From: an uncultured Clostridia bacterium
GTDB taxonomy: Bacteria > Bacillota > Clostridia > Christensenellales > UBA1242
Direction of reading: 5' to 3'
Length of the DNA stretch: 32,983 nucleotides
Assembly (NCBI GenBank): GCA_947591785.1
Contig: CANQDK010000012.1
Span: forward strand, 1 to 32,983
Part shown: positions 1 through 32,983 of the stretch, piece after piece
How the letters are laid out: every line of letters begins with the position of its first letter
How positions within the stretch are numbered: the first letter of the stretch is position 1
Notes under the pieces: model-generated
Database searches by the model: none
Told to the model about the DNA's origin: nothing
The model's input: the letters and a program-made list of their open reading frames with translations, nothing else
Translations under genes and position numbers: made by a program

Positions 1-31
1 AAGTTAAATAAATTAAAAAGAAAAATAAAAA

Positions 32-58
32 AGAGTTAGAAAACGAAATCCTAACTCT
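32..58 (-). terminator. Terminator of the leftward gene at 82-495
   Basis: An 8-bp perfect stem (AGAGTTAG at 32-39, CTAACTCT at 51-58) is followed on the minus strand by a T-rich tail (20-31). It lies just downstream of the stop codon at 82. The plus strand also has a short T run after it, so it may stop transcription both ways. Confidence 0.75.
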
Positions 59-81
59 AATTTTTATTATAAAACAAAAAT

Positions 82-495
82 TTAAAATGTTTTTTCTTTT
101 ATTCCAAATGTTTTTTCAATTTCTTGTGTGATTTTATTTGTGTTATATTCGCCTAAAAACATTTCTTTTGTTGGTTCTTTAATTTTTCTTGGTTGTTCTT
201 CTGGCAAAGTGTAGTCAATCAAAAGTCCATTACTTAAACCTTTTTCTTTACGATTTTTTTCTCTTTTAAGTTCCTTTTTGATTTTTCTGTCTTTTTCTTT
301 CTCAGTGATTCTTGGCTTTTTACCTTTTGCAAGAAGTTTTGATTCTCTGATAAAAGAAGCCTCTCTTTTTAAAGAAATTTTTGTGTGTTCTCTAAGTTTA
401 ATACTTACCTCTTTTCTTGGTGAATATGTTGAGTTGTTGGTTTGTCCAATTCCAATATTTTCTTCATCATACTCGTCATATTTTACAACCTTCAT
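82..495 (-). CDS. Basic, charged hypothetical protein
   Basis: A 137-residue protein I do not recognise. It is very rich in Lys, Arg and Glu, with a strongly basic middle (about residues 30-85, many KK, RK and KE pairs) and no hydrophobic segment, so it should be cytosolic. A nucleic-acid-binding role is possible from the charge alone but is only a guess. The start is supported by an AAAGGAG site about 7 bases upstream on the minus strand, by a promoter with extended -10 at 579-606, and by a terminator at 32-58, so it is a complete one-gene unit. It is transcribed away from rpmH, in the place where dnaA or the origin sits in many Firmicutes. Confidence 0.7.
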   Translation of the reverse strand: MKVVKYDEYDEENIGIGQTNNSTYSPRKEVSIKLREHTKISLKREASFIRESKLLAKGKKPRITEKEKDRKIKKELKREKNRKEKGLSNGLLIDYTLPEEQPRKIKEPTKEMFLGEYNTNKITQEIEKTFGIKEKTF

Positions 496-578
496 AAAAC
501 TCTCCTTTTGTAAAAATATTTTTTTATCGCTTTTTTAATTTGAGAACTTAAAATTTAAATTTAAGCGATGACAAACCT

Positions 579-606
579 ATTATATCACAAAATTTTAACA
601 AGTCAA
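579..606 (-). promoter_or_regulatory. Promoter of the leftward gene
   Basis: Read on the minus strand: TTGACT (601-606), 16 bases, then TATAAT (579-584) preceded by TGA, an extended -10. It drives the gene at 82-495 and is back to back with the rpmH promoter at 683-711. Confidence 0.7.
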
Positions 607-682
607 TATGTAAAAAAATTTTATTACCAATGTTTCTAAAAAAAATTGACAAAAAATTCCAATAAAAACAGTAGTTTTAAGG

Positions 683-711
683 TTGACAAATAAAATTTTT
701 TCCTATATAAT
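683..711 (+). promoter_or_regulatory. Promoter of the rpmH-rnpA-yidD-yidC operon
   Basis: Consensus TTGACA (683-688), 17-base spacer, consensus TATAAT (706-711). A perfect sigma-70/SigA type promoter fits the high output expected for a ribosomal protein gene. Confidence 0.85.
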
Positions 712-768
712 AAACAAGTAACCATTTTGCAGTAGGAAAATTTGCAAAAGAAAATTAAGGAGAAAAAT

Positions 769-903
769 ATGAAAAGAACTTATCAACCAAAAAAACGTCA
801 AAGACAAAAAGTTCATGGCTTTCGTGAAAGAATGAAAACTAAGGGCGGAAGGAATGTTCTTCAAAGAAGAAGAAACAGAGGAAGAAAGAAAATTTCTGCC
901 TAA
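769..903 (+). CDS. rpmH: 50S ribosomal protein L34
   Basis: A 44-residue protein starting [12 protein letters not shown] and ending GRKKISA, the classic L34 sequence and length (44-46 in most bacteria). It contains the signature [16 protein letters not shown] (residues 16-31). L34 is a basic component of the large ribosomal subunit bound to 23S rRNA. The start has an AAGGAG site 6 bases upstream (AAGGAGAAAAATATG). rnpA begins 8 bases after its stop, the arrangement seen across bacteria, and the perfect promoter at 683-711 serves both. Confidence 0.97.
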
Positions 904-911
904 GGATTTCT

Positions 912-1250
912 ATGGATCACAGACTTAAAAAAAATAGTCAATTTAATTATATTTATAAGAAGGGTGAAAGAGTTCATACGGAAAATTTCACTCTTTTTGT
1001 GGTTAAGAGTAAATTTGAAAATTATAAAATTGGATTTTCAATAAGCAAAAAACTTGGAAAAGCAAACAAAAGAAATTTACTAAAGCGTAGGCTTCGAGAA
1101 ATTGTGAAAAAATGTTCTGTTCCACAATTTTGTAATTTTGTTCTAATGGCAAAAGAAAAAGCAATAGAACTTGATTTTCAACAGTTGTCTGCAGAAGTTT
1201 CTAAAATTTTTGAAAAATGTGAAAAGAAACTCGGCTATGAGAAAAAGTAA
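912..1250 (+). CDS. rnpA: Ribonuclease P protein component
   Basis: A 112-residue basic protein of normal RnpA length. It is the protein subunit that helps the RNase P RNA bind precursor tRNA and remove the 5' leader. The family signature is seen at about residues 50-65: KANKRNLLKRRLRE, the RNR-type basic helix that contacts RNA. The N-terminal HRLKKNSQFNYIYKKGER is also typical. It follows rpmH by 8 bases and overlaps yidD. No strong Shine-Dalgarno site precedes the ATG, so translation is probably coupled to rpmH. Confidence 0.95.
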   Translation: MDHRLKKNSQFNYIYKKGERVHTENFTLFVVKSKFENYKIGFSISKKLGKANKRNLLKRRLREIVKKCSVPQFCNFVLMAKEKAIELDFQQLSAEVSKIFEKCEKKLGYEKK

Positions 1251-1548
1251 AATGAAAACAAAAAATAGCGAAAAAAATGGCAAAAACAAATTTAAGAAAG
1301 TTTTAAGAAATATATTTTTGTTTCCAGTTTATTTTTTCAAATTTTGTATTTCACCTTTGCTCCCACATTGTTGTATATTTGTTCCAACATGTTCAACTTA
1401 TATGGTTGAAGCTGTTAAAGAATTTGGAATCTTTAAAGGATTCTTGATTGGAATTAAAAGACTTTCAAGATGTGTTCCATGGCAAAAGAAAAGAGGGTTT
1501 GATCCTATTCCAATTAATATAAAAGGAGATAATATATGGATTTTATAA
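1237..1548 (+). CDS. yidD: Membrane protein insertion efficiency factor YidD
   Basis: A small protein (103 residues from ATG 1237, or 98 from ATG 1252; neither start has a clear ribosome site). YidD is a peripheral membrane protein that assists insertion by YidC. The family core is present: ISPLLPHCCIFVPTCSTY, then AVKEFGIFKGFLIGIKRLSRC and GFDPIP, including the conserved cysteines. About 30 extra Lys-rich residues precede the core, making it longer than the usual 70-85. It overlaps the rnpA end by 14 bases and the yidC start by 13, so the three genes are translationally coupled. Confidence 0.92.
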   Translation: MRKSKMKTKNSEKNGKNKFKKVLRNIFLFPVYFFKFCISPLLPHCCIFVPTCSTYMVEAVKEFGIFKGFLIGIKRLSRCVPWQKKRGFDPIPINIKGDNIWIL

Positions 1549-2924
1549 GCACATCACTTGTCACTTTGACACAGCCAACAGGTTTTTGGCAATCTATTCT
1601 TAATGCATTTAAAAGTGGACTTGGAACATATATTGCTGCTGTTATTTTAATTGCGGTAATTGTCAGGATTTTGTTTTCTATTGTTGATGTTATAAACAAA
1701 AAAATCACAATGAAAAATGCTGAAATAAACAACAAAATGAAACCAGAACTTGATGCTGTCAAAGCAAAGTATGGCAATGATCCTGCCCTTATGCAACAAA
1801 AGACAAATGAAATTTATAAAAAATATCAATTCAATATGATGGGAAGTTGTATTCCTATGCTTGTTGTTATGGTTTTACAATTCACAGTCTTTTTGACTCT
1901 TTGGAATTCTCTTCAAGCAGTTTCAAATTTTAATATCGTTGAAAAATATGAAAATATGAAAAGTGTTTACACAAACATTATTTACCTCAATGATAATGAA
2001 GATGTTAAGACTTCATTGACTGAAGCAGGGTTCACAAGTGATGATTCAATTGAAGTTGAAATTGAAAAAGTTGACAAAGACAAATTTTTGAAAATATATT
2101 TAATAAAAGCCAATTCAGATTCAGAAAGAATTTATCTTGATGGACATGACGTTAAACTTGTTGAATCATTTTTGCCTGAAGGAGAAGAAAGTAAAACAGA
2201 AAATCAAATTGTTCTTGAAATGATTCAAAAGTATGTTCAGCAAGAAAAAAGTGAAGAAAGCCCAGAAGAAAATTTAGAAAGTGGAACAAACGATACCGAA
2301 GATTTACCAGAAGAATTGCCTGAAATCAAGTATGAACCAAATGCTTTTTCAGTGGCTTTGCAACAAGCAGCAGAAAAGGCAGTTATGCAAAATTATATTG
2401 AATCGCAAGAAAGCTTTTTGTGGATAAAAAATATTTATAAGAGCGAAAGTCCAACAAGTCCAATGTTCACTAAAGCGGAAATAAAAAACTATATAAATTC
2501 TTTTTATACTGCTGAAGAAAAAGAAGCAGAGAAAAAATATGCTTTTGAAGAAAAGATTTTTGATAACGTTGTTGCAGGAATAAATACAAAAGCTCTTGGT
2601 GTTAATGGCTATTACATTCTCACAATTATTGCGATTGCAACATCAGTTCTTTCACTTTGGTTGTCAAATTTTCTTATGAGAAAGAAAGGACAACCTCAGC
2701 AAAAGCAAGGAAAGGCAATGTATTTCATCATGCCACTTATCATTGGACTTTTCACATTTATGTATACAAGTTTGTTTGCAATTTATCTTATTGTTGGACA
2801 ACTTATGATGCTTGTTTTGACTCCATTAACAACACTTATTGTGAAAAAATGGAATGAACTTGATGAAAAAAGAAAAAAAGCAAAAACTGAAGTTGTTGTT
2901 GATTATCGCAGAAAAGATAATTAA
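1536..2924 (+). CDS. yidC: Membrane insertase YidC (Oxa1 family) with large external insert
   Basis: A 462-residue YidC/Oxa1 insertase that places membrane proteins with or without SecYEG. Transmembrane segments are seen near residues 32-52 (with the groove Arg44 in VIVRILF), 104-126, 358-380, 395-415 and 415-436. The cytoplasmic loop between the first two is Lys/Gln rich as expected. Between the second segment and the conserved SFLWIKNIY (293-301) there is an acidic insert of about 150 residues that Gram-positive YidC normally lacks. The start has AAAGGAGAT about 6 bases upstream. No lipobox signal peptide is visible. The C-terminal tail is short and basic. Confidence 0.93.
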   Translation: MDFISTSLVTLTQPTGFWQSILNAFKSGLGTYIAAVILIAVIVRILFSIVDVINKKITMKNAEINNKMKPELDAVKAKYGNDPALMQQKTNEIYKKYQFNMMGSCIPMLVVMVLQFTVFLTLWNSLQAVSNFNIVEKYENMKSVYTNIIYLNDNEDVKTSLTEAGFTSDDSIEVEIEKVDKDKFLKIYLIKANSDSERIYLDGHDVKLVESFLPEGEESKTENQIVLEMIQKYVQQEKSEESPEENLESGTNDTEDLPEELPEIKYEPNAFSVALQQAAEKAVMQNYIESQESFLWIKNIYKSESPTSPMFTKAEIKNYINSFYTAEEKEAEKKYAFEEKIFDNVVAGINTKALGVNGYYILTIIAIATSVLSLWLSNFLMRKKGQPQQKQGKAMYFIMPLIIGLFTFMYTSLFAIYLIVGQLMMLVLTPLTTLIVKKWNELDEKRKKAKTEVVVDYRRKDN

Positions 2925-2933
2925 AAATAATAA

Positions 2934-2962
2934 AAAAAAAGATTTTTTATAAATCTTTTTTT
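2934..2962 (+). terminator. Terminator after yidC
   Basis: A-rich arm ending GATTT (2934-2945) pairs with AAATC plus a T run (2951-2962), 10 bases after the yidC stop. It separates the rpmH operon from the next gene, which has its own promoter-like sequence. Confidence 0.7.
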
Positions 2963-2985
2963 ATTTAAAAAATCCTTAAAAAATA

Positions 2986-3014
2986 TTGAAAAAGCAAATG
3001 TTTTATGTTATCTT
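2986..3014 (+). promoter_or_regulatory. Probable promoter of the HipA-like gene
   Basis: TTGAAA (2986-2991), 17 bases, TATCTT (3009-3014), then GGAGG 4 bases before the ATG at 3033. The boxes are imperfect but the spacing is right. Confidence 0.4.
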
Positions 3015-3032
3015 AAAAGAAACGGAGGAAAA

Positions 3033-4301
3033 ATGAGTAAAATTGAAAACCTTGAAATAAATCTTAATGTTGAAGGTTGGGAAGTTTCAGGTGGAAGAAG
3101 TAATAATGTTTGGGGACAAGTTCCAACAAAAAACCTGCCTTTTGATGAGATAAATGCTGCAATAAGACAAGGAAGACATTCTTCAATTTGGACATGTTAT
3201 GACAACGTTATTTATGCAAAAGACAAAAATGGACAAATGAGAGAAGTGACAGAAGCAGAACTTCCAAAAACTATTTCTGCAACTTTTAAACCATCGTTCA
3301 ACAAAATGAGTGCTTTATGTGAAAATCTTGGAATGAAAATTGCTGTTGCTCTTGATATGCCAACATCGTATAATTATGTTGTTAAGTTTGATCCAGAAGA
3401 ATTTTCAAAGGTTTTAAAAAACTTTCGCGAAACAAATTTGGAAAAAAGAATTCAACCTTATGGAATAGTTTCAATTGATTTTCTTCAAGACATGGAACTT
3501 CCAACTCCTAAAACAATTGAAAAAAGAGTTAAGACAGAAAATGGTTTTGAATGGATTGAAACTCAAGTTGGCCATTCTGGAGAAAAGTTGATTTCTTTTG
3601 AAGAGAGTATAAACAGAGCCAGAGTTAATAAAGATTTGAGTGGAACAAATTTTATGTTGAAAAATTGGATTCGCGGATTAAGGCATGTTGCGGAACTTGT
3701 TGCAGAAGAGTTTTCAAATAATGATTTGGAAAAACAATTAAAAAAAATTGAAAGCAGAATTGTAAGATCCTTTTTGCTAAGAGAATTTTTAGGTGATTGC
3801 GATTTTACGAGTCTAAACAGTGGCTTTGTTTTAAACGAGGATTTAAAGACAATAAGATATGCTCCAAACTTTGATTATGGAGAGTGTTTTAACAAACTTG
3901 TAAGGACAAAAATAGATTATTTTCCTGAAAAAAGCGAATTTGAAAATTTGCAAAAATACTCACCTGAACTTGCACTAAAAATGGTTGAGAAAAAATATAG
4001 AGAAAAAGACATTCCAACAGCCATATTGGCAAAAGAATTTTCAAATGACACAAGTGAGGAAAATATAAAATTTGTTGCACAAAACTTTCCTGCAGAATGT
4101 AAGGAATTTTTAACTAATCTGCAAAATGCAGAAAAGAACAAAACTTTTGATAAGATTATTGATTCATACACAATTCAGTCATGTGACACTCCACTTTTGA
4201 CAGCAAATGAAGCTGATATTTTCAAAGAATATCTACATGCTCGTGTTGTGTGGATTGAAAAAACAATAAACGATGGAAAAAATTATGGAAAAAATGCCTA
4301 A
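3033..4301 (+). CDS. HipA-like kinase-fold protein
   Basis: A 422-residue cytosolic protein of unassigned function. Residues 245-290 look like the catalytic part of HipA-type Ser/Thr kinases: RSFLLREFLGDCDF (245-258), then D257-x4-N262, then the YAPNFDYG element with D281. The D...N...D spacing (5 and 24 residues) is close to that of E. coli HipA (D309, N314, D332). A Gly-rich ATP loop is not obvious near the N-terminus, so activity is uncertain. There is no HipB-like partner beside it. GGAGG supports the start. It is a single-gene unit between yidC and the amidase gene. Alternative: a catalytically dead relative or another protein-kinase-like family. Confidence 0.5.
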   Translation: MSKIENLEINLNVEGWEVSGGRSNNVWGQVPTKNLPFDEINAAIRQGRHSSIWTCYDNVIYAKDKNGQMREVTEAELPKTISATFKPSFNKMSALCENLGMKIAVALDMPTSYNYVVKFDPEEFSKVLKNFRETNLEKRIQPYGIVSIDFLQDMELPTPKTIEKRVKTENGFEWIETQVGHSGEKLISFEESINRARVNKDLSGTNFMLKNWIRGLRHVAELVAEEFSNNDLEKQLKKIESRIVRSFLLREFLGDCDFTSLNSGFVLNEDLKTIRYAPNFDYGECFNKLVRTKIDYFPEKSEFENLQKYSPELALKMVEKKYREKDIPTAILAKEFSNDTSEENIKFVAQNFPAECKEFLTNLQNAEKNKTFDKIIDSYTIQSCDTPLLTANEADIFKEYLHARVVWIEKTINDGKNYGKNA

Positions 4302-4540
4302 TTTTTTTTTTAATTTTATTTTTAGATTAAAATATATTTTTCAATATTTTTATCGTTTTTTATTAAAAATTTATTTTTTTAGAGAATATAATATTTAAAA
4401 TTATAAAAACTATAAAACTTTAAAGAACTTTTGACTTAAAGCAAAAAGTATATTAAATTTGAAATGAAAGTTTTAAATAAGATATAAAAATATAAGATAA
4501 AGTAATATATATTATTATATATAAATATAGGATGTTTATC

Positions 4541-5566
4541 TTAGAGCAAAAGTCTATTCCAAGTGTTTGCTCCAACAACACCATCAACAGCAAGAGAATT
4601 TTTTTGTTGAAATACACGCACAGCATTTTCTGTTTGTGAACCAAAAATCCCATCTATTTTCCCAATAGGAATCAAGTTTGATTCAAGAAGTTGCTGTAAA
4701 AATTTTACATAGCTCCCTCTGTTACCCTGTCGCAAGGTTGGATAAGGTGCAAGATTTAATAGTGTTCGCCAAGTGTTTGGCCCAACAATACCATCAACGG
4801 CTAGAGAATTGTTTTGTTGAAAAACACGAACAGCATTTTCTGTGTTTTGGCCGAAAATTCCGTCAACAATAAGATTCCCAGAAAACTGATTTAATAAAAA
4901 TTGCAACAAGAAAACAAAATTATTATCACTACCCCTTCTCAATAAAGGATAGTTTTCAAGATTATCTCTTGGAATAAATTCAACACCAAGGAAATCACAA
5001 ACTCCTTTGCAGGCTTCTTCTCCCACTTCAGTTTGAAAAATTGGAGAAATCATTCTGCGTGCTTCTTGAAGATTTGTCATAAATCCAGCTTCAATCAAGG
5101 TTGAAGGACAATTTACATTTGACAAAACTCCAACATCAAGTGTTTTTACCCCTCTCCCAGATTGAGGTGTTCCTTGAATAAGATTCTCATAGACATATTG
5201 TGCAAGTTGTCTGCTTTGATTTGCTTGAGCATTTGTTGGTGAATAAAAAACTTCCACTCCAGATGTGTTGTTGAAGGTTTCTCCAAAGGCGTTATATGCA
5301 AAAGTGACAAGTGCTGTAAGATTTTGTCGATTAATTCTCACAACCCTTTGAGAAATTGAAACATCTTGTTGTTCGGGCTTGACATCATAGACTGAAAATC
5401 CTTGTCGAAAACATGCTTCTATAAATTTCTTCTTGGCAGCATTGTTAAATTCGTTTTCATAAATTTGTCGATTTAGTCCAGGCAGAATAGGTGTGCGTTT
5501 TCCTGGTGTTGGCGGATTTAATCCATGTTCATCATTTGCACCAATATAATAATTTGAATTTGGCAT
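4541..5566 (-). CDS. N-acetylmuramoyl-L-alanine amidase-like protein (Amidase_3) with two peptidoglycan-binding repeats
   Basis: 341 residues. Residues 6-195 match the Amidase_3 fold that cleaves the bond between MurNAc and L-Ala: EHG (12-15) followed by TPGKRTP, YENEFN (36-41), GVEVFYSP (103-110) and STLIEAGFMTN (155-165) with the catalytic Glu159. Residues 210-270 and 278-341 are two PG_binding_1 domains, each with DGIFG, TENAVRVFQQ, NSLAVDG and NTW. Odd points: the second zinc His, normally in a SIHANA-type motif, is replaced in VTFAYNA (87-93), and no signal peptide is visible. AAAGGAG lies 6 bases before the ATG, so the start is sound. It may be a spore, lysis or non-catalytic wall-binding protein. 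Confidence 0.8.
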   Translation of the reverse strand: MPNSNYYIGANDEHGLNPPTPGKRTPILPGLNRQIYENEFNNAAKKKFIEACFRQGFSVYDVKPEQQDVSISQRVVRINRQNLTALVTFAYNAFGETFNNTSGVEVFYSPTNAQANQSRQLAQYVYENLIQGTPQSGRGVKTLDVGVLSNVNCPSTLIEAGFMTNLQEARRMISPIFQTEVGEEACKGVCDFLGVEFIPRDNLENYPLLRRGSDNNFVFLLQFLLNQFSGNLIVDGIFGQNTENAVRVFQQNNSLAVDGIVGPNTWRTLLNLAPYPTLRQGNRGSYVKFLQQLLESNLIPIGKIDGIFGSQTENAVRVFQQKNSLAVDGVVGANTWNRLLL

Positions 5567-5601
5567 AAAAATCTCCTTTCATAACAGTTTATATGAGAAA
5601 T

Positions 5602-5642
5602 AAAAAAAGAAAGTTAAAATTTTTCTTAACCTTCTTTTTTTT
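5602..5642. terminator. Bidirectional-looking hairpin upstream of the amidase gene
   Basis: AAAAAAAGAA-A-GTTAA (5602-5617) pairs with TTAAC-C-TTCTTTTTTT (about 5626-5642) with one mismatch. It lies after the reductase stop (5737, minus strand), so it can end that transcript just before the amidase leader. Confidence 0.5.
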
Positions 5643-5736
5643 ACTTTATTAATTTTGATTTTATAATGAAATTTATTAATTTTGGAAATATTTTTTACAA
5701 TGATTTCTCTTAAGTTTAGAAATTTTTACGAAAAGA

Positions 5737-7788
5737 TTATAATTTCTCAGCAACGTCCCAAGCACGCCAAATAACAGTTCTAAGACTTCCGACACTCATT
5801 GCATCTCCAACAATATGAACATTTTTGCTTTCTTTTGCAATAGGAGAAGGAACATATCCAACTGCTGAAATCACAGTGTCCGCTTTTAAAATTGTTTCTT
5901 TTCCGTTTTTGTCAACAATAGTCACCCCTTTATCATCAATCTTTGTGCATTTGCTTTCGAGATAAACAGGAACTTTGTTTGTTTTCATAAAGTCACGTAG
6001 ATATGATGAATTTGCCAAACTAAGATGATTCGTCACCATAAGGTCTTGCATGGTTTCAACAATTTGTGGATTTTTGCCCTTATTGAAAAGATCTAATGCA
6101 ATTTCACAGCCTGTTGAACCCCCACCTATAATCACAATATTTTTGCCAACTTCCGCACCATTGAGATAATCCACCGCTTCCACGGTTTTTTCAAAGCCTG
6201 GAATATTGAGTTTGCGAGGTTTTGCTCCTGTTGCGATGACAATTTCGTCAGCATCAATAGTTGACAAATCGGTTATTTCAGTATTGAATTTTACTTCGAT
6301 ATTCATATCCTTAATTTGTTTTTTAAACCAATTAATAAGTTGTTTGTCTGCATCTTTGAAATCTGGTGCAGCTGCTGAAATAAACACGCCGCCAAGTTTG
6401 TCGCTTTTTTCATAAATTGTGGCTTTATGCCCACGTAGAGTTGCAACTCGAGCAACTTCCATACCGCCAATTCCACCACCAATAACAGCAATATGTTTCT
6501 GCTTCTTTGCAGGTTTTAAGTCGTGTTTTCCACCATCCATAGTTTGAGGATTTAAAGCACATCTACTCATGTGAATGCTGTCTGCCATGCTACAACCGTT
6601 TGCAATTCCTTTATAGTGGCTCATGCAAAGACAAGCATTGTGACAACGTATGCAAGGCATAATATCGTCTTCATCTCCTTCAATAAGTTTTGTAACCCAG
6701 TGTGGGTCAGTTAAAAATTGTCTTGCAACACCCATAGCATCAATTTTCTTGTCTTTGATTGCTTTTGCAGAAACTTCAGGTTGCATTTTCCCTGCACAAA
6801 CAACAGGAATATCAACAAATTTGCGTATATGAGAAACGTCTTCCAAATTGCAGTTGTTTGGCATATATTGTGGTGGGTGTGCCCAATACCAAGCATCATA
6901 AGTTCCGTTATCACAATCAAGCATATCATAGCCAGCATCTTGGAGATATTTTGCTGCTTTTTCGCTTTCCTCCATATTTCTTCCAACTTCTTCAAACTTT
7001 TCGTTTGGAAGTGCTCCTTCGCAGAAACCTTTAGTTTTGCTCACAACGGAATAGCGAAGAGAAACTGGAAAATCTTCTCCGCAAACTTTTTTGATTGCTT
7101 TAACAACTTCAGTTGGAAAACGGAAGCGGTTTTCAAAACTTCCGCCATATTCATCAGTTCTGTGATTGGTGTATTCAGTTGTGAATTGGTCGAGAAGATA
7201 GCCTTCATGAACAGCATGAATTTCAACACCATCAACACCTGCATCTTTGCACATTTTTGCTGTTTTAGCAAAGCCTTCAATAATTTTATTTATTTCTTTT
7301 TTTGTTATTGCTCTGCACATAACTCCCTCAGCCCAGCGAGAAGGAAGTTCGCTTGGAGAGGCACATAGATAAGAAATATTGAACACAGGTTTAACAAGAC
7401 TGCCCAAAAATTTGTTTTTAAGCATTGGAACCATATTGTTTGGAATAGAAAATGAACGCCCAAAACCAGCAGTCAGTTGAATAAAAAGTTTTGCACCTGT
7501 TTTGTGAATTTCTTCCATATAAGAAGACAATTTTTTAAAAGCTCCTTTTGCTTTGTAAAGCCACTGCCCACCCATAAGATTTCTTAGTGGAGCAATGCCA
7601 GGAATGATAAGCCCTGCATTATTTTTTGCAATATCAAGAAAAAATTCTGCAGCATCTTTGTCAAAATGATGTGGCTCCATCCAACCAAAAAGAGAAGTTC
7701 CGCCCATTGGACAAACAACAATTCTGTTTTTGATTTCAACATTTCCAATTTTCCAAGGGGTGAAAAGTGGTTCAAGATTTTTTTTCAT
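5737..7788 (-). CDS. NADH:flavin oxidoreductase / 2-enoate reductase-like iron-sulfur flavoenzyme
   Basis: 683 residues with the layout of the 2,4-dienoyl-CoA reductase / 2-enoate reductase / BaiCD-BaiH family. Residues 1-370 form an Old Yellow Enzyme TIM barrel for FMN, with KNRIVVCPMGG (20-30), EIHAVHEGYLLDQF (189-202) and RTDEYGGSFENR (210-221). A cysteine cluster follows (C379, C382, C386, C388, C399, C410), fit for a [4Fe-4S] centre. Residues 430-683 are a Rossmann FAD/NAD(H) part with VIGGGIGGME (435-444) and a second VIIGGGSTGCEIA. Such enzymes reduce C=C bonds of unsaturated acids, acyl-CoAs or steroids; the substrate here is unknown. GGAGG precedes the start. It is a one-gene unit, cytosolic. 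Confidence 0.85.
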   Translation of the reverse strand: MKKNLEPLFTPWKIGNVEIKNRIVVCPMGGTSLFGWMEPHHFDKDAAEFFLDIAKNNAGLIIPGIAPLRNLMGGQWLYKAKGAFKKLSSYMEEIHKTGAKLFIQLTAGFGRSFSIPNNMVPMLKNKFLGSLVKPVFNISYLCASPSELPSRWAEGVMCRAITKKEINKIIEGFAKTAKMCKDAGVDGVEIHAVHEGYLLDQFTTEYTNHRTDEYGGSFENRFRFPTEVVKAIKKVCGEDFPVSLRYSVVSKTKGFCEGALPNEKFEEVGRNMEESEKAAKYLQDAGYDMLDCDNGTYDAWYWAHPPQYMPNNCNLEDVSHIRKFVDIPVVCAGKMQPEVSAKAIKDKKIDAMGVARQFLTDPHWVTKLIEGDEDDIMPCIRCHNACLCMSHYKGIANGCSMADSIHMSRCALNPQTMDGGKHDLKPAKKQKHIAVIGGGIGGMEVARVATLRGHKATIYEKSDKLGGVFISAAAPDFKDADKQLINWFKKQIKDMNIEVKFNTEITDLSTIDADEIVIATGAKPRKLNIPGFEKTVEAVDYLNGAEVGKNIVIIGGGSTGCEIALDLFNKGKNPQIVETMQDLMVTNHLSLANSSYLRDFMKTNKVPVYLESKCTKIDDKGVTIVDKNGKETILKADTVISAVGYVPSPIAKESKNVHIVGDAMSVGSLRTVIWRAWDVAEKL

Positions 7789-7833
7789 AAAATTCCTCCA
7801 AAAAAATTAATGTTAAATAAAGTATAACAAAAA

Positions 7834-7855
7834 AAAAGATTTTTTCAAATCTTTT
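7834..7855 (-). terminator. Terminator of the kinase-like gene at 7992
   Basis: On the minus strand AAAAGATTT, loop GAAA, AAATCTTTT, then a T run (7825-7833). It ends the transcript of the leftward gene at 7992-8549 before the reductase gene. Confidence 0.75.
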
Positions 7856-7991
7856 CAGTATGCTTTTCAAAAGAAAAATTATAAAAACAAATATTTTTAG
7901 TGATTTTAAACTAAAAGTTGTTTTTATTTTAAAAATTTTCAAATATTATAAGTTTACTCTTGCCACAAAAAGAAAAATGAAAATTTAATTT

Positions 7992-8549
7992 TTAAGATTT
8001 TTTATTATAAAACTTTACGCATTTTTCATAAATTTCATCTGCAATATCTTCTGGAGTTCGATTTGTGCTGTCAATCACAAGGTCATAGTTGTCCATATTT
8101 TCAAGGTCGAAGTTATAAATTTTTTTATATCTTTTGATATCGTTTTCGCATCGCTGATTTAAAGACGCTCTTGCTTGTTTTTGGTCAGAGTATTTTTCCA
8201 TTCCTGTGCGGTCTGAATTTAACAATCTTCTTACCATTTCATCTTCGTCAAGAGTGATAAAAATTTTGAAAGATTCTGGCAAAAAATGAAAGGCAACGCG
8301 ACTGTCAAAAATAACTCTCTTGTCTTTTAATTTTTCAGCAGTTGGAACAATTTGTTGGTCGATGTAAAAATCAAAACTTGGGTCTTTCACACGGAACTCG
8401 CTGAATTCAGAAGAACTCATGCCACGTCGAGCGGCTTCGGCTTTGAAAAGGTCTCCCATCTTGATGACATCAAAACTATATTTTTTTTTCAAAACATCTG
8501 AAATTGTTGTTTTTCCACTACATGGTTTTCCTGTGATTGAGATTATCAT
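7992..8549 (-). CDS. Cytidylate-kinase-like NMP kinase
   Basis: 185 residues. The P-loop GKPCSGKTT (7-15) at the extreme N-terminus, followed by an acceptor-type segment (VIKMGDLFKAEAARRGMS, 33-50), IFDSRVAFHFLP (about 79-90) and an Arg-rich lid region (VRRLLNSDRTG), match the cytidylate-kinase-like / AAA_33 group of P-loop kinases. These transfer phosphate from ATP to a nucleotide or small molecule; I cannot tell the substrate, and the canonical Cmk gene is likely elsewhere because this one is shorter and more divergent. AGGAG precedes the ATG. It is a single-gene unit with its own terminator. Confidence 0.7.
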   Translation of the reverse strand: MIISITGKPCSGKTTISDVLKKKYSFDVIKMGDLFKAEAARRGMSSSEFSEFRVKDPSFDFYIDQQIVPTAEKLKDKRVIFDSRVAFHFLPESFKIFITLDEDEMVRRLLNSDRTGMEKYSDQKQARASLNQRCENDIKRYKKIYNFDLENMDNYDLVIDSTNRTPEDIADEIYEKCVKFYNKKS

Positions 8550-8661
8550 TATTTTCTCCTATGATTTATAAATGTTTATTAAAGATAATAACATAATTCA
8601 AAATAAAAAAGCAAAAAAATCATTTAATTTTAAAGCAAAATTCCAAATTTTAAGAATTTTG

Positions 8662-8691
8662 TTTACAATCATAATAAAAATGTGGTAAAAT
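8662..8691 (+). promoter_or_regulatory. Promoter of khpB
   Basis: TTTACA (8662-8667), 18 bases, TAAAAT (8686-8691) preceded by TGG (extended -10). About 60 bases upstream of the khpB start. Confidence 0.55.
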
Positions 8692-8752
8692 TAACTTGAA
8701 AGACAAATTGCAGACACGCAACTTGGACTTAAAGAAAAGGAGAAAATAAAAA

Positions 8753-9649
8753 ATGAAAGAATGTGAGGCAACAGGAAAAACAATAGAGCAGGCAGTGCAG
8801 AACGCTTTGCTTGAACTTAAAGCATCAAGAGAAGATGTTGACATCAAAATTTTGAACGAAGGAGGTTTTTTGAAAAAAGCAAGAGTTTTGGTTACAATCT
8901 CCCCAGATGCACTTGAAAAATATGAGAAAAAGGAAAAATTCAAAAAAACTCTTTTACAGGAAGAAAATGATGAAGATTTTGCCGAAAACTTTTTAAAGCG
9001 TAAAGCAGAGCAATCAAATTCGAAAGAAAAAAACGCCGCAGAAAAAGAAGAAAAAATTGAACAACAAGACAACACTAATGAAAAAACTGAAAGCACAGAA
9101 AACAAGCCTACAAAAACAAAAGTAAGAATTGTGACAGATGAAGAGATAAGTTCAAACGAAAAAGATGAAGCACAAGAAGAAATAACAGAAAAAGAACAAA
9201 GAAAACTTATTTCAGCAGAGGAATTTTTGAAAGGGGTTCTAGATTCTCTTGGACTTGAAGGGCAAATTGAAAAAACAGAAGATGAAAGATTTGTTCGTTA
9301 CAACCTTGTAGGAGAAAACTTAAACGATTTAATAGGACATCACGGAGAATGTATGCTTTCATTGTCACAAATAATGAATTCAACTTGTGAAAGCAATCAT
9401 AAAAAGATTGTTCTTGACATTGAAGGCTATCGTGCAAGAAGAGAAGAAAGTTTAATTTCTCTTGCAAAACGCACTGCAGACAAAGTTGCAAAAAGTGGCA
9501 GATATTTTAAATTTGAACCTATGGATGCAAGCGAGAGAAAAATTATTCACACAGCACTTCAAGATGATGATAGGGTGACAACTTTAAGTAAAGGAGAAGA
9601 ACCTCATCGTTATCTAATAGTTTTTCCAAAAGAATATAGTGATAGATAA
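8753..9649 (+). CDS. khpB: RNA-binding protein KhpB / Jag (EloR)
   Basis: 298 residues in three parts: Jag-N domain (1-55, with EATGKTIEQAV and GGFLKKARV), a highly charged Glu/Lys-rich linker (about 60-155), then a KH domain with LIGHHGE and an R3H domain near the C-terminus (ASERKIIHTAL, then GEEPHRYLIVFPK). KhpB binds RNA, pairs with KhpA and affects cell elongation in Firmicutes. The KH loop reads GHHG rather than the common GRRG. It normally follows yidC directly; here five kilobases lie between them. AAAGGAG sits 12 bases before the ATG. A terminator follows at 9661. Confidence 0.93.
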   Translation: MKECEATGKTIEQAVQNALLELKASREDVDIKILNEGGFLKKARVLVTISPDALEKYEKKEKFKKTLLQEENDEDFAENFLKRKAEQSNSKEKNAAEKEEKIEQQDNTNEKTESTENKPTKTKVRIVTDEEISSNEKDEAQEEITEKEQRKLISAEEFLKGVLDSLGLEGQIEKTEDERFVRYNLVGENLNDLIGHHGECMLSLSQIMNSTCESNHKKIVLDIEGYRARREESLISLAKRTADKVAKSGRYFKFEPMDASERKIIHTALQDDDRVTTLSKGEEPHRYLIVFPKEYSDR

Positions 9650-9660
9650 ATATCAAAAAC

Positions 9661-9691
9661 AAAAAAAAGAAGACAATTTCTTCTTTTTTTT
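9661..9691. terminator. Bidirectional terminator between khpB and the convergent gene
   Basis: A run of A plus GAAGA (to 9673), loop CAATT, TCTTC (9679-9683) and a T run. It sits 10 bases after the khpB stop and just beyond the stop of the leftward gene at 9697, so it can serve both. Confidence 0.75.
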
Positions 9692-9696
9692 ATTGT

Positions 9697-10290
9697 TTAA
9701 TTTGTTAATGTTTTTTCTATGGCTGTTGTAACAACTTGTTTTTCATTATCTTCTTTTGCATTAGGATTTTTTAAAGAATAAAGTCCAAAAAGTTTATAAG
9801 AAGAATCTCCTTTTGGAGCATTATATCTAAAAATTTGATTTGGTAAATCTTCATATAATTCAAGCGAACCAACCCAGCCATTTTTTCCAGACCAAGATTT
9901 ATCTTCTTCTTGTTTTAAAAAGTGAAAGTCAAAGTTTGAGAAATAAATTGCGACTTTCCATTCGTTTCTTTCCAGAATATCATTAATTTCACAGGGCTTA
10001 AAAGTTAAACCGACATCAACAATAACTTTTGATATTTGATTAAAAAATGTGTTTGTAGGGAAAGGAGAAATTTCGCCAAACAGGTAAGAACCTTCATCAC
10101 TGACATTTTCAACAAGTTGTTGGTTTGTAAAGTTGAAGCAAGCATGCTCAAAGCAATTTGCAAGCATTATCGCAGGGCCACTATAAGGTTCTTTTCCACG
10201 ATTTGGAAGAAAGCCATTTTTTACTAATGCGTGAATTTTTTTAGAAGTTTTGACTTTCTCTTCTGCAACTTTTTCTGCATAATCTATCAT
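9697..10290 (-). CDS. Probable papain-like peptidase-fold protein
   Basis: 197 residues, no signal peptide or membrane segment. Two motifs recall a papain/NlpC-like family often written NCYxYA ... DYHWYR...WSHKPG: here LANCFEHA (43-50, Cys46) and DFHFLKQEEDKSWSGKNG (121-138, His123), with FGLYSLKNP near the C-terminus. If so, Cys46 and His123 would be the catalytic pair of a peptidase or related hydrolase. This is inference from short motifs. The start has AGGGGAC upstream. It is convergent with khpB and divergent from mnmE, so it is an extra gene inside the conserved khpB-mnmE junction. Confidence 0.5.
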   Translation of the reverse strand: MIDYAEKVAEEKVKTSKKIHALVKNGFLPNRGKEPYSGPAIMLANCFEHACFNFTNQQLVENVSDEGSYLFGEISPFPTNTFFNQISKVIVDVGLTFKPCEINDILERNEWKVAIYFSNFDFHFLKQEEDKSWSGKNGWVGSLELYEDLPNQIFRYNAPKGDSSYKLFGLYSLKNPNAKEDNEKQVVTTAIEKTLTN

Positions 10291-10395
10291 TTTTGTCCCC
10301 TAAAAATTATAACTTTAAAAGATAAAAAAGTCAATATTGTTTAATTTGATTTTATTTTATGAAAATATAAAAAAGAATAAAACAAATAAATAATC

Positions 10396-10434
10396 TTGAT
10401 TTTATAAAGAAAATGGTGTTATAATAACGCTATG
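10396..10434 (+). promoter_or_regulatory. Promoter giving an apparently leaderless mnmE mRNA
   Basis: TTGATT (10396-10401), 18 bases, TATAAT (10420-10425) preceded by TGT (extended -10). Only 6 bases separate the -10 box from the mnmE ATG, so transcription should begin at or next to the start codon. No Shine-Dalgarno sequence is present. Confidence 0.6.
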
Positions 10435-11784
10435 CAAGAAGATACTATTGTTTCAATCGCAACTCCAATTGGAAAGGGAGCAATTTCAATAATAAGAATG
10501 AGCGGAAAAGAGAGTTTGGAAATTGCTCTTAAAGTTTTTTTTGCTAAAAATTTGAAAAAAAACAATATTATTCCACGAAAAATGTATTTTGGAGATTTCA
10601 AACTTGAAAACAATGCTTTTGAGCAGTGTCTTATGGTGTTTTTTAAGAATCCTTTTTCTTATACAGGTGAAGATGTTGTTGAATTTCAAATTCATGGCGG
10701 AGTTCTTATTGCACAAAAAGTTTTAGAAAGATGTATTTCCGCTGGTGCAAAGATGGCTGAACCTGGAGAATTTTCTAAGCGAGCTTTTATAAACGGAAAA
10801 ATAACTTTAGATAAAGCAGAAGCAATTATTGGAGAGATTAATGCTGAAAGTGAAGGAGAACTTTTGAGCAGTTTGCAGGTGACAAACGGAAAACTTGCTG
10901 AAAAAATTTTGTCTGCACAAGAGGACATAAAATTACTTTTGGCAGAACTTGAAGTTGGCATGGACTACCCTGACGAAACCGAAGAAACAAAACTTAAAGA
11001 AGATGTTTTTTTTAGACTTGAAGAAATAAGAAAAAAAATTGATGAAATCATAGAAAATTCAAAAAATTCAAAATATCTGCATAACGGCATAAATGTGGCA
11101 CTAATTGGACGCACAAATGTTGGAAAAAGCAGTGTTATGAACGCATTGCTTGGTGAAGAAAGAGCTATTGTGACAGATATTCAAGGCACAACACGAGATC
11201 AAATTCAAGGAAGTTATTTTTTTGAAGGTATAAAAATTAATCTTGTTGACACCGCTGGCATAAGAGAAACAACCGAAAAAGTTGAAAGTATTGGAATTGA
11301 AAAAAGTAAAAAAAGTTTAGAAACAGCAGATGTAGTTTTATTTATACTTGATGGAAGTGAAAATATGTCTGCTGACGATGAACGAGTTTTGAAACTTCTT
11401 AAAGAGAAGAAAACAAATTTCATTGTAGTGATAAATAAAATCGATAAGCCAAGAAAAATTGTAAATTTTGAAAATGAAATTGAAATTTCTGCTTTAAAAA
11501 GTGAAAATATTGAAAAATTGAAAAAGAAAATATATGAAAACGTTATCAAAAACGAAATAGATTTTAACAAACTTGTTTTAACAAATGAAAGACAATACGA
11601 AATTTTAAAGGAAGCGGACAAAAAACTAAAAAAATTAATCGAAAAAGAAATAAAATCAGAGACTCTTGATGTTTTGTCAATTCAACTAAAAGCGATATGG
11701 CAAATTCTCGGAAAAATTACTGGCAAAACAGAGAACGAAGATATTATTGATTTAATTTTTAGTAAATTTTGTCTAGGAAAATAA
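10432..11784 (+). CDS. mnmE: tRNA modification GTPase MnmE
   Basis: 450 residues, normal MnmE length. With MnmG it makes the 5-carboxymethylaminomethyl group on wobble U34 of several tRNAs. Seen: N-terminal folate-binding-like domain (DTIVSIATPIGKGAISIIR, 4-22), HGG (about 84), the G domain with GRTNVGKSS (226-234), TTRDQ, DTAG (about 273) and NKID (about 335), and the C-terminal FCLGK that carries the Cys of the CxGK motif. It has no Shine-Dalgarno site and appears to be read from a leaderless mRNA. mnmG follows 169 bases later. Confidence 0.96.
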   Translation: MQEDTIVSIATPIGKGAISIIRMSGKESLEIALKVFFAKNLKKNNIIPRKMYFGDFKLENNAFEQCLMVFFKNPFSYTGEDVVEFQIHGGVLIAQKVLERCISAGAKMAEPGEFSKRAFINGKITLDKAEAIIGEINAESEGELLSSLQVTNGKLAEKILSAQEDIKLLLAELEVGMDYPDETEETKLKEDVFFRLEEIRKKIDEIIENSKNSKYLHNGINVALIGRTNVGKSSVMNALLGEERAIVTDIQGTTRDQIQGSYFFEGIKINLVDTAGIRETTEKVESIGIEKSKKSLETADVVLFILDGSENMSADDERVLKLLKEKKTNFIVVINKIDKPRKIVNFENEIEISALKSENIEKLKKKIYENVIKNEIDFNKLVLTNERQYEILKEADKKLKKLIEKEIKSETLDVLSIQLKAIWQILGKITGKTENEDIIDLIFSKFCLGK

Positions 11785-11953
11785 ATCTTTTTAGATTTAA
11801 AAATATACAAAACTCTTTAAATTAATTATAAATGAAAATCAAAAAAATAAATAATTAAAAAGAAAATAATTAAACTTAAATATTAAAATTAAAATCAAAT
11901 TATATATAAAAGATAAATTGTAATTATAAAAATATAAATTATAAAGGAACAAA

Positions 11954-13810
11954 ATGGAAGAATTTGACAGTGTTGTTATCGGTGCAGGACATGCGGGTTG
12001 CGAAGCAGCTCTTGCTCTTTCACGCACTGGGAACAAAACTCTTCTTTTAACAATAAGTCTTGATGCAATAGCGTTTTTAGCATGCAATCCTTCGATTGGT
12101 GGCACTGCAAAAGGACAACTTGTTTCAGAAATTGATGCTTTGGGCGGTGAAATGGGTATTATTGCAGATAAAACCGCATTACAAATAAGAATGCTTAATC
12201 GTGGAAAAGGCCCTGCGGTTCAAAGTTTGCGTGTTCAATCGGATAAAAATGCGTATCACAGCGAGATGAAAAAAGTTCTTGAAAATGAGCCAAACATATT
12301 TATAAGGCAAGGAGAAGTTGTTTCTGTTGAAATTGATGGCGAGAAGAAAATTGTGACAACAAACTTAGGGCTTAAATATTTGGCAAAGAGTGTTGTGTTT
12401 GCAACAGGAGTTTACTTAAAAAGCGAGATAATTATAGGAGAAACTCGTGAAAGCACAGGGCCAAATGGTTTTAAAAATTCTTCAAGTTTATCGGATTGCT
12501 TTATGAAACTTGGACTAAAACTTATGCGATTTAAAACAGGCACGCCTGTTAGACTTCATGCAAGAAGTGCTGATTTTTCCAAAATGGAAGAACAACTTGG
12601 CGATGAAGAAGGCTTAAACTTTTCCATGATGACTGAAGGAGTTATAGAAAATAAGGCAAGTTGTTATCTTACTTACACCACTCCCCTAACACACGAAATT
12701 ATAAGACAAAATTTGGATAAAGCCCCTGCAATTTCTGGCGAAATTAAAGGAGTTGGCCCAAGATATTGCCCTTCAATAGAAACAAAAGTTGTTCGTTTTG
12801 CGGATAGAGAAAGGCATCAACTTTTTCTTGAACCTGAAGCATTAGACACACAGGAACTTTATCTTCAAGGCTTTTCCACATCAATGCCTGCGGATTTACA
12901 AAAGGAAATGGTAAAGTCGGTTATTGGGCTGGAAAATGCAGAAATAATGAGAGATGCCTATGCAATTGAATACGATTGTATTGAGCCGACTCAACTTAAA
13001 CCAACTTTGGAATTAAAAACAATTCCAGGTTTGTTTTTTGCAGGACAAATAAATGGCACAAGCGGATATGAAGAAGCAGGAGCACAAGGAATTATCGCTG
13101 GAATAAATGCAAATTTGTTTAACAAGAATCTTCCTCAATTGATATTAAAACGAAGCGATGCATATATTGGAGTTTTAATTGATGATATTGTCACAAAAGG
13201 AACAAATGAACCTTACCGTATGATGACAAGTCGAGCAGAATATAGGCTGTTGCTTCGTCAAGATAACGCAGATATGCGTTTGACAGAAATAGGGCGAAAA
13301 GTTGGTTTAGTAAGTGATGAAAGATACGAAAAATATCAAAAAAAATGTAAAAAAATTGAAGAAATAGAGCAAATTTTGCAAAAAAAAGTAAAAGTTGATG
13401 AAAAAATGGCTGCTCTTTTTGAAGAAAATGGTGAAAATTTGCCAAAAGAGAACATGAGATATTGCGATTTGCTAAAGCGAACAAATATTGATATTTATAA
13501 AATAGAAAAAGCCTATTCGTTATTTGGTGATAAATTTGATAAAAGATTGCTAGATTATGTGAATACAAAAATAAAATATGAAGGTTATATAAAGCAACAA
13601 AAAGAAGAAATAGACAAAATGCTTGCAAATGAAAAAATAACTATTCCTGAAGATTTTGATTATATGTCAATTAAGGGTATAAGAATGGAAGCTCGCGAAA
13701 AATTATCACAAATAAAACCTTTAAATCTTGGACAAGCATCAAGAATTTCTGGAGTGTCCCCTGCCGATATTTCGGTTTTATCAATTTTAGTAAAGAAAAG
13801 GAAAATATGA
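11954..13810 (+). CDS. mnmG: tRNA uridine-5-carboxymethylaminomethyl modification enzyme MnmG (GidA)
   Basis: 618 residues, full length. MnmG binds FAD and, with MnmE, modifies tRNA wobble uridine. Seen: the FAD motif GAGHAGCEAA (about 10-19), CNPSIGGTAKGQLVSEIDALGGEMG (family signature, given here in pieces: CNPSIGGTAKG, EIDALGGEMG), SGYEEAGAQGIIAGINA near residue 370, and the C-terminal helical domain ending in RISGVSPADISVL. AAAGGA lies 5 bases before the ATG. It overlaps rsmG by 4 bases (ATGA), which couples their translation. The 169-base gap upstream is very AT rich and shows no clear promoter. Confidence 0.97.
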   Translation: MEEFDSVVIGAGHAGCEAALALSRTGNKTLLLTISLDAIAFLACNPSIGGTAKGQLVSEIDALGGEMGIIADKTALQIRMLNRGKGPAVQSLRVQSDKNAYHSEMKKVLENEPNIFIRQGEVVSVEIDGEKKIVTTNLGLKYLAKSVVFATGVYLKSEIIIGETRESTGPNGFKNSSSLSDCFMKLGLKLMRFKTGTPVRLHARSADFSKMEEQLGDEEGLNFSMMTEGVIENKASCYLTYTTPLTHEIIRQNLDKAPAISGEIKGVGPRYCPSIETKVVRFADRERHQLFLEPEALDTQELYLQGFSTSMPADLQKEMVKSVIGLENAEIMRDAYAIEYDCIEPTQLKPTLELKTIPGLFFAGQINGTSGYEEAGAQGIIAGINANLFNKNLPQLILKRSDAYIGVLIDDIVTKGTNEPYRMMTSRAEYRLLLRQDNADMRLTEIGRKVGLVSDERYEKYQKKCKKIEEIEQILQKKVKVDEKMAALFEENGENLPKENMRYCDLLKRTNIDIYKIEKAYSLFGDKFDKRLLDYVNTKIKYEGYIKQQKEEIDKMLANEKITIPEDFDYMSIKGIRMEAREKLSQIKPLNLGQASRISGVSPADISVLSILVKKRKI

Positions 13811-14508
13811 GCAAAAATATAGAAATATTTAAAAAATATAATATAAAAATAACAGAAAAACAAGAAAATTTGTTCGATGTTTATTTCAAAAATCTCATAG
13901 AAACAAATAAAAAATTTAATTTAACTGCAATAACTGACGAAAAGGAAGTTTATGAAAAACATTTTTTAGATAGTGTTTTGCCAGTTATAAATATTCCTAA
14001 AAACGCAAAACTTATTGATGTTGGAAGCGGTGCAGGTTTTCCTGCAATACCTTTAAAAATTGTCCGCCCAGATATTGAAGTTTTTATGATAGACAGTTTA
14101 AATAAAAGAGTTTCTTTTTTAAATGATATGATTTTAAAATTAAATCTTGAAAAATGTGCCGCAATTCATTCCCGAGCAGAAGATTTTGTAAAAAATTATC
14201 GTGAAAAATTTGACATTGCAGTTGCTCGTGCGGTTGCACAACTAAACACCCTGGTTGAATATTTGCTGCCGTTAATTAAAATTGGTGGACAAGCAATAAT
14301 TTATAAATCTTCAAAACTTGATGAAGAATTAAAAATTGCTGAAAAAGCAATAAATATCCTTGGCGGTAAAGTTGAAAAAGTAGAAAATTATACAATTGTG
14401 AGTGATGAAAATATTGAGAGAAAAATTTTATATATAAAAAAAGTTTCCTCGACACCAACAAAATATCCACGTTCACAAAATTTGCCAAGAAGTAAGCCAA
14501 TTGTGTGA
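13807..14508 (+). CDS. rsmG: 16S rRNA (guanine527-N7)-methyltransferase RsmG (GidB)
   Basis: 233 residues. RsmG methylates N7 of G527 in 16S rRNA using S-adenosylmethionine. Seen: KKFNLTAITDEKEVYEKHFLDS (N-terminal signature, about 36-57), the SAM-binding LIDVGSGAGFPAIPLKI (about 75-91), AVARAVAQLNTLVEY, and the C-terminal KYPRSQNLPRSKP that matches the usual YPRKxGxPxKxPL tail. It starts inside the mnmG stop. A strong terminator follows at 14612. Confidence 0.96.
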   Translation: MSKNIEIFKKYNIKITEKQENLFDVYFKNLIETNKKFNLTAITDEKEVYEKHFLDSVLPVINIPKNAKLIDVGSGAGFPAIPLKIVRPDIEVFMIDSLNKRVSFLNDMILKLNLEKCAAIHSRAEDFVKNYREKFDIAVARAVAQLNTLVEYLLPLIKIGGQAIIYKSSKLDEELKIAEKAINILGGKVEKVENYTIVSDENIERKILYIKKVSSTPTKYPRSQNLPRSKPIV

Positions 14509-14611
14509 TTTTGCGAATAGATAATAATAAAACATTTTGTGAAGTTATCATTTTTATTAAAAATAAAAAAATTAAAAAATTAAAAATAGATTTAATATAT
14601 TAAAGAAAAAA

Positions 14612-14650
14612 GGCAATTTTGTTATAAAATTGCCATTTTTTATAATTTTT
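14612..14650 (+). terminator. Terminator after rsmG
   Basis: GGCAATTTT (14612-14620), loop GTTAT, AAAATTGCC (14626-14634), then a T-rich tail. It separates mnmG-rsmG from parA-parB. Confidence 0.85.
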
Positions 14651-14695
14651 TTATGAACAAACGCTAAAATCCTTTAATTTTTTATAAATATATTG

Positions 14696-14715
14696 TATAA
14701 TTTAGATGGTATAAT
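14696..14715 (+). promoter_or_regulatory. Probable parA promoter region
   Basis: Two TATAAT boxes, at 14696-14701 and 14710-14715, the second preceded by TGG as an extended -10. No good -35 box is present at the right distance for either. The parA ATG is 31 bases after the second. Confidence 0.45.
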
Positions 14716-14746
14716 CTTTCTTTTAAGAAAAAAAGGAACAAGGAAC

Positions 14747-15586
14747 ATGGGAAAAATAATTGCATTTGCGAATCAAAAAGGTGGAGTTGGAAAAACAACA
14801 ACATGTATTAATGTTGCCACATATATGGCATTAATGGGGAAAAAAGTTTTAATTGTAGATGTTGATTCTCAAGGAAATGCAACGAGTGCAGTAGGAATTA
14901 ATAAAACAAAAGATTTAAAGACTATTTATGATCTTATTGGTGGTGACAGCAATTATGATGAAGTTATAAAACCAACAATTGTTGATAATTTGTTTATAAT
15001 ACCATCAACAGTTGATTTAGCTGGTGCAGAGGTTGAGTTGGTTCAAATTCCTCAACGTGAAAAAGTTATAAAAAACATTTTGGACGAGATAAAACCTAAT
15101 TTTGATTTTATATTAATAGATTGTCCGCCATCACTTGCACTTATAACAGTAAATGCTTTAACTGCCGCAGATAGTCTTATTGTCCCAATTCAATGTGAAT
15201 TTTTTGCATTGGAAGGCTTAACACAACTCATGAACACTGTTAGGCTTATAAAATATCACCTAAATCCAAATTTGGATATTGAAGGTGTTGTTATGACAAT
15301 GAAAGATAAAAGATATAACCTTGCAAATCAAGTAAGCAATGAAATAATCAAATTTTTTAATAAAAAAGTTTATGTGACAACCATTCCAAGAAATATTAGG
15401 CTTGCTGAAGCTCCAAGCCATGGTTTGCCTGTTGCTTTATATGATGCTGATTCTCGAGGTGCAGAGGCATATTTGAGTTTGACTGAGGAAATTTTAAAAC
15501 GTAATAATTCAACATATACAAAAATTTCAAAATTAAAAAAGATTAAATTTAAAGGTGTAAATAAGGAGGAAAACGATAATGAATAA
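14747..15586 (+). CDS. parA: Chromosome partitioning ATPase ParA (Soj)
   Basis: 279 residues from ATG 14747, which has AAGGAAC upstream and begins MGKIIAFANQKGGVGKTT, the exact Soj-type start; an ATG 54 bases earlier is in frame but adds a non-conserved tail. ParA is the Walker-type ATPase that acts with ParB-parS in chromosome segregation and DnaA control. Seen: deviant Walker A KGGVGKTT (about 10-17), VDVDSQGNATS (Walker A'), DCPPSLALITVNAL (Walker B region) and ECEFFALEGL-like QCEFFALEGLTQL. It overlaps parB by 8 bases. Confidence 0.95.
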   Translation: MGKIIAFANQKGGVGKTTTCINVATYMALMGKKVLIVDVDSQGNATSAVGINKTKDLKTIYDLIGGDSNYDEVIKPTIVDNLFIIPSTVDLAGAEVELVQIPQREKVIKNILDEIKPNFDFILIDCPPSLALITVNALTAADSLIVPIQCEFFALEGLTQLMNTVRLIKYHLNPNLDIEGVVMTMKDKRYNLANQVSNEIIKFFNKKVYVTTIPRNIRLAEAPSHGLPVALYDADSRGAEAYLSLTEEILKRNNSTYTKISKLKKIKFKGVNKEENDNE

Positions 15587-16511
15587 AGGGTTGGGGAAAG
15601 GTTTAAATGCTTTGTTTGGTGTTTATAATGAAGATGAAAGTTATTCTAATATAACTAAAAACCAAAAAGAAGAAAACGGAGTTTTGGAAATTGATATAAG
15701 AAAAATTCATCCAAATCCAAATCAACCTAGAAAGAATTTTGATGAAGATGCGTTAAAAGAACTTGCTGCTTCAATCAAGACTCATGGTATTGTTCAGCCG
15801 ATTGTGTTGAATAAGCAACCTAATGGAGAGTATCTTATTATCGCAGGTGAAAGAAGATGGAGGGCAGCCAATTTATGTGGGCTTGAAACTGTTCCTGCAG
15901 TAGTGAAAAATTATACAGAAAAGCAAATTAAAGAAATTAGCATTATAGAAAATTTGCAAAGAGAAGATTTGAATCCTGTTGAAGCTGCCAGAGCAATTAA
16001 ACAGCTTATGGATGAATATAATCTTACACAAGAAGTTGTTTCTGAAAGAATTGGAAAAAGTAGGTCTAATATTGCAAATACATTAAGGCTTTTGTCATTA
16101 TATCCTGATGTTCTTAAACTTGTGGAAGAAGGAAAACTTTCTGCAGGACACGCTAGAGCATTGGTTGTCATTGAGGATACAAATGAGCAATTAAGACTTG
16201 CTCAAAATGTTGTTGCAAAAAATTTAAGTGTAAGAGATTTGGAAAGGGCGGTTAAAAACCTAAATAGCCCCAAAAAGATTATTGTAAAAGAAGAGCAATC
16301 TCTTGAACTTAGAGAATTGATAAATCAAATGCAAAAAACATTTGCTACAAAGGTTTCTGCTATAGGTAATGATAATAAAGGAAGAATTTATATTGATTAT
16401 TATACTAGAGATGATTTGGATAGAATTGCAGAACTTCTTGAATTGCTTCACAAAAAGGAAATGACATTACAAGATTTACAAAATTATAATAGAAGAAGGG
16501 GAAGAGATTAA
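15579..16511 (+). CDS. parB: Chromosome partitioning protein ParB (Spo0J)
   Basis: 310 residues. ParB is a CTP-binding DNA clamp that loads at parS. Seen: KGLGKGLNALFG (N-terminal ParA-stimulating segment), the CTP-binding motifs NPNQPRKNFDE and GERRWRAA (about residue 91), the ENLQRED box, and the helix-turn-helix region TQEVVSERIGKSRSNIANTLRLL (given as TQEVVSERIGKSRSNI), then a C-terminal dimer domain. GGAGG is 8 bases before the ATG. Two perfect parS sites follow within 160 bases of its stop. Confidence 0.96.
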   Translation: MNKGLGKGLNALFGVYNEDESYSNITKNQKEENGVLEIDIRKIHPNPNQPRKNFDEDALKELAASIKTHGIVQPIVLNKQPNGEYLIIAGERRWRAANLCGLETVPAVVKNYTEKQIKEISIIENLQREDLNPVEAARAIKQLMDEYNLTQEVVSERIGKSRSNIANTLRLLSLYPDVLKLVEEGKLSAGHARALVVIEDTNEQLRLAQNVVAKNLSVRDLERAVKNLNSPKKIIVKEEQSLELRELINQMQKTFATKVSAIGNDNKGRIYIDYYTRDDLDRIAELLELLHKKEMTLQDLQNYNRRRGRD

Positions 16512-16531
16512 TAATTTATTATTCCTCGTTT

Positions 16532-16562
16532 AAGAATGTTTCACGTGAAACATTCTTTTTTA
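16532..16562 (+). terminator. parB terminator built around a parS site
   Basis: AAGAATG (16532-16538) and CATTCTT (16551-16557) extend the parS palindrome into a 26-base perfect inverted repeat, followed by a T run. It lies about 20 bases after the parB stop and fits an intrinsic terminator. Confidence 0.65.
16537..16552. promoter_or_regulatory. parS centromere site 1
   Basis: TGTTTCACGTGAAACA, identical to the B. subtilis parS 16-mer, the loading site for ParB. It is inside the terminator hairpin of parB. Confidence 0.95.
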
Positions 16563-16654
16563 TTTTAACGGAGAAAAATCATTTTAAACAATAAGTGTTT
16601 GATAAAATTATTTCCAAGAGTTAATTAGTAAATTAGTTTTTGATTGATTTAAAA

Positions 16655-16670
16655 TGTTTCACGTGAAACA
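16655..16670. promoter_or_regulatory. parS centromere site 2
   Basis: A second perfect TGTTTCACGTGAAACA, 118 bases after the first. Flanking AAAA and TTTT extend the palindrome to 26 bases (16650-16675), but no clean T tail follows. The gap 16512-16883 holds only these sites and the rubrerythrin promoter. Confidence 0.95.
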
Positions 16671-16846
16671 TTTTATAAATTAAATTGTTAAATTAAAGTA
16701 AAGGTAAAATAGTTTAGAAAATTCTTTAAAATTTTATTTTTAATAAAAAATTAAAAAAATACAAGTAAAAAACCAAATTTTTATATAATTAAAATATGTT
16801 TTTTCACTTGACAAAGAATATTAATTAATATTAAAATAAAAGCATC

Positions 16847-16865
16847 AGTGTATAATACATACACT
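16847..16865. promoter_or_regulatory. Inverted repeat over the -10 box of the rubrerythrin gene
   Basis: AGTGTAT (16847-16853), 5 bases, ATACACT (16859-16865). TATAAT (16851-16856) lies inside it, 28 bases before the ATG. A repressor bound here would block the promoter. A second perfect palindrome AATATTAATTAATATT lies at 16817-16832. No -35 box with proper spacing is clear. The regulator is unknown; a peroxide or redox sensor would suit the gene, but the sequence does not match a PerR box well. Confidence 0.45.
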
Positions 16866-16883
16866 TAGTGGAGGTTTAAAATT

Positions 16884-17429
16884 ATGGGAAAAAGTTTAAA
16901 AGGAACAAAAACAGAAAAAAATCTTATGGAAGCTTTTGCTGGTGAAAGTCAGGCACGGAACAAATATACCTATTATGCTTCGCAAGCAAAAAAAGATGGA
17001 TATGAACAAATTTCATCAATCTTTACTGAAACTGCAGATAATGAAAAGGAACATGCTAAGATGTGGTTTAAATATCTTAATGGTGGCTCTGTTCCTTCAA
17101 CACTAAATAATTTACTTGATGCGGCTGCTGGAGAACATGGTGAGTGGACAGCTATGTATAAAAGAATGGCAGATGAAGCACGTAGCGAAGGCTTTGCTGA
17201 GATTGCTTATAAATTTGATGCAGTAGCTCAAATTGAAAAAAGACATGAAGAAAGATATAAAAAATTAGCAGAACTTGTAAAGAATCAAAAAGTGTTTAAG
17301 AAGAGCGAAAAGAAAATGTGGATATGTAGAAATTGTGGACATATATATGTTGGTGATGTTGCTCCAGAAATGTGTCCTGTTTGCAATCATCCAAAATCAT
17401 ATTTCCAAGTTTACAATGAAGAATTTTAA
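16884..17429 (+). CDS. rbr: Rubrerythrin
   Basis: 181 residues. Rubrerythrin reduces hydrogen peroxide in anaerobes with a diiron site and a rubredoxin-like iron. Seen: the ferritin-like domain (1-135) with iron-ligand Glu in AGESQARNKYTYYA and DNEKEHAKMW and EKRHEERYKKL, then the C-terminal rubredoxin knot MWICRNCGHIYVGDVAPEMC followed by PVCNHPKSYF (two CxxC pairs). GGAGG is 10 bases before the ATG. It is a single-gene unit with an operator-like repeat on its -10 box and a terminator at 17444. It suggests an anaerobic lifestyle. Confidence 0.95.
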   Translation: MGKSLKGTKTEKNLMEAFAGESQARNKYTYYASQAKKDGYEQISSIFTETADNEKEHAKMWFKYLNGGSVPSTLNNLLDAAAGEHGEWTAMYKRMADEARSEGFAEIAYKFDAVAQIEKRHEERYKKLAELVKNQKVFKKSEKKMWICRNCGHIYVGDVAPEMCPVCNHPKSYFQVYNEEF

Positions 17430-17443
17430 TCTTATATAATTCA

Positions 17444-17484
17444 AAAATTCTAAGACGCATTTATTAAAGTCTTAGAATTTTTTT
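17444..17484 (+). terminator. Terminator after rubrerythrin
   Basis: AAAATTCTAAGAC (17444-17456) pairs perfectly with GTCTTAGAATTTT (17469-17481), followed by more T. Confidence 0.85.
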
Positions 17485-17618
17485 ACGGCAATTTAAAATT
17501 TTTTTGTAATTTATAAGTTATTTTAATATAATTAAAGTATTGAGTTTTTGTGATTATTTTAATATTATAAATCGACAATCTTAGACAAATATTTTTGAAA
17601 AAATTTGTAAAATTTATT

Positions 17619-17704
17619 TTGTTATATAAGATTTTTATGATATAATTCAGTTGTATTTCTTGAAACCGGAATCAAGAAAACGAATCTTAACATTGTTATA
17701 CAAC
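17619..17704 (+). promoter_or_regulatory. Promoter and folded leader upstream of the Spo0A-like gene
   Basis: TTGTTA (17619-17624), 16 bases, TATAAT (17641-17646) with TGA before it. The predicted transcript begins in a nested structure: outer arms GTTGTAT (17650-17656) and ATACAAC (17698-17704), inner arms TTTCTTGA (17656-17663) and TCAAGAAA (17672-17679) with loop AACCGGAA. The rest of the gap 17485-17820 is AT rich without a gene. Confidence 0.4.
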
Positions 17705-17755
17705 AAAAATATTTTGTTCGAAATATTATATAATTTTTATTCTAATATTTAATGC

Positions 17756-17765
17756 TTTGACGAAA
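17756..17765 (+). promoter_or_regulatory. Possible Spo0A box
   Basis: TTTGACGAAA matches 9 of 10 bases of the B. subtilis 0A box TTTGTCGAAA and fully fits the core TGNCGAA. It lies 55 bases before the Spo0A-like gene. A weaker reverse copy is at 17571-17580. Such short AT-rich matches also arise by chance (for example at 24140). Confidence 0.35.
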
Positions 17766-17820
17766 GTTGAATGACTGTTTTATTGTGTAAATGATGTTTT
17801 AAAAGGAATGGTATAATAAA

Positions 17821-18228
17821 ATGGATAAGAAAGACGACTTTGATGAAGAAGAATTAGAACATATGAGAAAAATTATTAAACTTACTCTAATTCGTATTGG
17901 CATTAGATGTGATTTAACTGGCTTTAATTATTTGTGTTATGCTGTTGAACTTGTTATTAAAAATCCAAATTTAATACATAATTTATGCAAAGGACTTTAT
18001 GTTGCAGTTGGAGAGTATTTTAATGTCAATAAAACAAGTAGCGTTGAAAGAAGCATTAGACATGCCTTGGAAAATACGGCTCTTAGTAAAAGTTATGCAG
18101 TTTTGAATAAAATGTTTAAGACAATGCTTTATGCGGTTGATGATAGACCAACAGCAGGCGAACTCATTAGATTGGTTGCAGAATATTATAATCTTGAATT
18201 ATATAAAGATGATAATCTTTTTAATTAA
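17821..18228 (+). CDS. Stand-alone Spo0A C-terminal DNA-binding domain protein
   Basis: 135 residues that correspond to the effector domain of Spo0A without its receiver domain. Seen: IIKLTLIRIGIRCDLTGFNYLCYAVELV (split here as IRIGIRCDLTGFNYL and YAVELVIKNP), the counterpart of the IGVPAHIKGYxYLREAI part, then TSSVERSIRHALE (about 77-89), the highly conserved VERAIRHAIE recognition helix, and ELIRLVAEYYNLE at the end, like the EFIAxVAD tail. It should bind 0A boxes but cannot be phosphorylated. AAAGGA lies 13 bases before the ATG, rather far. It is a single-gene unit before tRNA-Ser. Confidence 0.82.
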   Translation: MDKKDDFDEEELEHMRKIIKLTLIRIGIRCDLTGFNYLCYAVELVIKNPNLIHNLCKGLYVAVGEYFNVNKTSSVERSIRHALENTALSKSYAVLNKMFKTMLYAVDDRPTAGELIRLVAEYYNLELYKDDNLFN

Positions 18229-18230
18229 AT

Positions 18231-18260
18231 AGATAAGATAATTTTTCTTATCTTTTTTTT
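18231..18260 (+). terminator. Terminator after the Spo0A-like gene
   Basis: AGATAAG (18231-18237), loop of 9, CTTATCT (18247-18253), then a T run. Confidence 0.8.
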
Positions 18261-18327
18261 AATCTTTATAATCATTTATCAAAAAATTTAAATTTATTTT
18301 AAAAAATAATAAAAATTTAAGAATTTA

Positions 18328-18356
18328 TTGACAACAATTTTCTTATATGCTAAAAT
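18328..18356 (+). promoter_or_regulatory. Promoter of tRNA-Ser
   Basis: TTGACA (18328-18333), 17 bases, TAAAAT (18351-18356) preceded by TGC. The tRNA begins 23 bases after the -10 box. Confidence 0.75.
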
Positions 18357-18378
18357 AATATGGCAATTAAATAAATAT

Positions 18379-18469
18379 GGAGAGTTACTCAAGAGGTCGA
18401 AGAGGCTCCCCTGCTAAGGGAGTAGGGTTGTAAAAGGCCGCGAGAGTTCGAATCTCTCACTCTCCGCCA
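18379..18469 (+). tRNA. tRNA-Ser (anticodon GCU)
   Basis: A class II tRNA. Acceptor arms GGAGAGT (18379-18385) and ACTCTCC (18459-18465), discriminator G, encoded CCA (18467-18469). Anticodon stem CTCCC/GGGAG with loop CTGCTAA, so the anticodon is GCT (18413-18415), reading AGC/AGU serine codons. A long variable arm and a T arm GAGAG-TTCGAAT-CTCTC are present. Confidence 0.95.
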
Positions 18470-18474
18470 AGTGA

Positions 18475-18512
18475 TAACAATCCGAACCCTTGCGTTTGGA
18501 TTGTTTTTTGTT
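18475..18512 (+). terminator. Terminator of tRNA-Ser
   Basis: AACAATCC (18477-18484) pairs with GGATTGTT (18499-18506), with extra pairs GAAC/GTTT inside, followed by a T run. Outer GATAACAA and TTGTTATC extend it. Confidence 0.75.
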
Positions 18513-18628
18513 ATCAAATTCTATCTCGTTGTCAGTGTTTGGCTGCTCTGTGAGTTTTAGTTGTTTGCCTTTGTCATTTGAGATGTTGAAATATATCTCG
18601 CAATGGTCGTCATAAAGGATAACTCTGT

Positions 18629-19981
18629 TCACAAACAAATCAATAAGCCTTTGCTTTGCATTTTCAAGTGAATAATCAAGGTCTTTGAACGATTTGAGAT
18701 AGGATAAAACATTTCTTCTTCCTTTAAAGGTTTGATTGTCAGCAGTTGTCTGTTGGCAATTTTTTCTTGCAATTCTTTGTTTGCAAATTCCAATTCTTTC
18801 ATTCTTGCATTTGTTGTGTCGTTAAAAATGCCATTTTCAACTGCTTTTAGTAAATTTTCAAGTTTTTTATTGTTTTCTTGGAGTTGTTTTTGCAAACTTT
18901 CCAAAATGCTATCTTTTTCTATTTCTTTGTTGTAAACTTCTGTCACAACTTTTGAAATTGCAGCCAAATCTGTGTGTTGCATAAATTCTTGCGTTGCCTT
19001 GACAACACATTCTTCAATATAATCTTTTGCGATGGATTTCTTGTTGCAATGTTCTTTATTTCTTTTCTTTGTAAAACATTTGTAGTAGTGATAAATTGTT
19101 CCTTGTTTGCCTTTGCCACTATCTCCGGTCATTAAACCACCACATTTGCCACAAAACAACCTGCCGCTTAAAAGATAGTTGACTTCGGTCTTGTGATGTG
19201 CAGAGGTGCGTTTTGCCACTTTTAATCTTGAATTCACTTCGTTAAAAATTTCTTCGCTGACGATTGCTGGAAAAATATTCGTGTAAATTGTATTGTCGGC
19301 ATTTACACAACCTTTATAATTTTCATTTCTCAAAATTCTTGAAACGGAATTTATTGTCCAATCTTTGCCATAGTTGTTTTTAATTCCTTTATCTTGCAAC
19401 AACAAAACAACATCTTTAATTCTCTTGCCAGAAAGATATTCGTTGAACATAAGGCGGACAATGTTTGCCTGTTCTTCATTTGTTGTCAATTTGTGGTCAT
19501 TGACATTGTAGCCATAAGGAGTCCATCCGCCCGTGAATTTGCCTTTAATTCGGCTTTCTTTCAGCCCGCGCTTAACTTTTTGCGAAAGTTCGGCAGAATA
19601 ATATTCCGCAAAACTTTCAAGCATTCCTTCCAAAATTATGCCTTCGGGAGTGTCCGAGATTTGTTCGGTTGCAGAAATAACCTTAACGCCATTCTTTTTC
19701 AAAATTGCCTTGTTGACAGCACTGTCATGTCTTGAACGCGAAAATCTGTCAAACTTATACACAAGCACAAATTCAAAACCTTTCTTTTTGCTGCCCAAAA
19801 GCATTTGCTGAAAAGCAGGTCGATTGTCATTCGTTCCCGTCATGGCACGATCAATATATTCGTTGACAATAGCAAAATCGTTTTTCTCTGCATATTCTTT
19901 GCAAACTCTAACTTGCCCTTCAATACTTTGCTCTGTCTGATTGTCACTTGAATATCTTGCATAAATCACTGCGTTTTTCAT
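18629..19981 (-). CDS. Large serine recombinase, C-terminus frameshifted
   Basis: 450 residues from ATG 19981 (GGTGGAA upstream). It is an integrase/transposase that cuts DNA with a serine. Seen: resolvase domain (1-145) with YARYSSDNQTEQS (catalytic Ser11), DRAMTGTNDNRPAFQ and YKFDRFSRS; recombinase domain with GGWTPYGYNV; a zinc ribbon CGKCG ... C ... C (about 283-315); then a coiled coil. The last 27 residues are out of frame: from about 18715 the next frame continues the normal family ending (VLSYLKSFKDLDYSLENAK, QRLIDLFVNRVILYDDHCEI) and runs to a stop at 18414, inside the tRNA-Ser on the opposite strand. One base was probably lost near 18715. Confidence 0.85.
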   Translation of the reverse strand: MKNAVIYARYSSDNQTEQSIEGQVRVCKEYAEKNDFAIVNEYIDRAMTGTNDNRPAFQQMLLGSKKKGFEFVLVYKFDRFSRSRHDSAVNKAILKKNGVKVISATEQISDTPEGIILEGMLESFAEYYSAELSQKVKRGLKESRIKGKFTGGWTPYGYNVNDHKLTTNEEQANIVRLMFNEYLSGKRIKDVVLLLQDKGIKNNYGKDWTINSVSRILRNENYKGCVNADNTIYTNIFPAIVSEEIFNEVNSRLKVAKRTSAHHKTEVNYLLSGRLFCGKCGGLMTGDSGKGKQGTIYHYYKCFTKKRNKEHCNKKSIAKDYIEECVVKATQEFMQHTDLAAISKVVTEVYNKEIEKDSILESLQKQLQENNKKLENLLKAVENGIFNDTTNARMKELEFANKELQEKIANRQLLTIKPLKEEEMFYPISNRSKTLIIHLKMQSKGLLICL

Positions 19982-20001
19982 TTTCCACCGCCTTTTGCCT
20001 A

Positions 20002-20030
20002 ATAATAGCACATTTCAACTCAAAAGTCAG
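20002..20030 (-). promoter_or_regulatory. Promoter of the serine recombinase
   Basis: On the minus strand CTGACT (20025-20030), 17 bases, TATTAT (20002-20007), 20 bases before the start codon. Confidence 0.5.
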
Positions 20031-20091
20031 CGGGTTTGGAGAAAAACAGCAAAACTTTTCAAAAATTTTAGCCAATGTGAGTAAAAGTGTC

Positions 20092-20119
20092 GTGACTTTT
20101 GCTAAAAATGTTGTATAAT
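20092..20119 (+). promoter_or_regulatory. Promoter of the seven-gene operon
   Basis: GTGACT (20092-20097), 16 bases, TATAAT (20114-20119), 22 bases before the ATG at 20142. It is back to back with the recombinase promoter. ATTGTCGAAA, close to a 0A box, overlaps the leader at 20123-20132, perhaps by chance. Confidence 0.6.
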
Positions 20120-20141
20120 GAGATTGTCGAAAGGAGAAAAT

Positions 20142-20960
20142 ATGAAACTTGACGAATTTTATAATGTTAAAGTTGAAAATACCAAAGATTTGAAAACTGC
20201 AAAAGCGACTTGGATTTTGGATGGCAAGACATATCCAACACAAATAAAATCTTTAGCAGAAAAGTTTTCAAAAGCAAATAAAGAGTTTGTAAAAGAGCCT
20301 TGTCAAAAAATTGAAATTGAAAGCAACCTTGTTTTTGAGATTAAAAAGGATGGTTACAATTTTTTCGTTGCGATAAATGGAGAAAAAATGACGGATAGTT
20401 ACAATATTGAATACATCAAAATCAATTTAGATAGGTTGGCAGAACATTTTTCAATTTATTCAAAACTAGTAGAAAATGATGTATGCTACATTGTTGGGAA
20501 GTATATGTGTGGCAACAAAATTGCTTTTAAAACGCTCAATGACACAAATTTCATAACATATATAGACTTTTACTTAGAACGTTGGGATAATTGGGATGAA
20601 CTTGAAATTATAAAAATGTTAAAAAATTATCTTGAATGCAAAGATAAGAATCAGATATTTGAATATATAATAGCAGGCGAACCCGGACTTGCAGTTTTTG
20701 ATAACTATATCTATATTCAAAATGACAAATTCTATCTAACATATCAAAAAGCTCCATTGTCGCCAGTTGAAGATATGAGAGATTGGGACGAACAATATAA
20801 CAATGAATTTAATAAAGTCAAAGAAAGTGAAGTGGATGCAAGAACTCTTGCAAAAGAAATATTTAAAGTGTTTAATGAGAATAAAGAACAAATTTTAAAA
20901 CATATTCCAAAAGAAAATAAAGAAGAGTTTTTAAATCTTTTGGACAAATATGCTGCTTAA
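20142..20960 (+). CDS. Hypothetical protein, first gene of the small-protein operon
   Basis: 272 residues, not recognised. ATG 20142 has AAAGGAG 7 bases upstream. The protein is acidic and aromatic-rich, with no signal peptide or membrane segment, so it should be cytosolic. The N-terminal part (KTAKATWILDGKTYPTQIKS) reads like a small beta domain; residues 130-230 carry many W, Y and D (FYLERWDNWDELEI, DMRDWDEQYN), and the C-terminus is helical with Lys/Glu pairs. It leads an operon of seven genes with 10-15 base gaps, which suggests a shared job, perhaps immunity or regulation. I assign no function. Confidence 0.75.
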   Translation: MKLDEFYNVKVENTKDLKTAKATWILDGKTYPTQIKSLAEKFSKANKEFVKEPCQKIEIESNLVFEIKKDGYNFFVAINGEKMTDSYNIEYIKINLDRLAEHFSIYSKLVENDVCYIVGKYMCGNKIAFKTLNDTNFITYIDFYLERWDNWDELEIIKMLKNYLECKDKNQIFEYIIAGEPGLAVFDNYIYIQNDKFYLTYQKAPLSPVEDMRDWDEQYNNEFNKVKESEVDARTLAKEIFKVFNENKEQILKHIPKENKEEFLNLLDKYAA

Positions 20961-20972
20961 TAGGAGGCACAA

Positions 20973-21458
20973 ATGAAGTTTTCGGAAAAACTAAAAAAGT
21001 TGCGTGCAGCAAACAATATGACGCAAGATGACCTTGCAGATAAAATTTTTGTTACGCGAACAGCAATTTCAAAATGGGAAACTGACAACGGTTATCCAAG
21101 CATTGAAAGTTTGAAGTTGCTTGCAAAACTTTTTGGCACAAGCGTTGACGAACTTATCAGTGAAGAAGACATTGAGCAAAAAGAGAAGCTTGACAAAAAT
21201 AAAAACAAAACATATTTCATTGTCTCGCTTGCATGTTTTGCCATTGCACTTGTTTTCAGTTTAGCAGGAGCATTTACAGAATATAAATTTCTTTTTGCTT
21301 TCGCAGTCGCGGCAGCATCTTGTTTTGTGTTCTTTGCCGAACTTTCAATTCCAAAAGAAAAGCGCCAAACAAAAATAAGCAATTTGCGCTTTATTCTTGA
21401 AGCAATAATTCTTGGGCTTGTAGTTTGGGGCTTTATTGAAATGTGTTTAGGAATTTAA
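20973..21458 (+). CDS. Membrane-anchored Xre-family regulator
   Basis: 161 residues. Residues 1-60 are a Cro/CI-type helix-turn-helix: LKKLRAANNMTQDDLADKIF then VTRTAISKWETDNGYPSIES. Residues 75-95, 97-118 and 138-158 are hydrophobic (FIVSLACFAIALVFSLAGAF; FLFAFAVAAASCFVFFAEL; ILEAIILGLVVWGFIEMCL), so the DNA-binding domain is tethered to the membrane. Such proteins are common in Firmicutes and may sense a membrane signal. AGGAG precedes the ATG, 12 bases after the previous stop. It is likely the regulator of this operon. Confidence 0.85.
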   Translation: MKFSEKLKKLRAANNMTQDDLADKIFVTRTAISKWETDNGYPSIESLKLLAKLFGTSVDELISEEDIEQKEKLDKNKNKTYFIVSLACFAIALVFSLAGAFTEYKFLFAFAVAAASCFVFFAELSIPKEKRQTKISNLRFILEAIILGLVVWGFIEMCLGI

Positions 21459-21470
21459 AAGGAGAGGAAA

Positions 21471-21806
21471 ATGATTATTGGCGAAATAAAAAAGGAAATC
21501 AAATATCACAATATAGAAATTGACCTTAAAGGGATTGAAGGCAAAAACGATTTGCTTTATAGAGTGTCAAAAGAATTGCATTTTCCAAGTGTTGTTTGGA
21601 ATTGGGATGCCTTCAATGATTGGATGTGTTTTTTGTATGAGCCTTATGATAAATTTGATGCAGTTAAAATCACATTCAAAAACTGCGCCGGTTTAGAAGA
21701 AGAAGTGAAAAAAACATTTTTTGAACTTTTGGGATATAGTGCAAACACAGGTTTTTCGACAGATGGTCCAGAAATGGTGCCATGTTATTATGAAGTTTTG
21801 GATTAA
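21471..21806 (+). CDS. Barstar-like protein
   Basis: 111 residues. The central VVWNWDAFNDWMCFLYEP resembles the barstar family pattern (GxNWDAxxDxL), preceded by a beta strand and a helix (NDLLYRVSKELHFP) as in barstar. Barstar-type proteins bind and block an RNase; many are immunity proteins without a neighbouring toxin. AAAGGAGAG precedes the ATG. It lies 12 bases after the Xre gene and 10 before the CPCC gene. No RNase toxin gene is next to it. Confidence 0.6.
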   Translation: MIIGEIKKEIKYHNIEIDLKGIEGKNDLLYRVSKELHFPSVVWNWDAFNDWMCFLYEPYDKFDAVKITFKNCAGLEEEVKKTFFELLGYSANTGFSTDGPEMVPCYYEVLD

Positions 21807-21816
21807 GGAGAGAAAA

Positions 21817-22461
21817 ATGGAAAAATATATTTGCCCAATTTGTGGATATGATGGGCTTGAAGAAAAGCCAGATTGCTCATATGAAATTTGTCCATGTTGT
21901 GGTTATGAGTTCGGGAGCAACGAATATTTTGACAAAAGCAATTGTCCTGTTGATGTTGGATATGAATTCGATTATAAAGAAAACGAAGAATTTTATGCTT
22001 ATGTTCGTTCGTTATGGCTTAAAAATGGCGCAAAATGGTGGGCAAAAGATGAACGAAAGCCTAAAAATTGGGATTTAATCAAGCAATTAAACAATATCCA
22101 AAACTATGTTTTTGAGAAGAACAGAAAACATGGCGAATTTTTGGAATTTCAATTTTGTGAAAAAGAAAATTCGGGGAAAATAAATTTAAAAAGTATTAAG
22201 CATTGGCAAGAAAGTTCTTTGTATGTTTATTCTGAAAATCCACTTTTTAAAAAATATCTTGCTTTGTTGCAAAACGCATTGCTTTCAAATGGTGAAATTG
22301 GGTTTGACGAAAGTGGAACAAACTATTACACCCACGAAAAGACGATTGAACTTTACAACAAAATTCAAAAAGACGAAAACTTGCCTGACAAAAAAGTTTT
22401 GCTCGAATGGTTAGATGATGTTATCAAAACAGGTCATGGCTTTTATATTTTGGGAATTTAA
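21817..22461 (+). CDS. Cysteine-rich CPCC-type protein
   Basis: 214 residues from ATG 21817 (AAGGAGAG upstream); an earlier in-frame ATG lies inside the barstar-like gene and is not conserved-looking. The N-terminus has YICPICGYDGL (4-14) and YEICPCCGYEFG (22-33), two CPxC pairs fit to bind zinc, as in the small CPCC domain family. The rest is an unassigned C-terminal region (about 70-214) with WWAKDERKPKNW and a helical end. The function of CPCC domains is not established; they are often seen among immunity-type genes. Confidence 0.65.
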   Translation: MEKYICPICGYDGLEEKPDCSYEICPCCGYEFGSNEYFDKSNCPVDVGYEFDYKENEEFYAYVRSLWLKNGAKWWAKDERKPKNWDLIKQLNNIQNYVFEKNRKHGEFLEFQFCEKENSGKINLKSIKHWQESSLYVYSENPLFKKYLALLQNALLSNGEIGFDESGTNYYTHEKTIELYNKIQKDENLPDKKVLLEWLDDVIKTGHGFYILGI

Positions 22462-22472
22462 AAGGAGAGAAA

Positions 22473-22943
22473 ATGGAAAAAATAGCACAAAAAGTTTTAG
22501 AAAATGAAATATACAATTATTTCAAAACTAATATTCCCGAACTTGAAAAACAAATTGGCGAACCTGTCGATGAATATGAAGATTTTGATTACTCAGAAGG
22601 TGGACTTGGGCAAGATGCCGATTTTGTTGAAATGTATTTGTTGTTAGAAGGAATTGCTTATAACGGACTTGAACCTGTTTTTAAAAATATTTTTAAAACG
22701 AAAAACACAAAAAGATTAGCAGAAATCTTTAAAGTGATTGAAAATTTTAAAACTAAATATGGAGAATATGATGAAAGATATTCTCAATCCTTGTGGAGTA
22801 TGTTTGCCAATGATTTTTTTACTATTTGTAGAGATTTAGATAAAAATATATTTGATTACATTTGGCCAATATTCAGCGAAGATTTGAAAGACGAATATAC
22901 TTTATGGAAAACTGATTACGAAAAATGGCAAGAAAGAAATTAA
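22473..22943 (+). CDS. Acidic hypothetical protein
   Basis: 156 residues, acidic, helical, no signal peptide. Features: DEYEDFDYSEGGLGQDADFV (33-52), then LLLEGIAYNGLEPVFKNIF and a Trp-rich end (YTLWKTDYEKWQER). I do not recognise a family. AAAGGAGAG precedes the ATG, 11 bases after the CPCC gene. The gene-to-gene leader (TTTAAAAGGAGAGAAAATG) is nearly the same as for its neighbours. Confidence 0.7.
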   Translation: MEKIAQKVLENEIYNYFKTNIPELEKQIGEPVDEYEDFDYSEGGLGQDADFVEMYLLLEGIAYNGLEPVFKNIFKTKNTKRLAEIFKVIENFKTKYGEYDERYSQSLWSMFANDFFTICRDLDKNIFDYIWPIFSEDLKDEYTLWKTDYEKWQERN

Positions 22944-22957
22944 AAAGGAGAGAGAAA

Positions 22958-23320
22958 ATGGGATACAATCTTAAAAATTTGACAGAAGAATTGAAAGTAA
23001 AAGGGCTTGCGGATGATGGGCTTGTGGCTTGGGGACAAAACTCAGGCGGAGCGCTCTTTGGTGCTGTTGGTGCGGGACTTGCTGGAATGCACACAATTTC
23101 TTGCAAAGGCGACAAAATTGTCATCATTCCTTTTTCTAACAAAGAAATCAAATATAGCGAAGGTATCATGATTGACAAAAGCAAAATTAAAAGTGCAAAA
23201 ATCTCAGGTCTTTTGACTGCAAAATTAAAAATTGAGACCACAGATGGAAGATCTCGTGCTTATTCAATTACACAAGGCAAGGATGCAGTAAAACAAATCT
23301 TATCGAGATTGGGGATTTAA
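22958..23320 (+). CDS. Small beta-rich hypothetical protein
   Basis: 120 residues from ATG 22958, which has AAGGAGAG upstream; the longer frame begins inside the previous gene. A Gly/Ala-rich segment (WGQNSGGALFGAVGAGLAGM, 26-45) is followed by alternating strands (KIVIIPFSNKEIKYSEG; SGLLTAKLKIETTDGRSRAY) and a final helix (KDAVKQILSRLG). The pattern recalls small bacterial PH-like domains, but this is inference. It lies 14 bases after the previous gene. Confidence 0.65.
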   Translation: MGYNLKNLTEELKVKGLADDGLVAWGQNSGGALFGAVGAGLAGMHTISCKGDKIVIIPFSNKEIKYSEGIMIDKSKIKSAKISGLLTAKLKIETTDGRSRAYSITQGKDAVKQILSRLGI

Positions 23321-23322
23321 AA

Positions 23323-23748
23323 ATGTTAAAAATAGTTGGCCAAGGTTGGGCGGAAATAAAAATTGGAAATAAAGTGATTTGTAAGGCAAGCGATGTGACG
23401 CAAGTTCCATTGGATTTTTTAAAAGCGCTCTATGATTATTTAAATGAAGAAGATGTAAAAGAAAAACGATTTTCTTCAAGCGTGTATGTGGATTTGGAGG
23501 GCAACGCCCTGAGTTTTGTCTTTTCAAATTGGGACGATGACAAAGCTCATGTTTTTATGATTTATTCAGCGCCAACAGAAAGCGATTTTGCTGTTAGGAC
23601 TTTTGATGTCGAGCCGCTTGCCCTCGCACAAGAACTTGTTGAAGATATAGAAAAAGATTTTAAGAATTGGACTGAATGGTGCGATGAAGAAGTCCTTGCT
23701 TACTGGCTAGACAAGTTAAAAGCAGTTTTGAAAGCCATTGAGCAATAG
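23323..23748 (+). CDS. Acidic hypothetical protein, last gene of the operon
   Basis: 141 residues, cytosolic, acidic (VDLEGNALSFVFSNWDDDKA near 56-75) with an amphipathic, Trp-containing C-terminal helix region (DFKNWTEWCDEEVLAYWLDK). No family recognised. The ATG is 2 bases after the previous stop and has no strong ribosome site, so it depends on coupling. No terminator is seen right after it; a hairpin-dense stretch begins 36 bases later. Confidence 0.65.
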   Translation: MLKIVGQGWAEIKIGNKVICKASDVTQVPLDFLKALYDYLNEEDVKEKRFSSSVYVDLEGNALSFVFSNWDDDKAHVFMIYSAPTESDFAVRTFDVEPLALAQELVEDIEKDFKNWTEWCDEEVLAYWLDKLKAVLKAIEQ

Positions 23749-23783
23749 AATTTGAAATTAAAAATAGTAAGCAGGATAAGGAG

Positions 23784-24222
23784 TAGCCTCAAAATTTCGC
23801 AGACAGACCTAAAATAAAGGTCTGTAGCCGACTCAGGCCCAAAGGCTATGATTCAATTTTGATGCACTCCCCAAATGCTGACCAAGTGGGATACCCACTT
23901 CTCGTCAAAGCACAACCTTTGTGCTCAAAATTTTGCTCGCAAAATTTGTTTCGCCTTTATGGTTGGCTTTTCCTTTGCCCCAAAAATGACAAGCATTTTC
24001 GGGGAACCCCATGCAAAAATGTAGCAAAAATTCACATTGTATGTTATAATAAAAATGTCAATTTCTGGCCATAGAATTGACAGGATTGAAATCGATAAGC
24101 TGTTGACTTCTCATATCTAAAAAATGAGAAATGAACAAACTTGTCGAAATCACAAGTTTTGTTGATTGTGAAGATATAGCTGAGAACACGCAACTTTTGA
24201 CTTTAATACTAAAGTATTAAAG
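23784..24222. other. Hairpin-dense stretch, possible structured RNA
   Basis: Within 440 bases there are at least nine short perfect or near-perfect inverted repeats: 23784-23789/23843-23848 enclosing 23803-23810/23818-23825; 23884-23890/23894-23900 (AAGTGGG/CCCACTT); 23909-23915/23919-23925; 23928-23936/23939-23947; 23978-23988/23994-24004 (one mismatch); 24056-24063/24075-24082; 24108-24114/24124-24130; 24137-24144/24152-24159; 24201-24209/24214-24222. I see no convincing protein gene in 23749-24130. It could be a structured RNA, a decayed element, or several protein-binding palindromes. Confidence 0.45.
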
Positions 24223-24375
24223 CAAGGCAAAGCAAATTTACCCAAAGAGCAAATAAACAGGATTGGCCTAATCATAGCAACCGATCTCAAAAATTTTGCC
24301 GAGTCCGGTGGCAATCTTTCAACTCTATCCGCAAATGCAGTTTACACCCATTTGCAATCCACTCAACAAAACTGA
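24131..24375 (+). pseudogene. Broken small gene
   Basis: The frame from ATG 24131 gives MNKLVEITSFVDCEDIAENT and stops at about 24218-24220. The next frame, from about 24195, reads VLKQGKANLPKEQINRIG then LIIATDLKNFAESGGNLSTL to a stop at 24373-24375. Joined, the two would make about 80 residues of protein-like sequence, so one base was probably lost in CAACTTTTGAC (24191-24201). A strong terminator follows. No family recognised. The break is beside a perfect hairpin (24201-24222), so recoding cannot be excluded. Confidence 0.4.
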
Positions 24376-24380
24376 AAAAG

Positions 24381-24410
24381 GAAGAAGTTGCAAAAACTTC
24401 TTCTTTTTTT
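24381..24410 (+). terminator. Terminator after the broken small gene
   Basis: GAAGAAGTT (24381-24389), loop GCAAA, AACTTCTTC (24395-24403), then seven T. It shows that the stretch before it is, or was, transcribed rightward. Confidence 0.85.
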
Positions 24411-24499
24411 GACAAATCGCAAATATGTGTCACCAGAACTTGATTTTAGAAAATTTCTAGTAAATAATATATTTGCTTTTAAAATAAAATTATTTATGT

Positions 24500-24505
24500 T
24501 ATAAT
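24500..24505 (+). promoter_or_regulatory. Extended -10 of the ATPase-TOPRIM pair
   Basis: TATAAT preceded by TGT. It overlaps the upstream in-frame ATG at 24504, which argues that the real start of the ATPase is the ATG at 24531. Confidence 0.5.
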
Positions 24506-24530
24506 GGAGGACGTAGTGAGGAATATTAAA

Positions 24531-25790
24531 ATGAAACTAGAAAAACTAACACTAAAAAACTTCAAATCAATAAAAAATGCAGAGATCAGTTTAACTAACA
24601 AATCAATAATTATTGGAGCAAATGCATCAGGCAAATCAAATCTTATCTCCGCTTTAAAATTTATAAACTATATTCTTTTGTATGGAATAGACGATGCAGT
24701 GTCCCTACTGGGAGGATTTGATAATTTAATAAACTTAAATTCTTTAAAGAATGAAACTATTGATATAAACTTTTCTTTTTTATTAGAAAATGATAATTGG
24801 TATAGAAGTTTTAATAAATCCTATATAATAAGGCCATCAAAATTAGGATATAACTTGAGCTTAGGGAGAAAAGGAAATAACCAGTTTAAGGTTATTTCAG
24901 ATGAAATGATTATAACTTTCGCCCTCGGTGAAAGCAAAAATAAGAAAAAGTTTTTAAAAGATAATGATACTCAGCTTGGAGCCTTTACTATTAAGTTTGC
25001 TAAAAATGGAAGAACTGTAAAGTCTGATATTATTGAAAATAATACACCTCTAACAGACAGGGAGATAGAAAATGAAAGATCAATTAATTTCTACAAAATA
25101 ATTATCAAAGAAGATAAAAAAGAACTCATTTTAAATAGCATTAGATACTTCTTGCCTCCTATATATATTAATAATAATGAATTGTTTAAAATTTACGATT
25201 TCGATCCTAAGCTACTTAAAACACCAAGTCAAATTACCTCTAAACATAATTTGGAAGAAGATGGGGCAAATATAGGTGTTGTTCTTGAAAGATTACTGAG
25301 AGATAAAACTAATAAAAAAACTTTGCTCAACCTGCTAACTACGAGCTTACCAAACATCAATCGAATTGAAATAAAAAAGAATATTGATAAGTCTGTCGCA
25401 TATCAAATGATAGAAAAATTTTCCAATAAACCACTTTACTCTCAATTTTTATCTGATGGAACTGTTTCCATGCTTGCCTTGGTAATAGCGCTATATTTTA
25501 ATGAGGATGAAAATATTATAATATTGGAGGAGCCAGAAAGAAATCTTCATCCTCAAGTAATCAGAAAATTAGTCGAAATGATTAATGAGGTGTCAAGAGA
25601 CAAACAAATCATAATAACAACTCACAACTCAGAAATAATAAAAAATTCGAGCTTAGATGAATTGATTTGTATGAGAAGAAATAATAACGGAGAATCTCAA
25701 ATTTATAGGCCTCAAGATAAACCCATGATACTATCCTTTTTAAAAAACGATTTAGGTTTAGATGATTTATTTCTTGATGGTATATTATAG
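24531..25790 (+). CDS. OLD/ABC-type AAA ATPase, probable defence protein
   Basis: 419 residues from ATG 24531, chosen because GAGGAAT lies 8 bases upstream and an extended -10 covers the earlier ATG. The N-terminus LEKLTLKNFKSIKNAEI and the Walker A GANASGKSNLISAL (about 29-42) are typical of SMC/RecF-like ATPases of the AAA_15/AAA_21 type. Near the C-terminus are a signature-like FLSDGTVSMLALV, Walker B IIILEEPERNLHP and the His switch IIITTHNSEII. A TOPRIM-like gene follows after 14 bases. Split ATPase plus TOPRIM pairs (OLD family, PARIS-like) act against phage; by analogy this pair probably does too. It lies beside phage genes. Confidence 0.85.
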   Translation: MKLEKLTLKNFKSIKNAEISLTNKSIIIGANASGKSNLISALKFINYILLYGIDDAVSLLGGFDNLINLNSLKNETIDINFSFLLENDNWYRSFNKSYIIRPSKLGYNLSLGRKGNNQFKVISDEMIITFALGESKNKKKFLKDNDTQLGAFTIKFAKNGRTVKSDIIENNTPLTDREIENERSINFYKIIIKEDKKELILNSIRYFLPPIYINNNELFKIYDFDPKLLKTPSQITSKHNLEEDGANIGVVLERLLRDKTNKKTLLNLLTTSLPNINRIEIKKNIDKSVAYQMIEKFSNKPLYSQFLSDGTVSMLALVIALYFNEDENIIILEEPERNLHPQVIRKLVEMINEVSRDKQIIITTHNSEIIKNSSLDELICMRRNNNGESQIYRPQDKPMILSFLKNDLGLDDLFLDGIL

Positions 25791-25804
25791 TTGGAGAAAT
25801 ACTG

Positions 25805-26305
25805 ATGATATATTTTTTCGTAGAAGGTACATTTGATAAAATCTTTATTTCGAAATTAATCAATTGTGATTGTCAAATAGTTGAATATAGTTCAATGAAG
25901 AATAAGAAGTTGAACAATTATATCCGCAGTTTGAAAAAACAAGGGGTGGATTATGTTTTTCTTTTTGACACTGATAGAAAGGATAAAGATACAAAATTAA
26001 AACAGAAGTTAAAACAATATAATCAATTGCAAAAAGAAAAATGTTTTGCCGTTGTACTAGAAATTGAAAGTTGGTTTATGGCAGGTTGCTGTGACGATAT
26101 TTTAAAGAAATATAAAATTAAGCCGTTTAATGATACGAATAATTATGACAAAGAGCACATGATGAATGATTTTAAAACAAATAAACTAATTAGTTTTTAT
26201 CAGGAAATACTAGAGAGGTTCTCAATTGAAAATGCAGTTTTAAGAAATAAAAGTTTTAATGAATTTTATAGCAAGTACAAATCAATTTTTAAGCAATGTG
26301 GATAA
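25805..26305 (+). CDS. TOPRIM-like (DUF4276-like) partner of the ATPase
   Basis: 166 residues. The N-terminal YFFVEGTFDKIFISKL carries the TOPRIM Glu (VEG), and YVFLFDTDRKDKD (about 54-66) the DxD pair; AVVLEIESWFMAG (about 81-93) matches the ExW part seen in DUF4276-type proteins. The set fits a metal-dependent nuclease or primase fold. GGAG precedes the ATG, and the gene is 14 bases after the ATPase, so they form one operon. In PARIS the second protein is a DUF4435 TOPRIM; here the sequence looks closer to DUF4276, though I cannot test it. A terminator follows at 26371. Confidence 0.65.
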   Translation: MIYFFVEGTFDKIFISKLINCDCQIVEYSSMKNKKLNNYIRSLKKQGVDYVFLFDTDRKDKDTKLKQKLKQYNQLQKEKCFAVVLEIESWFMAGCCDDILKKYKIKPFNDTNNYDKEHMMNDFKTNKLISFYQEILERFSIENAVLRNKSFNEFYSKYKSIFKQCG

Positions 26306-26340
26306 TTTTATCCAACCAACACCAACGGTTATGGTATTAA

Positions 26341-26365
26341 GATTGGATAGCGGTCGCTCCGTCAA
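26341..26365 (+). repeat. Dispersed repeat, copy 1
   Basis: GATTGGATAGCGGTCGCTCC continued by GTCAA; 24 of 25 bases equal those at 30219-30243. AGC-GGTC-GCT inside forms a small hairpin. It follows the TOPRIM gene. Confidence 0.75.
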
Positions 26366-26370
26366 ATTTG

Positions 26371-26398
26371 ACAGATCTCGAAAGAAATCTGTTTTTTC
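26371..26398 (+). terminator. Terminator after the ATPase-TOPRIM pair
   Basis: ACAGAT (26371-26376) pairs with ATCTGT (26387-26392), with inner TC/GA pairs and loop GAAA, followed by a T run. Confidence 0.65.
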
Positions 26399-26479
26399 GT
26401 TTATTTCAAAAATCTGTCACTTAATCTTGCAATCATTAAAATCCTATGATAAATTTGTAAAAAATAATAGGAGTTTAAG

Positions 26480-26908
26480 ATGTTAGAAAGTGATGAAGTT
26501 ATTAAGCGAATGCAGGAAGATGCGAAGAAAAGGCAATTGGAAACGCAAGAGATAAATAGCAGAATTTTAACTATTCCAGAAAATCTTGCTGAGGATGAAA
26601 AAATTGCTTATGCGGAAATTGTTCAAACATTGAAAGAAAGCATAACTTACAGGCTTTCAGCGACCGACACAGAACTTATTTGGCAATACTGCCAAATCAA
26701 GGTTATGAGAGACAGAGCATGGCGAGAATATAATAAAAATCCGGACCGATATATTCGCATTGTGACAGGGATTTGTAGTGATGGCAAAACTCCAAAGGTT
26801 ATGGTGAAAGAAAATGAACACTACAAGACGCTCATTGATTGCAATAAACAACTTGAAAAAATTTTAAAGGATTTGCGTTTAACACCAGAAGCAAGGAGAA
26901 AGAAATAA
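26480..26908 (+). CDS. Phage terminase small subunit, P27 family-like
   Basis: 142 residues, basic. The small terminase subunit recognises phage DNA for packaging. Evidence: a central helical part (YAEIVQTLKESITYRLSATD), then YIRIVTGICSDGKTPKVMVK and a C-terminal LKDLRLTPEARRKK that matches the LGLTPxxR ending of P27-type subunits. AGGAG is 8 bases before the ATG. The gene overlaps the next by one base. The large subunit, portal and capsid genes are not here, so this is a fragment of a prophage or a satellite. Confidence 0.7.
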   Translation: MLESDEVIKRMQEDAKKRQLETQEINSRILTIPENLAEDEKIAYAEIVQTLKESITYRLSATDTELIWQYCQIKVMRDRAWREYNKNPDRYIRIVTGICSDGKTPKVMVKENEHYKTLIDCNKQLEKILKDLRLTPEARRKK

Positions 26909-27450
26909 TGGAAGATTTGAAAATTGAATATATTGATATAAACAAATTAACACACTATGAAAACAACTCGAAAATTCATACAAAGCAGCAGATAGAGCAT
27001 ATCGCAAACTCAATTCGAGAATTTGGCTTTAATGATCCTCTTGGAATTGCTGGCAAAGAGAATGTTGTGCTTGAAGGGAATGGACGCGTGGAGGCTGCAA
27101 AACTTGTTGGATTGACCAAACTTCCTTGTGTGCGCCTTGATCACATGACAAAGGAAGAACAACAGGCTTATGTAATCGCACACAACTCGCTTAATCTTGA
27201 AACTTCTTTCGATGATGGAATTTTATTCCAAGAATTAAAAAAATTGCAAGATTTTGATTTTACAGATTTTGGAATTGATGTTGATAAATATTTAAAAACT
27301 TGCATTCGCGTTCAAAAGCGAATTTTGAAGCCAAATAAAAAAGTTCATTATTTGATTAGTCTTGACATAAACAAAAATGATGAAATAGCAAATTTAATTG
27401 CCAGAATGCAAAGGATAGAAGGGGTGGAAATTGAGTCGACAATCAACTAA
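26908..27450 (+). CDS. Phage-type ParB-like nuclease-domain protein
   Basis: 180 residues. The ParB/sulfiredoxin-like domain is clear at 5-100: INKLTHYENNSKIHTKQQIE, IANSIREFGFNDPLGIA, EGNGRVEAAKLVGLTKLPC and AYVIAHNSLNLE. Phage proteins of this kind usually continue into a DNA methyltransferase; this one stops after about 120 residues of similarity and ends in an unassigned tail. EGNGR replaces the usual xGHxR. AGGAG lies upstream. It overlaps the terminase gene by 1 base and the next gene by 20. Confidence 0.8.
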   Translation: MEDLKIEYIDINKLTHYENNSKIHTKQQIEHIANSIREFGFNDPLGIAGKENVVLEGNGRVEAAKLVGLTKLPCVRLDHMTKEEQQAYVIAHNSLNLETSFDDGILFQELKKLQDFDFTDFGIDVDKYLKTCIRVQKRILKPNKKVHYLISLDINKNDEIANLIARMQRIEGVEIESTIN

Positions 27451-27979
27451 AACAGATAACAAATCTATTGCAAACAAAATTTTTATTCGCAAAGAGGCAA
27501 TTAAAGATTTGAAAGAAGTGAAAGTGTTAGATTTGTTTGCTGGAAGAAATGTTCTTTGGAGCAACATTCACACTGACAAATATTTTGGGATAGATATTGA
27601 GGAACATAAAGGCCAAAATTTAAATGCGGACACAAGAGAAGTTTTTGATACATTAGATTTGTCGGCATTTAACGTGATTGATTGCGACAGTTATGGAATA
27701 GCTTTTGATTTATATAAAAAACTTTTAACGCGAAAAGATTTGAAAAAAGGCACAATTATTCTTTATACAGCAATTACTAATGAATTTACAAAAATTCAAA
27801 ACGTTGCTAAAAAAGAGTTTAATTTTAGACATTTTTATGAAAAAGCTCCATCTCTTTTCAATGCAAGAGCTATTGAGTTCTTCTATGAATTTTTGGCGCT
27901 AAATGGGATTGATGAAGTGTTTTATTATGCTATTCGTGACCATTTTGATAAACATTATGGATATTTTATTGTCAAATAA
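27431..27979 (+). CDS. Methyltransferase-like protein
   Basis: 182 residues from a TTG start at 27431, supported by AGGGGTGG just upstream. VKVLDLFAGRNVLWSNI (about 31-47) is a Rossmann-type SAM-binding motif (DxFxGxG-like), followed by YFGIDIEEHKG with the acidic residue expected after strand 2, and VIDCDSYGIAFDLY in place of the catalytic motif. No DPPY or PC motif is seen, so base methylation is not certain. It overlaps the ParB-like gene by 20 bases, as the methylase part often follows ParB in phages. Confidence 0.6.
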   Translation: MSRQSTKTDNKSIANKIFIRKEAIKDLKEVKVLDLFAGRNVLWSNIHTDKYFGIDIEEHKGQNLNADTREVFDTLDLSAFNVIDCDSYGIAFDLYKKLLTRKDLKKGTIILYTAITNEFTKIQNVAKKEFNFRHFYEKAPSLFNARAIEFFYEFLALNGIDEVFYYAIRDHFDKHYGYFIVK

Positions 27980-27980
27980 T

Positions 27981-28017
27981 TTCACATTTTTTGCATTTAT
28001 GCTATAATTTTTGCATG
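27981..28017 (+). promoter_or_regulatory. Promoter giving an apparently leaderless mRNA for the SplB-like gene
   Basis: TTCACA (27981-27986), 16 bases, TATAAT (28003-28008) preceded by TGC. The ATG at 28015 is 6 bases after the -10 box and has no Shine-Dalgarno site. Confidence 0.6.
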
Positions 28018-28851
28018 AGCGTGATTTATAAGCCTTGTGGCATGGCGAGGGAGTATAGCCCATTTGCGCTGAATATCTATATCGGGTGCAGCCATAGATG
28101 TAGATATTGTTATGCGCCTCACACCTTGCAAAAGTCAAGCGCGACATATTTTGGCAAGCCAGAACCACGAAAAGATATTTTGAAGTATTTAGAAAAAGAC
28201 CTGCAAAAAAATGTTTACAAAGAGCAGGTGCTTTTGTCTTTTGTTGGGGATGTTTATTGTGACAACGCGGACGACAGCGCCACAACGCGCGAAGTGTTGA
28301 AGATGCTGAGCGCTTATCATGTGCCGGTGGCAGTGCTGTCTAAAGGCGGAAAGAAAATGCTTCGAGATTTGGACATTTTCAAAACTTTTGGCGATCGCAT
28401 AACTGTCGGAACAACCCTGACATTTTTGGACGAAGAAAAAAGCAAATATTGGGAGCCATTCGCCGCGCTTCCACGCGAAAGACTTGAAACATTGAAAATT
28501 TTGCACGACAACGGCATTAAAACTTTTGCAAGTTTTGAGCCGACCATCGAGCCTGAGGAAAGCTTGGCACTTATTCGAAAAACTTTGGAACTCGATTGCG
28601 TGGACCACTACAAAATTGGGAAAATCAACAACTACAAAAGTGAGGACAAGTGGCAGGATTGGGCAAAATATCTGCAAGATTGTGTTGATTTGCTGCGCCC
28701 GACCGGAAAACAAGTGTATTATAAGTTTTGCCTGCGAAAACTTGCGCCAAATGTTGAACTTTTGCCGGAAGAGAAAAATCCAGATGAATACATAGTGAGA
28801 GTTACTGATGAGCAAGTCCAAACAAGTTTATTTGATGGCGGTGAGTTATGA
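28015..28851 (+). CDS. SplB-like radical SAM protein
   Basis: 278 residues. FALNIYIGCSHRCRYCYAPH (17-36) holds the CxxxCxxC motif (Cys25, 29, 32) that binds the [4Fe-4S] cluster of radical SAM enzymes; the context is that of the spore photoproduct lyase-like group (COG1533). SFVGDVYCDN (about 75-84), VLSKGGKKML (about 107-116), TFASFEPTIEP and YKIGKINNY are also typical. The reaction is unknown. The start at 28015 follows an extended -10 by 6 bases. It overlaps the DUF1848 gene by 4 bases. These genes have more G and C than their neighbours, a sign of transfer. Confidence 0.85.
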   Translation: MSVIYKPCGMAREYSPFALNIYIGCSHRCRYCYAPHTLQKSSATYFGKPEPRKDILKYLEKDLQKNVYKEQVLLSFVGDVYCDNADDSATTREVLKMLSAYHVPVAVLSKGGKKMLRDLDIFKTFGDRITVGTTLTFLDEEKSKYWEPFAALPRERLETLKILHDNGIKTFASFEPTIEPEESLALIRKTLELDCVDHYKIGKINNYKSEDKWQDWAKYLQDCVDLLRPTGKQVYYKFCLRKLAPNVELLPEEKNPDEYIVRVTDEQVQTSLFDGGEL

Positions 28852-29786
28852 TTTTAAGCGTTTCGAGGCGGACGGATGTGCCGGCGTTTTATGGCGATTG
28901 GTTCTTTGACAGGTTGAGGGAGGGGTTTGTGCTTGTGCCAAACCCTATCAATCAGCAAAAAATTGCGCGAGTTGAATTGAAGCCAATCAAAATCGAAAGC
29001 ATTGAAGAAGATATGCTTGGCAACAAAAAAGTTAAGATGAGCGGAAATTTGGAGGGGATTGTTTTCTGGACCAAAAATCCGCGACCGATGATGAGCCGAC
29101 TTGGAGAACTTGGGGATATTAAATATTATTTTCTTTACACTCTCAATCCTTATCCGGCGAAGATTGAAGCCAATTTGCCAAGTTTGGAAGAGCATATTGA
29201 GAGTTTTAAGGAACTTTCGAAATTTTGCCCTGTGATTTGGCGCTATGACCCGATTTTGCTGGCGGACGGGATTGATGTTGACTGGCATATTGAGTATTTC
29301 GCCAAGTTGTGCGAGAGTTTAAAAAGCTACACAAAGCACTGCAAAATCAGTTTTGTGATTGAGAGTTATTCAGGCTGTTCCAAAAGCGTTTGGGCGCCAA
29401 ATCTCATGCAAAAGCACCAAATTTTGTCCGAGTTTTCAAAAATTGCAAAGCAAAACGGCATTCAAATTGAGGCGTGTGCCGAAAGTGGCGATCGGAGCGC
29501 CTATGACATTGTGCCAAGCAAGTGTATTGATGGCGAGATTTTTGAGAAACTTCTCACCGAAAAATTTTCTGCACAAAATTTGACCGTGAAACGCAAAAAT
29601 AACAAACTTGACGGACAGCGAAAATTTTGTGGCTGTATGCCATCTGTGGATATCGGCCGCTACGACACCTGCCGACATGGTTGCAATTATTGTTATGCAC
29701 GCAAAGGTCAGCCAAAAAGCATGCTTGACAAGCTCTCCGGCGAAATCTATGACCGCAAAACCGAACTTGAATTTGAGTATGAATAA
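28848..29786 (+). CDS. DUF1848 protein with a C-terminal radical-SAM-like cysteine motif
   Basis: 312 residues. DUF1848 signatures: ILSVSRRTDVPAFYGDWF (2-19), GIVFWTKNPRPM, VIWRYDPILL and KFCGCMPSVDIG. The end reads DTCRHGCNYCYARKG with Cys275, 279 and 282 in the same CxxxCxxCYA arrangement as the N-terminal motif of the neighbour at 28015. A cluster loop at the C-terminus suggests a circularly permuted radical SAM-type barrel (inference). Function unknown. It overlaps the SplB-like gene by 4 bases, so the two are coupled, and a DUF488 gene follows. Confidence 0.85.
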   Translation: MILSVSRRTDVPAFYGDWFFDRLREGFVLVPNPINQQKIARVELKPIKIESIEEDMLGNKKVKMSGNLEGIVFWTKNPRPMMSRLGELGDIKYYFLYTLNPYPAKIEANLPSLEEHIESFKELSKFCPVIWRYDPILLADGIDVDWHIEYFAKLCESLKSYTKHCKISFVIESYSGCSKSVWAPNLMQKHQILSEFSKIAKQNGIQIEACAESGDRSAYDIVPSKCIDGEIFEKLLTEKFSAQNLTVKRKNNKLDGQRKFCGCMPSVDIGRYDTCRHGCNYCYARKGQPKSMLDKLSGEIYDRKTELEFEYE

Positions 29787-29805
29787 GATTTGATGGAGAT
29801 TTGAA

Positions 29806-30156
29806 ATGAAAACAGGATATTTTGGGAAAGTGAGAAGTTATCCGAAAGACAAAGAATATCGCTTTGTCTCCATTGCGCGATTTGCAAAGTTTTGGGATGG
29901 AGATACATATTCTAAACTAGCACCGCCGGCAGAGATAATTAAAATTAAAGACGAAAAATTGTATGAAAAAATTTATTTTGAAAAGGTGCTGTCAAAGTTA
30001 AATCCGCAGCAAGTTTTTGACGAACTTGGCGATAACGCAGTTTTACTTTGTTATGAAAAATATGCCGACATTGAAAATGGCACAACTTTTTGTCATCGCA
30101 GAATGGTTGCAAAGTGGTTGGAAGACAATTTGGGCGTGAAGGTGGACGAGTTATAA
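29806..30156 (+). CDS. DUF488 family protein
   Basis: 116 residues. YFGKVRSYPKDKEYRFVSIA (4-23), then FWDGDTYSKLAPP, VLLCYEK (about 79-85) and FCHRRMVAKWLE (about 94-105) match the DUF488 type with the CYEK...CHR pair, in which the Cys and CHR form a likely active site. The function is not established. GGAG is 9 bases before the ATG, 20 bases after the DUF1848 stop, so it is the third gene of that operon. No terminator is evident after it. Confidence 0.8.
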   Translation: MKTGYFGKVRSYPKDKEYRFVSIARFAKFWDGDTYSKLAPPAEIIKIKDEKLYEKIYFEKVLSKLNPQQVFDELGDNAVLLCYEKYADIENGTTFCHRRMVAKWLEDNLGVKVDEL

Positions 30157-30218
30157 CTGTCTAAAAATAAAGAAAATCACTTTTATAAAACTTAGCCCTA
30201 CAAAAACTTTTGAGTTAG

Positions 30219-30245
30219 GATTGGATAGCGGTCGCTCCGCCAATC
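30219..30245 (+). repeat. Dispersed repeat, copy 2
   Basis: GATTGGATAGCGGTCGCTCC continued by GCCAATC. It repeats 26341-26365 with one change; here the ends GATTGG and CCAATC also pair, making a larger hairpin. The gap 30157-30627 holds this repeat, an integrase remnant and a terminator, and nothing else I can identify. Confidence 0.75.
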
Positions 30246-30366
30246 AAAACCTAAATTGAATTCCCAAAATTTCAGATAAGGTTTTAGTATCCATTCCAAC
30301 TTCAAGAGATTTTGTTGCAAAGTGAGACGCAGTGAGTGAAAACTTCTGTGTTGTATATTTAATTTT

Positions 30367-30516
30367 TTATAAATTTTTTAGTTGTTTAATATCTTTTTCT
30401 CCAAGTTTTTCTTAAATATAATTTTTTACAACGCCTCTGTATTTGTTGTAGGTTTAAATTTTATTTATTGGTTTGACATATATTTCAAGCCACTCGTTTA
30501 ATTCTTTATATTCCAT
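30367..30516 (-). pseudogene. Decayed tyrosine-recombinase N-terminal fragment
   Basis: On the minus strand a good ribosome site (GGAGGTAATTTTG) precedes ATG 30516. The frame reads MEYKELNEWLEIYVKPINKI, stop, TYNKYRGVVKNYI, stop, EKLGEKDIKQLKNL, stop. This is the pattern of the SAM-like core-binding domain of phage integrases (W..Y....T...Y...V...I...LG...L..L), with two internal stops. The catalytic domain is missing. Confidence 0.55.
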
Positions 30517-30548
30517 CAAAATTACCTCCATTTTAATACTAAACAAAG

Positions 30549-30585
30549 AAAAAAGGCTTGATATTATATATCTCAAACCTTTTTT
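30549..30585. terminator. Terminator of the beta-helix protein gene
   Basis: AAAAAAGG (30549-30556) pairs with CCTTTTTT (30578-30585), with TTGA/TCAA inside after one mismatch. A run of T or A lies on both sides. It lies 43 bases beyond the stop of the leftward gene at 30628. Confidence 0.65.
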
Positions 30586-30627
30586 AATTTTTAATCAAAT
30601 TTATTAAAAAAATAAATCTTAAAGTCA

Positions 30628-32877
30628 TTAATGTAGTGAAATTTTTAATTTTAGTGCTTCACCAACAACGCCCATATTGTTTTCTGGCTGTATAACAATG
30701 TAAAATGTTCCTTTTTCTTCGGCATTGAAGTCAAAAGATGTTGTTTTTGTTTGTTCAAGTAAATTGCGATAACTTATCTCTTCATTTTCATTGACCTTGT
30801 AAATGTTGTAATGCCAAATGTCTCCGCTGGATTTATTCCAAGAAAAACTTAGTATGCCATTTCTAAACTCAACTTTCGCATTAGATGGTTTTCCTGGCTT
30901 AACATTAGGAGTGTATTTTTCAAAAGTTGATCCCAAATCGCGTTTAAGCCAACTTTCAAAATCTGTACAAGAAGGCACAAGCGTTGTGCCATTATTTGTG
31001 TCAATTGCATCAGGGGAATCGGTGGCATCTTCACAGATAAACGATGTCAAATCATAGGCATAATATTTGTTGTTTGAAAAACTATACCAGTTTGGTGCAA
31101 AATCGTCTGGGTCGTCATTGTCCAATCCTCTTATGAAAGAAAAGTCGCTTCCTTCGCCGCTGTGCACAACATGATTGTTGTGAAAACTGTTGCCAAGCCA
31201 AGACCTTTCTCCATTGCTTTTTTTAATCACAAACAAACTTTGCAGCATTTCCTGTCCAATGACATCTTTTCCATTTTCATTTGATGTTTTTATGAAATTG
31301 TCGGCGATTTCAAGATTTCTAAGTGACAGCAAATCTTCAGAATTGTTTCCAATAAGTTGGTGTGTGTGTTCAGATGCCCCTTGCGGCAAAAATGGATTTG
31401 CTGGCAGATAATCACTCACCAAAATTTGACCATAAGACCCATCCGTCCATGCGGGATTATCTTCAACACGATTGTTTATTATTTTTGAGTTGGCATTGCC
31501 CATTGTGCCTATGCCAGGCCCTTCGCAATTAAACACATGGTTATACTGCACAACAATATTTAGGCTGTTCCAGTCAATGTCGATTCCAATTCCGTCATAA
31601 ATTGAGTTTTGTCTGAAATTATTGAATGTGACATTGTATTTTATCTCGCCATCTCTAAGACACATGGACATGATTCCACCATTGCCTTCCCCTTTGGAGT
31701 CGCAGTTGTGATTTTCGGCGTCATTGTTGTCATAGTCGCGGCATTTATACATTCCAGTGTTGTAAACAAGATTGCGATTCATTGTGCAACCTGTTGATGC
31801 ACCAGCAAAAATTCCAATTGTGCCAACATCGTGCACAACATTATTGTCAAGGTGCACATCTGTAAAGATTGTAAACTTCATTTGATTGATTCCAATCCCT
31901 TCAAAGCCACCATCTTGAATCCAGCCATGTGCAGAAATTCCAGACCTGCCAACATTATATATAAGGTTGTTTGTGCAATAAAAACCAGAGAATATAAAAT
32001 CATCAGGAGAATCTTCATAGGTCAAATGATAACTGCTTAAACTTATGCCTTGTGTGTTGGCTTCACATTGCGGATTCAACTGAATTTTGTTGCCAAGTTT
32101 GTCATAGTCAAACTCCCCGACAACATTGACACATTCAGAATGAATGACATTGTTTACAACATATATGTTTTCATATTTTCTATCAGAATCATAGCCAAGT
32201 TCTTCATCTCTTGCACCATATTGGTCATATCCGACATATATTCCCGTGCAGCCCTTTTCTGTTGTAAGCCTTGATTTCCACTTCATGTGAATTTCCAAAT
32301 CCCGCACAACAATATTTGAACACTTGTGCAAGATGACGCCAGCAATACTTCCAGTGTTTAATGTTTCTTGATATTCTCCACCAAAATTTCGGTCGGCAAT
32401 TTCAATAATCGGCCTTTTGTCCGAGTCGCCATAAGAAGCAATAGTGATAGGATTATCCTCATCTCCGTGGCAATAGTTTATCTCCAAATTTGTTTTAAAA
32501 ACATCGCCACGTTTTAACAAAATTTGATCGCCAGGCTGAAAAAATGGCTCGTCAATCTCTCTTTTAGAAATAGGATTATTAAATTCATCAAAACTAGTGC
32601 GAGTAAACCACCTTATATAGTCAAGGCTGTATGGTTTTTCTACTGATCCGTCATTGTGCCAATCGCCACCATCGGCAGCCACATAAAATGTTCTTCCGCC
32701 GTGAGATTCGGGGTAGAGCGGCTTTTTATCACTTAGCCCACTTACATAAAATTCAAAGCCGGTTTTCTCTGGTATCAAAAAAGGTATAAGTGAAGACAAT
32801 GCCCCCACAATCAAAACAACAGCTATCACAATTGCTAAAATCTTTATTGTCCTCTTTTTCGTCGTTTGCAACTCCAA
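30628..32877 (-). CDS. Membrane-anchored parallel beta-helix protein
   Basis: 749 residues. A basic N-terminus and one hydrophobic segment (IKILAIVIAVVLIVGALSSL, 11-30) anchor or export it. From about 60 to 560 it has the repeated N-N-x-V/I pattern of right-handed beta-helix (pectate-lyase-like) proteins, such as YVVNNVIHSECVNVVGE, NLIYNVGRSGISAHG, LDNNVVHDVGTIGIFAG and NRNLVYNTGMYKC. The last 90 residues look like a fibronectin-III-type domain (PGKPSNAKVEF ... FYIVIQPENNMG). It probably binds or cleaves a polysaccharide at the cell surface; the substrate is unknown. The start is TTG 32877, directly after the stop of an upstream paralogue and without a ribosome site, so it is uncertain. Confidence 0.75.
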   Translation of the reverse strand: MELQTTKKRTIKILAIVIAVVLIVGALSSLIPFLIPEKTGFEFYVSGLSDKKPLYPESHGGRTFYVAADGGDWHNDGSVEKPYSLDYIRWFTRTSFDEFNNPISKREIDEPFFQPGDQILLKRGDVFKTNLEINYCHGDEDNPITIASYGDSDKRPIIEIADRNFGGEYQETLNTGSIAGVILHKCSNIVVRDLEIHMKWKSRLTTEKGCTGIYVGYDQYGARDEELGYDSDRKYENIYVVNNVIHSECVNVVGEFDYDKLGNKIQLNPQCEANTQGISLSSYHLTYEDSPDDFIFSGFYCTNNLIYNVGRSGISAHGWIQDGGFEGIGINQMKFTIFTDVHLDNNVVHDVGTIGIFAGASTGCTMNRNLVYNTGMYKCRDYDNNDAENHNCDSKGEGNGGIMSMCLRDGEIKYNVTFNNFRQNSIYDGIGIDIDWNSLNIVVQYNHVFNCEGPGIGTMGNANSKIINNRVEDNPAWTDGSYGQILVSDYLPANPFLPQGASEHTHQLIGNNSEDLLSLRNLEIADNFIKTSNENGKDVIGQEMLQSLFVIKKSNGERSWLGNSFHNNHVVHSGEGSDFSFIRGLDNDDPDDFAPNWYSFSNNKYYAYDLTSFICEDATDSPDAIDTNNGTTLVPSCTDFESWLKRDLGSTFEKYTPNVKPGKPSNAKVEFRNGILSFSWNKSSGDIWHYNIYKVNENEEISYRNLLEQTKTTSFDFNAEEKGTFYIVIQPENNMGVVGEALKLKISLH

Positions 32878-32983
32878 TTATTTCAATGAAATTTTTAAGC
32901 TAAGCACTTCGCCAACTTCGCCCATGTTGTTTTCTGGCTGAATTACGATGTAAAATGTTCCTTTCTCTTCAGGGGTGAAGCCA
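32878..32983 (-). CDS. C-terminal end of a second beta-helix-type protein (partial)
   Basis: The last 34 codons of a gene cut by the window end. It reads GFTPEEKGTFYIVIQPENNM then GEVGEVLSLKISLK and a stop, nearly the same as the end of the gene at 30628-32877 (EEKGTFYIVIQPENNMG, then VVGEALKLKISLH). It is thus a tandem paralogue at least in its C-terminal FN3-like domain. Its TAA stop touches the TTG start of the next gene. Confidence 0.8.
   Translation of the reverse strand, partial: GFTPEEKGTFYIVIQPENNMGEVGEVLSLKISLK

Follow-up and report, generated by a model that had tools for sequence, protein, structure and literature searches.

A 32,983-nucleotide stretch of DNA, hereafter the window, carries three closely spaced genes for an SPL-type radical SAM protein, a DUF1848 protein and a DUF488-like protein. 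The locus raises two questions: do these genes form a functional unit, and does DUF1848, whose cysteine motif lies near its C-terminus, adopt a radical SAM barrel in circularly permuted order? The relevant features are the following.

27981..28008, plus strand: promoter-like site TTCACA-16-TATAAT with an extended -10 (11 of 12 matches, TG before the second hexamer)
28015..28848, stop to 28851, plus strand: SPL-type (PA0069/Rv2578c-like) radical SAM protein, 278 aa (PF04055, NF033668, phrog_13321)
28087..28116, plus strand: CSHRCRYCYA, SPL radical SAM cysteine motif, residues 25-34 (from the sequence)
28819..28833, plus strand: SPL C-terminal QTSLF, residues 269-273, a motif resembling sliding-clamp-binding motifs (sequence, orthologue tails, PMC12309361 consensus)
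28848..29786, plus strand: DUF1848, 312 aa, predicted circularly permuted radical SAM barrel (PF08902, AF2, VIA, hhalign)
28857..28877, plus strand: DUF1848 SVSRRTD, residues 4-10, end of the equivalent of radical SAM strand 2 (alignment, model strand 2-5)
29475..29636, plus strand: DUF1848 C210, C226, C261 and C263, putative auxiliary Fe-S/metal site (invariant, 104/104)
29670..29699, plus strand: DUF1848 CRHGCNYCYA, residues 275-284, radical SAM-type CX3CX2C triad (invariant cysteines, SPL alignment)
29806..30156, plus strand: DUF488-like protein, 116 aa (sub-threshold Pfam, phrog_2450, PADLOC PDC-M45C)

The locus and its surroundings

Much of what the initial annotation had described at this locus stands. 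The three open reading frames lie on one strand at the positions given; the SPL and DUF1848 genes overlap by ATGA and the DUF488-like gene starts 19 nt past the DUF1848 stop. GCSHRCRYCYA is found at SPL residues 24-34 and TCRHGCNYCYA at DUF1848 residues 274-284. The locus was also said to be richer in G+C than its surroundings, and positions 28001-29000 are indeed the profile maximum (0.435, against 0.25-0.39 in the intervals outside 28001-30000). As for the proposed single shared promoter, one strong promoter-like site is present at 27981-28008, although the scan as a whole returned 8 sites against a shuffle mean of 8.6, that is, no excess. Since this site lies just 6 nt from the SPL ATG, the SPL mRNA may be leaderless. 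A TATA-like box is also seen 6 or 7 nt ahead of the SPL ATG in loci L136-L141 (counted by eye).

Concerning the gene families, SPL and DUF1848 both exceed Pfam cut-offs, whereas the DUF488 label falls below the curated ones. The SPL-type protein belongs to the Radical_SAM superfamily (PF04055, 43.8 bits versus a cut-off of 29.5). It matches phrog_13321 (E 4.7e-31) and, under the respective cut-offs, NF033668 (E 1.6e-21) and the NCBIfam models PA0069 (76.7/360 bits), Rv2578c (51.8/430) and mob_pairB (53.8/410). DUF1848 is a plain member of PF08902 (286.7 bits versus 30.5). For the third gene, none of the three members tested reached a curated DUF488 cut-off: the window protein (P0003) gave E 0.1 and 13.4/27 bits with PF22751 and E 0.18 and 12.9/22.2 bits with PF04343, its same-genus homologue in L156 gave E 1.1e-5 and 26.2 bits with PF22751 (cut-off 27), and the L023 protein gave 17.7/27 bits with PF22751. 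The window protein nonetheless shares with DUF488 (PF04343, PF22751) a C-terminal LLCYE...CHR segment typical of that family, and matches phrog_2450 (E 6.5e-21) and PADLOC PDC-M45C (E 2.2e-6). From its sequence, the DUF488 label is plausible. Same-genus homologues of this gene in L156, L157 and L158 lie near gyrase/topoisomerase-subunit-like genes, as judged by eye.

The presence of phage genes alongside was also borne out, with a terminase small subunit gene and a ParB-like gene upstream of the trio. Positions 18629-26908 hold a serine recombinase gene (18629-20011, minus strand), an HTH regulator, a Barstar-like gene, an ATPase pair and the terminase small subunit gene, and this gene set suggests that the trio may be carried on an integrated mobile element. 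The pair at 24504-26305 comprises a 428-aa ATPase (AAA_21/AAA_15) and, after it, a TOPRIM/DUF4276-like protein of 166 aa that matches PADLOC HEC-01B (E 1.8e-7); located directly upstream of the phage-type block, it is a candidate phage-defence pair. Immediately before SPL, at 27431-27979, a 182-aa protein shows a DLFAG...GID pattern resembling class I methyltransferases. It is also found ahead of SPL in L137-L139, could be assigned to no family with Pfam at E up to 1 or with NCBIfam at E up to 0.5, and matches PADLOC mad2 weakly (E 3.9e-4). Its match to the partner family described below is also weak (E 0.0072, probability 5%), and membership is not claimed.

Predicted fold of DUF1848

The CX3CX2C triad of radical SAM enzymes (C275, C279, C282) is present in all 104 aligned DUF1848 proteins, so that the motif shared by SPL and DUF1848, to which the initial annotation had drawn attention, is more than a chance resemblance. 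In total, seven cysteines are invariant in this alignment, as are S4 and D10. As in SPL and SPL-like proteins (PF04055; NCBIfam PA0069, Rv2578c, mob_pairB), the triad is followed by YA. The cysteine unit normally comes first in radical SAM barrels. In DUF1848, unlike SPL, it comes last, with the motif at residues 275-282 of 312, and four more invariant cysteines are present. Residues 272-291 match Radical_SAM only weakly (E 0.093; 13.3 bits versus the PF04055 cut-off of 29.5), as expected of a split match. The Pfam entry for DUF1848 itself notes C-terminal cysteines resembling those of Radical_SAM.

The earlier proposal was that DUF1848 is a circularly permuted radical SAM-type barrel. The AlphaFold2 model of the window protein (pLDDT 93.9) matches radical SAM barrels rather than a non-barrel fold: the top 28 rows of its structural neighbours (VIA) are all radical SAM, representing about ten distinct enzymes, and predict a barrel with moderate Z scores (9.8-7.9). 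Among them, the Elp3, TigE and Mmp10 entries count as radical SAM enzymes even where their titles are silent, and the comparison takes the cluster-cysteine positions of PFL-AE, SPL and the other structures as given. Residue 1 of the model falls on strand 2 of the matched barrels, with a strand at residues 2-5, and the N-terminal SVSRRTD region aligns with SPL VLLSFVGD. Once permuted, the predicted strand order is that of SPL-like proteins. Against viral predicted structures, the model gave weak matches, three of them at E 0.001 or better.

Profile alignment (hhalign) points in the same direction. Unpermuted DUF1848 gave two separate matches to a 17-sequence SPL profile, in reversed order: residues 268-286 on SPL 18-36 (E 7.5e-8) and residues 70-206 on SPL 104-248 (E 1.8e-4). 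With the permuted profile, a single alignment was obtained, running from 268 through 312 and then from 1 to 206, and the score rose from 60.3 to 81.4. The full gain was reached at the cuts tried from 216 to 264; it was partial (68.2-79.4) for cuts at 120 to 204 and had vanished at 286 and beyond. In 100 column shuffles the maximum was 71.3 versus the real 81.4, while a null made by shuffling 20-column blocks overlapped the real score, with values of at least 75 in 5 of 100 trials and a maximum of 82.8.

The behaviour varied with the SPL profile used. No gain on permutation was seen with a 5-sequence near-clade profile or with the first anchor of a distant SPL set. Over all anchors, permuted alignments covered at least 135 columns for 9 of 17 in the full set and 9 of 12 in the distant set, and unpermuted ones never did. 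The largest profile, enlarged by 30 SPL-like proteins cut down to the region around the motif, yielded alignments of at least 100 columns for 47 of 47 anchors when permuted versus 0 of 47 when not; its real score of 84.4 compares with column shuffles up to 76.3 and block shuffles up to 85.7 (60 trials each). The smaller profiles are thus less consistent than the largest. As controls, reversing the non-cysteine part gave a score of 63.5 over 72 columns, and the unrelated partner profile, tried at six cuts, gave DUF1848 scores of 17-22. E-values from an iterated SPL profile run over the collected ORFs were excluded because this profile drifted into DUF1848 through the common motif. Overall, the confident model, its structural neighbours and the permutation-dependent alignment support the permutation, and DUF1848 is likely, if not proven, to be a circularly permuted radical SAM barrel.

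DUF1848 across genomes and loci

Of 299 genomes sampled in the phylum, 88 have a DUF1848 match above cut-off, and 14 well-known control genomes have none, an absence that may explain why it escaped study. A search by name within the literature collection available retrieved no paper on DUF1848. Within what our searches listed, none of the work on circular permutation and radical SAM appeared to concern this fold in DUF1848, no paper coupled radical SAM with DUF488, and none addressed clamp, repair or partner links of DUF1848. It seems to be a widespread, unstudied family of iron-sulfur enzymes. Membership of the window protein in it is ordinary; any novelty would lie in the permuted radical SAM fold and in the clamp, repair and partner links. 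For comparison, the best 80 of at least 580 relatives were kept. The window clade differs from L005-L007 by a 19-residue insertion (residues 49-67).

In 28 of 103 loci, a gene with a METTL17/Rsm22-like methyltransferase fold lies directly upstream of DUF1848. The assignment is by structure match, which suggests rather than establishes the likeness; entry 8om2 names METTL17/Rsm22 in its title, and in the entries for the human mitoribosome METTL17 corresponds to chain 7. No Pfam match above cut-off was found in the 9 partner members scanned, nor any in NCBIfam among those scanned. The partner differs from METTL17/Rsm22 in that most of its conserved cysteines precede the Rossmann domain. At the window locus the partner gene is absent and the SPL-type gene takes its place. 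One partner protein (L107:4569-5996) shows an N-terminal RnlA-toxin-like match (26.0 versus a cut-off of 27).

Many DUF1848 proteins end in a motif that resembles clamp-binding peptides. According to PMC12309361, bacterial proteins bind the clamp through QL[S/D]LF or, more broadly, QxxLF, PolC bears such a motif at its C-terminus, and QLSLPL is a tight-binding clamp peptide. The pattern Q..[LMIF][FL] within the last 25 residues occurs in 32 of 89 unfused DUF1848 proteins (tail of at least 20 residues), with a shuffle mean of 2.1, and in 3 of 914 internal segments. A second sample of the 30 best-scoring loci, which may overlap the first, has tails in 9 (shuffle mean 0.54). Tails are seen both where the partner is present (11 of 27 loci) and where it is not (21 of 69). 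Unlike about a third of the family, the window DUF1848 and its clade lack a QxxLF tail, ending in TELEFEYE and TELEFEY, respectively.

A portion of SPL-like proteins carries the same type of tail. In the window SPL five residues follow the terminal QTSLF, and in its full orthologues (L136-L139) one residue follows QTSLF or QSSLF. Among distant SPL-like proteins, 2 of 12 have such a tail; a wider sample gives a weak excess (6 of 30, versus a shuffle mean of 1.0 and maximum of 5), and four more end in Q[IL]ALPL, resembling the QLSLPL peptide. As far as sequence goes, then, a clamp-client tail motif is present in the window SPL and in part of the DUF1848 family.

Repair genes lie next to DUF1848 at several loci; they were picked out by eye and then confirmed by Pfam. 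In a locus from the viral collection (L103), Ada, AlkA and Ogt genes are followed by DUF1848; a gene of the DNA alkylation repair family overlaps DUF1848 in L072, a UDG gene follows it in L024, and a MutS gene lies two genes away on the opposite strand in L049. In L115, the gene after DUF1848 resembles MetK, with a score far under the cut-off. What speaks against a DNA link is that the Pfam families among 148 DUF1848-adjacent genes are diverse, none of those listed occurring in more than four. Still, the clamp-like tails and repair neighbours of its relatives hint at a role of DUF1848 on DNA in replication or repair.

Macro-domain genes were also observed near DUF1848, at L017:4064-5699 (Pfam) and, by eye, at L041:3832-4350 and L065:6961-7494; Macro accounts for 2 Pfam matches among the adjacent genes. 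In L017, the Macro-domain gene and DUF1848 are separated by an ORF that looks sirtuin-like by eye and matches no Pfam family at E 0.01.

Proposed role and competing readings

In the arrangement that we propose, strand 2 onward would come first in the DUF1848 barrel and strand 1 with the CX3CX2C loop last, an order that would still put a [4Fe-4S] cluster at the barrel mouth. C210, C226, C261 and C263 may hold a second cluster. The enzyme would bind its cluster and cleave SAM to a 5'-deoxyadenosyl radical, and would act on DNA, by lesion reversal or modification. Many members would be brought to replicating DNA through binding of their C-terminal QxxLF motif to the clamp, and would often work with the METTL17/Rsm22-like partner encoded directly upstream. 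In the window, an SPL gene that is part of the phage-type block and bears a QxxLF tail stands where the partner gene would be, and the DUF488-like gene follows. Taken as a whole, this account of a permuted, clamp-tethered radical SAM enzyme acting on DNA, found here in a trio assembled by chance, is our best explanation, with about an even prospect of being right. Its boldest form, in which DUF1848 is a large natural family with a second Fe-S site whose clamp-tethered members perform, with the METTL17-like partner, a new radical-based reaction of DNA repair or modification, mainly in anaerobes, is possible, with the chances clearly against it. If true, a natural permutation of the radical SAM core would mean that the cysteine loop can move elsewhere in the chain and leave the SAM and cluster site intact. 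The function of DUF1848 lends itself to concrete and cheap tests through its METTL17-like partner, its clamp-like tails and the repair genes beside it.

Alternatively, DUF1848 could be a complete TIM barrel that gained its C-terminal Fe-S motif independently, with no permutation, like ThiC, a non-canonical radical SAM enzyme whose cluster motif is also C-terminal on a TIM-type barrel. However, ThiC has CX2CX4C and DUF1848 the CX3CX2C of SPL, with YA after it. Moreover, every one of the 28 top structural rows is a radical SAM enzyme on which the model begins at strand 2, and the barrel deprived of its cysteine part still scores 35.4 against SPL, above all column (maximum 24.6) and block (maximum 33.7) shuffles (100 each), which makes independent gain decidedly unlikely. 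As for the substrate, the METTL17 likeness of the partner would fit an action of the pair on RNA or the ribosome rather than on DNA; against this stand the repair neighbours (Ada-AlkA-Ogt, alkylation repair, UDG) and the QxxLF tail seen in roughly one DUF1848 protein in three, and we consider it unlikely. A role as an accessory of phage-defence systems (RT-associated, DRT) is suggested by the PADLOC model RTasDUF1848 (DRT), which matches the window protein (E 1.6e-39), by the methyl transferase model C3a159, which matches 18 of 148 DUF1848 neighbours, and by the predicted ATPase/TOPRIM-like pair upstream in the window. Yet the Pfam scan of 17 window proteins detected no reverse transcriptase, and none is included in the neighbour families listed (25 of 136 for Pfam, 25 of 104 for PADLOC), and such a role appears quite improbable.

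There remains the idea of a dedicated pathway of three enzymes, made up of SPL, DUF1848 and DUF488, for which the overlapping or nearly touching genes on one strand, the one promoter-like site and the shared high G+C would speak. The initial annotation had treated the trio as an operon, and it is here that its proposal failed. Among 112 DUF1848 loci, surveyed with flanks of up to 6 kb that often ended at contig ends, none has all three families together, a count limited by contig ends in L023 and L024. SPL-type sequence lies close to DUF1848 in two: as fragments in L024, one of them at the edge of the stretch, and fused in L090 (1847-4666, Desulfobacula), where a 940-aa ORF begins with a DNA methyltransferase of adenine type, continues with DUF1848 and then enters an SPL-like radical SAM part, of which the start is present, up to the contig end. 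A DUF488-like gene is close in one, L023, with a contig end just before the gene. These three cases favour a pathway. Six further loci have another CX3CX2C-like motif in an ORF of more than 120 aa within four genes, and 2 of the 148 adjacent genes match Radical_SAM in Pfam. Searches of viral contigs with the single SPL and DUF488-like proteins gave no match.

The same genus tells against a unit as well. Full-length SPL orthologues (82-85% identity) occur in G016, G022, G029 and G032, three of the four loci (L137-L139) showing the order terminase small subunit, ParB-like gene, 182-aa protein, SPL; in the short stretches examined, DUF1848 follows SPL in none of the four. No DUF1848 match was found in G016, G022 and G032, and G029 has only a contig-end piece. 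Conversely, G008, G020 and G036 have a full-length DUF1848, with SPL absent in G020 and G036 and distant in G008 (26% identity). In G007 and G029 the SPL orthologue and DUF1848 are on different contigs, in copies broken or at contig ends, and so carry no weight for or against adjacency. The recurrent partner of DUF1848 is, besides, another gene. A conserved three-gene operon is thus rejected on the strength of the 112 loci and the same-genus genomes, which make the trio, as far as seen, particular to this genome; the dedicated pathway, already disfavoured, is very improbable. In our view, the three genes came together by chance on mobile-type DNA within a single lineage, their products perhaps having related DNA-directed roles. 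The same genome also holds a second, remnant piece of a DUF1848 C-terminus (L021:7212-7517; G000:C2, about 125226-125408).
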